A DNA stretch of 64,000 nt from the NCBI RefSeq assembly GCF_000020125.1, contig NC_010681.1:3286001-3350000 (forward strand). The letters run 5' to 3'. Numbering within the stretch: position 1 is the first letter of the stretch; the number at the start of each line of letters is the position of its first letter. The position numbers and the translations under genes were made by a program. Of this stretch, positions 1 through 64,000 are shown piece after piece. The notes under the pieces are model-generated. The model was not told the origin of the DNA and made no database searches. It saw nothing but the letters and a program-made list of their open reading frames with translations. Source of the DNA: Paraburkholderia phytofirmans PsJN. GTDB lineage: Bacteria; Pseudomonadota; Gammaproteobacteria; Burkholderiales; Burkholderiaceae.

Positions 1-830
1 ACCGGAATGGTCGGCTGGCCCGGATCGCGCGCGGCCATGGGACGGCGCAGTTCACGAATCTTGCGGAAGCCCGGCACTGTCGGCGTGATCTGCCAGCCTT
101 GCGCGGCCATGTCGACCGGCTCAACCGGCGGACGCACCACGGTCCAACCCGCCGTATTACGAATACCGTTGACGATGCCGGTTTTGTCGACCGGCACGCC
201 GATGCGAATCTGGGAAAACGAAAGTTGCTCGAGCACCTGACCACTCGTATCGAGCGTCTGGGCGCGCAGCAGGAGGCCGGTTTTCTTGTCGGCCCACAGC
301 TTGTAGGCAAAGCGATAGGCGTCTTTCGGATCCAGTTCGATCACCTGGCTGTCGACGCCCGCGACGCGGTCGTCGCCGAGCAGCTTAGGCTCGTAAACCG
401 ACAGCACCTGCTCGCCGCTCACGGCCAGCAGCGCAGGGAACGAGTCTTTGTTCTGACGTTTTTCGACGACGCACAAATGCCGCTCCGGCACGAACGTGTA
501 GAGCTCGTCGTTATGACGCAGCATTTTGCGCGGCTTGCCGTCGAGGCTTTCGAGCTGCTCGAATTCGCCGTCCGAGCGGGTCGCGTAGTGCGCGATCCGC
601 GACGTTTGAACGAAATTGCCGCGCTGATAGACGAATGCGCCCTCGTAGTTCTGCTGTTGCGCGGCCTGATGGATGCGATCCAGCAAATCCGCAGCCGTGC
701 GACGGGCAACGATCGGATCGTCGGTTTGTGCAAAGACCCGCGGTGTAGCGGACAACAATACGGCTGCGCAGAACAGAAATGCTGGCAGCCGCCCCCAGAT
801 AGTCGTTTTATTCAACCGCGGAGTCTGCAT
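1..830 (-). CDS. rseB: Sigma-E factor regulatory protein RseB/MucB (3' end outside window)
   Basis: Periplasmic sensor that binds RseA and shields it from proteolysis, so it tunes the RpoE envelope-stress response. About 276 residues are visible before the window edge cuts off the C-terminus. Residues 1-35 look like a signal peptide with a hydrophobic core ending at AFAQ-like VFAQ. A RseB-type lipid-binding domain follows, with the NYEGAFVYQRG stretch near residue 61 typical of the family. It starts 4 nt after the rseA stop, so it is translated from the rpoE-rseA-rseB transcript. A mucD/degP protease would be expected next, beyond the edge (family knowledge, not seen). Confidence 0.93.
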   Translation of the reverse strand, partial: MQTPRLNKTTIWGRLPAFLFCAAVLLSATPRVFAQTDDPIVARRTAADLLDRIHQAAQQQNYEGAFVYQRGNFVQTSRIAHYATRSDGEFEQLESLDGKPRKMLRHNDELYTFVPERHLCVVEKRQNKDSFPALLAVSGEQVLSVYEPKLLGDDRVAGVDSQVIELDPKDAYRFAYKLWADKKTGLLLRAQTLDTSGQVLEQLSFSQIRIGVPVDKTGIVNGIRNTAGWTVVRPPVEPVDMAAQGWQITPTVPGFRKIRELRRPMAARDPGQPTIP

Positions 831-834
831 CAAA

Positions 835-1464
835 CTATTGGCCTTGCGTAGAAACAGCGGCAGCGCGAATCAGCGGCATCGAACCCGGCATGACCGGTTG
901 TTGCGCGAATTGCTGATGAGCTTCCAGATACTGGTCGAGACTGGCGTCGCGAATGATGTTGGCGTCTTGCGCGACCGGCTGGACCGCAGCTGTCGGCGCA
1001 GGCGCCATGGCCACGCGTTGCAGTGCGTCGCCATGTTGAACCGATGCCAGCTGCGCCGCGCCCGGACCGCCCGGCACACCTTGCAGTTGCGGCACGACGA
1101 TCCACGTCAGCGTGGCGGCTGCCGCCGCGACGGCAAACGCCGGCACGACGCGGCGGCGCAGCGCCAGCAAGCGACGCGCAACCGGCATGGCGGCGGGCGC
1201 CAGCACGTGCGGCTCGTTGTCGAGGCGCGCGGCAAAACCGCTCAGAAACGCGCTGCTCGCCGCCGGGCTAACCGCCAGATCGTCAGAACGCAATGCGTCG
1301 CCGATCAGGTGATAGCTCGACCAGGCGGCGCGATCCTCGCCATTCAGCCCGGAAATAAACGTGTCCAGATTCAGATGCTCTTCGCCGAACAGCTCACCGT
1401 CGACAAAAGCGGACAGACGCTCGCCGCGCGAGCTGGCTTGCGATTGCATCGAGACCGACCCCAT
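835..1464 (-). CDS. rseA: Anti-sigma-E factor RseA/MucA
   Basis: Inner-membrane anti-sigma factor that holds RpoE inactive until regulated proteolysis releases it. The 209-residue protein has an N-terminal cytoplasmic anti-sigma domain (RLSAFVDGELFGEE, then a conserved W-x-x-Y-H-L-I-G-D), one membrane segment near the middle (VPAFAVAAAAATLTWIVV), and a periplasmic tail. I chose the ATG at 1464 because a GGGGAG ribosome site lies just upstream. An upstream in-frame start at 1503 would add 13 residues and has no such site. It lies between rpoE and rseB in the standard order. Confidence 0.93.
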   Translation of the reverse strand: MGSVSMQSQASSRGERLSAFVDGELFGEEHLNLDTFISGLNGEDRAAWSSYHLIGDALRSDDLAVSPAASSAFLSGFAARLDNEPHVLAPAAMPVARRLLALRRRVVPAFAVAAAAATLTWIVVPQLQGVPGGPGAAQLASVQHGDALQRVAMAPAPTAAVQPVAQDANIIRDASLDQYLEAHQQFAQQPVMPGSMPLIRAAAVSTQGQ

Positions 1465-1547
1465 GATGCTCCCCATCTTACAAATACCCCGTAGTGACAC
1501 CACTAATCCAGATATTGCACCCGCGTCCCGTCCGACCGGCTGGTGGT

Positions 1548-2147
1548 TTACCAGCGCTTGCCTTCAGGTGTGTCAAGCAACGGACGCAATTTTGCCGCAA
1601 TGGCTTCGCGAGCGCGGAAAATTCGTGATCTGACTGTGCCAATCGGGCAACCCATCATCTCAGCGATTTCCTCGTAGCTCAAACCTTCAATTTCACGAAG
1701 AGTAATGGCGGTGCGCAACTCTTCCGGTAAAACCGCCATCGCAGCATTGACCGTCTCAGCGATCTGCTTGCTCATCAACATCGACTCAGGCGTGTTGATA
1801 TCCCTTAGTTGGTCCGCGTCCGAGAAAGTTTCAGCTTCTTCAGCATCTGCTTCGGTCGAGGTCGGCGCGCGCCGCCCTTGGGTCGCAAGGTAGTTCTTTG
1901 CTGTGTTGACGGCAATCCGGTACAACCACGTATAAAAGGCCGATTCCCCGCGAAACTGCGGCAACGCCCGGTACGCCTTGATAAAGGCGTCCTGCGCGAC
2001 GTCTTCTACCTCGGCGGGGTCCCGCACGAGGCGCGAGATCAGCCGGAGAATCTTGCGGTGGTATTTGGAGACCAGTAGCTCGAACGCGGCCTTGTCGCCC
2101 TTCTGAACGCGCTCGACCAGCACCTGATCAATTTCTTTTTCGCTCAC
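1548..2147 (-). CDS. rpoE: RNA polymerase sigma factor RpoE (AlgU, sigma-24)
   Basis: ECF sigma factor for the extracytoplasmic stress response. The 199-residue protein shows sigma region 2 (FELLVSKYHRKILRLISRL, then DVAQDAFIKAYRAL and the AFYTWLYRIAVNTAKN core-binding/-10 segment) and region 4 (LPEELRTAITLREIEGLSYEEIA and a helix-turn-helix with GTVRSRIFRAR). Start is GTG at 2147. It heads rpoE-rseA-rseB and lies downstream of fabF and the YgfX-like gene on the same strand. I saw no clear RpoE-type GGAACTT promoter in the 100 nt upstream. Confidence 0.97.
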   Translation of the reverse strand: MSEKEIDQVLVERVQKGDKAAFELLVSKYHRKILRLISRLVRDPAEVEDVAQDAFIKAYRALPQFRGESAFYTWLYRIAVNTAKNYLATQGRRAPTSTEADAEEAETFSDADQLRDINTPESMLMSKQIAETVNAAMAVLPEELRTAITLREIEGLSYEEIAEMMGCPIGTVRSRIFRAREAIAAKLRPLLDTPEGKRW

Positions 2148-2248
2148 CTGATAAATCCGTTAACTATGGGGCGCATGGCGGGGCACCATTGTAGCGTCCC
2201 CATCATCCGGGTACGTTACGCCGGTAACAGCGGTTACAGTCTTTACAG

Positions 2249-2737
2249 TCAGGCGCCGGCGCCACGCCGGCCCAGCACGGCCAGTTCCCGGAAGATGGGC
2301 GCCGGGAGTGCGTCGGCGGCAAGTAGCAGGGTGCATGAGCGGCCCTGCTCCGGCATCAGCGCCAGCATCAGCAGACGGCCGCTCCATTGCGAACAACCGA
2401 CAATGCGGCCTTGCGCCAGCAGCGCGCCGGTCCGGTTCCAGACAGACAATCCGTCCGGCCCGATTTTCAACGCGACAGGTTGCGCGCGCTCATACCGGAG
2501 CGAGCAAAGCGCAAGCCACGCCCACACGGCGAGCGTGAATGGAATAGCCTGCCACGCGCCCAGATGCAATGCGAGGCAAGCATAGACGGCCAATGTCGCC
2601 GTCAGAACGAAAATCCCTAACGCAGCCCAGATCGCGACGGAGCGTCGCAGCAAAATCCGCTGCGACGCTCCGTCGGGCTCGGCCGATTCGGGGGAAAGCG
2701 CCGGCGCAGCCGGCGCCGTCGACTGGCGCGTCACCAA
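2249..2737 (-). CDS. YgfX-like inner-membrane protein (putative)
   Basis: A 162-residue protein with two membrane segments (about residues 34-55 and 60-76) followed by a soluble domain. The layout, the tryptophan-rich second helix and a basic-then-beta domain (ALKIGPDGLSVWNRTG) resemble the YgfX/CptA family of small inner-membrane proteins, but similarity is judged by eye only. It lies between fabF (11 nt upstream) and rpoE on one strand, so it is probably cotranscribed. Its 3' end overlaps a direct repeat TTACAGTC (2234-2241 and 2243-2250). Function in this genus is not known to me. Confidence 0.6.
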   Translation of the reverse strand: MVTRQSTAPAAPALSPESAEPDGASQRILLRRSVAIWAALGIFVLTATLAVYACLALHLGAWQAIPFTLAVWAWLALCSLRYERAQPVALKIGPDGLSVWNRTGALLAQGRIVGCSQWSGRLLMLALMPEQGRSCTLLLAADALPAPIFRELAVLGRRGAGA

Positions 2738-2749
2738 CTATCAGGCGTT

Positions 2750-3988
2750 TCAGGCGCGCTTGAAGACCAGCGTGCCGTTCGTGCCACCGAACCCGAACGA
2801 GTTCTTCAGCGCGACGTCGATCTTCATCTCCCGCGCGGTGTTAGCGCAGTAGTCCAGGTCGCAGGCCGGATCCTGGTTGAAGATGTTGATGGTCGGCGGC
2901 GACACCTGATGATGCACGGCCAGCACGGTGAACACCGACTCCAGACCGCCTGCGCCGCCCAGCAGGTGACCCGTCATCGACTTGGTCGAGTTCACGACCA
3001 TGTCTTTGGCATGGTCGCCGAAAGCGCGCTTGATGCCAGTGGTTTCAGCCAGGTCGCCGAGCGGCGTGGACGTGCCGTGCGCGTTCAGGTAATTCACCTG
3101 ATCCGCGTTGATGCCCGCGTTCTTCAACGCGGCCAGCATGCAGCGGCGAGCGCCGTCGCCGTCTTCCAGCGGCGCGGTCATGTGATAGGCGTCGCCGCTC
3201 ATCCCATAACCGCTGACTTCGGCGTAAATCTTCGCGCCGCGAGCCTTCGCGTGTTCGTACTCTTCCAGCACCATCACGCCGGCACCTTCGCCCAGCACGA
3301 AACCGTCGCGGTCCTTGTCCCACGGACGGCTCGCGGTTGCCGGATCGTCATTGCGTTGCGACAGCGCACGTGCCGCCGCAAAGCCGCCGATACCCAGCGG
3401 CGACACGGTCGATTCCGCGCCGCCCGCGATCATCACGTCGGCGTCGCCGTATTCGATCAGGCGCGATGCCTCGCCGATACAGTGCAGGCCGGTGGTACAG
3501 GCGGTGACGATCGCCAGATTCGGACCCTTGATGCCGAACTTGATGGACAGATGGCCGGAGATCATGTTGATGATCGACGCCGGCACGAAGAACGGCGAAA
3601 TACGGCGCGGGCCGCGATTGAGCAGCTCGGTTTGCGTCACTTCGATCATCGGCAAACCGCCGATGCCCGAACCGACCACCACGCCGATACGCTCCGAATT
3701 CTCGTCGGTGACTTCGAGACCGCTGTCCTGCATCGCCTGGATGCCTGCAGCCACGCCGTAATGGATGAACGTATCCATGTGGCGCGCTTCCTTACCGGGG
3801 ATGTAGTCCTCGATATTGAAGCCCTTCACCTCGCCGGCGAAACGAGTCGAAAAGTTCGACGCATCGAACTTCGTGATATTGGCAATACCCGACTTGCCGG
3901 CGACCAGATTGGCCCAGCCGTCGGCAACATTATTGCCAACAGGCGAAATCAGCCCCAGGCCTGTAACAACAACACGACGGCGGCTCAC
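2750..3988 (-). CDS. fabF: 3-oxoacyl-ACP synthase II (FabF)
   Basis: Condensing enzyme that elongates acyl-ACP with malonyl-ACP in type II fatty-acid synthesis, including the C16:1 to C18:1 step. The 412-residue protein carries the Cys-His-His triad: Cys164 in VTACTTG, His in [11 protein letters not shown], and His in [10 protein letters not shown]. The GTG start at 3988 is preceded by AAGGGG; a longer in-frame ATG at 4036 would add 16 residues that do not fit the family start. It follows acpP after a 232-nt gap containing a terminator-like hairpin. Confidence 0.97.
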
Positions 3989-4003
3989 GGTAACCCCTTT
4001 TTC

Positions 4004-4065
4004 ATAGATGACAAAAGCAAAAGCCACAGCGGCCACAGGAACCTCCCCTGTGTGCCCTGTGGCTG
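4004..4065 (-). terminator. Attenuator-like hairpin between acpP and fabF
   Basis: On the minus strand AGCCACAG (4065-4058) pairs with CTGTGGCT (4030-4023), and TTTGCTTTT follows directly. This has the form of an intrinsic terminator inside the fab cluster. It could let the abundant acyl carrier protein message exceed that of fabF. The loop is long (27 nt), so strength is uncertain. Confidence 0.6.
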
Positions 4066-4220
4066 TTTAACTCGGCAATCGCGCGAAACTCTGCGCTGTC
4101 GACATGGCTGGCTCCTGCTTGGCAAAACGCGCGGCAAAAAGCACCAACCCTGCTGGCGTCGACAACCGACACGGCAGGGCGTCATACGCCGCCAACGCAG
4201 AAACGCGGGCGCGAATGACC

Positions 4221-4460
4221 TTAGGCCTTGACGTTCGCGCGAGCGTAGTCGATCGCTTGCTGAACGGTGGTGATCTTCTCGGCTTCTTCATCCGGAATTT
4301 CCATGCCGAATTCGTCTTCGAGGGCCATCACGAGTTCAACGGTGTCGAGCGAGTCGGCGCCGAGGTCGTTCACAAACGAAGCTTCGTTCTTGATCTCAGC
4401 TTCTGCAACGCCCAGTTGTTCTGCGACGATCTTCTTGACGCGCTGTTCGATATTGTCCAT
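4221..4460 (-). CDS. acpP: Acyl carrier protein
   Basis: Carrier for growing acyl chains, which are attached to a 4'-phosphopantetheine arm. The 79-residue acidic protein has the modification site Ser37 in [10 protein letters not shown], which is the family signature. I chose ATG at 4460 ([10 protein letters not shown]), which is preceded by GGAGGGG; an in-frame upstream start at 4505 lies outside normal ACP length. It lies between fabG and fabF, the usual place, and has its own likely promoter upstream. Confidence 0.98.
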
Positions 4461-4503
4461 TACCCCTCCAAGGGAAAAGAAGTTCAAAAATACAGGTGCG
4501 CGC

Positions 4504-4512
4504 ATTTTATCA
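4504..4512 (-). promoter_or_regulatory. Candidate extended -10 promoter of acpP
   Basis: The minus strand reads TGATAAAAT at 4512-4504, which fits an extended -10 (TGn plus TAAAAT), about 45 nt before the acpP start. There is no good -35. A separate promoter for acpP would fit its need for high expression. Confidence 0.45.
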
Positions 4513-4612
4513 GGTTTGACCCGGCAAAAAAGCGGCGCATCGGGTTGCTGTCAAGGCATGCGCCTTTATGCATTTACAAACGCATCAAGGCGCGGATAGT
4601 AACCGAATTTGG

Positions 4613-5362
4613 TTACGACATGTACATCCCGCCGTTCACATGCAGCGTCGTGCCGGTGATATAGCCGGCTTGCGGCGACGCCAGAAACGCCACGGCGTGC
4701 GCGATATCTTCCGGGCTGCCGAGGCGGCCCAGCGGAATCTGTGTCTTCAGCGCCGTTTGCTGCTCTTCCGGCAGGGTTTTGGTCATGTCGGTATCGATGA
4801 AGCCCGGCGCCACGCAATTCACCGTGATGTTGCGGCTGCCGATCTCGCGCGCGAGCGCGCGCGTCATGCCCGCCACGCCCGCTTTCGCGGCGGCGTAATT
4901 GATCTGCCCAGGGTTGCCGGCCGAGCCGACCACCGACGTGATGTTGATGATGCGGCCGCCCTTCGCCTTCATCATGGGACGCAGCACGGCGCGCGACAGG
5001 CGAAATACCGACTTGAGGTTGGTATCGACCACCGCGTCCCAATCGTCGTCCTTCATGCGCATGGCGAGTTGATCCTGCGTGATGCCGGCGTTGTTCACCA
5101 GCACGTGCAGCGCGCCGAATTCCTTCACCGTGCCGTCGATCAGCGCTTCTGCCGCAGCCGCGTCGTTGACGTTGAGTACCGCACCGCGACCGTTCACGCC
5201 GGCTGCGTTAAACGCTTCGCTGATGGCGGCCGCGCCGCTTTCGCTAGTCGCCGTGCCGATCACCGTCGCGCCCTGGCGCGCCAGTTCCATGGCGATCGCG
5301 CGGCCGATGCCGCGCGAAGCGCCGGTGACGATTGCGATCTGCTTGTCGAGAGTCTTTTCCAT
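4613..5362 (-). CDS. fabG: 3-oxoacyl-ACP reductase (FabG)
   Basis: NADPH-dependent reductase of beta-ketoacyl-ACP, a short-chain dehydrogenase. The 249-residue protein has the nucleotide motif TGASRGIG (residues 13-20), the NNAG structural motif (90-93) and the catalytic Ser143, Tyr156 and Lys160. It lies between fabD and acpP on one strand. The stop codon sits within an inverted repeat GTAACC-6nt-GGTTAC (4599-4616), which may protect or separate the message end. Confidence 0.97.
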   Translation of the reverse strand: MEKTLDKQIAIVTGASRGIGRAIAMELARQGATVIGTATSESGAAAISEAFNAAGVNGRGAVLNVNDAAAAEALIDGTVKEFGALHVLVNNAGITQDQLAMRMKDDDWDAVVDTNLKSVFRLSRAVLRPMMKAKGGRIINITSVVGSAGNPGQINYAAAKAGVAGMTRALAREIGSRNITVNCVAPGFIDTDMTKTLPEEQQTALKTQIPLGRLGSPEDIAHAVAFLASPQAGYITGTTLHVNGGMYMS

Positions 5363-5464
5363 CTGTCAGTCCGGATGCCCTTCGGAGGGCTGATTGATTC
5401 TTGATGCTTGCGTCTGATGCTGCTCTTGCAGCGCCTGCTGCCAGGCGCTCATGAGACTATGCGT

Positions 5465-6400
5465 TCAGCCTGCCGTTACCAGCTTGAGCGTTTCTTCGAG
5501 TGAAGCCGGATCGAAGATCGAAGCGCCAATCAGGTTGCCGTCGATACGTTTGGTCAGGCCCGCAAGGACCTTGCCCGGACCGCATTCGATCACGTGAGTG
5601 ACGCCTTGAGCCGACATGGCCTGAACGCTTTCGACCCAGCGCACCGCACCGGCCGCCTGGCGCACCAGCGCGTCCTTGATCTTGACCGGCTCGTTGACCA
5701 CGGCGACGTCGACGTTGTTGATGACCGGAATCGCCGGCACCTGCACCTCGACGCTCGCCAGATACTCACGCAACTGGTCGGACGCCGGCTTGAGCAGCGA
5801 CGAGTGGAACGGTGCCGAGACCGGCAGCGGCAACGCGCGCTTGGCACCCTTCGCTTTCGCGACTTCGCAGGCCTTTTCAACCGCAGCCTTGTTTCCTGCG
5901 ATCACGACCTGCGCCGGGGCATTAAAATTCACCGCTTCGACGACGCCCGCGACCGACGCTTCGGCGCACACCGCGCGCACTGCATCGTCGTCGAGACCGA
6001 GAATCGCGGCCATGCCGCCTTCACCGACCGGCACCGCCGTCTGCATGGCTTGCGCGCGAAAACGCACGAGCGGCACAGCGTCGCGAAACGCGATCGCGCC
6101 CGCCGCGACCAGCGCCGTGTACTCACCGAGGCTATGGCCCGCAACGATCGCCGGCTTCGGGCCGCCAGCCTGCAGCCACGCGCGATACATGGCGTAAGCG
6201 GCGGTCAGCATGACCGGTTGGGTGTTGGTGGTGAGGTTCAGATCTTCGACGGGGCCTTCGGCGATCAGCTTGCCGAGATCCTGATTGAGCGCATCGGAGG
6301 CTTCCTGAACCGTCTCACGCACGACAGCGTGATCGGCGAATGCGTTGAGCATGCCGACCGACTGCGAACCTTGCCCAGGAAAAACGAACGCAAATTTCAT
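5465..6400 (-). CDS. fabD: Malonyl-CoA:ACP transacylase (FabD)
   Basis: Moves malonyl groups from CoA to ACP, supplying the extender unit for fatty-acid synthesis. The 311-residue protein has the N-terminal VFPGQGSQ motif, the nucleophile elbow GHSLGEY with Ser90, and the catalytic His in SAPFHSSLL near residue 200. GGGGAC lies upstream of the ATG. It sits between fabH and fabG on the same strand. Confidence 0.97.
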   Translation of the reverse strand: MKFAFVFPGQGSQSVGMLNAFADHAVVRETVQEASDALNQDLGKLIAEGPVEDLNLTTNTQPVMLTAAYAMYRAWLQAGGPKPAIVAGHSLGEYTALVAAGAIAFRDAVPLVRFRAQAMQTAVPVGEGGMAAILGLDDDAVRAVCAEASVAGVVEAVNFNAPAQVVIAGNKAAVEKACEVAKAKGAKRALPLPVSAPFHSSLLKPASDQLREYLASVEVQVPAIPVINNVDVAVVNEPVKIKDALVRQAAGAVRWVESVQAMSAQGVTHVIECGPGKVLAGLTKRIDGNLIGASIFDPASLEETLKLVTAG

Positions 6401-6511
6401 ATCGTCCCCAAAATCGATTTAGTCAGATGTGGGTGGCGCGCCCAGTTCATGGCGAGCGCGCTCAAGCGTAGCCAAGCGCCGTGAAGAGCGCTCGCCATAA
6501 CGTCGCCGCTA

Positions 6512-7501
6512 TCAGTAGCGGATAACCGACGCGCCCCACGTGAAGCCGCCGCCGACACCTTCGATCAGCACGTTCTGGCCGCGCTTGATGCGGCCGTCGC
6601 GCACTGCGACGTCGAATGCGAGCGGAATGGACGCAGCCGACGTGTTGCCGTGCTCGCCCACCGTGACGACCATGCGTTCCTGCGGTAAACCGAGCTTGCG
6701 GCAGGTGCTTTGCATGATGCGGATATTCGCCTGATGCGGAATCAGCCAGTCGATCTGCTCAGCCGACAGATTGGCCTTCTCGAGCGCTTCGACCGCGACC
6801 TTTTCGAGCACATTGACGGCGAGCTTGAACACGGCCTGGCCGTCCATGTGCAGGAACGCGCTGCCCGCTACCACGCCGCCGTTCACGTTGCCCGGCGTGC
6901 AGAGAATGTTCGAATGACTGCCGTCGGCGTGCAATGCGCTGGCCAGCACGCCCGGTTGTTCGGAGGCCTGCAGGATCACAGCGCCCGCGCCGTCGCCGAA
7001 CAGCACGCAGGTAGTGCGGTCGTTGAAGTCGAGAATGCGCGAGAAGGTTTCCGCCCCGATCACGAGCGCCGTGCGATGCTGGCCGCTGCGGATGAAACTG
7101 TCCGCTGTGGCCACCGCGTAGGCAAAACCGGAACAGACGGCCTGCACGTCGAATGCCGCGCCGTGGTTCTTGATGCCGAGCTTATTCTGCAGCAGGCACG
7201 CCGTGCTCGGAAACACGAAGTCAGGCGTGGACGTGGCGACGATGATCAGGTCGATGGACTGCGGGTCGATATCCGCGGCTTCGATCGCGCGTTGCGAAGC
7301 GATGAGCGCGAGATCGCTGGTCGTGACATCAGGGTCCGCGAAATGGCGCGCATGAATGCCCGTGCGGGCCACGATCCATTCGTCGCTGGTCTCGACACCT
7401 TGCTTGCCAAGACGCTCGGCCAGATCCTGATTGGTGACGCGGTTGGGCGGCAGATAGCTGCCGGTGCCCAGCACGCGGGAATAAATTGTCGATTGAGCCA
7501 T
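6512..7501 (-). CDS. fabH: 3-oxoacyl-ACP synthase III (FabH)
   Basis: Initiates fatty-acid synthesis by condensing acetyl-CoA (or another starter) with malonyl-ACP. The 329-residue protein has catalytic Cys123 in [10 protein letters not shown], His in IPHQANIRI and Asn in GNTSAASIP. Its ATG shares one base with the plsX stop codon (TAATG), so the two are translationally coupled. Confidence 0.97.
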
Positions 7502-8607
7502 TATGCCTTCGAGGATTGCGCAGCGTAGGGCTCGGCTGGCTGGCCTGCGATGGGGCTTGCTTGACCCGCACCGCTCGCGTCGCGCGCCGCCTGTTCAAGA
7601 GAACCCGCGTTCTCTTCCATCGCTCGCGCAAGGCGTTCCAGCACGCCGTTTTTGACGGCATCATACCCGCGTTTGATAGCCCACTCAAACCCGTAAGCAT
7701 CCGCCGAACCGTGGCTTTTGATCACCAGCCCGCGCAGGCCGAGCAACGCGGCGCCATTGTATTGCCGATGATCGACGCGTTTCTTGAAGCGCATCAATAC
7801 CGGCAAAGCCAGCACCGCCATCACCTTGGTGAGCCAGGAACGGCCGAACTCTTCCTTGATGATGTTGGACAGCATCTGCGCGAGGCCTTCCGACGTCTTC
7901 AGCGCGACATTGCCGACAAAACCGTCGCAGACGATGACGTCGACCGTGCCCTTGAAGATATCGTTGCCTTCAACGTTACCGTGAAAGTTAAGTGTACTCG
8001 CGCGCAGCAGTTCGCCGGCACGTTTGATGGTGTCGTTGCCCTTGATGACTTCTTCGCCGATGTTGAGCAGCCCGATGGTAGGCCGATCCTTGCCCTCGAG
8101 CGCGGACACGAGCGCATGCCCCATCTCCGCGAACTGCAGCAGATGCTGCGGCTCGCAGTCGACGTTGGCGCCCAGGTCGAGCATCATCGTGTAGCCATTG
8201 GGATTGGGCAGTGCCGACGCGATGGCCGGGCGTTCGATGCCCGACAGCGTCTTCAGCACATAGCGCGAGACCGCCATCAGCGCGCCGGTGTTGCCCGCGG
8301 AAACGCAGGCTTGCGCCTCGCCTTCCTTGACGCGGTTTAGCGCCACGCGCATGGAAGAATCTTTTTTCTTGCGCAGCGCGACTTCGACCGGATCGTCCAT
8401 GGCGACGATCTCGGAAGCGGGTACGACGGTCAGCGCCGGCAGGTCCTGAGCCTTCAACTTTTTCAGCTGCGCACGAATCGCGCTTTCGATGCCGACGAGC
8501 AGCAACTCAGCATCGGGATGCGATCGAACGAAGTTGACGGCAGCGGGAACGGTCACGGACGGGCCGTGGTCGCCTCCCATGCAATCTATCGTGAGCTTTA
8601 CTGTCAT
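7501..8607 (-). CDS. plsX: Phosphate acyltransferase PlsX
   Basis: Makes acyl-phosphate from acyl-ACP, the donor for the PlsY step of phospholipid synthesis. The 368-residue protein opens with the family start [14 protein letters not shown] and holds conserved [10 protein letters not shown] and DLGANVDC motifs. The C-terminal tail is Ala/Gln-rich. It lies between rpmF and fabH; a hairpin with U-tracts lies in the 184-nt gap to rpmF. Confidence 0.96.
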
Positions 8608-8678
8608 GGAGTGCGACGAATTTCAGACGCCCTGCATGGAATCATAGTAAGCGCGGAGGCGCCAACTGCGATCGACAC

Positions 8679-8708
8679 AAAAAAGCGGCAAGTGAATGCC
8701 GCCTTTTT
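8679..8708 (-). terminator. Hairpin with U-tracts between rpmF and plsX
   Basis: GCGGCA and TGCCGC pair across a 6-nt loop, with A-runs and T-runs on both sides, so it could act as an intrinsic terminator on either strand. On the minus strand it follows rpmF and precedes plsX. It is likely a partial terminator that sets the ratio of ribosomal L32 to the lipid genes. Confidence 0.7.
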
Positions 8709-8791
8709 GCCGAGCCGGGAAAATGTCAAGCGAGCCGATCGCCACGCGAAACGCCACAGGGCGACACGCAGTGAAACGCGCAGTGGAACGA

Positions 8792-8971
8792 TTAATCGTT
8801 CTTCGTCTTGACGACTTTCTTACCGCGATAGTAGCCGTTCGGGCTAACGTGGTGACGCAGATGCACTTCGCCCGTGCTCGGTTCCACGGCCAGCGGCGCT
8901 GCCGTCAGGAAATCGTGCGAACGGTGCATGCCGCGCTTCGACGGCGACTTCTTATTTTGTTGAACTGCCAT
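8792..8971 (-). CDS. rpmF: 50S ribosomal protein L32
   Basis: Large-subunit ribosomal protein. The 59-residue reading frame begins [17 protein letters not shown] and ends in VKTKND, full length for the family. GGAG lies a few bases before the ATG on the minus strand. The protein has no zinc-binding cysteines, so it is the Cys-free L32 form. It follows yceD, as in many proteobacteria. Confidence 0.96.
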
Positions 8972-9071
8972 GACTAACTCCTAAAAATTTTCCGAATTCT
9001 AACACAGCCCGATCCGGTCTCCGCCACTGGCCGAATGGCCAACGCGCCCGCATCGTGCTCCCTGCAACTGT

Positions 9072-9716
9072 TCAATGCTTCTTGTCGCCCGGCTCACCGC
9101 GCTTGAGACTCTGGAGCGCCGCAAACGGATTAGGCCGTTCGGGCTCGCCGCCCTCACCCGCTTCGTCCAGTGCGCCCTCGTCACCCTCGCCTTCAGTACC
9201 GGCCACGCCCGAGACAAGGCTCTCGTGCACTTCGGGACAGACCTCGTGCTTCGGCACGAGCGGCAAGGAAAGCAGCAACTCTTCTTCGATCAAGTCGATG
9301 AGATCGAAATGGTTCGAACCCACGATCACTTCGACTTCATCCTCGTCGAGCGGAAACTCTTCGGCTTCCGCCTCAGTGTTGACGATCCGGTAAGTTGCAT
9401 CGACGTTGAATGCCTGCAAGTACGGTGTCATGCACCGCTGACATTCGAGCCAGGCGGCGCCGTGAATCGCCATCCTCAAATAAGGTTGGGGACCCTCGGT
9501 GCCGTCGTCCTGCAATTCCGGCTGCGTCGTCCCTTCGGCTTGCCAGGTGAACGCGGCATCGCGGTCTGGCGCTTCTGCCGGAACTTCGTTTAACATGCGC
9601 GGCAGTTGCGAGACGCGCACGACACCCGCGGCCTGACGCCCACTCCGCGCGAATTCGAACAGATCGATATCATGCGGGTCGGACAGACCTGCAGGGTTGC
9701 CAGGATGTTGAGTCAT
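9072..9716 (-). CDS. yceD: YceD/DUF177 family protein
   Basis: Conserved partner of rpmF; the family (large rRNA accumulation protein YceD) is linked to 23S rRNA accumulation. The 214-residue protein has the conserved LECQRCMTPY motif and a second Cys in HEVCPEVHE. The C-terminal third is acidic and Gly/Glu-rich. The ATG at 9716 is preceded by AGGAGCG; an in-frame start at 9824 would add 36 residues with no family support. It heads the leftward rpmF-plsX-fab cluster and is divergent from the Maf gene. Confidence 0.9.
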   Translation of the reverse strand: MTQHPGNPAGLSDPHDIDLFEFARSGRQAAGVVRVSQLPRMLNEVPAEAPDRDAAFTWQAEGTTQPELQDDGTEGPQPYLRMAIHGAAWLECQRCMTPYLQAFNVDATYRIVNTEAEAEEFPLDEDEVEVIVGSNHFDLIDLIEEELLLSLPLVPKHEVCPEVHESLVSGVAGTEGEGDEGALDEAGEGGEPERPNPFAALQSLKRGEPGDKKH

Positions 9717-9813
9717 GTGCGCTCCTGCGTCGGCAAAGATTTCGCCGGATATAACCGCGAGGTATAACCGATTTGCGAGACAGCCCGTGAGACTCTTGTG
9801 TCTTGTGTTTACC

Positions 9814-9841
9814 GGCAGTGACACAGCCCTTGATCACTGCC
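9814..9841. repeat. Perfect inverted repeat in the yceD/maf divergent region
   Basis: GGCAGTGA and TCACTGCC are perfect 8-bp arms 12 bp apart, about 100 bp before the yceD start. The position would suit an operator or a leader hairpin for the yceD-rpmF-fab transcript. No T-run follows on either strand. Confidence 0.5.
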
Positions 9842-9994
9842 ATTGACACGCACCGAGACTCGCCTAGCGCAAGCATACCGATGAAAAGCCCGAAATCATA
9901 TCCGTTTTGTCTTTTCGAGTCAAACACTTAAGCCCGTACGCGCGCGAGCTTCGCGCAACCCCGTACGCCCCGCCTCCCTAGCCGTCGCTTACCC

Positions 9995-10612
9995 ATGTCA
10001 GATTCTCCGAATCGCCCGCCACGCCTGATTCTGGCGTCGAGTTCGCCTTATCGTCGCGAACTGCTCGAACGTCTGCGCGTGCCGTTCGATGTCGTCGTGC
10101 CCGCAATCGACGAAACGCCGCTCGTCGGCGAAATACCCGAAGTCACCGCGCTGCGGCTCGCGCAAGCCAAAGCTCGCGCGGTAGCCGGCGGACTCGGCGC
10201 CGGTGAAGCGGCGCTCGTGATCGGCTCCGACCAGGTCGCCACCTACGACGGTCTGCAGATCGGCAAGCCAGGCACGCACGACAAGGCGCTTGCCCAATTG
10301 CGAGCGATGCGCGGCCGCGAAGTGCTGTTTCATAGTGCGCTATGTCTGTTCGACAGTCGCTCGGGAAACGTCCAAGCCGTCGACGTAATCACCCGCGTGC
10401 ATTTCCGCAATCTGCCGGATGCCACGCTGGAGGCCTATCTGCTGGCCGAAACGCCGTACGACGTCGCGGGTAGCGCCAAATCCGAGGGGCTCGGCATCGC
10501 CTTGCTCGAGGCCATCCATTCCGACGACCCGACCGCGCTTGTCGGCCTGCCGTTGATCGCACTGTCGCGCATGCTGCTCGCAGTGGGTTATCCACTATTG
10601 GAGGCTCAATGA
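9995..10612 (+). CDS. yceF: Maf/YceF family nucleotide pyrophosphatase
   Basis: Maf-like house-cleaning pyrophosphatase; the YceF subgroup hydrolyses 7-methyl-GTP. The 205-residue protein has the signature ILASSSPYRRELLERL at residues 9-24 and the conserved SDQV and GKP stretches in the middle. Its place beside yceD-rpmF matches the YceF type, so the YceF assignment is favoured over other Maf proteins, though by context more than by motif. Its last 4 nt overlap the next gene (ATGA). Confidence 0.88.
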   Translation: MSDSPNRPPRLILASSSPYRRELLERLRVPFDVVVPAIDETPLVGEIPEVTALRLAQAKARAVAGGLGAGEAALVIGSDQVATYDGLQIGKPGTHDKALAQLRAMRGREVLFHSALCLFDSRSGNVQAVDVITRVHFRNLPDATLEAYLLAETPYDVAGSAKSEGLGIALLEAIHSDDPTALVGLPLIALSRMLLAVGYPLLEAQ

Positions 10613-11328
10613 GCGGCACGCTCTATCTGATTCCGAACACGCTGGGCGAAGGCGACACCGAGGCGCTCGACGCCGTCCTGCCCGCCCCGGTGCGCGCGCG
10701 TGCGGCGTCGCTTCACTATTACATCGGCGAAAACGCGAAAACCACGCGCGCTTTCCTAAAGAAAGTCGGCACGGAACGGCCGATCCAGGAAATCGAGATT
10801 CGCGAACTGAATGTGAATACACCGCCCGGCGAGATCGACAAGCTGCTCGCGCCGCTTCTTGCCGGCACGGACGCGGGCCTTGTTTCCGAAGCCGGCTGTC
10901 CGGCGGTCGCCGACCCCGGCGCCCTGCTGGTGCGCCGCGCGCATGAGCGCGGCGTGAAAGTCGTGCCGTTCGTGGGCCCGAGTTCGATCCTGCTGGCTTT
11001 GATGGCGTCGGGGCTCAACGGGCAAAGCTTTGCGTTCCACGGCTACCTGCCGGTCGATGCCACAGAGCGGGCCAAGCGTCTGCGAGACCTGGAGCAGCAG
11101 TCGCGCAAAGGCAAGCAAACGCAGATCTTTATCGAGACGCCCTATCGAAATCGCGCGTTGCTGGATACGCTGCTCGCGACGTGCGCACCTTCCACGCTCG
11201 TTTGTGTGGCAGTGGATTTGACTCTGGAAACGGAAACTATCGCAAGCCGCACCGTGGCCGACTGGAAGAAAAAGCCGCCGATCGATCTGCACAAGCGGCC
11301 GGCTATATTTCTGATTCTGGCCGTTTGA
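10609..11328 (+). CDS. SAM-dependent methyltransferase, RsmI-like (tetrapyrrole methylase fold)
   Basis: A 239-residue protein of the tetrapyrrole/RsmI methylase superfamily. It starts GTLYLIPNTLGEGD, has SEAGCPAVADPGALLVRRA in the SAM-binding region and VVPFVGPSSILLALMASGLNGQ after it. RsmI proper 2'-O-methylates C1402 of 16S rRNA; this shorter relative is a separate subgroup whose target is not known to me. It overlaps the Maf gene by 4 nt and is convergent with sppA. Confidence 0.82.
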   Translation: MSGTLYLIPNTLGEGDTEALDAVLPAPVRARAASLHYYIGENAKTTRAFLKKVGTERPIQEIEIRELNVNTPPGEIDKLLAPLLAGTDAGLVSEAGCPAVADPGALLVRRAHERGVKVVPFVGPSSILLALMASGLNGQSFAFHGYLPVDATERAKRLRDLEQQSRKGKQTQIFIETPYRNRALLDTLLATCAPSTLVCVAVDLTLETETIASRTVADWKKKPPIDLHKRPAIFLILAV

Positions 11329-11361
11329 TCGGGTCCGACAACCAGCAGTCAAACTAATAGA

Positions 11362-11402
11362 AAGCGCCGCGCGATCATCAAACGACGACCGGGCGGCGCT
11401 TC
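11362..11402. terminator. Bidirectional terminator between converging genes
   Basis: AAGCGCCGC and GCGGCGCTT pair across a 22-nt loop, between the RsmI-like gene and sppA, which converge. A-runs and T-runs are short, so efficiency is uncertain. Confidence 0.6.
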
Positions 11403-11420
11403 TGAATTGTCACCGGCAAT

Positions 11421-12425
11421 TCAACGCAAATTCATCTTCCCACCAAGCGCCATGGCGTGAACCGCGCCGCTACCGACAGCCGCGCCGAACTTGCGCGCAA
11501 CACGGTCCGTAATGCTCTCTTTCACCGTGTAATCAACAATATCCGGGGCCTTGAACAGGTCGCGGGCCACATAGTCGGCGTCGCCCAAACCGTCGGCGAG
11601 GCCAAGTTCGACGCTCTTTTGGCCAGTCCAGAAGAGGCCGGAGAACATGTCTGGCGTTTCGTGCAGGCGCTTGCCGCGCCCCTGACGCACTGCGTCGATG
11701 AACTGGGCGTGGATCTGATCGAGCATATCCTGAGCATGTTCGTCCATCTTCGGCGTTTCCGGCGAGAACGGATCGAAAAAACCCTTGTTCTCGCCAGATG
11801 TATGCAAACGCCGCTGAATCCCCAGTTTATCCATCAGGCCGGTGAATCCGAAGCTGTCCATCAGCACGCCGATCGAACCCACGATGCTCGCCTTATCGAC
11901 ATAAATCTTGTCAGCCGCCGCCGCCGCGTAGTATCCGCCGGACGCGCACATGTCGCCCACAACCACATACAGCGGAATTGACGGGTATTTGGCGCGCAAT
12001 CGACGAATTTCGTTGTAAATGATCCCCGCTTGTACCGGACTGCCACCCGGACTATTGCAGCGCAGGATCACGCCTGCCGTGCCCGCGTCGTCGAACGCGC
12101 TTTGCAACGCCGTGTTGACATCTTCCGCGTTCGCATTCGTATCCGCGGATATCTCGCCGTCTAACGTCACCATAGCCGTGTGCCGGCCGGTGGCGGCGAC
12201 CTTGTCCCCGGAGAAGTCAATAGCCGCCCAGATCGCCAGCAGCACTACCACCAGAAAAACAAACCGGAAAAAAATCTTCCAGCGCCGCGCCGCGCGCTGC
12301 TCGTTGATCGCCGCGAGCGCGATACGTTCGAGCGCGGCGCGTTCCCAGCCCGGCTCATCGGCAGGCTTGCTGGGGCGACCATTCAGAGACGGTTCCTTCG
12401 GCTCGGGAGTCAAATTGTCGGACAT
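11421..12425 (-). CDS. sppA: Signal peptide peptidase SppA-type S49 protease
   Basis: Membrane-anchored S49 serine protease that degrades cleaved signal peptides. The 334-residue protein has one membrane anchor (residues 51-69) and a protease domain with nucleophile Ser162 in GDMCASGGYY and general base Lys214 in GENKGFF, the 52-residue spacing of the short SppA form. The CNSPGGSP loop precedes them. It lies 33 nt after the Rieske gene on the same strand. Confidence 0.92.
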   Translation of the reverse strand: MSDNLTPEPKEPSLNGRPSKPADEPGWERAALERIALAAINEQRAARRWKIFFRFVFLVVVLLAIWAAIDFSGDKVAATGRHTAMVTLDGEISADTNANAEDVNTALQSAFDDAGTAGVILRCNSPGGSPVQAGIIYNEIRRLRAKYPSIPLYVVVGDMCASGGYYAAAAADKIYVDKASIVGSIGVLMDSFGFTGLMDKLGIQRRLHTSGENKGFFDPFSPETPKMDEHAQDMLDQIHAQFIDAVRQGRGKRLHETPDMFSGLFWTGQKSVELGLADGLGDADYVARDLFKAPDIVDYTVKESITDRVARKFGAAVGSGAVHAMALGGKMNLR

Positions 12426-12458
12426 GCGGTGCAGTGGAAAGGTCGAAGAGGGGAAAAA

Positions 12459-12863
12459 TCAGGATGTGGCCGGACGCAATTCGCCGTCTGGCAGCCAGAA
12501 TACGGCTCGGCCTTCCGGCGTGTCGCGCTCGTCCACCTGGACTGGCCGCAATTTGCCGCCGCGGCACGGACCACCGACGCATTTGCCCGTATCCGGCGCG
12601 TAAATCGCGCCATGTGTAGCGCACATCAAGTATAAACCGGACGATTCGAAGAACTGCCCTTCGGCCCAGTCCAGCTCCATCGGTACGTGGGCGCAACGGT
12701 TCAGGTAGCCGTAGGCGCGGCCATCGTACCGAACGAAGAACACGACGACGTCGCCGCCACCGAGCTTCGCCGCGTGCCGCACGCCCGCGCCACCGTCGAC
12801 CAGTTCGTCCGACGCGCAGACGCGAACCGCCTCCGCTTGCTCCTGGGTGGCAGCGGTGTTCAT
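12459..12863 (-). CDS. Rieske [2Fe-2S] domain protein
   Basis: A stand-alone 134-residue Rieske ferredoxin. The cluster ligands are visible as Cys57-x-His59 (NRCAHVP) and Cys81-x-x-His84 (MCATHGA). Such proteins can serve as electron carriers for oxygenases, but no oxygenase is nearby. The start overlaps the stop of the upstream phosphatase by 4 nt, so the gene is part of the rluC-phosphatase-Rieske-sppA operon. The partner is unknown. Confidence 0.9.
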   Translation of the reverse strand: MNTAATQEQAEAVRVCASDELVDGGAGVRHAAKLGGGDVVVFFVRYDGRAYGYLNRCAHVPMELDWAEGQFFESSGLYLMCATHGAIYAPDTGKCVGGPCRGGKLRPVQVDERDTPEGRAVFWLPDGELRPATS

Positions 12864-13519
12864 GCGTTCTCCCGCAGCCAGCCGGACAGCACGCTGACGC
12901 TCGACGCAACGAACCTAGGCGACAACGCGCTCAACGATTCCGCAGGATGCGCGCCATATGTGACGCCAATTCCCGCGACGCCCGCGTTGATCGCCATTTG
13001 CAGATCGTGCGTCGTATCGCCGACCATCACCGTACGCGCGTTATCCTGCCCCAGTTCGCGCGTCAATTCGTGCAGCATCGCGGGGTGCGGCTTCGAGAAC
13101 GTTTCGTCGGCACAGCGCGTGCCGTCGAACAGGCTTGTCAAGCGCGACTGATCCAACGCGCGATTCAGCCCGACGCGGCTCTTGCCCGTCGCCACGGCCA
13201 GCAAATAGCCCTGATCGCGCAATTCCTGCAACATCTCGCGCACACCGACGAACAGCTCGGTGGTCTGATCCTTCACCAGATAATGGAAGCGGTAGCGCTC
13301 GGCCAGCCGCGGATAGTCCGAAGGATCGAGCGTGGGCGCGGCAATCTGCAGCGCGTCGCGCAGACCAAGGCCGATGACATAGCTGGCCGCCTCGTCGGCG
13401 GGCACCGGCAACCCAAGATCGCGGCACGCCGACTGGATGCTGCGCGTGATGTGCGCGGTCGAATCCATCAACGTCCCGTCCCAGTCGAAGACGATCAGAT
13501 CAAATTGCTCTCTAGCCAT
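12860..13519 (-). CDS. HAD-family hydrolase, phosphoglycolate phosphatase-like
   Basis: A 219-residue HAD hydrolase. Motif I is FDWDGTLMDST (nucleophile Asp at about residue 12), motif II VATGKSRVG, motif III the Lys in FSKPHP, and motif IV MVGDTTHDLQMA. It resembles Gph-type phosphatases of 2-phosphoglycolate, but substrate cannot be read from sequence. I chose ATG at 13519 (MAREQFDL); an in-frame start at 13570 would lie deep within rluC. It overlaps rluC at its 5' end and the Rieske gene at its 3' end. Confidence 0.88.
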   Translation of the reverse strand: MAREQFDLIVFDWDGTLMDSTAHITRSIQSACRDLGLPVPADEAASYVIGLGLRDALQIAAPTLDPSDYPRLAERYRFHYLVKDQTTELFVGVREMLQELRDQGYLLAVATGKSRVGLNRALDQSRLTSLFDGTRCADETFSKPHPAMLHELTRELGQDNARTVMVGDTTHDLQMAINAGVAGIGVTYGAHPAESLSALSPRFVASSVSVLSGWLRENA

Positions 13520-14537
13520 GCGGTGCCGTCTCCGGGTGTGACCCATTTCGTAGTTCGTTGAGTTGTGCAATGAAGCTGCGGCATTCGGCAGGCAGCGGCG
13601 CCTCGAACTGCAGCGGCGCGCCGGTTGCCGGGTGCGTGAGCTTCAGCCGGTAAGCATGCAGGAACATGCGCTTCAGGCCAGGCTTGGCGTTGGCCCGCGC
13701 CAGTGCCTTATTTAGCGCGAAGTCGCCGTATTTGGCGTCGCCAACGATCGGCAGTTCCAGATGCTGCAAGTGGACCCGGATCTGATGCGTGCGCCCGGTC
13801 TTCAGTTCCGCCTCGAGCAACGCATATTCCGGCCAGCGGTCGATCAGGTTGAACACCGTGTGCGACGCGAGACCGTCCGGCTGAACGCGCACGCGGCGCT
13901 CGCCGTCGGCGGTCAAATACTTGTGCAGCGGTTCCTTGACCGCGCGGCGGCGGCCCCAGTCGCTCGCCCAGTCGCCGTGAACGCAAGCATAGTAGCGCTT
14001 GTCCATCTTGTTCTCGCGAATCTGCTCATGCAGATTGACGAGCGCCGAGCGCTTCTTGGCGAGCATGAGAATGCCGGACGTCTCACGATCCAGCCGATGC
14101 ACCAGTTCGAGAAATTTTGCCTGCGGACGCGCCTCGCGCATTTGCTCGATCACGCCGAACGCGACGCCGCTGCCGCCGTGAACCGCCACGCCGGCCGGTT
14201 TATCGATCACGAGCAAGTGCTCGTCTTCGAAAATAATCTTGAAATGGGCGGCCGGGACCGGCGCCTGGGTGGCCGTTTCGCTCGGTTGAGCGACGCGAAT
14301 GGGCGGCACTCGCACCAGATCGCCTAGTTCGAGACGGTACTGCGCGTCTATCCGGCCCTTATTCACCCGCACTTCCCCGCTGCGCAGGATGCGGTAAATA
14401 TGGCTTTTTGGCACGCCTTTACAGACGCGCAACAAGAAGTTGTCGATGCGCTGTCCGGCCGCGCTGTCGTCGATCTCGATCATCGAGACCTGGTCGCTTG
14501 CGACCGATTTCTGGGATATTTTGCCTAACTCTTTCAT
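13512..14537 (-). CDS. rluC: 23S rRNA pseudouridine synthase RluC
   Basis: Makes pseudouridines at 955, 2504 and 2580 in 23S rRNA. The 341-residue protein has an S4 RNA-binding domain (SHIYRILRSGEVRVNKGRI) followed by the synthase domain with catalytic Asp in VHRLDRETSG and the GRTHQIRVH motif. The ATG at 14537 gives the expected N-terminus (MKELGKISQK), but there is no ribosome site, and TATATT lies only 4 nt before it, so the message may be leaderless. It is divergent from rne and heads a four-gene operon. Confidence 0.93.
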   Translation of the reverse strand: MKELGKISQKSVASDQVSMIEIDDSAAGQRIDNFLLRVCKGVPKSHIYRILRSGEVRVNKGRIDAQYRLELGDLVRVPPIRVAQPSETATQAPVPAAHFKIIFEDEHLLVIDKPAGVAVHGGSGVAFGVIEQMREARPQAKFLELVHRLDRETSGILMLAKKRSALVNLHEQIRENKMDKRYYACVHGDWASDWGRRRAVKEPLHKYLTADGERRVRVQPDGLASHTVFNLIDRWPEYALLEAELKTGRTHQIRVHLQHLELPIVGDAKYGDFALNKALARANAKPGLKRMFLHAYRLKLTHPATGAPLQFEAPLPAECRSFIAQLNELRNGSHPETAPHG

Positions 14538-15266
14538 TCTGAATATAATTTGCCCAGCAGTCTGCGGCGGCCGGCGCAGTGTCCGGAATTCGGGCGGATT
14601 GCGCAGGTGCAAGCGATAAACCGTTATTTTACTTGCGCCGGGGTCTGGTTGCTCACCCTGAAAATGAGATGCAACAAGTTGCACGCACGAAGTCAGTGCC
14701 CGGCAGGGACGTCGCCCACAGGCGCGTTCGGTCAAGGTCGGCTTCGACGGTAACGGAATTTTGGTAAAAAAGAATTTAACTTCCAGCTTCGGTATCGGGC
14801 GGTCTGACGCCCTGTTCCACGAAGCTGCAGGTTGCGAAAATACGGCGTGCGCCCAAGGCGTCTTGTAGAAAATACAAGATATGGCGACGTCAAAATGAGG
14901 CGAGACACCCCCAGCAGGAAAAGACGCGCCGACTGCGCGAACTTCCCGCTGCGGCACGACCGCAGCCTTCGACCCTCCGGTCACGCGCCCAGTTGGCGCA
15001 CCGGCGCGAGTGGACGAAGGCTTATGAAGGTCGGCCGGCAGAACCCGCGGCGTGTCGGGTCGTTATTTGAAGCCGTGTTCGCATGTGCCCTGCGGCACCG
15101 TGCCCGTTTTATGGGCCGGGCCCTCTCAGGCAATTCTCCCGCCAGCTTTCCCGCTCCAGCGTGCTTGTGAAAACACAATAAGGCGCGGCATGCCGCTGCC
15201 CGCTTCGCCCTCGCGACTGACAACCGCGCGGCGGAGGGGCAGGCTAAGCCGCTCTGGAGCCGTTCA
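14538..15266 (+). promoter_or_regulatory. Long rluC/rne intergenic region holding the rne leader
   Basis: 729 nt with no supported gene. It must contain the rne promoter and a long 5' UTR. Visible structures include a perfect hairpin TCTTGTA-GAAAA-TACAAGA (14861-14879) and the palindrome GCGGCATGCCGC (15185-15196). In Escherichia coli the rne 5' UTR lets RNase E cut its own message and so control its level; the same role here is inference. There is an AT-rich stretch around 14757-14780. Confidence 0.6.
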
Positions 15267-18200
15267 ATGAAACGAATGTTGTTCAACGCAACGCAGCAGG
15301 AAGAACTGCGCGTCGCCATCGTCGATGGGCAAAAACTCATCGATATCGACATCGAAACCGCCGGGCGCGAACAGCGCAAAGGCAACATTTACAAGGGCAT
15401 CATTACTCGCATCGAGCCGTCGCTCGAAGCCTGTTTCGTCAACTACGGCGAAGACCGCCACGGCTTCCTGCCGTTCAAGGAAGTCGCCCGCCAGTATTTC
15501 CGCGACGGCGTCGACATGCGTTCCGCGCGCATCCAGGACGCGCTGCGTGAAGGCCAGGAACTGATCGTTCAGGTCGAAAAAGAAGAACGCGGCAATAAGG
15601 GCGCGGCCCTCACCACGTTCATCTCGCTCGCCGGCCGCTATCTGGTCCTGATGCCGAACAATCCGCGCGGCGGCGGCGTGTCGCGCCGGATCGAAGGCGA
15701 CGACCGTCAGGAACTGCGCGAAACCATGGCGCAGCTGCAACTGCCGGAAGGCATGAGCATCATCGCGCGCACGGCCGGCATCGGCCGCAGCGCCGAAGAA
15801 CTGCAATGGGACCTGAACTACCTGATGCAACTGTGGCGCGCTATCGAAGCCGCGTCGCAAAGCGGTTCGAGCGGTCAGCCGATGCTGATCTATCTCGAAT
15901 CCAGCCTCGTGATCCGCGCGATCCGCGACTACTTCCAGCCGGACATCGGCGAAATTCTGATCGACACCACTGAAATTCATGACCAGGCCCGCGCCTTCAT
16001 GGATATCGTGATGCCGGATAATGTCAGCAAGGTGAAGCGGTATCACGACGATGTACCGCTCTTCTCGCGTTTCCAGATCGAACACCAGATCGAAACGGCG
16101 TATTCGCGCACCGTGCCGCTGCCCTCGGGCGGCGCGATCGTGATCGATCACACCGAAGCGCTGGTCGCGATCGACGTGAACTCGGCGCGCGCCACCAAGG
16201 GCGCCGACATCGAAGAAACGGCCGCGCGCACCAACCTCGAAGCCGCCGACGAAGTCGCCCGCCAGCTGCGTCTGCGCGACCTGGGCGGCCTGATCGTGAT
16301 CGACTTCATCGACATGGAGTCCGCCAAGAGCCAGCGCGAAGTCGAGCAACGCCTGAAAGACGCCCTCAAGCACGACCGCGCGCGCGTCCAGATGGGCAAG
16401 ATCTCTCGTTTCGGCCTGATGGAACTGTCGCGTCAGCGTCTGCGTCCGGCGCTCTCGGAAGGCAGTCACGTGACCTGCCCGCGCTGTAACGGCACGGGCC
16501 ACATCCGCGATACCGAATCGTCCGCGCTGCAAGTGCTGCGGATCATTCAGGAAGAGGCAATGAAGGAAAACACCGCGGCAATTCACTGCCAGGTGCCGGT
16601 CGAAGTGACCGCCTTCCTGTTGAACGAAAAGCGTGCCGAGATCAACAAGATCGAGTCGCGTTTCAAGGTCAACGTCGTGCTGATCCCGAACAAGCACCTC
16701 GATACGCCGCATTACAAGCTCGAGCGTCTGCGTCACGACGACGCGCGCCTCGACGACCCGCGCGCTTCGTGGAAGATGGCCGAAGAAGCGGCCCGCGAAC
16801 TGGAATCGGAAACCGGTTACAGCAAGCGTACCGAAGAAGTGAAGCCGAAGCAGGAAGCGGCGGTCAAGGGCATCACGCCTGAAAAGCCGGCGCCGAGCGC
16901 GCCTGTGCGCCCGGTCGCGGCCCCCGCTCCGGTCGCGGTTACGCCGGCGAGCGGCGGCTTCATCGGCTGGTTGAAGAATCTGTTCGGCGTGCAGCCGGCC
17001 GCTCCGGCGCCCGTCGCGCCTGCAGCGACCGATAAGCAGGCGCGTCCGCAACGCGGCGAACGCACGGAACGCGGTGAGCGCACCGGCGAACGCGGCGGCG
17101 ATCGCAACCGCAATCGCCGCACTGGCACGGGCACTCGCGATGCAGCGGGCCGTGGCGAAGGCACGACCGGCGGCCGTCAAGCCCAAGGTCAGCAGCCGTC
17201 GCAACGCCGCGAAGAACGCGAGCCGCGTGAAGGCCGTGAAACACGCGAAGGCCGCGAGCCGCGCGAAGCACGGGAAGCGCGTGAACCGCGTGGCAACCGT
17301 GAGCCGCGTGAAGCCCGCGAAGGCCGTGAACCGCGCGAGGCCCGTGAGCCACGCGAGGGTCGTGAAAATCGTGACCGCGACAATCGCGGTGCCGAGCGCG
17401 CGGAAACGGCGGAAGCCGCACCGCGTGGCGAACGTCAGGAGCGCGGCGAGCGCCGTGAACGTGGCGAGCGCGCGGAACGAGGTGAACGCCGCAAGCCGCA
17501 AACGGAAACCGCGGACGCATTGACGCAAAGCGAAGCGCAAACGGCGGAAGAACTGGTGCAAAACCAGACCGCTTTGGGCGAAAACGGCGCGCCGATCGAT
17601 CAGGAAGCAGTGGCGCGTGAAGGCGAAGAGCGTCGTCGTCGCCGTCGCGGCCGTCGCGGTGGCCGTCGTGAGCGTGAAGAGGACGTGAATGGCAATCTGG
17701 CGGCGGACGTCGCAGAAGCTGAAGGCGACAATGCAAGCGCAACCGACGAAGCGCCTGTGCGCACGGCGCATCAGCCGGTCGAGCGCAAGCCGGAAGTCGT
17801 CGAGGCGAAGGACGTGACGCCGGTCGAAGTAGTGGTCGCTGCTGTCGCGACGCAAACCGCCGTTGTGACCGAACTGCACGCCGCAACCGAAACGCCGGCT
17901 CTGGCCGTCGAAAAGGCTGCGAAGACGGAAACGGTAGTACCGGTCGCGGAAGCGCCGGTTGCGCCGGCAGTCGTCGAGCCGGTCGCCGAAACGCCGGTGG
18001 CGCAAGCCGCTGCGGAGCCCGTCGAAGCAGCGCAAGCGGCGCCGGCCGCCAGCGAAACGGTTTCGCTGGTTGAACCGGTCGCACGCGTCGAAGCCCCGGC
18101 TCATGCGCACGTCGAAGCGCCTGCGGTTGCGCCGGTTGTCGAAGCGCAAGCCGCTGCTCCGGCTCCGGCTCCGGTCGAAACCGCGGCTCCGGCTGTGGCA

Positions 18201-18560
18201 ATCGAAGCGCCTGTTGCTCAACCTGCACGGCAGGCTGAGATCGTCGAACCGCAGCCGGTCGTGGCAGCGGTCGCACCGGCACCTGAACCGGCTGCTGTCG
18301 AGCCGGCGCCCCTCGCCGTCGCACCGCAAGCTGCGCCGCAAGCGCCGCGTCAAGCCGCCGTGTCGGCGGAAGCCCTGAAGCCGGTGCTGGAACAAGCCGG
18401 CCTCGTCTGGGTGAACACCGACGCCGACAAGCTGCGCGCGGCTCAGGAAGTTGCTGCACAGACCGTCAAACCGGCTCGCGTGGCTCGCGAACGCAAGCCG
18501 CTGCCGCCGCTCGACAGCGCGCCAATGCAACAGGTGGAAACAGGCCAGCACCCGCAGTAA
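15267..18560 (+). CDS. rne: Ribonuclease E
   Basis: Endoribonuclease that starts mRNA decay and processes rRNA and tRNA; scaffold of the degradosome. The catalytic half (about 1-500) has an S1 domain, the metal-binding Asp residues in [12 protein letters not shown] and VIDFIDMES, and the zinc link CPRCNGTGH. The C-terminal half is disordered: from about residue 590 it is Arg/Glu/Gly-rich with repeated REPREAR/REGREPR units, then [12 protein letters not shown], then an Ala/Pro/Val/Glu-rich stretch to a conserved end ([11 protein letters not shown]). The length of 1097 residues is typical of this genus. The antisense strand is open across the whole gene, a composition effect. Confidence 0.97.
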
Positions 18561-18580
18561 GCTGCCCTGCCGCATTCGAA

Positions 18581-18610
18581 AAGCCCGCCCTCACTGGCGG
18601 GCTTTTTGTT
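18581..18610 (+). terminator. Intrinsic terminator of rne
   Basis: AAGCCCGCC and GGCGGGCTT form a 9-bp stem with a 6-nt loop, followed by TTTGTTTT, 20 nt after the rne stop. Confidence 0.9.
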
Positions 18611-18769
18611 TTCATGGGCTCGCGCCGCAGCCCGGGCACGCCGCGGTACGCCACTCCCCGTATACCCCGACACGAGCCGGGGTGCCAGCGCTGCCCGAAT
18701 CATTTCCGATAGAATGAATATCTAGCTTTGATTTCAAGCACTAACCGCCGTAATTCATCGAAGCAATTC

Positions 18770-19879
18770 ATGTCCCGACGCATCATCCCTGTTGCCGATC
18801 TCAGCGCCGTGCCGGTTATCGCCGGCCCCGTGCAGACGCCCAGCGGCGCGCTGCACGACACGCTCGCGCGGCCGCTGCGCGACCTGCGCATTTCGGTCAC
18901 GGATCGCTGCAATTTCCGGTGCGTCTATTGCATGCCTCGCGCGGTGTTCGACAAGGACTACACGTTTTTGCCGCACAGCGCCTTGCTGAGCTTCGAGGAA
19001 ATCGAACGGCTGGCGCGGCTGTTCGTCGCACATGGCGTCGAGAAAATCCGTCTGACGGGCGGCGAACCGCTATTGCGCAAAAATCTGGAATTCCTGATCG
19101 AACGCCTCGCGCAACTGACCACGCCGGCGGGCCGTCCGCTCGATCTGACGTTGACCACCAACGGTTCGCTGCTGGAACGCAAGGCGCGCAGCCTGAAAGA
19201 CGCCGGTTTGACGCGCGTCACGGTGAGTCTCGACGCGCTCGACGACACGTTATTTCGTCGCATGAACGACGCGGATTTCGCCGTCGGCGACGTGCTGGAC
19301 GGCATTGCCGCAGCGCACGCGGTGGGGCTCGCGCCGGTCAAGGTGAACATGGTCGTCAAGCGCGGCACCAACGACAGCGAAATCGTGCCGATGGCACGTC
19401 ACTTCAAAGGCTCGGGCGCGGTACTGCGCTTTATCGAATACATGGACGTTGGCACGTCGAACGGCTGGAACATGACGGAAGTGCTGCCGTCCGCCGACGT
19501 CGTCATGCGCATTGCCGAGCATTTCCCGCTCGCGCCGCTCGAAGCGCACAGCGCCGCCGAGACCGCGCAGCGCTGGGGTTACATGGACGGCGGCGGCGAG
19601 ATCGGCGTAATTTCGAGCGTGACACGCGCCTTTTGCGGCAGTTGCACGCGTGCGCGCCTGTCGACCGAAGGCAAGCTCTACCTGTGTCTGTTCGCTTCGT
19701 CCGGGCACGACCTGCGCGCGCTGGTGCGCAACGGCGCGAGCGATGCCGACATCGCCACCGCCATCGCCGAAATCTGGCAGGACCGTGGCGACCGCTATTC
19801 GCAACTGCGCGGCAGCGCCTCAGCCGATTCGCGCGCGCGGGATGGCCGTCGCGTCGAAATGTCGTACATCGGCGGCTGA
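18770..19879 (+). CDS. moaA: GTP 3',8-cyclase MoaA
   Basis: Radical-SAM enzyme for the first step of molybdenum cofactor synthesis, from GTP toward cyclic pyranopterin phosphate. The 369-residue protein has the N-terminal cluster motif [10 protein letters not shown], the C-terminal cluster cysteines in [25 protein letters not shown] spacing (CxxC and a third Cys about 14 on), and the required C-terminal Gly-Gly (YIGG). I chose ATG at 18770 (MSRRIIPV); upstream in-frame starts lack support. It leads moaA-mobA-moeA. Confidence 0.96.
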
Positions 19880-19889
19880 GCGGCGGCGC

Positions 19890-20504
19890 ATGAGGCCGGC
19901 GCGCGAACACATTACCGGACTGTTGCTAGCGGGCGGCCGCGGCATGCGCATGGGCGGCGCCGACAAGGGCCTGCAAATGCTGCACGGCGAACCGCTCGCC
20001 GCGCATGTGCTCAAGCGCCTCGCGCCGCAAACCGGCGCCCTTCTGATCAGCGCCAATCGTCACCTCGAGACTTACAACGTACTCGGCGCGCCGTTCGGCG
20101 CTACGGTGGTGGAGGACACCCTAGCTGGATTTCCAGGCCCGCTAGCCGGCCTGCTTGCCGGGTTGCGCGTAGCCGCGACCGGCTATGTGCTCAGTGCGCC
20201 CTGCGACTCGCCGTGGCTGCCCGCCAATCTGGCCGATCGCCTCGCGTACGCGCTGGACTCGAACGCAGCCGACGTTGCCACGGTCACCACTATCGACGCG
20301 CACGGCCAAACGTCCTTGCATCCCGTCTTCGCGCTCATTCGCACGAGCCTCGCGCACGATCTGTCGGGCTTTCTGGAAGCCGGCGAGCGTAAAGTTCGCG
20401 CGTGGTACGCGCGCCACAAGACGGTGGAAGTCGTCTTTACCGACGAGCGCGCGTTTTACAATATCAATTCGCTACAAGAACTCGCCGACCTCCAGCGTGA
20501 TTGA
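19890..20504 (+). CDS. mobA: Molybdenum cofactor guanylyltransferase MobA
   Basis: Attaches GMP to molybdopterin to make the guanine dinucleotide cofactor. The 204-residue protein has the nucleotide-binding start LLLAGGRGMRMGGADKGL (residues 10-27) and the metal site SAPCDSPWLP. I chose ATG at 19890, 10 nt after moaA; it has a matching N-terminus for the family, whereas the longer in-frame start lies inside moaA. It lies between moaA and moeA. Confidence 0.94.
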   Translation: MRPAREHITGLLLAGGRGMRMGGADKGLQMLHGEPLAAHVLKRLAPQTGALLISANRHLETYNVLGAPFGATVVEDTLAGFPGPLAGLLAGLRVAATGYVLSAPCDSPWLPANLADRLAYALDSNAADVATVTTIDAHGQTSLHPVFALIRTSLAHDLSGFLEAGERKVRAWYARHKTVEVVFTDERAFYNINSLQELADLQRD

Positions 20505-20584
20505 GGCCCCGGTTGAAATCCCGCTCCGGCCGCACGGCAACCGCCGCTCCCGCACCCGCCGCCGGTCGCGACGCTCAGCTCTTC

Positions 20585-21886
20585 ATGACCACGTCTAACG
20601 AATTTTCCCGCTGCGTCGCGCAGTACGATCCTCACGCGCTACCTGTCCCGGCCGCACAGGCGATTGTTCGCCAGTGGGCCGTGCCCGTCACGGCGGTTGA
20701 ACGCGTGGCCTTGCGCGACGCGCTCGACCGCGTGCTCGCGGGCGATATCGTGTCGCCGATCGACGTCCCGTCGCACGACAACTCCGCCATGGACGGCTAC
20801 GCGTTCAACCGCGCGGCGCTCGCCACGGGCGCGGCCACTGTCGAACTGGCGGTCGTCGGCAAGGCGCTGGCCGGGCATCCGTTCGCGGGCCGCGTCGAGG
20901 CCGCGCAATGCGTGCGCGTCATGACCGGCGCATGCATGCCGGCCGACTGCGACACGGTCGTGCCGCAAGAACTCGTCGAGCGCGGCGCCGATGCCGATTC
21001 GATCCGGTTTGCGGCCAACGCCGTGGCGGCCGGCGCAAACCGGCGTCTCGCTGGCGAAGACCTCGCGCGCGGTCATGCCGCGCTGCGGGCGGGCCGCATC
21101 ATGCGCGCGTCGGATCTCGGTTTGCTGGCCTCGCTCGGTATCGGCGAAGTCAATGTGAGGCGGCGTCTACGCGTCGCCTTCTTCTCGACCGGCGACGAAT
21201 TGCGCTCGCTCGGCGAGCCGCTCGATCCGGGTTGCGTGTACGACAGCAACCGCTACACGCTGTTTGCCATGCTGCGGCGCCTGAACGTCGACACGCTCGA
21301 CCTCGGCGTGGTGCGCGACGAGCCCGCCGCGATGGAAGCCGCCTTGCGCAGCGCCGCGGCGAACGCCGACGTGGTGCTGACCTCGGGCGGCGTCTCGGTC
21401 GGCGAGGCGGATTTCACCAAGCAACTGCTGCAAACTTTCGGCGACGTCGCGTTCTGGAGTCTCGCCATGCGCCCGGGCCGCCCGCTCGCCTTCGGCCGCG
21501 TCTGGTCCGGCGAGCGGCCGGGCCTCGGGCTTCCCGCGTTATTCTTCGGTTTGCCGGGAAATCCGGTCGCCGTGATGGTGGCGTTCTATCAGATCGTGCG
21601 AGAAGTGCTGCTGCTGATGTCCGGCGCCACGCCGCAACCGCTGCCGGTCATCCACGCCATGAGCCGCCGGGCCATCCGCAAACGCGCCGGGCGCACCGAA
21701 TTTCAACGCGGCGTCGCGGAACAGGACGCGCATGGACAATGGCACGTCACGCCGACCGGTTCGCAAAGCTCCGGCGTGCTGAGTTCGATGAGCGAAGCCA
21801 ATTGCTTCATCGTGCTCGGGCACGATGACGGCGAGGTCGCCGAAGGAGAGCGCGTCGCGATCATGCTGTTCGACGGTCTCATCTGA
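20585..21886 (+). CDS. moeA: Molybdopterin molybdenumtransferase MoeA
   Basis: Inserts molybdate into adenylylated molybdopterin. The 433-residue protein has the conserved SPIDVPSHDNSAMDGYA stretch, the FFSTGDEL motif, TSGGVSVGEADF and the GLPGNPVAVMV motif near the molybdate site, with a C-terminal beta-barrel domain. I chose ATG at 20585 (MTTSNEFSRC); an earlier TTG would overlap mobA. Last gene of the moaA-mobA-moeA cluster. Confidence 0.95.
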   Translation: MTTSNEFSRCVAQYDPHALPVPAAQAIVRQWAVPVTAVERVALRDALDRVLAGDIVSPIDVPSHDNSAMDGYAFNRAALATGAATVELAVVGKALAGHPFAGRVEAAQCVRVMTGACMPADCDTVVPQELVERGADADSIRFAANAVAAGANRRLAGEDLARGHAALRAGRIMRASDLGLLASLGIGEVNVRRRLRVAFFSTGDELRSLGEPLDPGCVYDSNRYTLFAMLRRLNVDTLDLGVVRDEPAAMEAALRSAAANADVVLTSGGVSVGEADFTKQLLQTFGDVAFWSLAMRPGRPLAFGRVWSGERPGLGLPALFFGLPGNPVAVMVAFYQIVREVLLLMSGATPQPLPVIHAMSRRAIRKRAGRTEFQRGVAEQDAHGQWHVTPTGSQSSGVLSSMSEANCFIVLGHDDGEVAEGERVAIMLFDGLI

Positions 21887-21973
21887 CGGCGCACGCGGGG
21901 CTGAAGCAACGCACCCGCCAGCGCTCATTGACTGCTTTACCCATTACCACTACGACACACGGGTTTGACTTAC

Positions 21974-22249
21974 ATGAAAAAACAGATCTCGTTCATTGCA
22001 CCGGGACAGACGGCCAAAGCACTGATCCTCGTGTACCTGACGTTTTCGGTGCCGATCGTGCTGCTGGGCGTGCTGGTCGCGTTCGTGCGCTACGGTTCGG
22101 TGGAACTGAGCACGGTGTTCAGCGCGCTGCTGCTGAATGCGATTCTCGGTTTCATCCTGCTGTGGATCGCCTGTCATGCGTACAACTGGGTGGCGTCGCG
22201 CTTCGGCGGTATTGAAATCCAATTGACCGACGCGCCGGAAGAGGCCTGA
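21974..22249 (+). CDS. Small conserved membrane protein, function unknown
   Basis: A 91-residue protein with two membrane segments, about residues 17-40 (LILVYLTFSVPIVLLGVLVAFV) and 48-70. The short loops put both ends in the cytoplasm if the positive-inside rule holds (MKKQ at the start). No family is recognised. Its stop codon shares a base with the start of the GNAT gene (TGATG), so the pair is coupled. Confidence 0.75.
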   Translation: MKKQISFIAPGQTAKALILVYLTFSVPIVLLGVLVAFVRYGSVELSTVFSALLLNAILGFILLWIACHAYNWVASRFGGIEIQLTDAPEEA

Positions 22250-22737
22250 TGCCCGCGACGATCCGCGCCGCCACGCCCGCGGACACCGGCGCCATCTTCG
22301 CGCTGACGTACGAACTTGCGCAGTTCGAAAGCCTCACGCACGTGTTCGTTGCGACGGAAGACGGCTTGCGCGACGCGCTGTTCGGCGCGCGGCCTTCCAT
22401 TGAAGGGTTGGTGGCGGAGAGCGAAGGCGGCATCGTCGGCTATGCGCTGTTCTTTCACAATTACTCGAGCTTTGTCGGCAAGCGCGGACTGTATCTCGAA
22501 GACGTCTACGTGCAACCCTCGCAACGCGGTAGCGGTCTTGGCACCGCGTTGTTGCAGCGTCTTGCCGCATTGGCGGTGGAACGGCAGTGCGGGCGGTTCG
22601 AATGGACCGTGCTCGATTGGAACAAGCAGGCCATCAGCTTCTATGAAAAGTTGGGCGCGGCTGTCATGCCGGATTGGCGCGTGGTGCGTCTGGCGGGCGA
22701 AGCGCTGGAGCAGCTGGCGGCGGGCGCAGGCGCCTGA
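22249..22737 (+). CDS. GNAT family N-acetyltransferase
   Basis: A 162-residue GCN5-related acetyltransferase. The acetyl-CoA site is visible as LEDVYVQPSQRGSGLGTALLQ (about residues 83-103), and the late motif NKQAISFYEKLGA is typical. It resembles small-molecule (diamine/thialysine type) acetyltransferases by overall pattern, but the substrate cannot be assigned. Translationally coupled to the upstream membrane protein. Confidence 0.88.
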   Translation: MPATIRAATPADTGAIFALTYELAQFESLTHVFVATEDGLRDALFGARPSIEGLVAESEGGIVGYALFFHNYSSFVGKRGLYLEDVYVQPSQRGSGLGTALLQRLAALAVERQCGRFEWTVLDWNKQAISFYEKLGAAVMPDWRVVRLAGEALEQLAAGAGA

Positions 22738-22822
22738 GCAAGCGCCAGCGTATTCTTGCGTTGGTTTTCGCGGAGCCGACTTGCCACGCCGCCATGACTA
22801 GCAAACCACTAGCGCCACTGCG

Positions 22823-24271
22823 CTATGGCTCGTCGGGATCCACACCCGACAGCGCATCGCCGAGCAACCCACTAGCCTCTTCACCCGGCAACGCTTCGAC
22901 ATCGCGCAGTCTTCGGCTCATGACGCGTGTGCGCGTTTCCGCCGCTTCAATAGAACGCGTCACAGTTTCCAGTTGCGCCTTCGTCTTGGCCAGCACATCA
23001 CCAAATTTGCCGAACTCCGTTTTCACCGCGCCGAGCACCTGCCACACCTCGCTCGATCGCTTCTCGATCGCGAGCGTGCGGAAACCCATCTGCAAACTAT
23101 TGAGCAAGGCGGTCAGCGTTGTCGGCCCCGCAATCGTCACCCGATAGTCGCGTTGCAGCAGGTCCGTCAGGCCCGGCCGACGCAGCACTTCCGCGTATAG
23201 ACCTTCCGTCGGCAAAAACAGCAGCGCGAAGTCGGTGGTGTGCGGCGGCGACACGTACTTCTCCGCGATCGTGCGCGCCTCGGCACGAATCCGCGCTTCG
23301 AGCGCGCGTGACGCTTCTTCCACCGCAACCGGATCGGCGCGCTCCTGCGCTTCGATCAGACGTTCGTAGTCTTCACGCGGAAATTTGGCGTCGATGGGCA
23401 GCCACACAGGTGTGGCCGAAGCGCCCTGCTCCGCTCGCCCCGGCAGCTTGATCGCAAACTCGACGCGCTCCGCGCTTCTCGGCACAGTCGCAATGTTTTT
23501 CGCGTACTGGTCAGCGGTGAGCAATTGCTCGAGCAACACTTCGAGCTGCACTTCACCCCACGTGCCCCGCGTCTTCACATTGGTAAGAACCTTTTTCAGA
23601 TCACCGACGCCGGCGGCCAGCGTCTGCATCTCGCCCAGTCCACGGTGCACCTGTTCGAGCCGGTCCGACACCAGCTTGAACGACTCACCCAAACGCTGTT
23701 CAAGCGTAGCGTGCAATTTTTCGTCGACGGTGCGGCGCATTTCGTCGAGCTTGAGCGAGTTGTTCGCCTCGATATCCTTCAGCCGCTGTTCGATGGTCGC
23801 GCGCACTTCGGCGAAGCGGCGGTCGTTCGCCTCGGTGAGCTGCCCCAATTGCAGGCTTAGCGTATCGCCGAACTGTTTGAGCGAGCGGCCTTGTTCGTCG
23901 CGCGCCTGCTGGGCCTGCGCCTGCAGACTGTGGCGCACGGCGTCGAGCTGTTGCGCGAAGCCGTCTATCTTGCCGGCCTGCACCGTCGTCATGCTGCTGA
24001 ACTGCGCGGCCAGCGTCTGCTGAAAGTGCGCGAAGCCGCTGCTCTGTTCGGTGCGCGACACGCGCGCCGTCTCGGCGATGTCATTGCGCAGTTGCCGCTC
24101 AAGCCGCTCATAGGCGTGCGCTTGCGCGTCGGCCGCCACGTCGATGCGTTCGTTGAGCAACTCGAACTGCTCGTTGTCCTCCGTGCGGCTATGCCCGCGC
24201 ATCAGCAAGGCCAGTGCGATAACCAAGGCGACCGCCAGCACGGCGACGGCCACCACCAGATACATTGTCAT
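22823..24271 (-). CDS. rmuC: DNA recombination protein RmuC
   Basis: Limits DNA inversions and rearrangements; a nuclease-like domain protein anchored in the membrane. The 482-residue protein has an N-terminal membrane helix (residues 3-25), a long coiled-coil (about 35-220, Gln/Glu/Arg-rich), then the conserved RmuC domain with WGEVQLEVLLEQLL and DAKFPREDYERLIEA. It overlaps the upstream dehydrogenase by 4 nt (ATGA). Confidence 0.94.
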   Translation of the reverse strand: MTMYLVVAVAVLAVALVIALALLMRGHSRTEDNEQFELLNERIDVAADAQAHAYERLERQLRNDIAETARVSRTEQSSGFAHFQQTLAAQFSSMTTVQAGKIDGFAQQLDAVRHSLQAQAQQARDEQGRSLKQFGDTLSLQLGQLTEANDRRFAEVRATIEQRLKDIEANNSLKLDEMRRTVDEKLHATLEQRLGESFKLVSDRLEQVHRGLGEMQTLAAGVGDLKKVLTNVKTRGTWGEVQLEVLLEQLLTADQYAKNIATVPRSAERVEFAIKLPGRAEQGASATPVWLPIDAKFPREDYERLIEAQERADPVAVEEASRALEARIRAEARTIAEKYVSPPHTTDFALLFLPTEGLYAEVLRRPGLTDLLQRDYRVTIAGPTTLTALLNSLQMGFRTLAIEKRSSEVWQVLGAVKTEFGKFGDVLAKTKAQLETVTRSIEAAETRTRVMSRRLRDVEALPGEEASGLLGDALSGVDPDEP

Positions 24272-25257
24272 GAACGCGCCTTGCCGATGACCTCGGGGTT
24301 GACCGGGTTCGGCGGCCGCCCCGCGCGCGGACCTTCGCCCAGGCCCGCGATCAGATTGTCCGCGGCGAGATTCGCCATGGCGCGGCGCGTGGCTTCAGTC
24401 GCGCTGGCAATGTGCGGCGTCAGCACGACATTCGGTACGCTGAGCAGATCCTGATTCAGATTGGGCTCGCCTTCGAACACATCGAGACCAGCGGCGGCAA
24501 TCTGCTTCGAGCGTAATGCTTCGACCAGCGCTGCGTCATCGACGATGCCGCCTCGCGCGATATTCGTAAGCGTCGCGGTCGGTTTCATCAGCGCGAGTTC
24601 AGCCGCTCCGATCGTGTGATGGTTCTCCTTCGTGTACGGCAGTACGAGCACGACGTGATCCGCACGCCGCAACAGGTCCTGCTTCGATACATACTCCGCG
24701 TTCAACTCAGCCTCGATCTCGGGCGCCACGCGCGAACGATTGTGATAAATCACCTGCATGTCGAAGCCCTTCGCGCGACGCGCGAGCGCCTGGCCAATAC
24801 GGCCCATGCCGATCACGCCGAGCGTCGAGCCGTGCAAATCGCTGCCGAGGAACGCGTCATACGCCCACTTCTGCCATTGGCCCCCGCGCAGCCAGTGCTC
24901 CGATTCGGTGATGCGGCGCGCCGCCGCCATCATCAACGCCCAGCCGAAGTCCGCTGTCGATTCGTTCAACACGTCCGGCGTGTTCGTGCCGAGCACGTTG
25001 GCCGCGTTGAAAGCGGCCACGTCGAAGTTGTTGTAGCCCACCGCCATATTCGACACCACACGCAGACGCGGCGCCGCCGCGAGCTCGGCGGCACCGACCG
25101 GGTCGCCCGCGGTCAGGGCGCCGTCTTTATCCGCGAGACGGCGCTTCAGTTCGTCGGCGGCCAACACGTCGCCCTGATTCCAGTCGACGTCGAAATATTG
25201 TTTGAGCCGTTCGATCACATCGGGAAAGATCGGACGGGCGACGAGGATCTTCTGCAT
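24268..25257 (-). CDS. 2-hydroxyacid dehydrogenase (glyoxylate/hydroxypyruvate reductase type)
   Basis: NAD(P)-dependent D-2-hydroxyacid dehydrogenase of 329 residues. The Rossmann motif is GVIGMGRIGQALARRAKGF, the catalytic Arg lies in NIARGGIVDD, Glu in FEGEP and His in LTPHIASAT. The class includes glyoxylate and hydroxypyruvate reductases; the substrate here is not certain. I chose ATG at 25257 (MQKILVARP); the frame stays open upstream, but that stretch lies within the antiporter gene. The neighbours are an antiporter and RmuC. Confidence 0.9.
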   Translation of the reverse strand: MQKILVARPIFPDVIERLKQYFDVDWNQGDVLAADELKRRLADKDGALTAGDPVGAAELAAAPRLRVVSNMAVGYNNFDVAAFNAANVLGTNTPDVLNESTADFGWALMMAAARRITESEHWLRGGQWQKWAYDAFLGSDLHGSTLGVIGMGRIGQALARRAKGFDMQVIYHNRSRVAPEIEAELNAEYVSKQDLLRRADHVVLVLPYTKENHHTIGAAELALMKPTATLTNIARGGIVDDAALVEALRSKQIAAAGLDVFEGEPNLNQDLLSVPNVVLTPHIASATEATRRAMANLAADNLIAGLGEGPRAGRPPNPVNPEVIGKARS

Positions 25258-25298
25258 TGCAATTCTCCGTAAGCGCGTCGAGTTCGATTGCCTCGGCG

Positions 25299-26729
25299 TC
25301 AAAAAAAGAGCCAGCCGGTGACAAGAAAAAGCGGCAACAACACCGCGGCTGACCAGCCCAGATACGCGAAAAAACCCGGCATGCGAACACCGCGCGATTC
25401 CGCGATTGCCTTCACCATGAAGTTCGGCGCATTGCCGATATACGTGTTCGCGCCCATGAACACCGCGCCGGCGGAGATCGCCGCGAGCGTGGTGGCGCCG
25501 GTGGTCATGAGCGTCTGCGCGTCGCCGCCGGCCAGGTTGAAGAACACGAGGTAAGTCGGCGCGTTGTCGAGGAACGAAGATAGCAGTCCGGTCGCCCAGA
25601 AGTACATCAGATCGTGCGGCTGGCCCGAGGCGTCGTTGACCAGATGGACGATGCCCGCGAACGCACCCGCCTCGCCCGCGCGCAAAATCGTGATGACCGG
25701 CGCGATCGTCACGAAGATGCCGGCGAAAAGTTTGGCCACTTCTTCGATCGGCGCCCAGTTGAAGTCGTTGCCCGCGCGAGCCGCGCGCGGCGTAAGCGCC
25801 AACGAGAGCAAGGTGACGCAGATCAGCGCGGCATCGCGCACGGCGTTTTGCAGCGCCACATGCGTGCCGAACACCTCGAATTCCACGCCAGGTTTCCACA
25901 GCCCGCTCATCAGCACGAGCGCGATTACGGCGGCAAGCAACACAAAATTGATTTTGCCGTCGATGCCGAGCGGCGGCGTGTCGGGCGTCGGATCGAGAAA
26001 ACGCGAGCGCTCTTCTTCGCGCCGATGAAAATAGTGCGAGTCCAGCGCATAGAACCCGACCAGCAGCACGCCGCAGACGAACAGCATCGGCAGCGCGAGG
26101 TGCGTGGTGGTCCAGAAAAAACTCACGCCTTGCAGAAAGCCGAGAAAGAGCGGCGGGTCGCCCAGCGGCGAAAGCGAACCACCCGCGTTGGCCACGAGGA
26201 AGATAAAAAACACGACTACGTGAATGACGTGCTTGCGATTGTCGTTGGCGCGCAGCAACGGACGGATCAGCAACATGGCGGCACCGGTCGTGCCCATGAT
26301 GCTCGCGAACAAAGTGCCGAGCGCGAGGATCGAGGTGTTCAGGCGCGGCGTGCCATGCAGATTGCCGCGCACGCAGATGCCGCCCGCCACGGTGTAGAGC
26401 GCCGTCAGCAACACGATGAACGGTATGTATTCTTCAAGCAGCGCATGCACGAGCGTGCCGAATGCGGCGCTGCTGCCGTAGTTGAGCGCGAACGGCACGA
26501 GAAACACCAGCGCCCACGCCGCCGCGATCTTGCCGAAATGGTGATGCCAGAACGCCGGCGCGATCAACGGAAATACCGCGATCGACAGCAGCACGCCCGC
26601 GAACGGCAGTCCCCACAGCGCCGACAAGGTCGCGCCGTCGAGCGTGGCGGCCGACGCCAGCTGCGGCCAGCCGGCCAGCGTCAATGCAGCCGCGAGCGCC
26701 ATGCCCGTCCAGACGGCACGTCCTTTCAT
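25299..26729 (-). CDS. Sodium:proton antiporter of the ArsB/NhaD superfamily
   Basis: A 476-residue membrane transporter. It has a cleavable-looking N-terminus (LTLAGWPQLASA) and about 12 membrane segments. The paired motifs ANAGGSLSPLGDPPLFLGF and LSSFLDNAPTYLVFF are the two inverted-repeat halves that bind the ion in the ion-transporter superfamily. NhaD-type proteins exchange Na+ or Li+ for H+; the exact ion is inferred. ATG at 26729 gives a sensible leader. It lies 75 nt after the LutC-like gene. Confidence 0.8.
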   Translation of the reverse strand: MKGRAVWTGMALAAALTLAGWPQLASAATLDGATLSALWGLPFAGVLLSIAVFPLIAPAFWHHHFGKIAAAWALVFLVPFALNYGSSAAFGTLVHALLEEYIPFIVLLTALYTVAGGICVRGNLHGTPRLNTSILALGTLFASIMGTTGAAMLLIRPLLRANDNRKHVIHVVVFFIFLVANAGGSLSPLGDPPLFLGFLQGVSFFWTTTHLALPMLFVCGVLLVGFYALDSHYFHRREEERSRFLDPTPDTPPLGIDGKINFVLLAAVIALVLMSGLWKPGVEFEVFGTHVALQNAVRDAALICVTLLSLALTPRAARAGNDFNWAPIEEVAKLFAGIFVTIAPVITILRAGEAGAFAGIVHLVNDASGQPHDLMYFWATGLLSSFLDNAPTYLVFFNLAGGDAQTLMTTGATTLAAISAGAVFMGANTYIGNAPNFMVKAIAESRGVRMPGFFAYLGWSAAVLLPLFLVTGWLFF

Positions 26730-26803
26730 AGGTTTGAAGTCCTTGTTATTGATTGCGACCGCGCATCGGAGCATGCGTTTTGCGGCACGGCCGTGCTTGC
26801 CGC

Positions 26804-27466
26804 TCAGGCGCCCTGCACGACGATCACATGCACCCGGTAAGGCCCATGCGCGCCGAGCACGATGGTCTGTTCGATATCGCCGGTCCGCGAAGGCCCGGAG
26901 ACGAAGTTGACCGCGCGCGGCAGTTCGCCGCGTTCCTTGCGGATCAGTGCGAACGCCTCTTCGTGACCCGAGACGATGCGAGAAGCCGGCACGATCGCAA
27001 TGTGCGTTTCCGGAAGCAGACCGGCCGACGCATAAGTTTCCGGTCCCGACAGCAGCACTAGCGTGCCGGTCTCGGCGGTCGCGCAGAAGCAGCCGGTAAG
27101 ACCGACTACGTCGCCGTCTTGCGGCTTGCGAAATTCGACGGTGAGGCCGGCTTCGGCCCAATGCAGATCTTGCAGCGTTTGCCAGGCGATGGCTTGCAGC
27201 GGCAATGCATGCTGCGTGAGGTAGCGGTGCGCCGCGGCCGGCACGTCGCTCAGTGCTGCAACCGAGTCCACCGTGGTCGCCATTTTTTGCGCTTCTTCAA
27301 TGAAGTGCGCAACGAGGTCAACCGGCATCTCCGGACGCGGGCCGGCAGGATGGCGCGCGAGATAGTCCGCGGCGGCCTCGCGCTCGGAAGCTGACGGCTT
27401 GGGCTCACGCCCTTGTGCCGCGCGAATGCGCGCCAGGATGTTGCGGCGTGCGAGCGATGTGTCCAT
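26804..27466 (-). CDS. LutC/YkgG-type LUD-domain protein
   Basis: A 220-residue LUD-domain protein like LutC, one of three subunits of the L-lactate oxidation complex LutABC. Conserved GLTGCFCATAETGTLVLLSGPE and GPSRTGDIEQTIVLGAHGP stretches are present. The LutA and LutB iron-sulfur subunits are not adjacent: pncB is upstream and an antiporter downstream. It may work with distant partners or alone. ATG at 27466 is preferred to TTG at 27472. Confidence 0.82.
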   Translation of the reverse strand: MDTSLARRNILARIRAAQGREPKPSASEREAAADYLARHPAGPRPEMPVDLVAHFIEEAQKMATTVDSVAALSDVPAAAHRYLTQHALPLQAIAWQTLQDLHWAEAGLTVEFRKPQDGDVVGLTGCFCATAETGTLVLLSGPETYASAGLLPETHIAIVPASRIVSGHEEAFALIRKERGELPRAVNFVSGPSRTGDIEQTIVLGAHGPYRVHVIVVQGA

Positions 27467-27607
27467 GTGCAAAATCCTCGTGTCGACAGCCGTACGATAT
27501 GGCGAGAATTATACCGGCCACCCTGCGCGCGAACACCCTGGCCGAACGGCCTATTGCCGCGCATCGCAAGCGCGGCATAAGCTACTGACAGCTAGCGACG
27601 AACCGCG

Positions 27608-28804
27608 TTACTTCGCCGCCTCTTCCTCGGGTTGCGCAATGCCGAACACCTGGCGCAGATAGGCGAGATAAGCCTTGTCTTCGCACATGTTCTTGCCAGG
27701 CGAGTCCGACAGCTTCGCCACCGGCTGACCGTTACAGCGGACCATCTTGATGACGATCTGCAGCGGGTTATAGCCGAGGTCGTTGGTCAGATTCGTGCCC
27801 ACGCCGAACGCCAGCTTGCAGCGGCCGCGGAAGCGCTCGTAGAGTTGCAGCACTTTGGGAATGTCGAGCGCGTCGGAGAACACGAGGATCTTGGTGCGCG
27901 GGTCGCAGCGGTTCGCTTCGTAGTGCTTGAGCAGGCGTTCGCCCCAGTCGAACGGATCGCCGGAATCGTGGCGCGCGCCGTCGAACAGTTTGCAGAAGTA
28001 CATGTCGAAGTCGCGCAAAAACGCCTCCATGCCGTACACATCGGAGAGCGCGATGCCGAGGTCGCCGCGGTATTCCTTGGCCCACATTTCGAAGCCGTAG
28101 ATCTGCGAATCGCGCAGCCGCGGACCGAGCGCCTGACATGCCTGCAGGTATTCGTGCGCCATCGTGCCGAGCGGCGTGAGGCTGTGCTTCATCGCGTAGA
28201 ACACGTTGCTGGTGCCGGCGAACTGCTCGCCGAGGCCTTCCTTGAGCTTGAGGATCACCTCCTCGTGCCATTGCTTCGAGAAGCGACGGCGTGTGCCGTA
28301 GTCGGCGATCTTGCAGTCGGCGAATTCCGGACGCGCGCCGAGCAGCTGGATCTTGTCGACGAGGCGCCCGCGCCCTTCGCTGTAGTCCGGCTTTTGCTGC
28401 GTATTGCGGAAGTAGACTTCGTTGACGATCGCGAGCATCGGAATCTCGAACAGGATCGTATGCAGCCACGGTCCCTTGATCTCGATGTCGATTTCGCCAT
28501 TGCCCTTCGGCGACGGTTCGATCGAAATGTATTTTTCGTTCAGATGGAACAGCGCGAGAAACTCGATGAAGTCGCCCTTGATGAAGCGCATGCGCCGCAG
28601 GTAGTCGAGTTCGTCGTCGGTGAAGCGCAGTTGGCAGAGCTTGCGCACTTCGTCGCGAATCTCGCCGATGTACGGTACGAGATCGACATTCGGCGTACGG
28701 CAGCGGAAGCGATACTCCACGTTCGCCGCGGGAAAGTGATGCAACACCACTTGCATCATCGTGAACTTGTACAGATCGGTGTCGAGCAGCGAAGTAATAA
28801 TCAT
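27608..28804 (-). CDS. pncB: Nicotinate phosphoribosyltransferase
   Basis: Makes nicotinate mononucleotide from nicotinate and PRPP in NAD salvage. The 398-residue protein begins [18 protein letters not shown], the family start, and has YGTRRRFS, the [18 protein letters not shown] motif and [11 protein letters not shown]. The in-frame start at 28903 would add a non-conserved basic stretch, so I use 28804. It is divergent from fdxA, with a 301-nt gap. Confidence 0.96.
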
Positions 28805-29105
28805 GATGGTGCGAACTGGACTGCGGAGAAACGGAAGGCCTGACACGAAGGCCCGACTCACCCATGCGCGACGGCACGCCCCGTGCGCACCGGCCTGACG
28901 CATGTTACCCGAATGCGCCGGTATTCAGCGCGCCGGCAGACTCCCGCGCCGGGCGCTCGGGAGAGCCACCGGGCGGACGTCATAAACTAATCACGAAAAC
29001 GTATAAACGGTCTTGCGCGATGCTGCATGTGCCTCTTGACGTTACGATACAATAGCGCTTTTGGCGTTTCCGCCTCCCCAGATACCGCATGCAGGAGCTG
29101 CCTGA
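28805..29105. other. pncB/fdxA divergent intergenic region
   Basis: 301 nt with no supported gene. It should hold both promoters. A TACAAT -10-like hexamer lies at 29048-29053 on the fdxA side, 52 nt before the start, but without a good -35. No clear operator was seen. Confidence 0.4.
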
Positions 29106-29429
29106 ATGACTCACGTTGTGACCGAAAGCTGCATCAAGTGCCGCTATACCGACTGTGTCGATGTGTGCCCGGTGGACTGCTTTCGCGAAGGTCCCAACTT
29201 CCTCGCGATCGACCCCGATGAATGCATCGACTGCGCCGTGTGCGTGGCCGAATGCCCGGTGAACGCCATTTATGCCGAAGAAGACGTGCCGGGCGACCAG
29301 CAGAACTTCATCGAGCTGAATGCCGAGCTCGCGAAGAACTGGCCGAGCATCACCAAGACCAAGGCACCGCTGCCGGAAGCCGACGAGTTCAAGGACGTGA
29401 AGGAAAAGCTCGAGCTGCTCGCACGTTGA
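29106..29429 (+). CDS. fdxA: Ferredoxin FdxA (7Fe type)
   Basis: A 107-residue ferredoxin with [3Fe-4S] and [4Fe-4S] clusters. Ligands are in [17 protein letters not shown] and [12 protein letters not shown]; the first has the spacing of the FdxA type. The long C-terminal tail ([19 protein letters not shown]) is typical of the proteobacterial family. Partners are unknown; it is a monocistronic gene before two tRNAs. Confidence 0.96.
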
Positions 29430-29546
29430 GCCTCGCTGCCTGTCGCGTCTGCAGTCGAATTCGAATGAAATCGAGATGAACGCAGGGTATTGACAGGCGC
29501 TTAAGCTCCTCCTACAATTTCGTTTCTCTGCTGTTTGTTGTTCTGT

Positions 29547-29622
29547 TCCTCGATAGCTCAGTCGGTAGAGCGCCGGACTGTTAATCCGTAGGTCCCTGGT
29601 TCGAGCCCAGGTCGAGGAGCCA
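29547..29622 (+). tRNA. tRNA-Asn (GTT)
   Basis: A 76-nt tRNA including the encoded CCA. The acceptor arms TCCTCGA and TCGAGGA pair, the anticodon loop reads CTGTTAA with GTT, and the T-loop is GGTTCGAGCCC-like. An intrinsic terminator follows at once. Confidence 0.97.
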
Positions 29623-29630
29623 AGAATTGC

Positions 29631-29661
29631 AAAAGCCCGTTAACCAAGACGGGCTTTTTTA
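29631..29661 (+). terminator. Terminator after first tRNA-Asn
   Basis: AAGCCCGT and ACGGGCTT form a stem with an 8-nt loop, followed by TTTT and an A/T-rich stretch. Confidence 0.9.
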
Positions 29662-29699
29662 TGTAGATCAAGCTGTAGTTAATCAAGTTGTACTGCTGT

Positions 29700-29775
29700 T
29701 CCTCGATAGCTCAGTCGGTAGAGCGCCGGACTGTTAATCCGTAGGTCCCTGGTTCGAGCCCAGGTCGAGGAGCCA
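29700..29775 (+). tRNA. tRNA-Asn (GTT), second identical copy
   Basis: Identical over all 76 nt to the copy at 29547, 153 bp apart start to start. It also encodes its CCA end. Only a few bases of upstream flank (CTGTTCC) are shared. It has its own, different terminator. Confidence 0.97.
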
Positions 29776-29784
29776 AAAAATTTG

Positions 29785-29818
29785 AAAGGCCCGCATCCGT
29801 GCGGGCCTTTTTCTTTTT
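29785..29818 (+). terminator. Terminator after second tRNA-Asn
   Basis: AAAGGCCCGC and GCGGGCCTTT form a 10-bp stem with a 6-nt loop, followed by TTCTTTTT. Confidence 0.92.
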
Positions 29819-29998
29819 GCGCGCCGCACGCTGCCAAACCATGTTGCCCTGTTCTGGCCGACGCCGTGATCGCGCCGCTACGACCGGCGCGCCGGCTGGA
29901 TCATTGGCCATCTGACCCGCCCGCCGTTATACGATGACGATTTCCTGGCGCACAACCCGCGCCCAATCCGGGCGCTCAATTTCCGGCAAGCTCATCCC

Positions 29999-30475
29999 AT
30001 GAAACCCACTTTGTTGCGCATCTCGCTTGCGGCGGCTGCCGCCCTCCTGCTGCCTTCGGCGCATGGCGAAGAAGTCGGCAGCGTCAATACCAATTTCCGC
30101 GTCACCGGTTCCGACCGCGTGGTCGTCGAGGCCTATGACGATCCGATGGTTCAAGGCGTGACTTGCTACGTGTCGCGGGCACGCACCGGCGGCGTCAAGG
30201 GTACGCTCGGCATCGCTGAAGACCCGACCGAAGCGTCGATCGCCTGCCGGCAGGTCGGTGAAATCCACTTCACGGGTCCGGTGAAGAAGCAGGCCGACGT
30301 GTTCTCGGTGAGCATGTCGTTCATCTTCAAGTCGTTGCATGTGGTGCGGGTGGTCGACGCGAAGCGCAACTCGCTCGTGTATCTCACCTACAGCGACCGC
30401 GTGGTCAGCGGCAGCGCGAAGAACAGTGTGAGCGCCGTGCCGATGCCGGCCGGTACAACGATCCCGGTCAAGTAG
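29999..30475 (+). CDS. creA: CreA family secreted protein
   Basis: A 158-residue protein with a signal peptide (residues 1-23, ending SAHGEE). The mature part matches the CreA family: VGSVNTNFRVTGSDRVVVEAYDDP, then VQGVTCYVSRARTGGVKG, ASIACRQVGEI and MSFIFKSLHVVRV. Two conserved cysteines probably form a disulfide. The biochemical role of the family is not established to my knowledge. It stands alone, followed by an AraC regulator. Confidence 0.9.
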   Translation: MKPTLLRISLAAAAALLLPSAHGEEVGSVNTNFRVTGSDRVVVEAYDDPMVQGVTCYVSRARTGGVKGTLGIAEDPTEASIACRQVGEIHFTGPVKKQADVFSVSMSFIFKSLHVVRVVDAKRNSLVYLTYSDRVVSGSAKNSVSAVPMPAGTTIPVK

Positions 30476-30573
30476 ACCCTGCCCTACGGCAAAACGCAGT
30501 CGGCTGGCACATCAGCGCATGACGCGCCATGGTCGCGACGCGCTACACTGACCGGTCCAGCCGGACTTTCATC

Positions 30574-31404
30574 ATGACCGCCGCACACCGTTTCCAGGAT
30601 TCCGCCCGCTACTGGCGTACGCCGCTCTTGCCCGGCGCGGACCTGCTCACGGCCGAATATCACGATCACGAATTCACGCCGCATTGGCACGACGCGTACA
30701 CGATTCCAGTGATCGTGGCGGGCGCCGAGGGGTATCGGTATCTCGGTTCCGACTACGTCGCCGAAGCCGGCAGCGTACCCATCATCAATCCCGGCGAGTT
30801 GCACACGGGCTCGAAGGCGGTCGAGGCGGGCTGGCGATATCGCGTGATGTACGCGCCGGTGGATTTCATCCACGCCCTCGCCAACGAGGTCAGCGGCAAG
30901 CCTCAGGCGTTGCCGTGGTTTGCGCCTGGTGTGATCCGCGATCCGGATCTGGCCGCGCGGCTGGCGCACGCGCATCGTCTGCTGGAGGCGGGCGGCGACG
31001 CGCTCGCTGCCGAAGCCGCCATGCTCGACGCCTTGTCCACGCTGCTGGTGCGCTATGCGCAGACCCAACCCGCGCCTTCACGCCTCGCCACCGACGACGC
31101 TCGCGTAACGATCATGCAGGATCGCCTGACGGGCGACCTCGTCGAGCCCGTCACGCTCGCTGAAGTGGCCCAGGTCGCGGGACTCTCGCCGTTCCACGCG
31201 GCGCGTCTTTTCACCCAGACGACTGGTCTGCCGCCCCACGCGTGGCGCAATCAGGTGCGCTTGCAGCGCGCGCTCGCGCCGCTGCGCGCGGGCGTTTCCG
31301 TCACGGAGGTCGCCGCCGCCAGCGGCTTCACGGACCAGAGCCACTTCACGCGACACTTCCGACGCATGTTCGGCGTGCCGCCCGGGCGCTGGCAGGGCGT
31401 TTGA
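30574..31404 (+). CDS. AraC family transcriptional regulator
   Basis: A 276-residue regulator with an N-terminal cupin sensor domain (HDHEFTPHWHDAYTIPVI, then GELHTG) and a C-terminal AraC DNA-binding domain with two helix-turn-helix units (LAEVAQVAGLSPFHAARLF and VTEVAAASGFTDQSHFTRHF). ATG at 30574 gives a normal start. It precedes azlCD on the same strand, so control of amino-acid export is likely (inference from context; LysE/AzlCD-linked AraC proteins are common). Confidence 0.9.
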   Translation: MTAAHRFQDSARYWRTPLLPGADLLTAEYHDHEFTPHWHDAYTIPVIVAGAEGYRYLGSDYVAEAGSVPIINPGELHTGSKAVEAGWRYRVMYAPVDFIHALANEVSGKPQALPWFAPGVIRDPDLAARLAHAHRLLEAGGDALAAEAAMLDALSTLLVRYAQTQPAPSRLATDDARVTIMQDRLTGDLVEPVTLAEVAQVAGLSPFHAARLFTQTTGLPPHAWRNQVRLQRALAPLRAGVSVTEVAAASGFTDQSHFTRHFRRMFGVPPGRWQGV

Positions 31405-31770
31405 CGCGGCGCGGCTGCGTGCGTCGTGGGCGAACTGCGCGTCCTGCAACCTCAAGTACGCCAGCCGCACGACACGACGCAAGTGCGTACTTCGGCCCAC
31501 GGCCTGCTGCCTCGGCCATCCCATGTGCTCGCAAGTACGCGAACGGCTGCCTCCGGCGCGCCGTGGCCCCGATCAACCCAACCGCCGGACACGATGCCAA
31601 CACCCACGTTACCGGCGACCTCTGCGTGCCATGTTATTTGCTCATTCCAGCCGCATGGCATGTAACGGCCTGGCGCGCGCCGCCTCCGCATCGAACCATT
31701 GCCCATCCGCAAGAACGTACAAGCCCCGCCCGACCTCCGCCGCTATGCTTCCCGAATCAAGGAGGCTAGA
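31405..31770 (+). other. Gap between the AraC regulator and azlC
   Basis: 366 nt with no supported gene. It contains three AAGTRCG-type words (31454, 31481, 31533); the middle one is extended to the near-palindrome AAGTGCGTACTT. These could be binding sites for the adjacent AraC protein, but the evidence is weak. A strong ribosome site AAGGAGG lies at the right end, before azlC. Confidence 0.4.
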
Positions 31771-32532
31771 TTGACCCATTCCACCGCAGGCCGGCCCACG
31801 AGCCCAAGCCATTTCAAAGAGTTCACCGCAGGCGCGCGCGACATCATCCCGATGATGGTCGGCGCGGCCCCTTTCGGCGTCATTTTCGGCACTCTCGTCG
31901 CATCCGGCCCGTTGCATCTATGGCACGGCCAGTTGATGTCGCTCGTCGTGTTCGCCGGCTCCGCGCAGTTCATCGCGCTCGGCCTGATTGCCGGACACGC
32001 GAGTTTTGCCGTCGTCTGGGCGACCACGCTCGTCGTTAATCTGCGCCATGTGCTGTACAGCGCCACGCTCGCCCCGCACGTCGCGCATCTGCCGGCACGC
32101 TGGCGCTGGGTGCTCGGCGCGCTGCTCACCGACGAAGTTTTCGCCGTCGCGTGGGAACACTACCGGCATCGGGAGCCCGGCACGGTCGGGCCGCATTACT
32201 TCTTCGGCGCCGGCTTGGCCATGTATCTGAACTGGCAGCTCTGGACCGCCGCCGGCCTGCTGTTCGGCGCGGCTTTCCCGGACCTGCAATCGCTCGGCCT
32301 CGATTTCGCCATGGTCGCCACGTTCATCGCGATCGTCGTGCCGCAACTCGTCGCGCTGCGCTACATCGCGGCGGCCGTCACCTCGGGCATGCTGGCCTTC
32401 TTCTGGCAGGCGTGGCCGTACAAACTCGGTTTGCTTGGCGCGGTGTTCGCGGGCGTGGCGATCGGCGTGCTGCTGTCGACGTCGCGGCCCAACCTGCGCG
32501 GCAACGGCAAAACCGCGGAGGCATCGCGATGA
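31771..32532 (+). CDS. azlC: AzlC family branched-chain amino-acid exporter subunit
   Basis: Large subunit of the AzlCD/YgaZH exporter of branched-chain amino acids. The 253-residue membrane protein has the family's conserved GAAPFGVIFGTL, SAQFIALGLI and VVNLRHVLYSATLAPH. It starts with TTG at 31771, set by AAGGAGG six bases upstream; a longer ATG start at 31699 has no such site. It overlaps azlD by 4 nt. Confidence 0.9.
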   Translation: MTHSTAGRPTSPSHFKEFTAGARDIIPMMVGAAPFGVIFGTLVASGPLHLWHGQLMSLVVFAGSAQFIALGLIAGHASFAVVWATTLVVNLRHVLYSATLAPHVAHLPARWRWVLGALLTDEVFAVAWEHYRHREPGTVGPHYFFGAGLAMYLNWQLWTAAGLLFGAAFPDLQSLGLDFAMVATFIAIVVPQLVALRYIAAAVTSGMLAFFWQAWPYKLGLLGAVFAGVAIGVLLSTSRPNLRGNGKTAEASR

Positions 32533-32852
32533 ACTACGTCTTCCTGATTCTCGGCATGGCGGCGATCACGTGGGTGATCCGCGCCGCTGTCTTCGTGCTC
32601 GGAGACCGGCTGGTGTTTCCGCCGCTGGTGCGCACCGCGCTCGGCTTCGTGCCGGTCACCGTGCTGACCGCGATCATCGTGCCGATGGCGGTTGCGCCGC
32701 ACGGCGGCGACGCCGAGCTGACCTGGCGCAATCCCCAGTTGGTCGGCGCATTGGCCGCGGTGCTCGTCAGCGCGTTGACGCGGCGGCCGCTGCTGACCAT
32801 CGCCGTCGGGCTGACGGTGTTTTTCGTCTGGCAATGCGTCGTGCTGAAATAG
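32529..32852 (+). CDS. azlD: AzlD family branched-chain amino-acid exporter subunit
   Basis: Small subunit partner of AzlC, 107 residues with about four membrane segments and the conserved MAAITWVIRAAVFVLGD near the N-terminus. The ATG overlaps the azlC stop (ATGA), so the two are made together. Length and order fit the AzlCD pair. Confidence 0.9.
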   Translation: MNYVFLILGMAAITWVIRAAVFVLGDRLVFPPLVRTALGFVPVTVLTAIIVPMAVAPHGGDAELTWRNPQLVGALAAVLVSALTRRPLLTIAVGLTVFFVWQCVVLK

Positions 32853-33136
32853 ACGCACGCCGCTTTCAAGGCAGCGACAGCGTCGCCCGGCTCGCGCCAT
32901 GTCTGCGCAAGCCGGGCGACGCTTCCTTCTAAAGCGGGCGGCCCCGCCCCGCACTCCCTTAAGTTTCCCCACGATCCGCCGTTATGCAGTCGAGGTCCGC
33001 TCGTCGGGATACGTCCCGCTGGTGATGCGGCATCAGGCAGCAATCAAGCGCGCCGGCATCGAACGCCGCGTCTCCCAAGGCCCGCGCGGCCGGACGGTGT
33101 GGCGAGGCCGCGCGGCAGGACCAAACGGGATAACAC

Positions 33137-33913
33137 ATGGGTCAAATCACCCTCACGCTCAAAGACGAGACCATCGCGACGCTGCGCAAGGATTTCGACG
33201 CTTTTCTGCGGGTATCGCTGAAGCTCGATCCGCAGTTCGCGACGCCGTCGTTTGAGGATTTTTTGCGCGCCAAGCTGCTCGACAACATGGTGCCGCTGAC
33301 CGAACACGCGGTTCAGCGGATGTTGCAAGGCGGCCAATACGCGTGGGCCAAACGCACACTGGACAAGGAATTTCCGGATGTCGTCGCGATTCTGATGCGG
33401 CAGGCGGGCGAGTTCGGCTTCGGCTTCGCCGCCCGCTCGGAATGGACGCCGGAGGAACTGGCCAAGCAGTGCCGCGACTGGGCGGCGGCGATCGTCAAGG
33501 AAGCGGAAGGCGACGCCGCGCTCATCGACCCGCTTGCCGCGCAGATCAAGAGCGCGGCGCAGGATATTCAGGCGCTCGAGGAAGTCATGCAGACGCCCGC
33601 GTGGCGGCTGGTGGAATCGCTGCGTCAGCGTGTCTACGAGGCCAAGGTGGCGTGCGAAACTAGCGTGGGCAGCACGGCGCGCGAGAAGCTCGGCGAACTG
33701 CGCGGGCTGCTGCGGCTGGGTATTTCGCACGGCTCGTTCCAGAAGCAGGAAGCGCAGCAGATCATGGAATTCCTGCGCCTTCTCAAGCCGGAAATTTTCG
33801 TGGAAGAGCCGTACGACGTGTTTTCGCGGATGGCGGCCTGGCTGCGCAATTTCTTCGTGCCGCCGCGTCCGGCGCCGCAGCAACAGCAGCAGCGGCAATC
33901 GCAGCCGCGCTGA
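33137..33913 (+). CDS. Conserved hypothetical protein
   Basis: A 258-residue soluble protein, not recognised. It is predicted to be mostly helical, with heptad-like stretches at 145-180 (IKSAAQDIQALEEVMQ) and 190-215, no signal peptide or membrane segment, and a Gln/Pro-rich end (about 243-258). GGATAACAC lies before the ATG without a strong ribosome site. It stands alone between azlD and the convergent helicase gene. Codon use matches its neighbours, so it is likely a real gene. Confidence 0.7.
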   Translation: MGQITLTLKDETIATLRKDFDAFLRVSLKLDPQFATPSFEDFLRAKLLDNMVPLTEHAVQRMLQGGQYAWAKRTLDKEFPDVVAILMRQAGEFGFGFAARSEWTPEELAKQCRDWAAAIVKEAEGDAALIDPLAAQIKSAAQDIQALEEVMQTPAWRLVESLRQRVYEAKVACETSVGSTAREKLGELRGLLRLGISHGSFQKQEAQQIMEFLRLLKPEIFVEEPYDVFSRMAAWLRNFFVPPRPAPQQQQQRQSQPR

Positions 33914-34243
33914 GGCGGAAGAGCTTCGGAAACTATCACTGAGTCCAGGGGCCAACAGCGGCATCCGTTCGCCGCTCTAGAGACATTGCGCAGAACAACA
34001 GACCAGGCCGACGATCTAGGCGCGTCGTTTAGTCAGCCTGGATCGCCTCTCGGTTGACGCGAACAGGAGCGCGCGCCGCGTTCCCAATCCCACATCGTTC
34101 TGAGTTCCACCGATCGAGGGCGCTGCCTGAACGTCGCGCCCGCTCAGACGCCGCAGGCGCGCGCAGAACTGGCACGCCTGGCCACACATTGCATCAGAGA
34201 ACGGCATAGACGCGTGGCATAGAAGCCCGCACCGCCGCCGCTC
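33914..34243. other. Gap between converging genes
   Basis: 330 nt with no supported gene. A hairpin AGCGGC-8nt-GCCGCT at 33957-33976 follows the hypothetical gene, without a T-run, and may be a weak terminator. I see nothing else. Confidence 0.4.
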
Positions 34244-36406
34244 TCAATCCCACATTTTCCTGAGTTTCGCGCCGATCTCGATCTTCGCCTGCGCCGCCGC
34301 GGCCAGCCCGGCCGCCGTCGGCGCGCTCGGCATCGCGACGCGCGGCCATGCATAGGCATCGAACAACGGCATCAGATGCGCGGGAATGAAGCGCGTGCGC
34401 GATGCCCACACGTGACGATCCCCCATATGCGTCTGGTTGTGCACGTAAAAGCGTTGCGGCACGACGATATGCAGGTCCTCTTTCGCGCGCGTCATCGCCA
34501 CATAAAGCAGACGGCGCTCCTCGTCGATTTCCTCTTCGCTGCCGGTTCCGAGATCGGACGGAATGCAGCCGTCCACGCCGTTCAGCACGAACACGTTGCG
34601 CCACTCCTGCCCCTTCGCCGAGTGAATCGTGGACAGGATCAGGTAGTCCTCGTCGATCAGCGGCACGCCGGATTCGTCGCTGGTGGCGTCGGGCGGGTCG
34701 AGCGTCAACTCGGTCAGAAACCGTTCACGCGATGCATACGTGCCCGCGATACTTTCCATCTGCGACACGTCCGCGTGACGGATCGCCGCGTCTTCGTGAT
34801 TGCGCTCGAGATGCGGCTCATACCAGCGGCGCACCATTTCGAACTCGGCGGGCCATGGCGTCTGGCGCCCGTAGATGCTCGACATCAGCTTGACGAACGG
34901 ATGCCAGTCTTCCTGCGCCCGAGCCGGCGCGGTGAAGGCGGCCAGCGCGCCGCCGGCGGTGTCGGCGGGATTGCCGCTGCCCGCGCACGCGACGACCTCG
35001 TCGAGCACCCTGGCCGCGGTGGCCGGTCCCACGCCCGGCAGCAACTGCACGACACGAAAGCCGGCCACGCGGTCACGCGGATTTTCCGCCCAGCGCAACA
35101 CGGCAAGCACGTCTTTCACGTGCACCGAGTCGAGAAACTTCAGCCCGCCGAACTTGACGAACGGAATATTGCGCCGGGTCAGTTCGATCTCCAGCGCGGC
35201 GCTGTGGTGCGCGGCGCGGAACAGCACAGCCTGCGACTTCAGCTTCATGCCCTGCTCGCGCGCTTCCAGCACCTGCTCGACGATGTAGCGAGCCTGATCG
35301 GCCTCGTCGGCGACCGTCACGAGACGCGGGCGCTGCGCCGACGCCTTGTCGGTCCACAGATTCTTCGTGTAGCGCTCGCTGGCCAGCTCGATCACCGCGT
35401 TCGACGCCGCCAGGATCGGCGCGCTCGAGCGGTAATTGCGCTCGAGCGTGACCTGTTTGGCCGGCGGATCGAAATGCGCGGGGAAATCGAGAATATTGCG
35501 CACGGTCGCGCCGCGAAACGAATAGATCGACTGGGCGTCGTCGCCGACCACGGTCAGGCCGCGGCCATCCGGCTTCAACGCGAGCAGGATCGACGCCTGC
35601 AGACGGTTGGTGTCCTGATATTCGTCGACCAGTACGTGGTCGAAGCGTCCCGACAGGTCGGCGGCGATGCCCGGCTCGGCGGCCATGTGCGACCAGTAAA
35701 GCAGCAGATCGTCGTAGTCGAGCACGCTCTGCTTCTGCTTCGCCTCGACATAAGCCGCGAACAGCATGCGCAGATCGGCCTCCCATTCGCGACACCACGG
35801 GAATGCCTTGTCCAGCACCTGGCCGAGCGACGCGCCGGTGTTCACGACGCGCGAGTAAATGGCAAAGCACGTGCCCTTGGCCGGGAAACGCCGCTCTTTC
35901 GCCGACAAGCCGAGCTCGTGCCGCACGAGGTTCATGAGGTCAGCGGAATCCTCGCGGTCGTTGATCGTGAAGGCCGGCGCGAGGCCGATCAGATCCGCGT
36001 ATTCGCGCAACAGCCGCGCGCCGACGCTATGAAACGTGCCTGACCACGTCAGCCCCTGCGCGAGCGCGGCTCGCGAACCGAGCGCCGCGCCGGCGATGCG
36101 CGTGACGCGCCGGGTCATTTCGAGCGCCGCGCGGCGCGAAAAGGTCAGCAGCAGGATGCGGCGCGGATCGGCGCCCTTCACCACCAGATTGGCGACCCGG
36201 TGCGCGAGCGTGTTGGTCTTGCCGGAGCCGGCGCCGGCAATCACCAGCAACGCGCCGGGCGGTGCGGTGGGCGTGTCGGCGCCGTAGTCGACGGCTTCGC
36301 GCTGGGCGTCGTTGAGCTTCGCCAGCCAGGCGGCGGAGTCGAAAGTCGAGGACGTCGATGACGTCGGGGATGGCGAAGAAGGCGCGGATTCGGCGACGGA
36401 GAGCAC
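34244..36406 (-). CDS. UvrD/Rep family ATP-dependent DNA helicase
   Basis: Superfamily 1A 3'-5' helicase of 720 residues. Motif Ia/I: AGAGSGKTNTLAHRVANL (about 57-74); motif II: LVDEYQDTNRLQ; motif III: GDDAQSIYSFRGA; motif V: LSTIHSAKGQEW; motif VI: YVAMTRAKEDLHI. It is shorter than the mismatch-repair UvrD of this group, with a different C-terminus, so it is probably an accessory helicase, not the main UvrD or Rep. A Ser/Thr-rich leader (about 1-25) precedes the core. Confidence 0.88.
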   Translation of the reverse strand: MLSVAESAPSSPSPTSSTSSTFDSAAWLAKLNDAQREAVDYGADTPTAPPGALLVIAGAGSGKTNTLAHRVANLVVKGADPRRILLLTFSRRAALEMTRRVTRIAGAALGSRAALAQGLTWSGTFHSVGARLLREYADLIGLAPAFTINDREDSADLMNLVRHELGLSAKERRFPAKGTCFAIYSRVVNTGASLGQVLDKAFPWCREWEADLRMLFAAYVEAKQKQSVLDYDDLLLYWSHMAAEPGIAADLSGRFDHVLVDEYQDTNRLQASILLALKPDGRGLTVVGDDAQSIYSFRGATVRNILDFPAHFDPPAKQVTLERNYRSSAPILAASNAVIELASERYTKNLWTDKASAQRPRLVTVADEADQARYIVEQVLEAREQGMKLKSQAVLFRAAHHSAALEIELTRRNIPFVKFGGLKFLDSVHVKDVLAVLRWAENPRDRVAGFRVVQLLPGVGPATAARVLDEVVACAGSGNPADTAGGALAAFTAPARAQEDWHPFVKLMSSIYGRQTPWPAEFEMVRRWYEPHLERNHEDAAIRHADVSQMESIAGTYASRERFLTELTLDPPDATSDESGVPLIDEDYLILSTIHSAKGQEWRNVFVLNGVDGCIPSDLGTGSEEEIDEERRLLYVAMTRAKEDLHIVVPQRFYVHNQTHMGDRHVWASRTRFIPAHLMPLFDAYAWPRVAMPSAPTAAGLAAAAQAKIEIGAKLRKMWD

Positions 36407-36550
36407 GATTGATCTGGGCGTTGGATGAATTCAGAGCGGCGACGCATACTGTATATCCATACAACCTGCGCCGACAAGCGACCCTTTTTTAGCCGGATAC
36501 GCTGCCCACGTTTTCACGCCTGCCGTGCGAGCGAACACGAACACGAGCAC

Positions 36551-36594
36551 AAAAAAATGGCCCGTCGCACGAATGCACACGAGCCATTTTTCGC
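36551..36594 (-). terminator. Terminator of the small secreted-protein gene
   Basis: AAAAAATGGCCCGT and ACGAGCCATTTTT pair with one bulge across a 13-nt loop, with A-runs and T-runs on both ends. It lies downstream of the leftward gene at 36650-36913 and before the helicase. Confidence 0.8.
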
Positions 36595-36649
36595 AGGCAC
36601 AACATCGAGACGCTCACGCGCCTCGCGTCAGCCGCTGCCGCGAAGCCTG

Positions 36650-36913
36650 CTATTGCTTCTTCGCGTCCTTGACGTTTGCGTCGGCGCTGGCCTTGTCGGC
36701 GTCGGCCTGGGCATCGGTCTTTTTCTTGTCGGCCTTGGCCTGCGCGACCGCAGCCTTCTTGTCCGCCTTCGACTGTTCCTTGGCCGCCTTCTTGTCGGCA
36801 TGCGTAACCGGCGCCGCGGCCGGATCGCTAGCCTGCGCGAATGCAGCCGACGACAGGCAACCCGCGACCAACGCGGCGACAAGCGTGGTCTTCGTGGAAT
36901 TGGCAATGCTCAT
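36650..36913 (-). CDS. Small secreted Lys/Ala-rich protein A
   Basis: An 87-residue protein with a signal peptide (MSIANSTKTTLVAALVAGCL, cleavage after FAQ near residue 27). The mature part is charged and helical, with repeated ADKKAA/KADKK words (about 40-75). No known family recognised. I chose ATG at 36913, where AAGGGAGG lies upstream; an in-frame start at 37006 would bury the signal peptide. It lies 102 nt downstream of a related gene on the same strand. Confidence 0.75.
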   Translation of the reverse strand: MSIANSTKTTLVAALVAGCLSSAAFAQASDPAAAPVTHADKKAAKEQSKADKKAAVAQAKADKKKTDAQADADKASADANVKDAKKQ

Positions 36914-37015
36914 GCGATACCTCCCTTGAATCGAAATGCCCGGACCCGAAAGTCCGGTAAAGCGGCGGGCGCGGCGGCTAACCAAGCCGCCACCCGCCCT
37001 GCTCAAAACCCGGCC

Positions 37016-37462
37016 TTAATGCTTGACGTCGGTGCCGTCCGACTGGTCGCCCGTCTGGCCTTGCATGTTCATCTTCATTTCGTTGTTGGCGGTCTGCTTA
37101 TCCGCCTTCTGATTGATCTTGGCGTCGCGCACCTGCTCCTTGTACTGCACCTTGGCGGCCTTCTGCTGTTCCTTCAGCTCCGCCTTGGATGCCTTCTTCG
37201 ACGCGCGATATTCGGCGTTAGCCTTTGCGTTGGCGTCGCGCTTCTGCACCAGCGGGTCGGTCGAGCCCGACGCCGTCAGCCGCGTCGGCGCCGGCGTCAC
37301 CGGCTGCACGCCCTGCGCGGCGGGGGCCGCGTCATTGCCTTGCATCTGAACCTGCGGCTGGCCTTCCGTACCCGCTGCCGGTTGCGCGGTCTGTGCGAAC
37401 GCGGCGGTCGAAGCAAGGGCCGTCAGGGCGGTACCGATCAGAAGCGTACGAATCTGGGTCAT
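37016..37462 (-). CDS. Small secreted Lys/Ala-rich protein B
   Basis: A 148-residue protein with a signal peptide (LLIGTALTALASTAAFAQ, cleavage near 24). The mature part has a Pro/Gln/Gly-rich front and a charged helix of KAxKAELKEQQKAAK type at about 85-130, then a Met/Gln tail. It resembles the downstream protein A in layout, so the two may be diverged paralogs. Function is unknown; periplasmic location is predicted. Confidence 0.75.
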   Translation of the reverse strand: MTQIRTLLIGTALTALASTAAFAQTAQPAAGTEGQPQVQMQGNDAAPAAQGVQPVTPAPTRLTASGSTDPLVQKRDANAKANAEYRASKKASKAELKEQQKAAKVQYKEQVRDAKINQKADKQTANNEMKMNMQGQTGDQSDGTDVKH

Positions 37463-37776
37463 GGCTAATCCTCTCCAAGTTGTTGTGACGCGGGCGACCT
37501 GTCTGGCGCTGCACATTCGAGCCCGTATGAGCGCGCTCTGCGTGCCTCGCCGGTCTGCTCGCTGCCAGATAAAAATCCAGCAGGCTTTCTCTACTGACCT
37601 GCACTTTACGAGTGAAGATCGGGTTTTACGACCACCGTTACGGAACGTTTCACTTTCCGACAAACGCATAACATCTGCTTGCAGATGCTCACACGACGGC
37701 GGCGTACACCGCGAACTTCATCCAGGGCAAGCTTCTGGCTTATGATGCGAACCCTTTGCCTGGAGGCGCAAACGCC
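37463..37776. other. Divergent gap before the S4-domain gene
   Basis: 314 nt with no supported gene; it separates the leftward secreted-protein pair from the rightward S4 gene. The middle (37600-37680) is AT-richer than its surroundings and is the likely promoter zone. No clear operator was seen. Confidence 0.4.
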
Positions 37777-37995
37777 ATGCCCAACCTCGATTTCACGCTC
37801 ACCGGCGACTACGTCGAACTGCACAATCTCCTGAAGATAACGGGGCTGGCGGACAGCGGCGGCTCGGCAAAAATGATGGTCGCCGACGGCGCGGTCACCG
37901 TCGACGGCCGGGTCGAGACGCGTAAAACCTGCAAGATCCGCGCGGGTCAGGTCGTGCTGCTAGGGGATACGCGGATCGCGGTTCACGAGGCCTGA
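37777..37995 (+). CDS. S4-domain RNA-binding protein (YbcJ-like)
   Basis: A 72-residue protein that is one S4 domain: LHNLLKITGLADSGGSAKMM, VADGAVTVDGRVETRK and KIRAGQVVLLGD. This matches the small YbcJ-type S4 proteins thought to bind RNA. ATG at 37777 follows GGAGG; a longer start at 37756 includes the ribosome site and is unlikely. It stands alone. Confidence 0.88.
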   Translation: MPNLDFTLTGDYVELHNLLKITGLADSGGSAKMMVADGAVTVDGRVETRKTCKIRAGQVVLLGDTRIAVHEA

Positions 37996-38122
37996 CTCGA
38001 TGGGCTAATTCACGGGACTAACGCACGGGCTGACGCACAATCCGCAGTCCGAAAACTCGGAGGAACGGGCGCACCAAAATTGTGCCAATTCCATCGACAT
38101 CGCCGCGCCTAAGCAATAAGCT

Positions 38123-38138
38123 GTCTGTTTCAACAGAC
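38123..38138. repeat. Short palindrome upstream of the MATE gene
   Basis: GTCTGTT and AACAGAC are perfect arms with a 2-bp centre, 137 bp before the MATE start. The size and symmetry would suit a TetR or MarR operator, but no such regulator is adjacent. Confidence 0.4.
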
Positions 38139-38275
38139 CAACAATCGGCTGACACACTCGGCCGGCGGCCGCCTCGAGCGTTCGCCGAGGCTCATCGAGC
38201 CGCCGCCCTCGGCTCCGCTCGCGCGCACGTCGCGCCCGCCGTCGCACTGTCGCCACTTCCGCCGCCAGGCGCTCC

Positions 38276-39688
38276 ATGACTCAATCCGGCATCACCCGTG
38301 TGGCCGCCCGGCCGCCGACCCTGACCCGCCACGCGGCGGACACCGCGCGGCTCGCCGCGCCGCTTGCCATCGCACAGCTCTCGCAAATGGCGATGGGCGT
38401 CACCGACACGATCCTGCTCGGCTCGCTCGGCCCCGACGCGCTCGCCGCCGGCGGCCTCGGCGCAAATCTGTTTTTCGTGGTGGTCACGCTGCTGCAAGGC
38501 GTGTTGACCTCCGTCAGCGTGAGCGTGTCGCACGCGCGCGGCGCGCAGGACGAAGGCCGCGTGCCGCACATCTACTGGACTGGTCTCGTGCTGTCCGTGC
38601 TGCTGTCGGTGCCGGCGTTCTTCCTGCTCTCGTTCGCCACGCCGATCCTGCTCGCTTTCGGCGAACCCGCGCTGCTCGCGCACAACGTCGGCGAATATTC
38701 GGCGGTGCTGCGTTGGGGCTCGCTCGGCAGCCTGATCGGGGTCGGCCTGATGCGGTCGTTTCTGCCGGCGATCGGCGCGGCCAAACGGCTTTTGTGGGTG
38801 TCGCTGGCGAGCGTCGGCGTGAACGGTTTTCTGAATTACGGCCTGATCCACGGCGCCTATGGTCTGCCGCGGCTCGGTTTTCTCGGCTCGGCGGCCGCGA
38901 CCTCGATCACCGTCTGGCTGAGCGCGCTCGTGTTGATGGCGCTGCTGCATTTGCGCCCGCGTTATCGCCATTTCGTCGTCGCCACGCGGCCGAACGTGCC
39001 GCTGATGGGTGAACTGTTCGGCATCGGCTGGCCGGTCGCGATCACCTACGGCGTCGAGTCCACGCTCTTTCTCGCCACCGGCCTGATGGTCGGCCTGCTC
39101 GGCGAGTCGCAACTGGCCGCGCATCAGATCGCGCTGAATGTAGCCTCCGTGGCCTTCATGGTGCCGCTGGCGATAGGCCAGGCGGCGAACGTGCGCGTCG
39201 GCTTCTGGTCCGGCGCCGGCCAGCCGCTCGCCGCGCGCCACGCTGGTTTCGTCGCGCTCGCGCTCGGCGTCGCTTTCATGACGTTGTCGGGCCTCGTGCT
39301 GATCGCCGCCCCGCACTGGATCGTCGGCCTCTATCTGCATCTCGACGATCCGGCCAACGCGGCCACGGTCAAGCTCGCGAGTTCGCTGCTCGGCGTGGCG
39401 GCAATCTTCCAGATCGTCGATGGCATGCAGACGGTCGGCTCCGGCTGTCTGCGCGGCCTGAAAGACACGCGCGTACCGATGATCGCCGCCGCCTTCGGCT
39501 ACTGGGCGATCGGTTTTCCGACCGGCTACACGCTGGCGTTTCACTTCGGCCTCGGCGCTCGCGGACTGTGGTGGGGACTCGCGGCCGGCCTCGCCAGCGT
39601 CGCGCTGCTGATGACGCTGCGCTTTCACAAACTGAGCCTGCGGCGCGTGCCGGCCGTGTCTGGCGCGTCGCCGGTTAAACCGGTTTGA
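38276..39688 (+). CDS. MATE family efflux pump (NorM-like)
   Basis: A 470-residue multidrug and toxin extrusion transporter with about 12 membrane segments. The two halves open with LAAPLAIAQLSQMAMGVTDT and IGWPVAITYGVESTLFLATG, typical of NorM-type MATE pumps that expel cationic drugs using Na+ or H+. ATG at 38276. The last 20 codons overlap the first, most degraded copy of a 66-bp tandem repeat that continues past the stop. Confidence 0.92.
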   Translation: MTQSGITRVAARPPTLTRHAADTARLAAPLAIAQLSQMAMGVTDTILLGSLGPDALAAGGLGANLFFVVVTLLQGVLTSVSVSVSHARGAQDEGRVPHIYWTGLVLSVLLSVPAFFLLSFATPILLAFGEPALLAHNVGEYSAVLRWGSLGSLIGVGLMRSFLPAIGAAKRLLWVSLASVGVNGFLNYGLIHGAYGLPRLGFLGSAAATSITVWLSALVLMALLHLRPRYRHFVVATRPNVPLMGELFGIGWPVAITYGVESTLFLATGLMVGLLGESQLAAHQIALNVASVAFMVPLAIGQAANVRVGFWSGAGQPLAARHAGFVALALGVAFMTLSGLVLIAAPHWIVGLYLHLDDPANAATVKLASSLLGVAAIFQIVDGMQTVGSGCLRGLKDTRVPMIAAAFGYWAIGFPTGYTLAFHFGLGARGLWWGLAAGLASVALLMTLRFHKLSLRRVPAVSGASPVKPV

Positions 39689-39890
39689 TGATGGGTTAAA
39701 AGCGCCGTGCCGGCCGCACTTGGCGGGTCGTGGATCAAAACCGTTCGACGCCGATGCCGAGTTAAAAGCGTCGTGCCGCCCGCGCCCGGCGGTTCGCCGA
39801 TCAAACCCGGTTGACGCCGGGTGGCAGGTTAAAGGCGCCGCGCCGGCCACTCCCAGCGGCTCGCGGATCGATCCCGCGCGAAGTTACACC
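39630..39890. repeat. Diverged ~66-bp tandem repeat at the 3' end of the MATE gene
   Basis: Units start with TTAAA(A/G)GCG at 39696, 39762 and 39829, spaced 66 and 67 bp. A partial earlier copy (39630-39695) covers the last codons of the MATE gene. Shared words include GTGCCGSCCG, GATCAAAMCC and GACGCCG. Copies are roughly three-quarters identical by eye. Confidence 0.65.
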
Positions 39891-40274
39891 CGCAGCGCCA
39901 TCAGACAACGCAGGGCCCGTTATGAGCCCAATCCGCGTGAAGCGCTAACCTGCAGCGCATGCAGCCACACTCGTCACACCGTCGCCCAACCCCGGTAGAA
40001 CGATGCGCGCCTGGTTGCACGCGCAACCATCGACGCACGAGCAATTCACCGCGAACGGTAAAATACCGTGCTCCGGCGTAGACTCGCGCACCCGCACCCC
40101 CACGCCGAACCCCATTCGCGCCTCAAAAAGGCCAGCGCCGCCCGAAGGCCCATCACCCGCCAACAAGGCTTGCCGCGTTCACGCGACAGACTCCCGCAAG
40201 CGCGCCACCGCCGGTGGCGCGCCGCTCGACCGACCCTGCTTCTCGCCATAAAACATAATCAAGGACCACACGCC
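39891..40274 (+). other. Region before the BASS transporter gene
   Basis: 384 nt with no supported gene. It holds two inverted repeats: TGGTTGC-4nt-GCAACCA (40012-40029) and ACGGTA-AAA-TACCGT (40055-40069). The second includes a TAAAAT -10-like word, so an operator over the promoter is possible. Confidence 0.4.
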
Positions 40275-41234
40275 ATGCTTGCCCGCGTCACCCGTCTTTT
40301 CCCGCTCTGGGCCGTGCTCGTTTCGATTGCCGCTTACTTCTCGCCCGCCTCGTTCGCAGGCGTCGCGCCGCACGTCACCACGCTGCTGACGATCATCATG
40401 CTGGCGATGGGCGTCACCCTTTCCGTGGCCGATTTCCAGCGCGTCTTCACGCGGCCCGCGCCGGTGATCGCCGGCATCGTGCTGCACTATCTCGTCATGC
40501 CGCTCGCCGCCTGGGTGATAGCCAAGGCGCTGCGCATGCCGCCCGATCTCACCGCCGGCATGGTGCTGGTGGGCAGCGTGGCAAGCGGTACGGCGTCGAA
40601 CGTGATGATCTACCTGGCGCGCGGCGACGTCGCGTTGTCGGTGACGATCAGCGCGCTGTCGACGCTCGTCGGCGTGTTCGCGACGCCGCTGCTCACGCGT
40701 CTTTACGTGGACGCGTCGATCGCCGTCGACGTGCACGGCATGCTGATGAGCATTCTGCAAATCGTCGCGTTGCCGATCGTGGTCGGCCTGATCGTCAATC
40801 ATCTGTTCGGCAAGGTCGTGCGCAAGATCGAACCGATCCTGCCGCTGATCTCGATGGTCGCGATCGTACTGATCATCGGCGCGGTGGTGGGCGGCACGCA
40901 GAAGAGCATCGCGTCGGTCGGCCTCGTGGTGATGCTGGGTGTGGTGCTGCATAACGGCATCGGCTTGCTCGGCGGCTATTGGGGCGGCCGTCTGCTCGGT
41001 TTCGACGAAGCCGTGTGCCGCACGCTCGCGATCGAAGTGGGCATGCAGAACTCGGGCCTTGCCGCGACGCTCGGCAAGCTCTATTTCACGCCGATCGCGG
41101 CCTTGCCCGGCGCGCTGTTTTCGGTGTGGCACAACCTGTCGGGCTCGCTGCTCGCCGGGTACTGGGCGGGACGTCCCGCGAAAAGTTGGACGCATGCGGA
41201 TGGCGGACAGGTGTTGAATACCGAACGCGGTTAA
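40275..41234 (+). CDS. Bile acid:sodium symporter (BASS) family transporter
   Basis: A 319-residue membrane protein of the BASS family with about 9-10 membrane segments. Conserved motifs include [13 protein letters not shown], the crossover [22 protein letters not shown] and [14 protein letters not shown]. Family members carry ketopantoate, pyruvate-like acids or bile acids with Na+; the substrate here is unknown. ATG at 40275; the frame is open further upstream, but those residues do not look like a leader. Confidence 0.9.
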
Positions 41235-41311
41235 CAGGCAGGCCGCACGCGTCGAGCCGTTTCAGGATCTCGGTGCGCATGGCCTGCACGATCATGCATT
41301 CGACAACGGCT

Positions 41312-41342
41312 TCTGCCGTTACGTCCACGACGTAACGGCAGA
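41312..41342. repeat. Perfect 14-bp inverted repeat with a 3-bp loop
   Basis: TCTGCCGTTACGTC, CAC, GACGTAACGGCAGA: fully matched arms between the BASS gene and the phospholipase-D gene. No T-run follows on either strand, so it is not a classic terminator. It could be an operator, a transcript-stabilising hairpin, or a repeat element. Confidence 0.75.
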
Positions 41343-41499
41343 GCCCGCAACGCGCGTGGTCCAACGCGAAAGTTCGATCGCCGGGACCGCCTGCAAGAAC
41401 AGAAGCCCATCAGGCTGATTCCCCTTAGAATGCATTTCTCGACAGCGTGAGCCACTCACTCGCTGCCGCCATGAGAAGCCTGCAAACTAGGGGAAACGC

Positions 41500-43173
41500 G
41501 TGCCGTCGCATAGAGATCAAAGCCAGGCCGCACTGCAACGCACGTGCGCGTCCGGCATACTCAGGAAGTCCGCTTGGGGAACAACGAGACATTTCTTCCT
41601 GCTGTGTTGCGCAACAGCATTTTTGACTGCCTGCGCAACGAGGCCTCCCGCCACCGCATTCGACCGTCAAGTCACCCACGCACTCCCCGCCACGGAAAAC
41701 ACACCGCTGCATACGGCGCTCGCGCCGCTCGAAGCAGCGCATCCGGATCAGTCCGGTTTCCGTGTGCTCGCAAGCGGCACCGACGCCTTGCAGATGCGCA
41801 TCGCACTGGCGCGCGCCGCGACCAAAACCCTCGACATGCAGTACTACATCGCCAACGAGGACACCACCGGCAAACTGCTGCTCGGCGCCGCGCTCTATGC
41901 GGCCGACCACGGCGTGCGGGTGCGCATGCTGGTCGACGACCTGAACTTCAAGGACATCGACCAGGTGATGGCGGGCTTGAACTCGCACAACAACATCGAG
42001 ATTCGCGTCTTCAATCCGTTCGGCAGCGCGCAGCAAGGCGTATTCGAACGCACGACCAACGTTTTCACGCAGCTCGGCCATTTCACGCGCCGCATGCATA
42101 ACAAGGCGATGATCGCGGACAACCAGATCGCGATCGTGGGCGGCCGCAATCTCGGCGACGAATACTTCAGCGCGAGCGAAACGCTGCAATTCCGCGATCT
42201 CGACGTGCTGGCCGCCGGCCCGATCACCGCCGACGTTTCCGCGAGTTTCGACGACTACTGGAACAGCAGCATCGCCTATCCGTTGCGCGTGCTGAACAAG
42301 CAGAAGTTCGACGCGAAGGAATTGGACAAGACGCGCGACGACTTGCGTCAGCACTGGCGCACCAACGCCGATCCGTACAACGCCAAGCCGCTGAACGCGA
42401 CGCCGCTCGCCACGCAGATCGCCAACGATCAGCTCGGTTTGACCTGGGCGCCGGCCGAGTTCAAAGCGGACTTGCCCGAGAAGATCGTGCATCCGTCGCC
42501 GGATTATGTGAGTCCACCGATGCAGCGGCTCGGCGAATTGATGCGCGACGCGCAGAAGGACTTCCTGATCATTTCGCCCTACTTCGTGCCGCACGATTCG
42601 GGCGTCAAGGCGGCCGGCGAACTGACGCATCGCGGCGTTCGCATCGCCGTGCTGACCAATTCGCTCGCCGCCACCGACGCGGTCGCCGTGCAGGCGGGCT
42701 ACAGTCCATTTCGCGTGCCGCTTCTAAAACAGGGCGTCGAGTTATACGAATTCAAGCCGCAGCAGGACACGCCCCCTGCGGGCGTGGCCGGCTCGCAGTC
42801 GCGCGCCAGTCTGCATGCGAAAACCTATGTGATCGATCGCAAGATTCTGGTGATCGGCTCGATGAATCTCGACCCGCGCTCGGCCAATCTGAACACTGAA
42901 CTGGCGCTGGTGATCCACAGTCCGGCGCTCGCCGAACAGGTCGCGGGAATCTTCGAACGCGCCACGGCGCCCGAGGAAAGCTATCGCGTCACGCTCGCCG
43001 ACGACGCGCAACTCGCCTACCTGCGCTCGATCGGCGCGCCGCTGTCGCCGCTCGTGTGGACCGACGTCGAAAACGGCGCGCGCCGCACGTACATATTCGA
43101 TCCGCAGGCCGGCTTGTACCGGAACGCGCTAACAGGTCTATTCTCCTTATTGCCCGTTAACGCAGAACTTTGA
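41500..43173 (+). CDS. Phospholipase D / cardiolipin synthase family lipoprotein (ClsC-like)
   Basis: A 557-residue PLD-superfamily enzyme. Two HKD motifs are visible: MHNKAMIADNQIAIVGGRN and LHAKTYVIDRKILVIGSMN. The N-terminus has a lipobox-like segment (FLTACAT), so it is probably a membrane lipoprotein. The layout fits the ClsC-type phosphatidyl transferases that make cardiolipin, but phospholipase activity is also possible. GTG start at 41500, with AGGGGA upstream. It ends 15 nt before fumC. Confidence 0.87.
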   Translation: MPSHRDQSQAALQRTCASGILRKSAWGTTRHFFLLCCATAFLTACATRPPATAFDRQVTHALPATENTPLHTALAPLEAAHPDQSGFRVLASGTDALQMRIALARAATKTLDMQYYIANEDTTGKLLLGAALYAADHGVRVRMLVDDLNFKDIDQVMAGLNSHNNIEIRVFNPFGSAQQGVFERTTNVFTQLGHFTRRMHNKAMIADNQIAIVGGRNLGDEYFSASETLQFRDLDVLAAGPITADVSASFDDYWNSSIAYPLRVLNKQKFDAKELDKTRDDLRQHWRTNADPYNAKPLNATPLATQIANDQLGLTWAPAEFKADLPEKIVHPSPDYVSPPMQRLGELMRDAQKDFLIISPYFVPHDSGVKAAGELTHRGVRIAVLTNSLAATDAVAVQAGYSPFRVPLLKQGVELYEFKPQQDTPPAGVAGSQSRASLHAKTYVIDRKILVIGSMNLDPRSANLNTELALVIHSPALAEQVAGIFERATAPEESYRVTLADDAQLAYLRSIGAPLSPLVWTDVENGARRTYIFDPQAGLYRNALTGLFSLLPVNAEL

Positions 43174-43188
43174 TCAGCGGAGTGGAAC

Positions 43189-44589
43189 ATGACTGAAGAC
43201 GTACGAATGGAGCGGGACACGTTCGGCGAGATCGCCGTGCCGAACGCCCGTCTATGGGGCGCGCAGACTCAGCGCTCACTGCAGAATTTCCGCATTTCGA
43301 CCGAGAAGCAATCGCCCGAACTGATCGTCGCGCTCGCCGTCATCAAGCGCGCCGCCGCCGAAGTCAACCTCGGCCTCGGCGTGCTGGACGAAAGCAAGGC
43401 GAAGGCGATCATGCAGGCCGCCGACGAGATCATCGACGGCAAGCATCCGGATGAATTTCCGCTGGCCGTCTGGCAGACCGGCTCCGGCACGCAGACCAAC
43501 ATGAACCTCAACGAGGTGATTGCGAATCGCGCGAGCGAGTTGCTCGGCGGCGTGCGCGGCGAAGAGCGCAAAGTGCATCCGAACGACGACGTGAATCGCG
43601 GCCAATCGTCGAACGACGTGTTTCCGACCGCCATGCACGTGGCCGCGGCGTATGCGATCGTCAAGCATCTGCAGCCGGCGCTGAAGACGCTGCGCGATAC
43701 GCTCGACGGCAAGGCGAAGGCGTTTGCCGACATCGTCAAGATCGGCCGCACGCACTTGCAGGACGCCACGCCGCTCACGCTCGGCCAGGAGTTTTCGGGC
43801 TACGTCGCGCAACTCGATCATGGCATTCGTCACGTGGAAACGGCGCTGCCGCATCTGTACGAACTGGCGCAAGGCGGAACCGCGGTCGGCACCGGTTTGA
43901 ACGCGCATCCGCAGTTCGCGGACAAGGTGGCGGCCGCGATCGGCAAGCTGACCGGTTTGCCGTTCGTGTCGGCGCCGAACAAATTCGAAGTGATGGCCGC
44001 GGCCGACGCGCTGGTATTCGCGCACGGCGCGCTGAAGACGGTGGCGGCGAGTCTGAACAAGATCGCCAACGACGTTCGCTGGCTCGCAAGCGGCCCGCGT
44101 TGCGGCCTGGGTGAACTATCGATTCCCGAGAATGAGCCGGGCAGCTCGATCATGCCGGGCAAAGTCAATCCGACTCAGTCCGAAGCATTGACGATGCTGT
44201 GCGCGCAGGTGTTCGGCAATGATGTCGCGGTGAATATCGGCGGCGCGAGCGGCAATTTCGAGCTGAACGTGTTCCGGCCGATGATCGCGCACAACGTGCT
44301 GCAATCGGTCCGCCTGCTCGCCGACGGCGCGCGCAGTTTCAACGACAACTGCGCGGTCGGCATCGAACCGAATCGCGAGCGCATCGAGACCTTGCTCAAC
44401 GAATCGCTGATGCTGGTGACGGCGCTCAATCCGCACATCGGCTACGACAAGGCCGCGAAGATCGCCAAGAAGGCACACAAGGAAGGCACCACGCTGAAGG
44501 CGGCGGCGCTGGCGCTCGGTTTCGTCACCGAGCAGCAGTTCGATGAATGGGTGCGGCCGAAGGATATGGTCGGCAATTCGGCGAGTTAG
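43189..44589 (+). CDS. fumC: Class II fumarate hydratase FumC
   Basis: Iron-free fumarase that interconverts fumarate and malate in the citric acid cycle. The 466-residue protein has the signature [11 protein letters not shown], plus [12 protein letters not shown] and [20 protein letters not shown] precedes the ATG. It follows the PLD gene by 15 nt and ends before two stem-loops. Confidence 0.96.
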
Positions 44590-44664
44590 GCAACTGCGCG
44601 CTCACGCTTGGCCGACCTGGCTGACTTGCAGGCCGCAAGCCCGGCGTGATTCAAAACAACAGCA

Positions 44665-44720
44665 GTCCGCGCGGATTTCAACTTCGCGCGGACCGCGAGC
44701 GGCGCCTTCAGGCGCCGCTT
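44665..44720. terminator. Two stem-loops between fumC and the convergent thioesterase gene
   Basis: First: GTCCGCGCG-11nt-CGCGCGGAC (44665-44693). Second: AGCGGCGCC-TTCA-GGCGCCGCT (44698-44719), whose right arm overlaps the stop codon of the thioesterase gene. Together they probably end both converging transcripts, though T-runs are short. Confidence 0.6.
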
Positions 44721-45225
44721 AAACCTTCCCCTGCGCCACCTCTTCCGGCTTCAGTTCGACGATCGCGTCGAGCGCTTCCTTCACGTCTATCGCGTATCTG
44801 GCGAGGCGCTTCTGTTCGTCTGTCTCCGGCACGAAGGCCGGCACCGGCACCGGCTGGCCGTTTTCGTTGACGGCGACCATCACGATCAGACAATCGGTGG
44901 TTTGCAGCAGTTCGCCGCCCTTCGGATCGCCCGCCTGCACCGAAACATGAATGTGCATGCTGGTGCGGCCCGTGGCCACGACCCGGGCGCGCAGTTCGAC
45001 CAGGTTGCCGACCAGAATCGGCCGGCGAAAGCGGATATTGCCCACGCTGACCGTCACGCAATAGCGACCGGACCACACCGCCGAGCATGCGTACGCGGTT
45101 TCGTCGATCCACTTCATCAACGCACCGCCGTGCACCTTGCCGCCGAAATTGACCGAGCTCGGCTCGGCCAGAAAGCGGAAAGTGGTTTCGGAACGATCCA
45201 GCGGCGCTACGGAAGGGTTGCTCAT
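44719..45225 (-). CDS. Acyl-CoA thioesterase (hotdog fold)
   Basis: A 168-residue cytosolic hotdog-fold thioesterase of the YciA/BFIT type. Conserved GGKVHGGALMKWIDETAY has the catalytic Asp, and SVGNIRFRRPILVGN follows. It hydrolyses acyl-CoA esters; chain-length preference cannot be read. I chose ATG at 45225 (MSNPSVAPL); an in-frame start at 45387 would add 54 non-conserved residues. It stands alone. Confidence 0.88.
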   Translation of the reverse strand: MSNPSVAPLDRSETTFRFLAEPSSVNFGGKVHGGALMKWIDETAYACSAVWSGRYCVTVSVGNIRFRRPILVGNLVELRARVVATGRTSMHIHVSVQAGDPKGGELLQTTDCLIVMVAVNENGQPVPVPAFVPETDEQKRLARYAIDVKEALDAIVELKPEEVAQGKV

Positions 45226-45370
45226 CTTGACTCCGGTCAATCGGATGCATTGAAAGGAGGCGATTATACGAGCGCAATATTGACGCGTCGCGGCTGGGAT
45301 GCGGCACGCGGGAGAAGGCCGGTGGGAGCACGGGTTTGGCTTGCGGGGAGCTTTCGTTTTGGTTGCGCGT

Positions 45371-46684
45371 TCAACTCGCTTCGGCAAGCTCCGAGGCGGT
45401 TTCGGAAACAGCCCCGTTCCGCGGCGCGGCCGCCGACATGAAGCGCTCGCGATAATCGAGCGGCAGCACGCCGAAACGTCGCAGAAAAGCCCGCCGCAGG
45501 TTCTGTTCGCTGCCGAATCCGCAGTCGAGCGCGATTCGCTTGAGCGGCCGGCGCGATTCGGCGAGCGCGCGCGAAGCGGCTTCCAGACGCAGTGCCGAGA
45601 CGGTTTTAGCCGGCGTGCGGCCGACCTCGTCCACGTAGCGCCGCGCGAAGGTGCGCGGGCTCATCCGGGTTCGTTCGGCGAGCCGCTCGACCGACAGGTC
45701 GTCGCGCAAATGCGCCGTCATCCAGCTGTGCAGCGCCTCGAAAGGCCCGTTCGCCGAGGCCTGCGCCGCCAGCGCCGCGCTGTATTGCGACTGCCCGCCC
45801 GGCCGCTTCATGAAGACCACCAGCCGCCGCGCCGCCTGCATCGCGACCGCGTGACCGACGTCCTCCTCGATCAGCGCCAGCGCCAGATCGATGCCCGCCG
45901 TCACGCCCGCCGACGTCCAGACGACGCCATCGCCTTCGTGACGCCCGGCATCGCGGATAAAGATCGGATCGGCATCCACATGGACGTTGGGAAACCGCTG
46001 CGCGAGGCGCGGCGCGTCGCGCCAATGCGTGGTCGCTCGGCGGCCGTCGAGCAGGCCCGCCGCCGCCAGATAGAACGCGCCGGTGCACACCGAGCACACG
46101 CGCCGGGCACGCGGCGCATGGCGCCGGATCCACGCGACGAGTTCCGGTTCCAGCGTGCAATGTTCGTCGACAGGGACGCCGGGAACGATCAGCGTGTCGA
46201 TCGGCTGGTCGTCGAGTGAATCGAGGCGTTCGGTGACGATCGGCAAGCCGGGGAAAGTCTGCAATATGCCGCCGTCGATCGAGGCGACCGTGGTGCGGTA
46301 GGCCAATGGCTGGGGCAGGCTGCGACCCGGGGAACTAGCCGAACTCGCTGCACTAGGTGCACTGTACGAATTCGCCGCGTCGTTCGAAGTAGCCGAACTG
46401 GCCGCGCCAGCCGAACCGTACGAATTGGCCGCGCTGTCCGAACCAGACGAACCCGCCGACTGACCTGCACCAGCCGAACTCGCCCCACTACCCGCACTGC
46501 CCGATATGCCCGATCGGCCCGCGTCGCGGACGACTCCCTCGTCGTTGTCCACGGCTTGGCCGACTCCCGCCCCCGCTGTCCCCGCGACCGTTAACTCCGC
46601 GCGCCAGAACGCCTCCAGGGGTCCGCAGGCGTCGAGCAGCACCAGATCCGGTGCGACCGCGAAAACGATATGACGCGCCGCCAT
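45371..46684 (-). CDS. GlxA family regulator (DJ-1/PfpI plus AraC HTH) with low-complexity insertion
   Basis: A 437-residue regulator of the GlxA type. Residues 1-30 start a DJ-1/PfpI domain (IVFAVAPDLVLLDACGPLEAF), which resumes at about 127 (LAYRTTVASIDGG) and includes VCSVCTGAFYLA. The AraC DNA-binding domain is at about 320-425 (LSVERLAERTRMSPRTFARRY and IALDCGFGSEQNLRRAFLRR). Between lies an odd Ser/Ala/Gly-rich insertion of roughly 85 residues (about 32-120). The start overlaps the MFS stop by one base, so the two are likely coupled. Ligand is unknown. Confidence 0.86.
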   Translation of the reverse strand: MAARHIVFAVAPDLVLLDACGPLEAFWRAELTVAGTAGAGVGQAVDNDEGVVRDAGRSGISGSAGSGASSAGAGQSAGSSGSDSAANSYGSAGAASSATSNDAANSYSAPSAASSASSPGRSLPQPLAYRTTVASIDGGILQTFPGLPIVTERLDSLDDQPIDTLIVPGVPVDEHCTLEPELVAWIRRHAPRARRVCSVCTGAFYLAAAGLLDGRRATTHWRDAPRLAQRFPNVHVDADPIFIRDAGRHEGDGVVWTSAGVTAGIDLALALIEEDVGHAVAMQAARRLVVFMKRPGGQSQYSAALAAQASANGPFEALHSWMTAHLRDDLSVERLAERTRMSPRTFARRYVDEVGRTPAKTVSALRLEAASRALAESRRPLKRIALDCGFGSEQNLRRAFLRRFGVLPLDYRERFMSAAAPRNGAVSETASELAEAS

Positions 46685-47940
46685 CAGGACACCTCCGCCA
46701 TTAACCGCCGCTTGCGCGACCACGCGTACCCGAGCGTGGCCAGCGCCGCCGCCGCAAGCAGCGGAAATATCGCGGCATTGATCGTCGCCCAGCCGAAGCG
46801 GGCCAGCAATTGACCGGCGAACAGCGACCCCAGCGCGGAAAACGCGAACGTCGTGAACTCGCTGGTGGCCTGCGTCTTGGCCCGCTCCGACGGCCGGTAC
46901 GATTGCGCGAGCAGCGTCGAGCCGCCGACGAACATGAAATTCCAGCCCACGCCAAGACAGGCGAGCGCCGCGTAGAAATGCGGCAGATCGGTTGAACGCA
47001 ACGCGAGTACGCCGCACAGCGCCGAGAGCGCAATGCCCGCGCCGATCACCCGCAGCACGCCGAAGTGTTTGATCAGCCGTGCGGAAAAGAGCGACGGCGC
47101 GAACATGCCGACCAGGTGCCACTGGATGACCTGCGCGCCGTCGCCGATCGTGTGGCCGCAGGCGACCGCGGCGATCGGCGTCGCGGTCATCACGAACATC
47201 ATCACAGCGTAGCCGAGCGCGTTGTTGGCGAGCGCCGCCGCGAAGATCGGCTGCCGCACGATCTCGCCGAGCGGCCGCGCCGCCTCGTGAGTCGCCGCCG
47301 TGCTCGCGGTGGGAGCCGCGTCGCGATACAGCAGCGTTAGCAACGCTATCGATAAAAGCCCGAAGCCCGTTACCAGCGCATACGAACCCGCGAATGCGAC
47401 CGGCGCCAGCCAGTCCTTGCTCCACGCGGCAAGCAGCGGCCCGCAAACGGCGGCCACCACGCCGCCCGCCAGCACGGTCGAAATCGCGCGGCTTTTATCG
47501 TCGATGCCGACCGCGTCGGCGGCGGCCAGCCGGTAATACTGCGCGAACGCCTGGAACACGCCGACTGTCGACGTGCCGGCGCAGAAGGCCCAGAAACTGT
47601 GGTGAAAGATCGCCCACACCGAAATCGCGCCGCCTAGCGCGCCGACGCCCGCGCCGAGCACGAAGCCCGCGCGGCGGCCGATGCGCGCCATCAGGAACGA
47701 CGCGAAGATCGTCGTCAGCGCGGCGGCGACGGTGATCAGCGAGAACGGCAGCGTGGCGAGCGCTTTGTCGTCGGCAAGCGTATAGCCGACCAGACCGGTC
47801 AGCGTCAGATCGATCGATACCGACGAGGTGTACAGCGCCTGGCACACGGCGAGCACGCGCGCGGCACGCCGGTCGTGCGGATCGGTGTCGCGCAGGCCGG
47901 GTGCATGGGCTGGAACGGTGGAAGCGGCGGACGGTGGCAT
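46684..47940 (-). CDS. MFS transporter
   Basis: A 418-residue major facilitator with about 12 membrane segments. After the first helix pair comes a loop with ARIGRRAGFVLGAG (motif A-like). The middle loop near residue 215 holds AAPTASTAATHEAARP. The C-terminal basic tail (SRKRRLMAEVS) is cytoplasmic. Substrate is unknown; the coupled GlxA-type regulator suggests it exports or imports the compound sensed by that regulator. Confidence 0.88.
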   Translation of the reverse strand: MPPSAASTVPAHAPGLRDTDPHDRRAARVLAVCQALYTSSVSIDLTLTGLVGYTLADDKALATLPFSLITVAAALTTIFASFLMARIGRRAGFVLGAGVGALGGAISVWAIFHHSFWAFCAGTSTVGVFQAFAQYYRLAAADAVGIDDKSRAISTVLAGGVVAAVCGPLLAAWSKDWLAPVAFAGSYALVTGFGLLSIALLTLLYRDAAPTASTAATHEAARPLGEIVRQPIFAAALANNALGYAVMMFVMTATPIAAVACGHTIGDGAQVIQWHLVGMFAPSLFSARLIKHFGVLRVIGAGIALSALCGVLALRSTDLPHFYAALACLGVGWNFMFVGGSTLLAQSYRPSERAKTQATSEFTTFAFSALGSLFAGQLLARFGWATINAAIFPLLAAAALATLGYAWSRKRRLMAEVS

Positions 47941-48057
47941 CGATAGGCCGCGGGGCGGCGGAAGTGAGGTGACCCCGATCGTTACATGAGCGCCGATGGC
48001 AGAGATGCCAATGATGCATCAATTTCTGCCAGTCGTGATGAGTCGCCGACCGCTCGC

Positions 48058-48201
48058 CTATTTGCGGACGGAGATGCCTTCGTCGATGGTGCCGTACATC
48101 GTGATGCTGCCGGTGCCCGCGCCCGATCCCGACGCCGCGCCGCCCTGCGCGCATGCGCCGAGCAGCAAGGCTGCGGCAAGGACGGCAAGAAGAGTTTTCA
48201 T
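48058..48201 (-). CDS. Tiny lipoprotein with porin-strand-like end
   Basis: A 47-residue protein with a clean lipobox (LLLGACAQ, Cys at 20), so it is probably a lipoprotein of about 28 mature residues. The mature end SITMYGTIDEGISV resembles the first beta-strand of Burkholderia general porins. I chose ATG at 48201 because it gives the signal peptide directly. No known family. It is divergent from the ArsR-like gene. Confidence 0.65.
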   Translation of the reverse strand: MKTLLAVLAAALLLGACAQGGAASGSGAGTGSITMYGTIDEGISVRK

Positions 48202-48428
48202 GGCTGCGTGTTTCCCGCTAGGACAGGCTTCGATTCTAGCCTGGCGGTCTTGGGCGGCACCGGAGCGCGGCTCGGTGCCACCGCCCAACCCCGACACCGG
48301 CTCCGCGTCCGCCAGGTTTTCGTAGCCGCCGCTTTCGACACTTCACGCTAAGCTGAAACATCGAATCACGCAGCCCGATACAGTGGTCTACATGGCGCGA
48401 CGAAAGCGCCGCTCTCCGGAGACGTCAG

Positions 48429-49148
48429 ATGCCCGCCACTCTCGCAGACGAACAGAACCAGAACCATTTCCCTGGCTTGAGCCGCATCGGCGCACTGCTC
48501 GCCGATCCCGGCCGCGCCGCCATGCTGTGGGCACTGATGGACGGCAGCGCTCGCCCGGCCGGTGAGCTGACGATAATCGCCGGGCTCTCGCCGTCGGCGG
48601 CCAGCGCCCATCTCGCGCGCCTGACCGACGGCGGCCTGCTCGCGCTCGAAGTGCGCGGCCGGCATCGCTACTTCCGGATCGCGTCGCCGGATATCGCCGC
48701 GTCGATCGAAGCGCTCGCCAATGTCGCTCAAGTCAGCGCGCCGCAGCGTCCCGTGCCGCGCCCGGTGCGCACCGTGCCGCTCGACATGCGCTACGCGCGC
48801 ACCTGTTACGACCATATGGCCGGCGAATTGTCGGTGCGCGTGTTCGAGCAGCTGGTCGAGCGCGGCCTGCTGACGCTGCACGGCACGTCGCTGGAAGCCA
48901 CCGCCGAAGGCGTTGCCCGCCTCGCCGACTGGGGCATCGACATGTCGGTCCAGAAAACCCGGCGCCGCCGCTTTGCGTGCACCTGTCCCGACTGGAGCGA
49001 ACGGCGTCCGCATCTGGGCGGCGCCCTCGGCGCGGCGCTGCTCGATTCGTGGACGTCGCACGGCTGGGTCGAGCGCACCGAGCGGCCGCGAATTCTGCGC
49101 ATCACGCCGGCCGGGCATCGCCATTTCGACGCGTTTCTTGCTGGGTGA
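48429..49148 (+). CDS. ArsR-type helix-turn-helix regulator
   Basis: A 239-residue regulator with an N-terminal winged helix (about 15-90; GELTIIAGLSPSAASAHLARLTDGGLL) and a C-terminal domain with HLGG-rich and Cys-containing segment (FACTCPDWSERRPHLGG). That Cys pair plus His might bind metal or sense redox, but no known set of ArsR metal sites is matched. It stands before the FecR/DUF6600 gene. The target is unknown. Confidence 0.85.
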   Translation: MPATLADEQNQNHFPGLSRIGALLADPGRAAMLWALMDGSARPAGELTIIAGLSPSAASAHLARLTDGGLLALEVRGRHRYFRIASPDIAASIEALANVAQVSAPQRPVPRPVRTVPLDMRYARTCYDHMAGELSVRVFEQLVERGLLTLHGTSLEATAEGVARLADWGIDMSVQKTRRRRFACTCPDWSERRPHLGGALGAALLDSWTSHGWVERTERPRILRITPAGHRHFDAFLAG

Positions 49149-49329
49149 CGCGTGGCTGACTGCCTGATGGGTTACAGGAAATCGGCAACCAGCTTACGAA
49201 TGGCCTTATCGAGACCTTTTGTTACACGGTGGTGAGGCGGCCTTACAAAAGTGGGGGTCTTGAAACAAACGCCACGGGTACAGTGACTGCACGGATGCCG
49301 CACGATGCCGCGTCCGTCGGAGATAAATC

Positions 49330-51945
49330 ATGAGAACAGTCACCCCACACCGCTATTCGAACCGCCGGGTTATCGGCTATACGTTGATCGCAGCCGCCGC
49401 CTTCCTGCTGGCAGGCCAGGCCACCTTCGCGCAGGAAATCGAGGAGGCGCCGCAGAGCGCCGCCGCCACGCAGAACACCGATCCGCCCGGCCGCGTCGCG
49501 CGCCTGAACTATACGGCGGGCGCCGTGACCACCGAACCGGCCGGCGCTACCGACTGGTCGTACGCGCAGATCAACCGCCCTCTCACCACCGGCGACCAGT
49601 TGTGGAACGATCAGAACGCCCGCTCGGAGCTCCACATCGGTTCGACCGCGGTGCGCCTCGGATCGTCCACAAGTCTCGATCTGCTCAATCTCGACGACAA
49701 CAGCGCCCAGCTCAAAGTCGCGCAGGGCACGCTGTCGGCGCGCGTGCGCGAGCTCGCGCCGGGTTCGTCCTATGAGATCGATACGCCGAATCTCGCGCTC
49801 GGTCTCAACGGTCCCGGCGACTACCGCGTCGACGTCGCGCCGGACGGCAGCAGCACGACCGTCACCGTGCGCAGCGGCGGCGCGACGGTGTACGGCGACA
49901 GCGGCCAGGTGCCGGTCGCGGCCGGCCAGCAAATCCGCTTTGGCGGCACCAACCTGCAACAGCTCGCCGACAACGGCGTACCCGGCCTCGACGCCTTCGA
50001 TCAGTGGGCCGCCGGCCGCGACGCTGCGGAAGACCGCTCGGTGTCGGCGCGCTACGTGTCGCGCGACATTCCCGGCTACCAGGACCTCGACGCTAACGGC
50101 ACATGGCAAAGCTCGCCGCAATACGGCGAAGTGTGGGTGCCGCGCGGCACGTCCGCCGGCTGGGCGCCCTATCGCGACGGCCACTGGGTCTGGCAGGCGC
50201 CGTGGGGCTGGACCTGGGTCGACGACGCGCCGTGGGGCTTCGCGCCCTACCACTACGGCCGCTGGGCGCAGGTCGACGACACGTGGGCATGGGTGCCGGG
50301 ACCGGTCGCGGTCAGCGAGCCGCCCGTCTACGCGCCGGCGCTCGTCGCTTTCGTGGGCGGCGGTGGCGGCGGCGTGAACTGGGGTGTGGATCTGGCGATC
50401 GGCGGAGCGGTCGCCGCCGGCGTCGCGTGGTTCCCGCTCGGGCCGGGCGAGCCGTGGCATCCGCATTGGGGCGGTCACGATCACTGGAGTCCCGGCTACT
50501 ACAACCGCGTCAACCAGACGACGATCGTCAACAACTACAACCGCAATGTGAATGTGACCAACATTCACAACACGTACATCAACTACCGCGCTCCGGGCGC
50601 CGTGACCGCGGTGCCCGCGACGGCCTTCGTGCACGGACAGCCGGTCGGGCGCTTTGCCCAGAAGGTCGATCCGCGGCAATGGCGCAACGCGCAGATCAAC
50701 CCGGGCGGTCCGGGCATCGCGCCGGTGCGGGAGAGTTTCGGGCCGGGCCAGCGCAACGCGAATTACCGGCCGCCGGCGGCGGTGATGACGCGTCCGGTGG
50801 TGGCGACGCGTAGTCCGGCGATGCCGGCGGCCTATCACGACAGCCTCGCGCAGCGTTTCGCGCAAAGCGGCGGACGAGTGCCGGGCGGCGGTCAGCCGAT
50901 CGTGCGGACCTCGGTGCCGGCGCACATGGCGGGCGGACCGAGCGCGCTGCCCGTGCAGAACGTGCGGGTCGTGCAGTCGCATATCGCCGGACGTGCGCCG
51001 GGCATGGCAGCGGGCGCACTGGGTGGACCGAATGGGATGCAGCAGCGGCCGGGCGAAGCACCGCGCGGTGGAGAGCAGCAAGCACGCCCAGGGATGCCGC
51101 CGGGTGCGCCGGGCGGAGCGGGCGCTATGCAACAGCAGGCCGCTCAGCGGCCGGGTGAAACACCGCATGGCGGCGAACCGCAAGCGCGGCCGGGCATGGC
51201 GCCGCAGATGGCCAATCAGCGGCCGCAGGCTGGGGAGGCGGGGCACCCGTCGAACGGTGTGCCGCGTCCGCCGCAAGCGAACGGTGGCAATCACGCGGGG
51301 TTTGCGCAGCAGCAACAGCAGCAGCCGCAGCGGGGAATGCCGCAGCAGGCGGGGCAGCAGCCGGGCGTGAACGAGCGGCACGAGCCCGCCTGGACTCAAC
51401 CGCACACGCCGATGGCGCAGCAAGCCCAACAGCGTGGCGGCCCGCAGCCGCAGGCTGGACGCCCGGAGTTCGCGCAACAGCCCGGCGCGGCGCGTCCCGG
51501 GGAAAATCCGGCGGCCCAGCAGCAACAGCAGCAGGCGCGTCAGCAGGAAATTCGGCCGCAGCCGCAGCAACAGGCTCAACTGCAGCGTCAGCCCGAGCCG
51601 CAGGCGCAGCGTCCGGCGGAAACCCAGGCGCAGCAACAGCCGCGTCAGGAATATCATCCGCAGCCCGTGCAGCAGCCGATGCAGCAGCCGCGTCAGGAAC
51701 CGCGTCAGCAGCAGGCGCAGCAGCAACCTCGGCCGGAGTTTCATCCGCAGCCGCAGCCTCAACAGCAGCCGCACCAGCAGCAGGCGCAACAACAGCCCCG
51801 GCCGGAGTTTCATCCGCAGCCGCAACAGCAGCCGCGCCAGGAACCGCGTCCGCAGCAGGCGCAGCAGCCGCGTCCTCAGGCACAGCCGCAGCACGGCGAC
51901 CAGCATTCGGGCGGCGGCAACCATGACGAGCATCGGAAAAGCTGA
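49330..51945 (+). CDS. FecR/DUF6600-domain secreted protein with Pro/Gln-rich tail
   Basis: An 871-residue secreted protein. It has a signal peptide (about 12-35, cleavage after TFAQ), a FecR-like beta domain (about 55-205), then a Trp/Pro/Tyr-rich DUF6600-type region (about 250-335; WAPYRDGHWVWQAPWGWTWV). A Gly-rich and His-rich segment follows. From about residue 560 it is Gln/Pro/Arg-rich low complexity, with repeated QQPRPEFHPQPQ words. The tail looks disordered. The role is unknown; cell-wall or envelope location is likely. Confidence 0.82.
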   Translation: MRTVTPHRYSNRRVIGYTLIAAAAFLLAGQATFAQEIEEAPQSAAATQNTDPPGRVARLNYTAGAVTTEPAGATDWSYAQINRPLTTGDQLWNDQNARSELHIGSTAVRLGSSTSLDLLNLDDNSAQLKVAQGTLSARVRELAPGSSYEIDTPNLALGLNGPGDYRVDVAPDGSSTTVTVRSGGATVYGDSGQVPVAAGQQIRFGGTNLQQLADNGVPGLDAFDQWAAGRDAAEDRSVSARYVSRDIPGYQDLDANGTWQSSPQYGEVWVPRGTSAGWAPYRDGHWVWQAPWGWTWVDDAPWGFAPYHYGRWAQVDDTWAWVPGPVAVSEPPVYAPALVAFVGGGGGGVNWGVDLAIGGAVAAGVAWFPLGPGEPWHPHWGGHDHWSPGYYNRVNQTTIVNNYNRNVNVTNIHNTYINYRAPGAVTAVPATAFVHGQPVGRFAQKVDPRQWRNAQINPGGPGIAPVRESFGPGQRNANYRPPAAVMTRPVVATRSPAMPAAYHDSLAQRFAQSGGRVPGGGQPIVRTSVPAHMAGGPSALPVQNVRVVQSHIAGRAPGMAAGALGGPNGMQQRPGEAPRGGEQQARPGMPPGAPGGAGAMQQQAAQRPGETPHGGEPQARPGMAPQMANQRPQAGEAGHPSNGVPRPPQANGGNHAGFAQQQQQQPQRGMPQQAGQQPGVNERHEPAWTQPHTPMAQQAQQRGGPQPQAGRPEFAQQPGAARPGENPAAQQQQQQARQQEIRPQPQQQAQLQRQPEPQAQRPAETQAQQQPRQEYHPQPVQQPMQQPRQEPRQQQAQQQPRPEFHPQPQPQQQPHQQQAQQQPRPEFHPQPQQQPRQEPRPQQAQQPRPQAQPQHGDQHSGGGNHDEHRKS

Positions 51946-51978
51946 GCGCCTCGCGCCTGAGAGCCGGCAGAGAGCGTA

Positions 51979-52016
51979 AAAAAACCGCCGCGATTCGCAT
52001 CGCGGCGGTTTTTCTT
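51979..52016. terminator. Bidirectional terminator between DUF6600 gene and thyA
   Basis: AACCGCCGCGA and TCGCGGCGGTT form an 11-bp stem with a 6-nt loop, with A-run before and T-run after. It lies between the converging DUF6600 and thyA genes. Confidence 0.92.
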
Positions 52017-52051
52017 TATGCGAATGGGCCGCTTATCGACCCGGCCGACGC

Positions 52052-53023
52052 TCAAACGGCCATCGGCGCCGTGAGCGGCTCGTGATGCCGGTAGCCGACC
52101 AGCGAGAAATCCGCCGGCTCGATCTTTTCAAGCCATTCCGGCTCGTACACGCCGGTTTTCGCATACTCCGGCACGCGCTCCGAGATCGCGAAGCTTGGGC
52201 TTTCATATGGCTCGCGCTTGAGCTGCTGCTGCAACATGTCGAGCTGATTCTCGTAGATATGCGCGTCGCCGATGAAATAGGTGAACCAGCGCGGCGTATA
52301 TCCCGTCAATCGCCCCACCAGATGCAGCAACGCCGCGCCTTCGGTCAGATTGAACGGCGTGCCGAGCCCGACGTCGTTACTGCGAATGTACAGGCACAGC
52401 GAAATTTCCCTGGTCACGGCATTCGGCAGGAACTGATACAGCAGATGGCAAGCCGGCAATGCGATCTGGTCCAGTACCGCCGGGTTCCACGCATGAAACA
52501 AAATGCGCCGGTCCGCGGGGTTATGCATGATCGTGTCGAGACACTGGCGCAGCTGGTCGATTGCCTTGTACAGCAGGATTTTGTTGCTGCCGTCTTCCTC
52601 GAATTCGGTCACCACCTGGAAGCCGCGCGCGGTCGCGTCGGCGAGTTGCGCGCCCGCGTTCGCGTCCAGCACCTTGTAGGCGGGCCACTGGCGCCACTGC
52701 ACGCCGTACACGTCGCCGAGATCGTCCGGACCCTGCCGGTAGGGATTGGCGAGCCATTGCGGATTCTGGTTGGCATTCGCGTCCCACACCTTGCAGCCGA
52801 GATCGCGGAAATCCGCCGCGCTGCGCGAAGCGCGCAGGAACCCGACCAGTTCGCCCACCGCCGATTTGAACGCCAGCTTTTTCGTGGTCACCGCGGGAAA
52901 ACCTTGCTGGAGATCGAAGCGCAACATCGCGCCCGGCATGCTGATGGTGCGGATGCCAGTGCGGTTCTCCTGCCACGTGCCGGTGTCGAGAATCGTGCGG
53001 ACGAGGTCGAGGTATTGTTTCAT
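52052..53023 (-). CDS. thyA: Thymidylate synthase
   Basis: Converts dUMP to dTMP with methylene-tetrahydrofolate as methyl donor. The 323-residue protein has active-site Cys192 in [10 protein letters not shown] and Asn in [12 protein letters not shown]. It is longer than the 264-residue Escherichia coli enzyme because of extra sequence before the active site, as in several other bacteria. It is divergent in orientation from folA, with the amyloid-like locus lying between them. Confidence 0.97.
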
Positions 53024-53287
53024 TCGGGTTCCTTCGACGAGACGCGGGCCGGTTTGATCCGGGCGTCACGGAGATTGAGCGGAAAACCCGATTTTAACAA
53101 GCACGGCGGGACGACGCCCGGGCGTGACGCGCGGCATCGAAAATATCAAGAGAAAAGGTAAGGCGAGGTGGTGCGAGAGTGGCGCGAGCGCACGGCATGA
53201 AACCGGTCGCAGAATCGCTCGATACGCTGAAGGGTCCTGCTGAAATCGTTTACCGGCCCACGAGACCCGCGAGGCCCGTCAAACGAT

Positions 53288-54682
53288 CTACAGATGCGGC
53301 ACCGAAGCCGGCAATTCGCCGTGCGGCGCGGCGAGCGGCTCGCCTTCCATATGGCGCATGCCATGCGAGCACAGCAGCCGGTACAAGGTGACGCGCGAGA
53401 TGCCGAGCTCCTGGGCGGCGTCGCCAAGCCGCCCGCGGTGACGCAACAGCGCCAGCTCGATAGCTTGACGTTCGGCCGCTTCACGCGCCTGCGCAAGAGA
53501 CACCGGCACGATCTCCACATATTCGGCGAGCTCGAGATCGCGCGCCGTGATCGCGCGCCCTTCCGACATCACGATCGCGCGCCGCACGCGGTTGATCAGC
53601 TCGCGCACATTGCCCGGCCAGCCGTAGTTATGGAGCGCCGCGATCGCGTCCGGCGCGAAGCCGCGCAAGCGACGACTTGCATCCTTCTTGAAACGTTCCA
53701 GCATATGGCGCGCGAGCAGTTCGATATCCTTACCGCGCGCGCGCAGCGGCGGTTCATCGATCTGCAATACGCACAGACGGTGATAGAGGTCGGAGCGGAA
53801 CCGTCCTTCGATCATCGCCGCGGTCATATCCACGTGCGTGGCCGAGATGATGCGCACGTCGACGTCGATCGCGCCGTGCCCACCCAGCCGCTCCACCTTG
53901 CGCTCCTGCAGGAAGCGCAGCAGGCTCGCCTGGCTTTCGAGTGGCAGGTCGCCGATTTCGTCGAGGAACAGCGTGCCGCCGTTCGCCGCTTCCACCCGGC
54001 CGATCTTGCGTTGATTGGCGCCGGTAAACGCGCCGCGTTCATAGCCGAATAGTTCGGATTGCAATAGATGCGGCGGGATCGCGCCGCAGTTGATCGGCAC
54101 GAAAGGCGCATTGCGCCGCGCCGAGCGTTCGTGAATCGCGACCGCCGTCAGCTCCTTGCCCGTGCCCGATTCGCCCGAGATGAAAACCGGCGCGTCGGTC
54201 ATCGCCACTTTGCGGATCGAACGGAACAGCGCGAGCATGGCGTCGCACGAGCCGACCATTTCGCCTTCGGCGCCTTGCGATGCATCGTTGGAAGCCGTTT
54301 CGCCGAGCGAAATCATGCCGTACGCATGACCCACCGAATCGACGATCCTGTCGCCCGAATACGGCACCGTGACGTAGTCGAAACAGTAGTCGCGCACGAG
54401 CCGGCGCAACGCGGCGTCTTGCAGTTGTCCGGGCATGGTGGCCGCGACCCAGCCCACGTTCGGCATGGTCAGGCAGGATTCGAAGGCAGCGATTTCGTGT
54501 GGCTGAAATTCGCTAGACAGATCAAGCAGGCCGCCGGCCGCCATTCCGGCGCGAACAGCGCGGCGCACGTCGCGCGCCGACCCCACGACTTCGACATGCC
54601 AGCCGCGCTGGTGAAACCGAGTATTCAGCTCCGCGCTCGGATCGCGCGAAACGTAAATCAGTTGCCGCGTTGCGGGTTCCAT
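53288..54682 (-). CDS. Sigma-54 activator 1 with VpsR-like N-terminus
   Basis: A 464-residue bacterial enhancer-binding protein. The N-terminal 130 residues resemble a degenerate receiver (LIYVSRDPSAELNTRF to YCFDYVTVPYSGDRI), as in VpsR. The AAA+ core has Walker A GESGTGKEL, the sigma-54 contact loop GAFTGA, Walker B LFLDEIGDL and an arginine-finger region. A Fis-type helix-turn-helix ends it (LGDAAQELGISRVTLYRLL). It faces away from the secreted-protein operon and is the left flank of the locus. It probably activates the -24/-12 promoter at 55174. Signal input is unknown; c-di-GMP sensing as in VpsR is inference. Confidence 0.9.
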   Translation of the reverse strand: MEPATRQLIYVSRDPSAELNTRFHQRGWHVEVVGSARDVRRAVRAGMAAGGLLDLSSEFQPHEIAAFESCLTMPNVGWVAATMPGQLQDAALRRLVRDYCFDYVTVPYSGDRIVDSVGHAYGMISLGETASNDASQGAEGEMVGSCDAMLALFRSIRKVAMTDAPVFISGESGTGKELTAVAIHERSARRNAPFVPINCGAIPPHLLQSELFGYERGAFTGANQRKIGRVEAANGGTLFLDEIGDLPLESQASLLRFLQERKVERLGGHGAIDVDVRIISATHVDMTAAMIEGRFRSDLYHRLCVLQIDEPPLRARGKDIELLARHMLERFKKDASRRLRGFAPDAIAALHNYGWPGNVRELINRVRRAIVMSEGRAITARDLELAEYVEIVPVSLAQAREAAERQAIELALLRHRGRLGDAAQELGISRVTLYRLLCSHGMRHMEGEPLAAPHGELPASVPHL

Positions 54683-54727
54683 TATTCAGATCCTCTCGTC
54701 AACGAACGTTAAGGATGACGCACGCAC

Positions 54728-54742
54728 CTGAAACAAGTTCAG
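54728..54742. repeat. Inverted repeat near the activator 1 start
   Basis: CTGAAACAAGTTCAG has 5-bp matching arms and shares the CTGAAAC word with the 18-bp palindrome at 55083. It lies 46 bp before the start of activator 1, so it may be an autoregulatory site. Confidence 0.45.
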
Positions 54743-54845
54743 ACACGCTGACTCATTCGGGATTCGCGATATAGCAAAAACCGAACGGCCATTCCATTCC
54801 GTGCGGACAGCTGATCCCCAAGAAAGCGGCGTGTGTGTTTGAGAC

Positions 54846-54866
54846 GGCCCGTTAGCGGGCTTTTTT
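54846..54866 (+). terminator. Orphan intrinsic terminator
   Basis: GGCCCG-TTA-GCGGGC with at least 5 paired bases, followed by six T. No gene lies before it on this strand, so it may end a small RNA or an upstream leader. A second hairpin AAGCTCT-TTTTCG-AGAGCTT follows at 54874-54893. Confidence 0.65.
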
Positions 54867-55082
54867 AAATTTGAAGCTCTTTTTCGAGAGCTTACTATAC
54901 GCGCGCCGCTTGGAAAACAATTATGCGAATTTAATCGCTCACACCATACCCGGCGCGGCTCCGCGGGCAATAACCAGTTATTCAGCCGACGAATAAAAAA
55001 TTAGTGGAAGCGCTTTTCCTCGCGTTGACCCAAGGTAGTTCATACCGCCCGAATTAACGAATTACAGGTATTTTCTGCTCAC

Positions 55083-55100
55083 CGTTTCAGCGCTGAAACG
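55083..55100. promoter_or_regulatory. Perfect 18-bp palindrome, likely activator-binding site
   Basis: CGTTTCAGCGCTGAAACG is fully symmetric. Its centre is 83 bp upstream of the -24 element of the sigma-54 promoter, a usual distance for an enhancer site of this activator class. A weaker site with the same AGCGCT core is centred exactly 80 bp further upstream (AAGCGCTT, 55008-55015). Confidence 0.75.
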
Positions 55101-55173
55101 TTTTTGCCAGATTTCTTATTTGTGACTCCGGCGTTTCGATTCGCATCCTGATCCATCAATGGATTGCGAGCGA

Positions 55174-55188
55174 TGGCACACGTTTCGC
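55174..55188 (+). promoter_or_regulatory. Sigma-54 (-24/-12) promoter
   Basis: TGGCAC-ACGTT-TCGC matches the sigma-54 consensus TGGCACN5TTGC with one change, and has the essential GG and GC exactly 10 bp apart. Predicted transcription start is near 55200, just before the ribosome site AAGGAGA and the first gene at 55217. Two sigma-54 activators flank the locus. Confidence 0.82.
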
Positions 55189-55216
55189 TAAATGCCGTGC
55201 ACCAAGGAGACACATC

Positions 55217-55714
55217 ATGCGACTCGCTTTCCGCATCGATCTGGGCAGCGTTGCACCATGCGCGGCACTTTGCACCGCAATCGCGCTGGTCATGCTGCCC
55301 ATTGGCGCCAACGCACAGGAAGCCGGACAGGCTCCATCCGCCACGCTGACGGAATCCACCGATGCAGGCTCCGCCACCGTCCCGAACGCCTCGCTCGCCA
55401 CCCCCGCTTCAGCCGATACGACGACGCGCGCCGCCACCCTGTTCTCGCAGCTTGCCGCCAACGTGCTGAGCATTCCGGCCGATGGTGCATCCGTGAACGA
55501 TTTTTCGCTCGACGACCAGGTGCTCTCGCGGCAACGCGGCGGCGCGGTCGGCATGGTGATGGTGGCCGCGACGCCGCAGCTCATGCGCGGCAATGGCGGC
55601 AGCGGCAACAACGTGACGCTATGGGACGAGATCGCCCCGCCCTCGCCTTTACCGATTCCGATCGACGCGGCGCGCGCCGCCCAGGGCAACGTCGCCAACT
55701 ATCAAAGAAAGTAG
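55217..55714 (+). CDS. Secreted protein Orf1 of the amyloid-like locus
   Basis: First gene of the operon, 165 residues, no recognised family. It has a signal peptide (about 1-33, ANAQ). The middle is Ser/Thr/Ala-rich. At residues 98-109 lies LDDQVLSRQRGG, like a double-glycine leader, followed by a hydrophobic stretch (VGMVMVAA) and a Gly-rich then Pro-rich end (GNNVTLWDEIAPPSP). The same order of parts is found in the next gene. AAGGAGA precedes the ATG, downstream of the sigma-54 promoter. Confidence 0.82.
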   Translation: MRLAFRIDLGSVAPCAALCTAIALVMLPIGANAQEAGQAPSATLTESTDAGSATVPNASLATPASADTTTRAATLFSQLAANVLSIPADGASVNDFSLDDQVLSRQRGGAVGMVMVAATPQLMRGNGGSGNNVTLWDEIAPPSPLPIPIDAARAAQGNVANYQRK

Positions 55715-55802
55715 CCGACGAACTTAGCAAAGCAGACAGGGGTGGCGGTGCGGCCAATGCACCGCCCGCAGGCAAGACAACAAGACATAAGCAAGGACCG
55801 AC

Positions 55803-56330
55803 ATGACTGCCTCAAACCGGACGCCGCACGCACGCAGGTCGCGGGTGTCGTCGCACACCTCGTTGCCGTCGGCGCTGGCAAGCGTGCTGGTCCTGTTCAG
55901 CGCCTCGTTTGCCGTCGACGCCTTGGCTCAGCAGGCCGCCAATCCCGGCGACATCATCGTCGAGCGCACGGTCACCCCGCGCGACGCCTTCGTGCCGGTG
56001 CCGAGGAGTCAGGAGCCGGTCGCCGTGCGCGCCACCACTTTCCCGGCTAACTCGTTCAATCCGGCCGTCGCCCAGATCGTGGGCGATACCGATCTGACGA
56101 ATGCGCACGGGTCGAGCGGCGTGGCGGACGGTGGCGTACTCGGCGGCACCGGCATGCAGGCGGTGACCCAGATCCTCAGCGGCAAGGCAACCGGCAACAA
56201 CGTGGCGCTCAATTCCGGCGGTATCGGCCTGCCCGCGCCGGGCATCGGCGGGACCATTACCTCCACGGTGACGGGCTCGCTGGCGCCGCTGTCGAACGCG
56301 CTCACCGGCGCGCTTGGAGGAATGAAATGA
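55803..56330 (+). CDS. Secreted protein Orf2 of the amyloid-like locus
   Basis: 175 residues with an N-terminal signal peptide (about 1-43, ending ALAQ) after a basic leader. Residues 94-105 (GDTDLTNAHGSS) are a weak match to the double-glycine-like motif of Orf1. GNNVALNSGGIGLPAPG (131-147) matches the GNNV and Pro-rich block of Orf1, so the two look related. The end is Leu/Gly/Thr-rich. Function is unknown. It overlaps the next gene (ATGA) and is coupled to it. Confidence 0.8.
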   Translation: MTASNRTPHARRSRVSSHTSLPSALASVLVLFSASFAVDALAQQAANPGDIIVERTVTPRDAFVPVPRSQEPVAVRATTFPANSFNPAVAQIVGDTDLTNAHGSSGVADGGVLGGTGMQAVTQILSGKATGNNVALNSGGIGLPAPGIGGTITSTVTGSLAPLSNALTGALGGMK

Positions 56331-56962
56331 GCCCGCTCGCGCATCCCCTCATGCTTCGGACGCTGCAGGCGGCGCTGTGCGTCTGCATGGGCGCGGCCCT
56401 GGTGGCGAACCACGCCCACGCGCAGTCCGTACCGACGATCGGCGCCACCTCGACCATCGCCAACGGCGCGGCGGCCGGCGTGACGGGCGCGTTCGCCGTC
56501 AACGAAACGGCCGGCCTGAACAACGCGCAGGCCAATCAGATCACGGTGTCGAACGGTGGCGTGGCCGGCAACGACAACGCCAGCGTGCAGAGCGCCGCCG
56601 TGGCCGCGAAGGTCACGAACGCGCGGGCGTCGATCGAAGCCAATGCTTTTTCGAATTCATCCGGTGCGGTGCTGGTGAACCAGTCCGCCGGAGCAGGAAA
56701 TCTGCAGCGCAACAGTACCCAATTGGGCACTGCGGCGCTCGGAGTCGAGACCGTCGCGGATGGGGAGCTATCCGCGACGGCCGCGAAAAACGGAGGTCTG
56801 GGGCAATCAGCGGGGATTCACAGCGTACGCGAAGCAACGATTTCAGATGATGCCTTCAGAAACATCAGCGGGATCGTGCAGATCAACCAGACGGCCGGCG
56901 CCGGTAATGCCACGGCGAACAGTTTTGTGCTCCGTCCCCCGGCGGGCACTTTTTTTAACTGA
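56327..56962 (+). CDS. Short amyloid-repeat protein (FapA/FapB-like)
   Basis: 211 residues with a signal peptide (about 1-33, HAQS). Three copies of a 21-residue repeat, starting at 54, 113 and 182, share the pattern G-x-x-x-[VI]-N-[EQ]-[ST]-A-G-x-x-N-x-x-x-N (for example VNQSAGAGNLQRNS). The repeats and position before the larger subunit fit a minor amyloid subunit or nucleator as FapB is in Pseudomonas. That is by analogy, with no strong sequence match claimed. Confidence 0.75.
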   Translation: MSPLAHPLMLRTLQAALCVCMGAALVANHAHAQSVPTIGATSTIANGAAAGVTGAFAVNETAGLNNAQANQITVSNGGVAGNDNASVQSAAVAAKVTNARASIEANAFSNSSGAVLVNQSAGAGNLQRNSTQLGTAALGVETVADGELSATAAKNGGLGQSAGIHSVREATISDDAFRNISGIVQINQTAGAGNATANSFVLRPPAGTFFN

Positions 56963-56988
56963 CCAAACTTAAAGTATCGGAGCGAATC

Positions 56989-58380
56989 ATGAAGCGCACT
57001 CTTATTGCCGCAGCCGTTCTCGTTGCCGCATCCGGCAGCGCGTTTGCCGCACCGCAAAAGGCCTATCTGTTCAATGCGACGCTGGTCGGCGAAGCGGTCG
57101 GCATTGAAGGTCTGGTCGGCCTGTATGGTTGCGTCCACGTGTCCAGCACGGCCGGCGCGGTCGTCAACAACAACCAGTCGGTCAACGTCAACGCGACGCT
57201 CAACCCGCAATCGCAGAGCTATACGACCGGCCGCGTGACGACTACTTACAACAACAATAGCTCGTCGATCAAGGGCGGCGGGTCGGTGTTCGCCGTGGCG
57301 TCGCAAAGCCACTCGACTTCTTCGTCGAGCGCGCAGGGCTATCAGGCATCGGGCGGCTATGTGTACGGCAGCCACAGCAGCTCTGTCGCGGGCGGCGGCT
57401 ATCAGACCAGCCAGCAGGCAGCGGCGATCACGGGTGGCTTCACGCACACCAGCCAGAATTCCGGCGGCCACATCGCAGCCGGCGGTTCGATCGGCGGCAA
57501 CTACAGCTATTCGGGCATCAACACGCCGTTCGGCGGCGGCGGGTCGTTCCATGCAGCGGGCGGACTGCAGGCCGGCTACCGGGAATCGAGCTACTCCAAC
57601 TCGTCGGGCGTAGCCGGCGGCTTCGAGGCATCGGAAGCATCCGGACAGGGCAAGGTGTGGGGCTACAAGGCCAGCGAAGGTTCGGGCTTCGCGGCGGTCG
57701 GCGAACAGTCGTCCGGGTACACGAGGAGCCGGACCTCGTCCAGCGACGCTTATGCCGCCGCATTCGGCGTCGACGCGAGCCTCACCACGACCGACGTGAC
57801 AACCCGTGGCTCGGTGACGCAGCACATCAACACGCAAGCGGCCGGCACGCTGAACGCCACCACCGGCGCCAACGCGGCCAACGGTGTCTCGGGCAACCTG
57901 GGCATCAACATCGCGGAAGGTATCAGCAACGCCCAGAGCAATGACGTGTCGCTCGCCTCGGTCGACATCGGCAACGTGTTCGGCAATGCGCAGATCTTCA
58001 GCACGCAAGCGTCGAGCGGCAACGCCCGGATCAACAACTTCAATCTGAATGCGTCGATCGGGGACGGCTCGCTGTCGGGTGTGACCGGCAACGTCGGGGT
58101 GAACGTCGCCTCGGGTATCGGCAACGTGCAGAACAACAGCCTCGCCGGCGCCGTGACGACGACCAAGCCGGGCAACGCGCTGACCACGGCGATGGTCGCC
58201 ACGGACGACAACTCGCAAACCGCCGGCATGACGGTGACGGGTCAATTCCAGGGCACCGCGATGCTGGGTTCCAACGCGCTCGCCAACGCATCCGGCAACA
58301 TCGGCGTGAATATCGCCGGCGGCGCGGGCAACCTGCAGCACAACGGCCTTGCGATCGCTGCGCTGAACAGCGGCCACTAA
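56989..58380 (+). CDS. Putative major amyloid subunit (FapC-like)
   Basis: 463 residues with a signal peptide (about 1-21, AFAA). The middle (about 80-250) is Ser/Gly/Tyr/Asn-rich, low in charge. The C-terminal part has three repeats of the Fap type: GNLGINIAEGISNAQSN (302-318), GNVGVNVASGIGNVQNN (367-383) and GNIGVNIAGGAGNLQHN (436-452). Those repeats, Gln/Asn-containing linkers and the next three genes in Fap order point to the amyloid subunit. It has one Cys (48), not the paired C-terminal Cys of some FapC proteins. Confidence 0.78.
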   Translation: MKRTLIAAAVLVAASGSAFAAPQKAYLFNATLVGEAVGIEGLVGLYGCVHVSSTAGAVVNNNQSVNVNATLNPQSQSYTTGRVTTTYNNNSSSIKGGGSVFAVASQSHSTSSSSAQGYQASGGYVYGSHSSSVAGGGYQTSQQAAAITGGFTHTSQNSGGHIAAGGSIGGNYSYSGINTPFGGGGSFHAAGGLQAGYRESSYSNSSGVAGGFEASEASGQGKVWGYKASEGSGFAAVGEQSSGYTRSRTSSSDAYAAAFGVDASLTTTDVTTRGSVTQHINTQAAGTLNATTGANAANGVSGNLGINIAEGISNAQSNDVSLASVDIGNVFGNAQIFSTQASSGNARINNFNLNASIGDGSLSGVTGNVGVNVASGIGNVQNNSLAGAVTTTKPGNALTTAMVATDDNSQTAGMTVTGQFQGTAMLGSNALANASGNIGVNIAGGAGNLQHNGLAIAALNSGH

Positions 58381-58478
58381 GCCGGCGACAGGCACAAGAA
58401 AGAAGCCAGCAAGCAGTTGGGGGAGGACGCGCTGGCAGCCATCGCAGCGGCCGGCGCGTATAGAAGGGGGAGACCAGC

Positions 58479-59192
58479 ATGTTGGGGTTCCGGTGGTACC
58501 CGGCACTACGGTTCGCCGTAGCGCTGGCCAGCTGCACGCTGTGCGTGGGCCAGAGTTACGCGCAGTCGAGCATCGACACGTCCACGCTGGCGGGCGTTCC
58601 GTTGAAAAAGACGGTGCGCTCGATGAAGGACATCCGCTACAGCCACATCGTCAATCAGCAGTTCGACTACAGCTGCGGCGCGGCGGCGCTGGCGACGCTC
58701 CTCAAATACGGCTATGGCATCGATATTCCGGAAACCGAACTGATTCGCCGGATGATGGTGTTCTCCACGCCCGAAGTCGTTGTCAAGAATGGCTTCTCCA
58801 TGCTCGACATGAAGAAATTCGTCGAGACCATCGGTTTGCGCGGCCGCGGCTTCCGGGTCAACGCCGACGCGCTCCAGCACTTGCAGATTCCCGTGATGGT
58901 TCTGATGAACATCGACGGGTACGAGCATTTCGTGATCGTCAAGCATGCGCAGGACGGCCGCGTGTTCATCGCGGATCCTGCCCTCGGCAATCGCATCGTG
59001 CTCGAAGAGGACTTCATGCGGACCTGGAACGGTCTGGTGTTCGCGGTCCTCGGCAAACCCTTCAGGGAGGATTCCCCGCTCTTGCAGGACAACGAGTCGC
59101 TCGCGCTCAAGCTGCGCGCCAGCGCGCTGGCCAACGGCACCGCTGCGACTCCCTTCGTCGAGTACGGCTTGATCAAGGCAGACCTGTTCTGA
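58479..59192 (+). CDS. C39 family peptidase (FapD-like)
   Basis: 237 residues with a signal peptide (about 1-29, YAQS), so it acts in the periplasm. C39 peptidase features: Gln60/61, nucleophile Cys66 in FDYSCGAAALATLL, His150 in GYEHFVIVK and Asp166 in FIADPALG. This is the form found in fap operons, where FapD is such a peptidase. Unlike bacteriocin exporters it has no ABC domain. AAGGGGGAG precedes the ATG. Its likely substrates are other proteins of this locus. Confidence 0.88.
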   Translation: MLGFRWYPALRFAVALASCTLCVGQSYAQSSIDTSTLAGVPLKKTVRSMKDIRYSHIVNQQFDYSCGAAALATLLKYGYGIDIPETELIRRMMVFSTPEVVVKNGFSMLDMKKFVETIGLRGRGFRVNADALQHLQIPVMVLMNIDGYEHFVIVKHAQDGRVFIADPALGNRIVLEEDFMRTWNGLVFAVLGKPFREDSPLLQDNESLALKLRASALANGTAATPFVEYGLIKADLF

Positions 59193-59199
59193 ACCAACC

Positions 59200-60027
59200 A
59201 TGAAGCAACACCTCACCCAACTCGGGCTCGCGCTCTGCACCGTGATGTGCGGCTTGAGCGGAACAAGCGGCAGCGCCCAGGCGGCATCGGGCGCCGGCTC
59301 GCCGCCGTTGCCCGAATTTCTCGCTTCTCATGACAGCGGCTCCGCCGCCGTCAAGGTGCAGATGGTGGACGACGACGTCCTCGCCGGACAGACCGGCAAA
59401 TATGCCGGCGCCACGATGATCTCCGGCTTCGTTCTGAACATCATCTCGCAATGGCAACTGCCCAACGGCGTGACCGCCGTCGCCCAGGGCACGCTCGGCG
59501 CGGCGCAGAACGCGCTCGGCCAGGTGACGACCACCGTCAGCACGCTCGCGAGCGTGAGCGGCGGCGGCCCCGGCAGCCACACCAATGCCGCCAGTTCGGG
59601 AGCCGATCCCAACGCTCACGTCAATGGTGGCCAGAGCATCACGGTCAACGGCGTTTCACAAGTGACCCAGGTGGCAGGCGACCGTAACAGCGGCGCCAAT
59701 TCCGCGCTCATCGATTTCAATAACAACGCCGCGACGCTGGCGGGCACCGCCAATGCCCCGTCAGCCACGGCCAGCAATTCGACCGGCTCCGTCAAAGCCG
59801 GCATCTCGTTCGGCAGCAACGGCATCAGTGTCGTGCTGCAGACGCCGGCTGGGCTCGCCACCCAGACGGTCACGCCGGGCAACGGGCAAATCGCCCAGTT
59901 GCTGCAGATCGCAGGCAATAGCCAGCAAGTCGCCAACGCATTGCAGCTGCATTTGCAAACTCAGCCAATGTCGGCCTCGATGATCCGCCAGTTAGGCGTA
60001 CTACAAGCGCTGCAAAACAGGAGGTGA
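59200..60027 (+). CDS. FapE-like secreted protein
   Basis: 275 residues with a signal peptide (about 1-28, AQAA). The N-terminal part has VDDDVLAGQTGK at 56-67 followed by a hydrophobic stretch and ISQWQ, like the short start of FapE proteins. The middle is Asn/Ala/Gly-rich (GANSALIDFNNNAATL), and the end is Gln/Leu-rich. It follows the C39 gene by 7 nt. FapE role is by position and this short motif; no catalytic motif is seen. Confidence 0.68.
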   Translation: MKQHLTQLGLALCTVMCGLSGTSGSAQAASGAGSPPLPEFLASHDSGSAAVKVQMVDDDVLAGQTGKYAGATMISGFVLNIISQWQLPNGVTAVAQGTLGAAQNALGQVTTTVSTLASVSGGGPGSHTNAASSGADPNAHVNGGQSITVNGVSQVTQVAGDRNSGANSALIDFNNNAATLAGTANAPSATASNSTGSVKAGISFGSNGISVVLQTPAGLATQTVTPGNGQIAQLLQIAGNSQQVANALQLHLQTQPMSASMIRQLGVLQALQNRR

Positions 60028-60128
60028 ACACGCGGGCCGCCACCCGCCGACCGTAGCAAGGCAGTACACGTCAGGCCGCGCATCGTCAGGACCGGGGGTG
60101 CGCGGCCCGAACACCGGGGGAATACAAA

Positions 60129-61565
60129 ATGAACAGTCTTTCGTCGAAGAAGGTGCCACGCATGGCACTGGCGGCCATTCCGGCCGCCGTCATGCTGTTG
60201 GCGCTTTCGCAAGAAGCGAGCGCCCAGGCGCTCGCTGGACAATCGATCGAAGAACGTCTGAATACGTTGATGCGGGTCGTCGACGAGCAACAGCGGCAAA
60301 TTCATTCACTCGAGCGCCAGGTGACCAATCTGGAAATGTCGCAACGCGGCCGAGGCGTACCGGGTGCCGGCGCGTCGGCGGGCAGCGAAGCCGTGGCCGA
60401 ACAGCCCGGCGCCGACGGTTTGCCGGTGCCGCTGCCGCTGCTCGCCCAGGTCAGTCCCGGCGCGCCCGCGACTGGCGGCAACACGGGCACGGCGACCGGC
60501 GTGCCCGTCTATCCACCGACGCCCGCAGGCAGCAGCGCAGGCGGCCTGCCGCCGGCCAGCGACGGCAGCGGTGCGGTCGGCCAGACGCAGAAAGCGGCCG
60601 AGCCGGTGCGCACGCAGGCCGAGGAAGCGGTCGTGCAGCGCGAGCATGCCCCGCTCTTCGACCACAAGCTGACAATGGACTGGGGCATCAGCGACACCTA
60701 CTACGATCGCCGCCAGCTGCAGTTGTCGGGCTTCCTCGCTCTCGACGCGATTTTCCTCGGCAACATCAATCTGGGCGAGACCAAGTCGCACCAGGTGATG
60801 GCGGATCTCGATACGCGCTACGGCCTGACCGACCGCATGAGTGTCGATGTCGACGTGCCGTACATCTACCGCCATAGCAACTTCATTGTGGGCGGCGCGG
60901 GCGGCGCGGCGAGCACGATGTCGGATGCCTCGGTGAACGGCAGCAATATCGGCGACGTCAATTTCGGGATCTACTACCAGTTCCTGAAGGAGACCAACAG
61001 TCTGCCGGACGTGGTCGGCAGCCTGCGCATCAAGGCGCCGACCGGCACCTCGCCGTTCGGCGAGAAGCTGGTGCAGCTGGACGCCAACAACACCAATCTG
61101 GTGGCGCCGGGCAAGCTGCCCACCGGCACGGGCTTCTGGAACATCACGGCCGGCGTTTCGCTGTTGAAGACCTACGACCCGGTGGTGCTGTTCGGCAGCC
61201 TCTCTTATACCTACAACGTCGCGCGCTCGTTCGCGGATATCTCCTCGGTGCAGGGGCAAACCCAGCCGGCCACCGTCAAGCTCGGCGACATCGTGCAGTT
61301 CGGCGGCGGCGTGGCGCTCGCATTCTCCGACAAGGACTCGGCCAGCATCTCCTACACGATGGCGCTCGCACCCGAATCGAAGACGCGCGCCCCCGGCGGC
61401 TCATACGAAAAGGTGCCGGGCAGCGAGACGACGGCCGCGGCGCTGAATTTTGGCCTGAACCACGTCGTGAACAAGCACCTGACCATCAACGGCTCGGTCT
61501 CCGTGGGCTTGACGCCCGACGCGCCGAACTTCGTGGTCGGCATGCGGTTTCCCTACACATTCTGA
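60129..61565 (+). CDS. FapF-like outer-membrane amyloid exporter
   Basis: 478 residues with a signal peptide (about 1-33, SAQA). A coiled-coil follows (about 38-75; RLNTLMRVVDEQQRQIHSL), then a Pro/Gly/Ala linker (80-165), and a C-terminal beta-barrel domain (about 180-478) ending in Phe. Barrel landmarks LSGFLALDAIFLG and RYGLTDRMSVDVDVPYIYR match the FapF pore pattern. FapF is the trimeric channel that exports the amyloid subunits. GGGGGAA precedes the ATG. Confidence 0.85.
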   Translation: MNSLSSKKVPRMALAAIPAAVMLLALSQEASAQALAGQSIEERLNTLMRVVDEQQRQIHSLERQVTNLEMSQRGRGVPGAGASAGSEAVAEQPGADGLPVPLPLLAQVSPGAPATGGNTGTATGVPVYPPTPAGSSAGGLPPASDGSGAVGQTQKAAEPVRTQAEEAVVQREHAPLFDHKLTMDWGISDTYYDRRQLQLSGFLALDAIFLGNINLGETKSHQVMADLDTRYGLTDRMSVDVDVPYIYRHSNFIVGGAGGAASTMSDASVNGSNIGDVNFGIYYQFLKETNSLPDVVGSLRIKAPTGTSPFGEKLVQLDANNTNLVAPGKLPTGTGFWNITAGVSLLKTYDPVVLFGSLSYTYNVARSFADISSVQGQTQPATVKLGDIVQFGGGVALAFSDKDSASISYTMALAPESKTRAPGGSYEKVPGSETTAAALNFGLNHVVNKHLTINGSVSVGLTPDAPNFVVGMRFPYTF

Positions 61566-61589
61566 CGTGTCAACGAAACGAGGTCGAAC

Positions 61590-63158
61590 GTGCGTGAATC
61601 ACCTCATCTGACCAGTGTTGCTCCGGCCGCCGGAGCGGGATCGGGGGCGCAGCGGGCACGGGCGCTGCCGAACGGGACGGCGGCGGGCTGTCCCGTCGAT
61701 GCCGCGACAGGCCGGCCTTCGGCGGTAGTGTCGACGGTCGGCGGCGCGGCGCCGTTGGCCGCGGTGGCCAATGCCGGCGTCGAGCGCTTGCTGCTGTATG
61801 TGGCGCGCACACCGGACGACACGCTGATCGCGCACCTGAAAAGCCGTGGTTGGCACGTCCTCGCGGCGCGTTCGGCGCATGAACTCGGCCGGCTGGTGAA
61901 ACCCGATGTGGCTTGCGCCGGCATCGTCGATCTGGCGAGCTTTCCGCCGCGCGACCTCGCCGGACTCGAAACGAGCTTGCGCCAGCAGCAGGTCGGCTGG
62001 ATCGCGCTCGCCACCAGCGAACGGCTCAACGATCCGGTGGTGCGGCGCCTCGTGCGCCACTACTGTTTCGACTTCGTCAAGGTGCCGGTGGCCAACGCCA
62101 CGGTCGACTATCTGGTCGGCCACGCATACGGCATGGTGACGCTGTGCGAGCCCGAACTCGCGCCGCCCGTGAGCGAGTCGGGCGACGAAGAAATGGTCGG
62201 CACCTGCGAAGCCATGCAGCAGCTGTTTCGCACCATCCGCAAGGTGGCCAACACCGACGCGAGCGTGTTCATTTCCGGCGAGTCGGGCACAGGCAAGGAG
62301 CTGACTGCGCTCGCGATTCACGAGCGCTCGCCGCGCCGCAAGGCGCCGTTCATCGCGATCAATTGCGGCGCGATTCCGCACCATCTGCTGCAATCCGAAT
62401 TGTTCGGCTATGAGCGCGGCGCATTCACCGGCGCGAATCAGCGCAAGATCGGCCGCGTCGAGGCCGCCGACGGCGGCACGCTGCTGCTCGACGAAATTGG
62501 CGATCTGCCGCTCGAAAGCCAGGCGAGCCTGCTGCGCTTTTTGCAGGAAGGCAAGATCGAGCGGCTCGGCGGACGCGAATCGATTCCGGTCGACGTGCGG
62601 ATCATTTCCGCCACCCACGTCGATCTGGAAGGCGCAATGCGCGACGGCCAGTTCCGCGCCGACCTGTTTCACCGGCTCTGCGTGCTGCGGGTGGACGAGC
62701 CGCCGCTGCGCGCGCGCGGCAAGGACATCGAAATTCTCGCGCAGCACATTCTGCACAAGTTCAAGACCGACAGCGCGCGCAAGATCCGCGGCTTCACGCC
62801 GTCCGCGATCGAGGCGCTCTACAACTACAACTGGCCCGGCAACGTCCGCGAGCTGATCAACCGGGTGCGCCGCGCGATCGTGATGGCGGAGAACAAGCTG
62901 ATTTCCGCCGACGACCTCGATCTCGCGCACTTCACCGCGCAGCAGACCATGACGCTCTCGCAAGCGCGCGAGGCCGCCGAGAAGCGCGCGATCGAGGCGG
63001 CGCTGCTGCGTCATCGTCATCGGTTGAACGAGGCGGCGGCGGATCTGAATATTTCGCGCGTGACGCTGTATCGCTTGATGGGCCAGCACGGGTTGCGCGA
63101 ATTGAGCTCCGCCGACGAGAAGGCGGCGTTCGGCGCGGGCGATGGCGCGCCGGTGTGA
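61590..63158 (+). CDS. Sigma-54 activator 2 with VpsR-like N-terminus
   Basis: A 522-residue paralog of activator 1, with a 60-residue Ala/Gly-rich N-terminal extension. Same parts: degenerate receiver-like domain, AAA+ core (GESGTGKEL, GAFTGA, LLLDEIGDL) and Fis-type helix-turn-helix (NEAAADLNISRVTLYRLM). The receiver-like part shares the RLVRHYCFDFVKVP and VGHAYGM blocks with activator 1. It starts with GTG 24 nt after the FapF-like gene, so it is probably the last gene of the operon and gives feedback. Confidence 0.9.
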   Translation: MRESPHLTSVAPAAGAGSGAQRARALPNGTAAGCPVDAATGRPSAVVSTVGGAAPLAAVANAGVERLLLYVARTPDDTLIAHLKSRGWHVLAARSAHELGRLVKPDVACAGIVDLASFPPRDLAGLETSLRQQQVGWIALATSERLNDPVVRRLVRHYCFDFVKVPVANATVDYLVGHAYGMVTLCEPELAPPVSESGDEEMVGTCEAMQQLFRTIRKVANTDASVFISGESGTGKELTALAIHERSPRRKAPFIAINCGAIPHHLLQSELFGYERGAFTGANQRKIGRVEAADGGTLLLDEIGDLPLESQASLLRFLQEGKIERLGGRESIPVDVRIISATHVDLEGAMRDGQFRADLFHRLCVLRVDEPPLRARGKDIEILAQHILHKFKTDSARKIRGFTPSAIEALYNYNWPGNVRELINRVRRAIVMAENKLISADDLDLAHFTAQQTMTLSQAREAAEKRAIEAALLRHRHRLNEAAADLNISRVTLYRLMGQHGLRELSSADEKAAFGAGDGAPV

Positions 63159-63393
63159 GGCGGCGCAGTGTGGATGCGGTCGGTGGTTTCTTGAAGCCGC
63201 GTGAAGCCGCGTGCTGCGCGTGGGGCGCGTGGTGCGTGTCACGCAGCGAAATCGAGCAGCCGCGCTGCGGATAGCGCATGGCTTGGCCGGGCGCGTCCCG
63301 GCCGACTGCGCGGTCACGCACCGAAACCCGCCTCCGCGGCCCAAACCCCCGCGTCAGGTAGAATCAGTCCGGTTACGTTCCCCTTTCCATTCG

Positions 63394-63894
63394 ATGACGA
63401 CGCTCACCCTGATCGTCGCTCGCGCCAACAATGGCGTGATCGGCCGCGACAACCAGTTGCCCTGGCGACTTCCCGAAGACCTCGCGTTCTTCAAGCGCAC
63501 CACCATGGGCGCGCCCATCATCATGGGACGCAAGACGCACGAGTCGATCGGCCGGCCGTTGCCGGGACGCCGCAACATTATCGTGACACGGGATGCCACG
63601 CGGCGTTTCCAGGGCTGCGACGCGGCCACCACGCTCGAAGACGCGCTCAAGCTCGCCGCTCAGGACCAGGCGCCGGAAGCGTTTCTGATCGGCGGCGCGC
63701 AGTTGTATGCGGAAGGTTTGCGGCAGGCGGACAAGCTGATCATCACCGAGATTTCCGCCGACTTCGAAGGCGACGCCACTTTCCCGGCGCTCGATGAAAA
63801 CGAGTGGGAAGAAGTCGCGCATGAAACGCATCGCGCGGATGCGCCGAACGATTTCGACTACGCGTTCGTGACGTATAAGCGCAAAGGCGCTTAA
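63394..63894 (+). CDS. folA: Dihydrofolate reductase
   Basis: Reduces dihydrofolate to tetrahydrofolate; regenerates the cofactor used up by ThyA. The 166-residue protein has the signature [16 protein letters not shown] (active-site acidic residue in PEDL), [16 protein letters not shown] and [16 protein letters not shown] at 63394 gives the family start ([17 protein letters not shown]). The in-frame start at 63211 is inside non-conserved sequence. Confidence 0.96.
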
Positions 63895-63969
63895 AGATTT
63901 CTTCGACTTAAGACACCAACGCCGCGCGCAGAGCAAACAATCGGCGCCGCCGCCCGATCAGGCATAAAA

Positions 63970-63997
63970 AACGCCACGCAGTGACTTGCGTGGCGTT
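63970..63997 (+). terminator. Terminator of folA (T-run past window edge)
   Basis: AACGCCACGCA and TGCGTGGCGTT pair perfectly across a 6-nt loop, with an A-run before. The window ends 3 nt later, so any T-run is mostly out of view. Confidence 0.75.
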
Positions 63998-64000
63998 CTG

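Follow-up and report, generated by a model that had tools for sequence, protein, structure and literature searches.

According to Dueholm et al. (2013, PMC3792158), the genes for Fap functional amyloid form a single fapABCDEF operon in all taxa except seven named genera, with Burkholderia not among the exceptions. A 2025 survey of 1602 fap clusters places over 90% in the fapABCDEF or fapBCDEF arrangement, and a seventh gene is not mentioned in the available text of that survey. The catalytic cysteine of the C39 peptidase FapD is reported to be required for FapC secretion, and complete N-terminal processing was described for FapE only, whose first ~70 residues yielded no peptides (PMC5557850). 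The target of FapD was described as unclear in the same 2017 report, and a 2025 review names FapE and FapF as proteins that FapD "is thought to" process.

Regulation of fap has been studied in P. fluorescens, where dependence on sigma-54 (RpoN) is reported (PMC8202526, PMC9207406). In strain PF07, an RpoN-dependent activator is encoded by brfA, which adjoins fapF and points the opposite way, and loss of brfA lowers the expression of fapA and fapC (PMC9207406); BrfA is further described as sensing c-di-GMP (PMC13101488). In B. cenocepacia, the GAFTGA-containing activator BerB is reported to work with RpoN and c-di-GMP on its target berA (PMC5552954).

Composition and conservation of the fap locus

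The window analyzed here, a 64,000-nucleotide stretch of Paraburkholderia phytofirmans PsJN, was initially annotated as encoding seven secreted or envelope proteins in one direction together with two sigma-54 activators. All of these ORFs were recovered, namely EBP1 on the minus strand and, on the plus strand, the seven secreted/envelope ORFs (55217-61565) and EBP2:

53288..54682, minus strand: EBP1, VpsR-type sigma-54 activator divergent from the operon (Pfam: VpsR domain, AAA+ with GAFTGA, Fis-type HTH)
55217..55714, plus strand: Orf1, secreted 165-aa protein, first operon gene, proposed seventh Fap component (79/79 informative loci; family search)
55803..56330, plus strand: FapA, chaperone, between orf1 and fapB (NCBIfam NF058617, E 3.5e-8, below cut-off)
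56327..56962, plus strand: FapB, minor subunit/nucleator with three repeats (NCBIfam NF058557, E 3e-21; three repeat matches)
56989..58380, plus strand: FapC, major fiber subunit (NCBIfam NF058558, E 1.1e-15, three stretches)
58479..59192, plus strand: FapD, periplasmic C39 peptidase (NCBIfam NF058616, E 9.7e-63; PF03412, E 3.6e-23)
59200..60027, plus strand: FapE (NCBIfam NF058559, E 1.6e-11)
60129..61565, plus strand: FapF, coiled-coil-containing secretion channel of the outer membrane (NCBIfam NF058560, E 1.7e-105; PDB 5o65)
61590..63158, plus strand: EBP2, VpsR-type sigma-54 activator, last operon gene (Pfam; position after fapF)

Judged from genes alone, the locus is a complete fapABCDEF operon, beyond mere fapCDEF. 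NCBIfam profiles identify FapA to FapF, with all matches below NCBI's strict (equivalog) cut-offs, and this comparison with the Fap families, including the FapC (E 1.1e-15) and FapF (E 1.7e-105) profiles, bears out the Fap system with fapC-D-E-F order claimed in the initial annotation. The genes fapB-C-D-E-F, to which fapA is an optional addition, stand in order on one strand, and the three imperfect GNxQxN repeats are found in FapB by pattern and in FapC by profile, with two detected by pattern in the latter. For FapD and FapF, the Fap models match far better than the FilB and FilC models of NCBIfam, and the best solved structure for the locus is that of FapF (5o65, E 5.7e-81, residues 178-478). 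The third secreted ORF is FapB, and those first described as "FapE-like" and "beta-barrel" are FapE and FapF by profile. Orf1 and Orf2 had both been listed as lacking a family; Orf1 remains nameless, and Orf2 is FapA (NF058617, E 3.5e-8), so that the locus has one extra secreted protein, Orf1, instead of the two originally counted.

The operon orf1-fapABCDEF-ebp2 is bounded by EBP1 and folA. A survey of related loci, as envisaged in the initial annotation, covered the best 80 of 86 fetched by FapF, with automatic gene calling. The complete set from Orf1 through FapA-F to EBP2 occurs in order, all on the plus strand, in 73 of these 80; six of the other seven lack one gene in the automatic calling, an absence that is probably real in L111 and L113, and the last (L055) is a 3.2-kb contig. 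Among the same best 80 of 86, EBP1 is divergent from the operon in 79, the L055 contig ending before EBP1, and EBP2 follows fapF in 79 at a median gap of 24 bp under automatic start choice. Gene order and orientation are strongly conserved, far beyond chance.

Orf1 and its motif in common with FapE

Orf1 was found in 79/79 informative Paraburkholderia/Trinickia fap loci (among the best 80 of 86). No known domain was matched among Pfam and NCBIfam profiles, and an AlphaFold2 model built with 20 close relatives showed neither a fold nor any strand (mean pLDDT 50.4, pTM 0.15). Of 58 genomes in the genus, 48 carry both Orf1 and a FapF orthologue, 4 carry Orf1 without FapF, none carries FapF without Orf1, and 6 have neither; fap is deleted or decayed in the four Orf1-only genomes, in one of which (L186) Orf1 is full-length. 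An Orf1-family profile retrieved 14 places in 13/369 genomes of the class, 6 of them already in the model. Of the 8 places outside the model, seven adjoin fap or FapD/FapF-type genes, in families of the class other than that of the window, and the eighth (E 0.0097) is not beside fap or fap-like genes. The matches include fap-like clusters of the FilB/FilC type (L172-L174); L174, one of the seven supporting places, carries the GG-type motif and may be no true Orf1, because its LWDE block is missing. The family was found in just 6/15 distant fap regions and would therefore be dispensable to some Fap systems.

Orf1 could be a mere passenger of the operon with an unrelated function, as its want of a known domain and its persistence in the four genomes that have lost fap might suggest, but the recurrence of Orf1 relatives at fap or fap-like loci of other bacterial families within the class (7/8 independent places) and the motif common to Orf1 and FapE make this very unlikely. 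Orf1 instead seems, from its conservation and gene neighborhoods, to be an overlooked and previously unnamed member of the Fap system, a seventh component. This assignment is new as far as we could search, no description of a seventh fap gene having been found in the literature covered, mostly without subscription papers. Kinship between FapA and Orf1 was rejected by profile comparison.

Three short segments bear on the possible processing of Orf1:

55508..55543, plus strand: Orf1 residues 98-109, LDDQVLSRQRGG, double-glycine-type motif (conserved rows; profile match to FapE)
55613..55630, plus strand: Orf1 residues 133-138, VTLWDE, family signature (79/79 rows)
59365..59400, plus strand: FapE residues 56-67, VDDDVLAGQTGK, proposed FapD site (equivalent motif in distant FapE)

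Within the VTLWDE block, V, L, W, and D are invariant in all 21 alignment rows, distant members included. In the double-glycine-type motif, D100, L103, Q106, and G108 are present in 79/79 rows and G109 in 74/79, with G108 replaced by R in 1/21 rows of a separate alignment. Double-glycine leaders carry a hydrophobic residue at -12, L at -7, a hydrophobic residue at -4, and G at both -2 and -1. Orf1 has L/I at -12, L at -7, and G at -2 (79/79 each), G at -1 (74/79), and Q at -4, and FapE differs from the classic leader in having K or R in place of the second G. The equivalent RG[KR][YF] motif occurs in 15/15 FapE proteins from other families, and Orf1 of L144 and L175 has RA where others have RG.

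A position matrix of the FapE motif proved unspecific, as a chance window in FapF scored higher (8.4) than the Orf1 median (5.9), and profile-profile comparison with controls took its place. An earlier profile comparison ranked the FapB signal peptide (15.5%) above FapE (12.2%) for full-length Orf1, and for the C-terminal part alone gave FapE at 27.3% and others at ≤0.5%. When the wide Orf1 family was compared with wide FapE by hhalign, residues 93-118 aligned on 42-67 with a probability of 73.8% and a score of 38.7; the next best Fap protein reached 10.3%, and controls comprising one reversed and 59 shuffled profiles scored at most 14.9. From the common motif, we infer that Orf1 and FapE are both substrates of FapD, and Orf1 may reveal the cut site of the system's protease. 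FapD is reported as essential for Fap secretion, and the motif offers an exact candidate site for its cut. In its general form, the proposal is that many Fap systems hold an overlooked Orf1-family protein, marked by the GG-type motif and VxLWDE and processed by FapD like FapE, that [LVI]x[DE]xxLxxxRG[GKR] is the FapD cut site, and that the released pieces start secretion through FapF; we advance this tentatively, at somewhat below an even chance.

A competing view is that Orf1 remains uncut and acts as a minor subunit or fiber cap, with DxxLxxxxG docking FapF or FapD and the LWDE block and a C-terminal half-repeat stacking on FapB/C. C39-like domains can serve as chaperones, but FapD depends on its catalytic cysteine (both PMC5557850). 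Distant Orf1 members carry a Fap half-repeat (GxxNxQ) 2-6 residues before the C-terminus, exceeding the 99th percentile of control ORFs in 8/12 and that of their own shuffles in only 5/12, whereas no Fap repeat is found by score in the Orf1 of the window (-9.9), for which reason a half-repeat ending was dropped as a claim; the Orf1 model, of low confidence, is also without strand. Taken together, we regard an uncut Orf1 as unlikely and favor cleavage by FapD.

Promoter region and the activators EBP1 and EBP2

Two elements were located upstream of orf1:

55083..55100, unstranded: 18-bp palindrome CGTTTCAGCGCTGAAACG, proposed activator site (conserved pattern; unique exact copy)
55174..55189, plus strand: sigma-54 promoter GG-N10-GC (TGGCACACGTTTCGCT), at 27 bp from the start codon of Orf1 on its upstream side (score and conservation)

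The pattern GTTTC-N6-GAAAC is present in 71/79 upstream regions (absent from 8/79) versus 0/1580 shuffles, and the exact 18-bp palindrome has one copy in the 8.2-Mb genome. A sigma-54 promoter score of at least 9 of 12 was obtained for 78/79 upstream regions versus 112/1580 shuffles, and no 18-bp stretch of the region is more conserved than the one that holds the promoter. Searches with strict sigma-54 patterns missed it because its -12 element is TCGCT; it was first spotted by eye and then scored. The GTTTC-to-TGGC spacing takes two values, 91 bp (64 loci) and 90 bp (6 loci); in this window it is 90 bp. Scans for sigma-70 promoters and terminators returned nothing above shuffles. The palindrome at fixed spacing from a sigma-54 promoter is new as far as we could search.

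Both activators combine an AAA+ domain containing GAFTGA and Walker A with HTH_8, the make-up of a bEBP. GAFTGA is retained in 80/80 best matches for each (best 80 of 86 loci), those of EBP1 including L055, a cross-hit to EBP2. The LFRS string of EBP1 was not counted as a FleQ c-di-GMP motif, as it lies at a position other than that of the motif in FleQ.

Which activator acts on the palindrome is suggested by genomes without fap. EBP1 adjoins the palindrome, nearer than EBP2, and is 79-99% identical across loci (best 80 of 86, L055 left out), and the four decayed loci that keep EBP1 retain the palindrome in three cases and the promoter in all four. EBP1 might thus be the main fap activator that binds the palindrome, leaving EBP2 as a mere amplifier or heteromeric partner. 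However, EBP1 is retained at 96-98% in 8/10 fap-less genomes, and an EBP2 orthologue was found in 0/10, with EBP2 pieces remaining in one (L188), so that EBP1 would have another job and EBP2 would go with fap; we therefore consider a leading role for EBP1 somewhat unlikely. EBP2 is probably a dedicated, self-amplifying activator of fap, and its place at the end of the operon, lost together with fap, is new as far as we could search. The operon's own sigma-54 activator had initially been held to distinguish it from Pseudomonas fap, a view that fails because the adjacent c-di-GMP-sensing activator BrfA controls fap via sigma-54 in P. fluorescens. The novelty first ascribed to the accessory genes and control is accordingly confined to Orf1, the one accessory gene, and the control layout, a sigma-54 activator having already been published.

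Proposed mechanism and comparison with known systems

As a whole, the locus is best explained, in a reading we consider somewhat probable, as a Fap operon with Orf1 as a FapD-cut seventh component and EBP2-driven self-switching. Transcription by RNA polymerase with sigma-54 would begin at the GG-N10-GC promoter that precedes orf1, and this promoter would be opened by a VpsR-type activator, most likely EBP2, bound to the palindrome ~90 bp further upstream. EBP2 would be made last by its own operon, which would therefore switch itself on and stay on. The activating signal is likely c-di-GMP, by analogy with BrfA and BerB. FapA-F would assemble the fiber as in Pseudomonas. A Sec-type signal peptide is predicted to take Orf1 into the periplasm, where Orf1 would offer a FapE-like leader motif, [LVI]xDxxLxxxxG[GKR], to FapD. 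Cleavage of Orf1 and FapE would free their C-terminal parts, and the Orf1 piece with the invariant VTLWDE would most likely help FapE start or cap the fiber at FapF. An activator encoded last in its own operon, together with a unique palindrome at a fixed distance, predicts an all-or-none matrix switch in Paraburkholderia.

The locus resembles Pseudomonas fapABCDEF in its six genes, their identical order, the repeats in FapB and FapC, the C39 peptidase FapD, and the FapF channel. It differs from the Pseudomonas operon, as described, in having orf1 first, an activator gene last in the operon, and a second, divergent activator, and from the Burkholderia operons, as described in PMC3792158, in having orf1 and linked activators; those published operons agree with the betaproteobacterial Fap homologues mentioned in the initial annotation. 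A sigma-54 activator gene beside fapF is also described for P. fluorescens PF07, but brfA is one gene in reverse orientation rather than a pair. The window's activators have GAFTGA in common with BerB, which by contrast reportedly has no N-terminal input domain and acts on berA (PMC5552954). Their N-terminal domain is of the type found in VpsR, which itself is reported to need no RpoN. With systems of the FilB/FilC type, as named in NCBIfam, the locus has in common a C39 peptidase and a FapF-like channel.

Gene Content and Conservation of the fap Locus

Paraburkholderia phytofirmans PsJN has an 8.2 Mb genome on three contigs. ORF reading of the window revealed a divergent sigma-54 activator gene (EBP1), seven ORFs for secreted or envelope proteins, and another activator gene (EBP2) located between what we take to be thyA (52052–53023, minus strand) and folA (about 63391–63894, plus strand). 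NCBIfam identified six of the seven ORFs as FapA through FapF; E-values ranged from 3.5e-8 (FapA) to 1.7e-105 (FapF), and all six matches lie below NCBI's strict cut-offs; the HMM comparison thus bore out the Fap assignment of the initial annotation. That annotation had described the first two genes as nameless, which holds for Orf1, the sole ORF of the seven with a family in neither Pfam nor NCBIfam, while its "Orf2" is FapA by the NCBIfam naming. The window FapF matched the solved FapF structure with an E-value of 5.7e-81, and a Paraburkholderia sediminicola protein displays 97% identity to it. Adjoining thyA and outside fap, 49330–51945 encodes an 871-aa secreted protein that carries a DUF6600 domain and whose C-terminal half is very rich in Q and P.

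A FapF search yielded 86 named loci, the best 80 of which all derive from Paraburkholderia, Trinickia, or strains that retain the Burkholderia name. Using the window proteins, tblastn retrieved the same neighbors throughout. Orf1 was recovered at 78 of these loci by tblastn and at L114 by profile, giving 79/79, as the remaining locus (L055) is too short to tell. The strict order Orf1 through FapF plus EBP2 occurs in 73/80 loci, and EBP2 comes after FapF in 79/80 (exception, L113) with a median gap of 24 bp.

Orf1 and Its Relatives

After an apparent Sec signal peptide, Orf1 comprises a variable N-terminal part and two nearly invariant blocks, residues 98–113 (L-D-D-Q-x-L-S-x-Q-R-G-G-x-x-G-M) and 133–164 (VTLWDEIAPP...AQGN..YQR); AlphaFold2 gave no fold for the protein (mean pLDDT 50.4). 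Orf1 and FapF were searched separately in 98 related genomes, 58 of the same genus and 40 outside it. Within the genus, 48 contain both (in G043, a contig end truncates FapF), four contain Orf1 only, none FapF only, and six neither (one, G008, with a weak Orf1 match containing a stop). Where Orf1 occurs alone, in all four genomes the fap genes between EBP1 and folA are deleted or decayed. Outside the genus, a convincing Orf1 was found in 0/40 genomes, the one weak match (G087) containing two stops, and FapF-like matches were present in 5/40, one of them strong (G065).

FapE was found in 16 of 369 genomes of the class, including that of the window, and 14 of the other 15 (G255 was left out) supplied 15 distant regions of 16–20 kb. 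Short ORFs at the 5′ ends of fap operons in these regions are built like Orf1, sharing a signal peptide, [LVI]x[DE]xxLxxxxG, V[IT]LWDE or a similar block, and a terminal GxxNxQ; profile searching placed an Orf1-family member in 6/15. Screening the 369 genomes with an 11-row family model (A3) gave matches at 14 places in 13 genomes, six already in the model and eight others. Seven of these eight adjoin fap genes or FapD/FapF-type genes, and the weakest (E 0.0097) is without such a neighbor. Three of the seven (L172–L174) are fap-like clusters; the L174 protein contains the motif and lacks LWDE. Within a protein collection, 464 relatives were retrieved at E 0.001; among the 120 matches listed, most of the named ones are annotated as "hypothetical", and the small number of other annotations (copper resistance, RodZ, PRC-barrel) appear unconnected.

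The clusters L172–L174 encode FapD/FapF relatives together with an Orf1-family or LTDHELSSLRGGF protein, gave no match to the FapE profile, and may form a sister system intermediate between Fap and Fil. Another distant fap cluster (L143:8174–10599) displays a shortened fapD directly preceded by an ORF resembling a transposase gene; its genome, G360, holds two more fap-like places (L151, L170).

A Motif Common to Orf1 and FapE

FapE of all 15 distant regions contains RG[KR][YF] about 40–90 residues from the start, preceded at fixed positions by L or M (15/15) and D or E (12/15); the corresponding window FapE sequence is VDDDVLAGQTGK. In profile–profile comparison, the C-terminal part of Orf1 best matched this place in FapE (27.3%; others ≤0.5%), and full-length Orf1 ranked the FapB signal peptide (15.5%) above FapE (12.2%). 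Wide alignments gave FapE a probability of 73.8% (other Fap proteins ≤10.3%) and a score of 38.7, versus ≤14.9 for 60 reversed or shuffled controls. When run against 2738 proteins, the family profile retrieved 29 FapE at E ≤ 1 (3.2e-4 at best; the alignment takes in the signal peptide) and reached FapF only via its N-terminus (best 0.049). A simple matrix built from the FapE motifs was not specific, and some distant FapF (L142, L143, L150) scored with it as well.

C39 peptidases process double-glycine leaders that carry a hydrophobic residue at −12, L at −7, and G at −2, and the spacing of the Orf1/FapE motif agrees with this pattern at these positions. An earlier study reports that secretion requires the cysteine of FapD, that N-terminal processing is complete only in FapE (first ~70 residues), perhaps with the FapF linker processed too, and that canonical C39 sites are absent from Fap proteins, the FapD target being called unclear (PMC5557850). 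The motif position fits where FapE is trimmed, and we infer from sequence that FapD may cut at the motif in both FapE and Orf1. Directly after its coiled coil, FapF displays LEMxQRGRG (residues 68–76, 60330–60356), which is invariant in nine aligned FapF and resembles the Orf1 QRGG motif; cleavage near this place was suggested previously in that study (PMC5557850).

Sigma-54 Control and Comparison with Known Systems

The EBP1–Orf1 region spans 534 bp and, besides its ends, contains two conservation islands:

55083–55100, 18-bp palindrome
55174–55189, GG-N10-GC promoter (sigma-54)

At a score of ≥9 of 12, the promoter was found in 78/79 upstream regions versus 112/1580 shuffles, and the palindrome pattern in 71/79 versus 0/1580. 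Both are present in 70 regions, at a distance of 91 bp in 64 of them and of 90 bp in the other six. The exact palindrome is single copy in the genome; allowing two mismatches yields four further places versus one for a control pattern. Outside the genus, a promoter match equalled in ≤1/200 shuffles was present for 8/16 first genes, four of these matches lying at or ≤16 bp from the chosen start codon, which may be miscalled. Four genomes with fap lost or decayed (L186–L189) retain an intact EBP1 and Orf1 or its remnant, with the palindrome in 3/4 and the promoter in 4/4.

EBP1 (53288–54682, minus strand) and EBP2 (61590–63158, plus strand) each contain a VpsR domain, GAFTGA, and a Fis-type HTH, and constitute sister groups inside one clade (100/99); L184, another activator of the same genome, falls inside the EBP1 group. 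Of 10 genomes of the genus without fap, eight retain EBP1 at 96–98% and none an intact EBP2 (pieces remain in the fap-less L188); therefore, EBP2 goes with fap, and EBP1 serves some other function. In 14/15 distant regions, fap has a linked sigma-54 activator, compared with an expectation of about 0.05 per 20 kb given the 20 full activators in the window's genome, and scanning 10 of these 14 regions found a VpsR domain in seven, one below cut-off. Linked activators are thus usual for fap outside the genus too.

Single fapABCDEF operons were reported by Dueholm et al. in 2013, Burkholderia not being among the exceptions named in the portions available (PMC3792158), and a 2025 review counts 1602 fap clusters, >90% of them fapABCDEF or fapBCDEF (PMC12822426). 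P. fluorescens fap is driven by RpoN (PMC8202526), and its RpoN-dependent activator BrfA (PMC9207406) senses c-di-GMP (PMC13101488). Consequently, neither Fap in this group nor its sigma-54 control is new. What appears to be new is a conserved, putative seventh component that appears to have FapE's likely FapD site in common, and an operon closing with its own activator gene, both open to direct testing. The P. fluorescens brfA gene adjoins fapF in reverse orientation (PMC9207406), whereas the EBP2 gene instead closes the operon.
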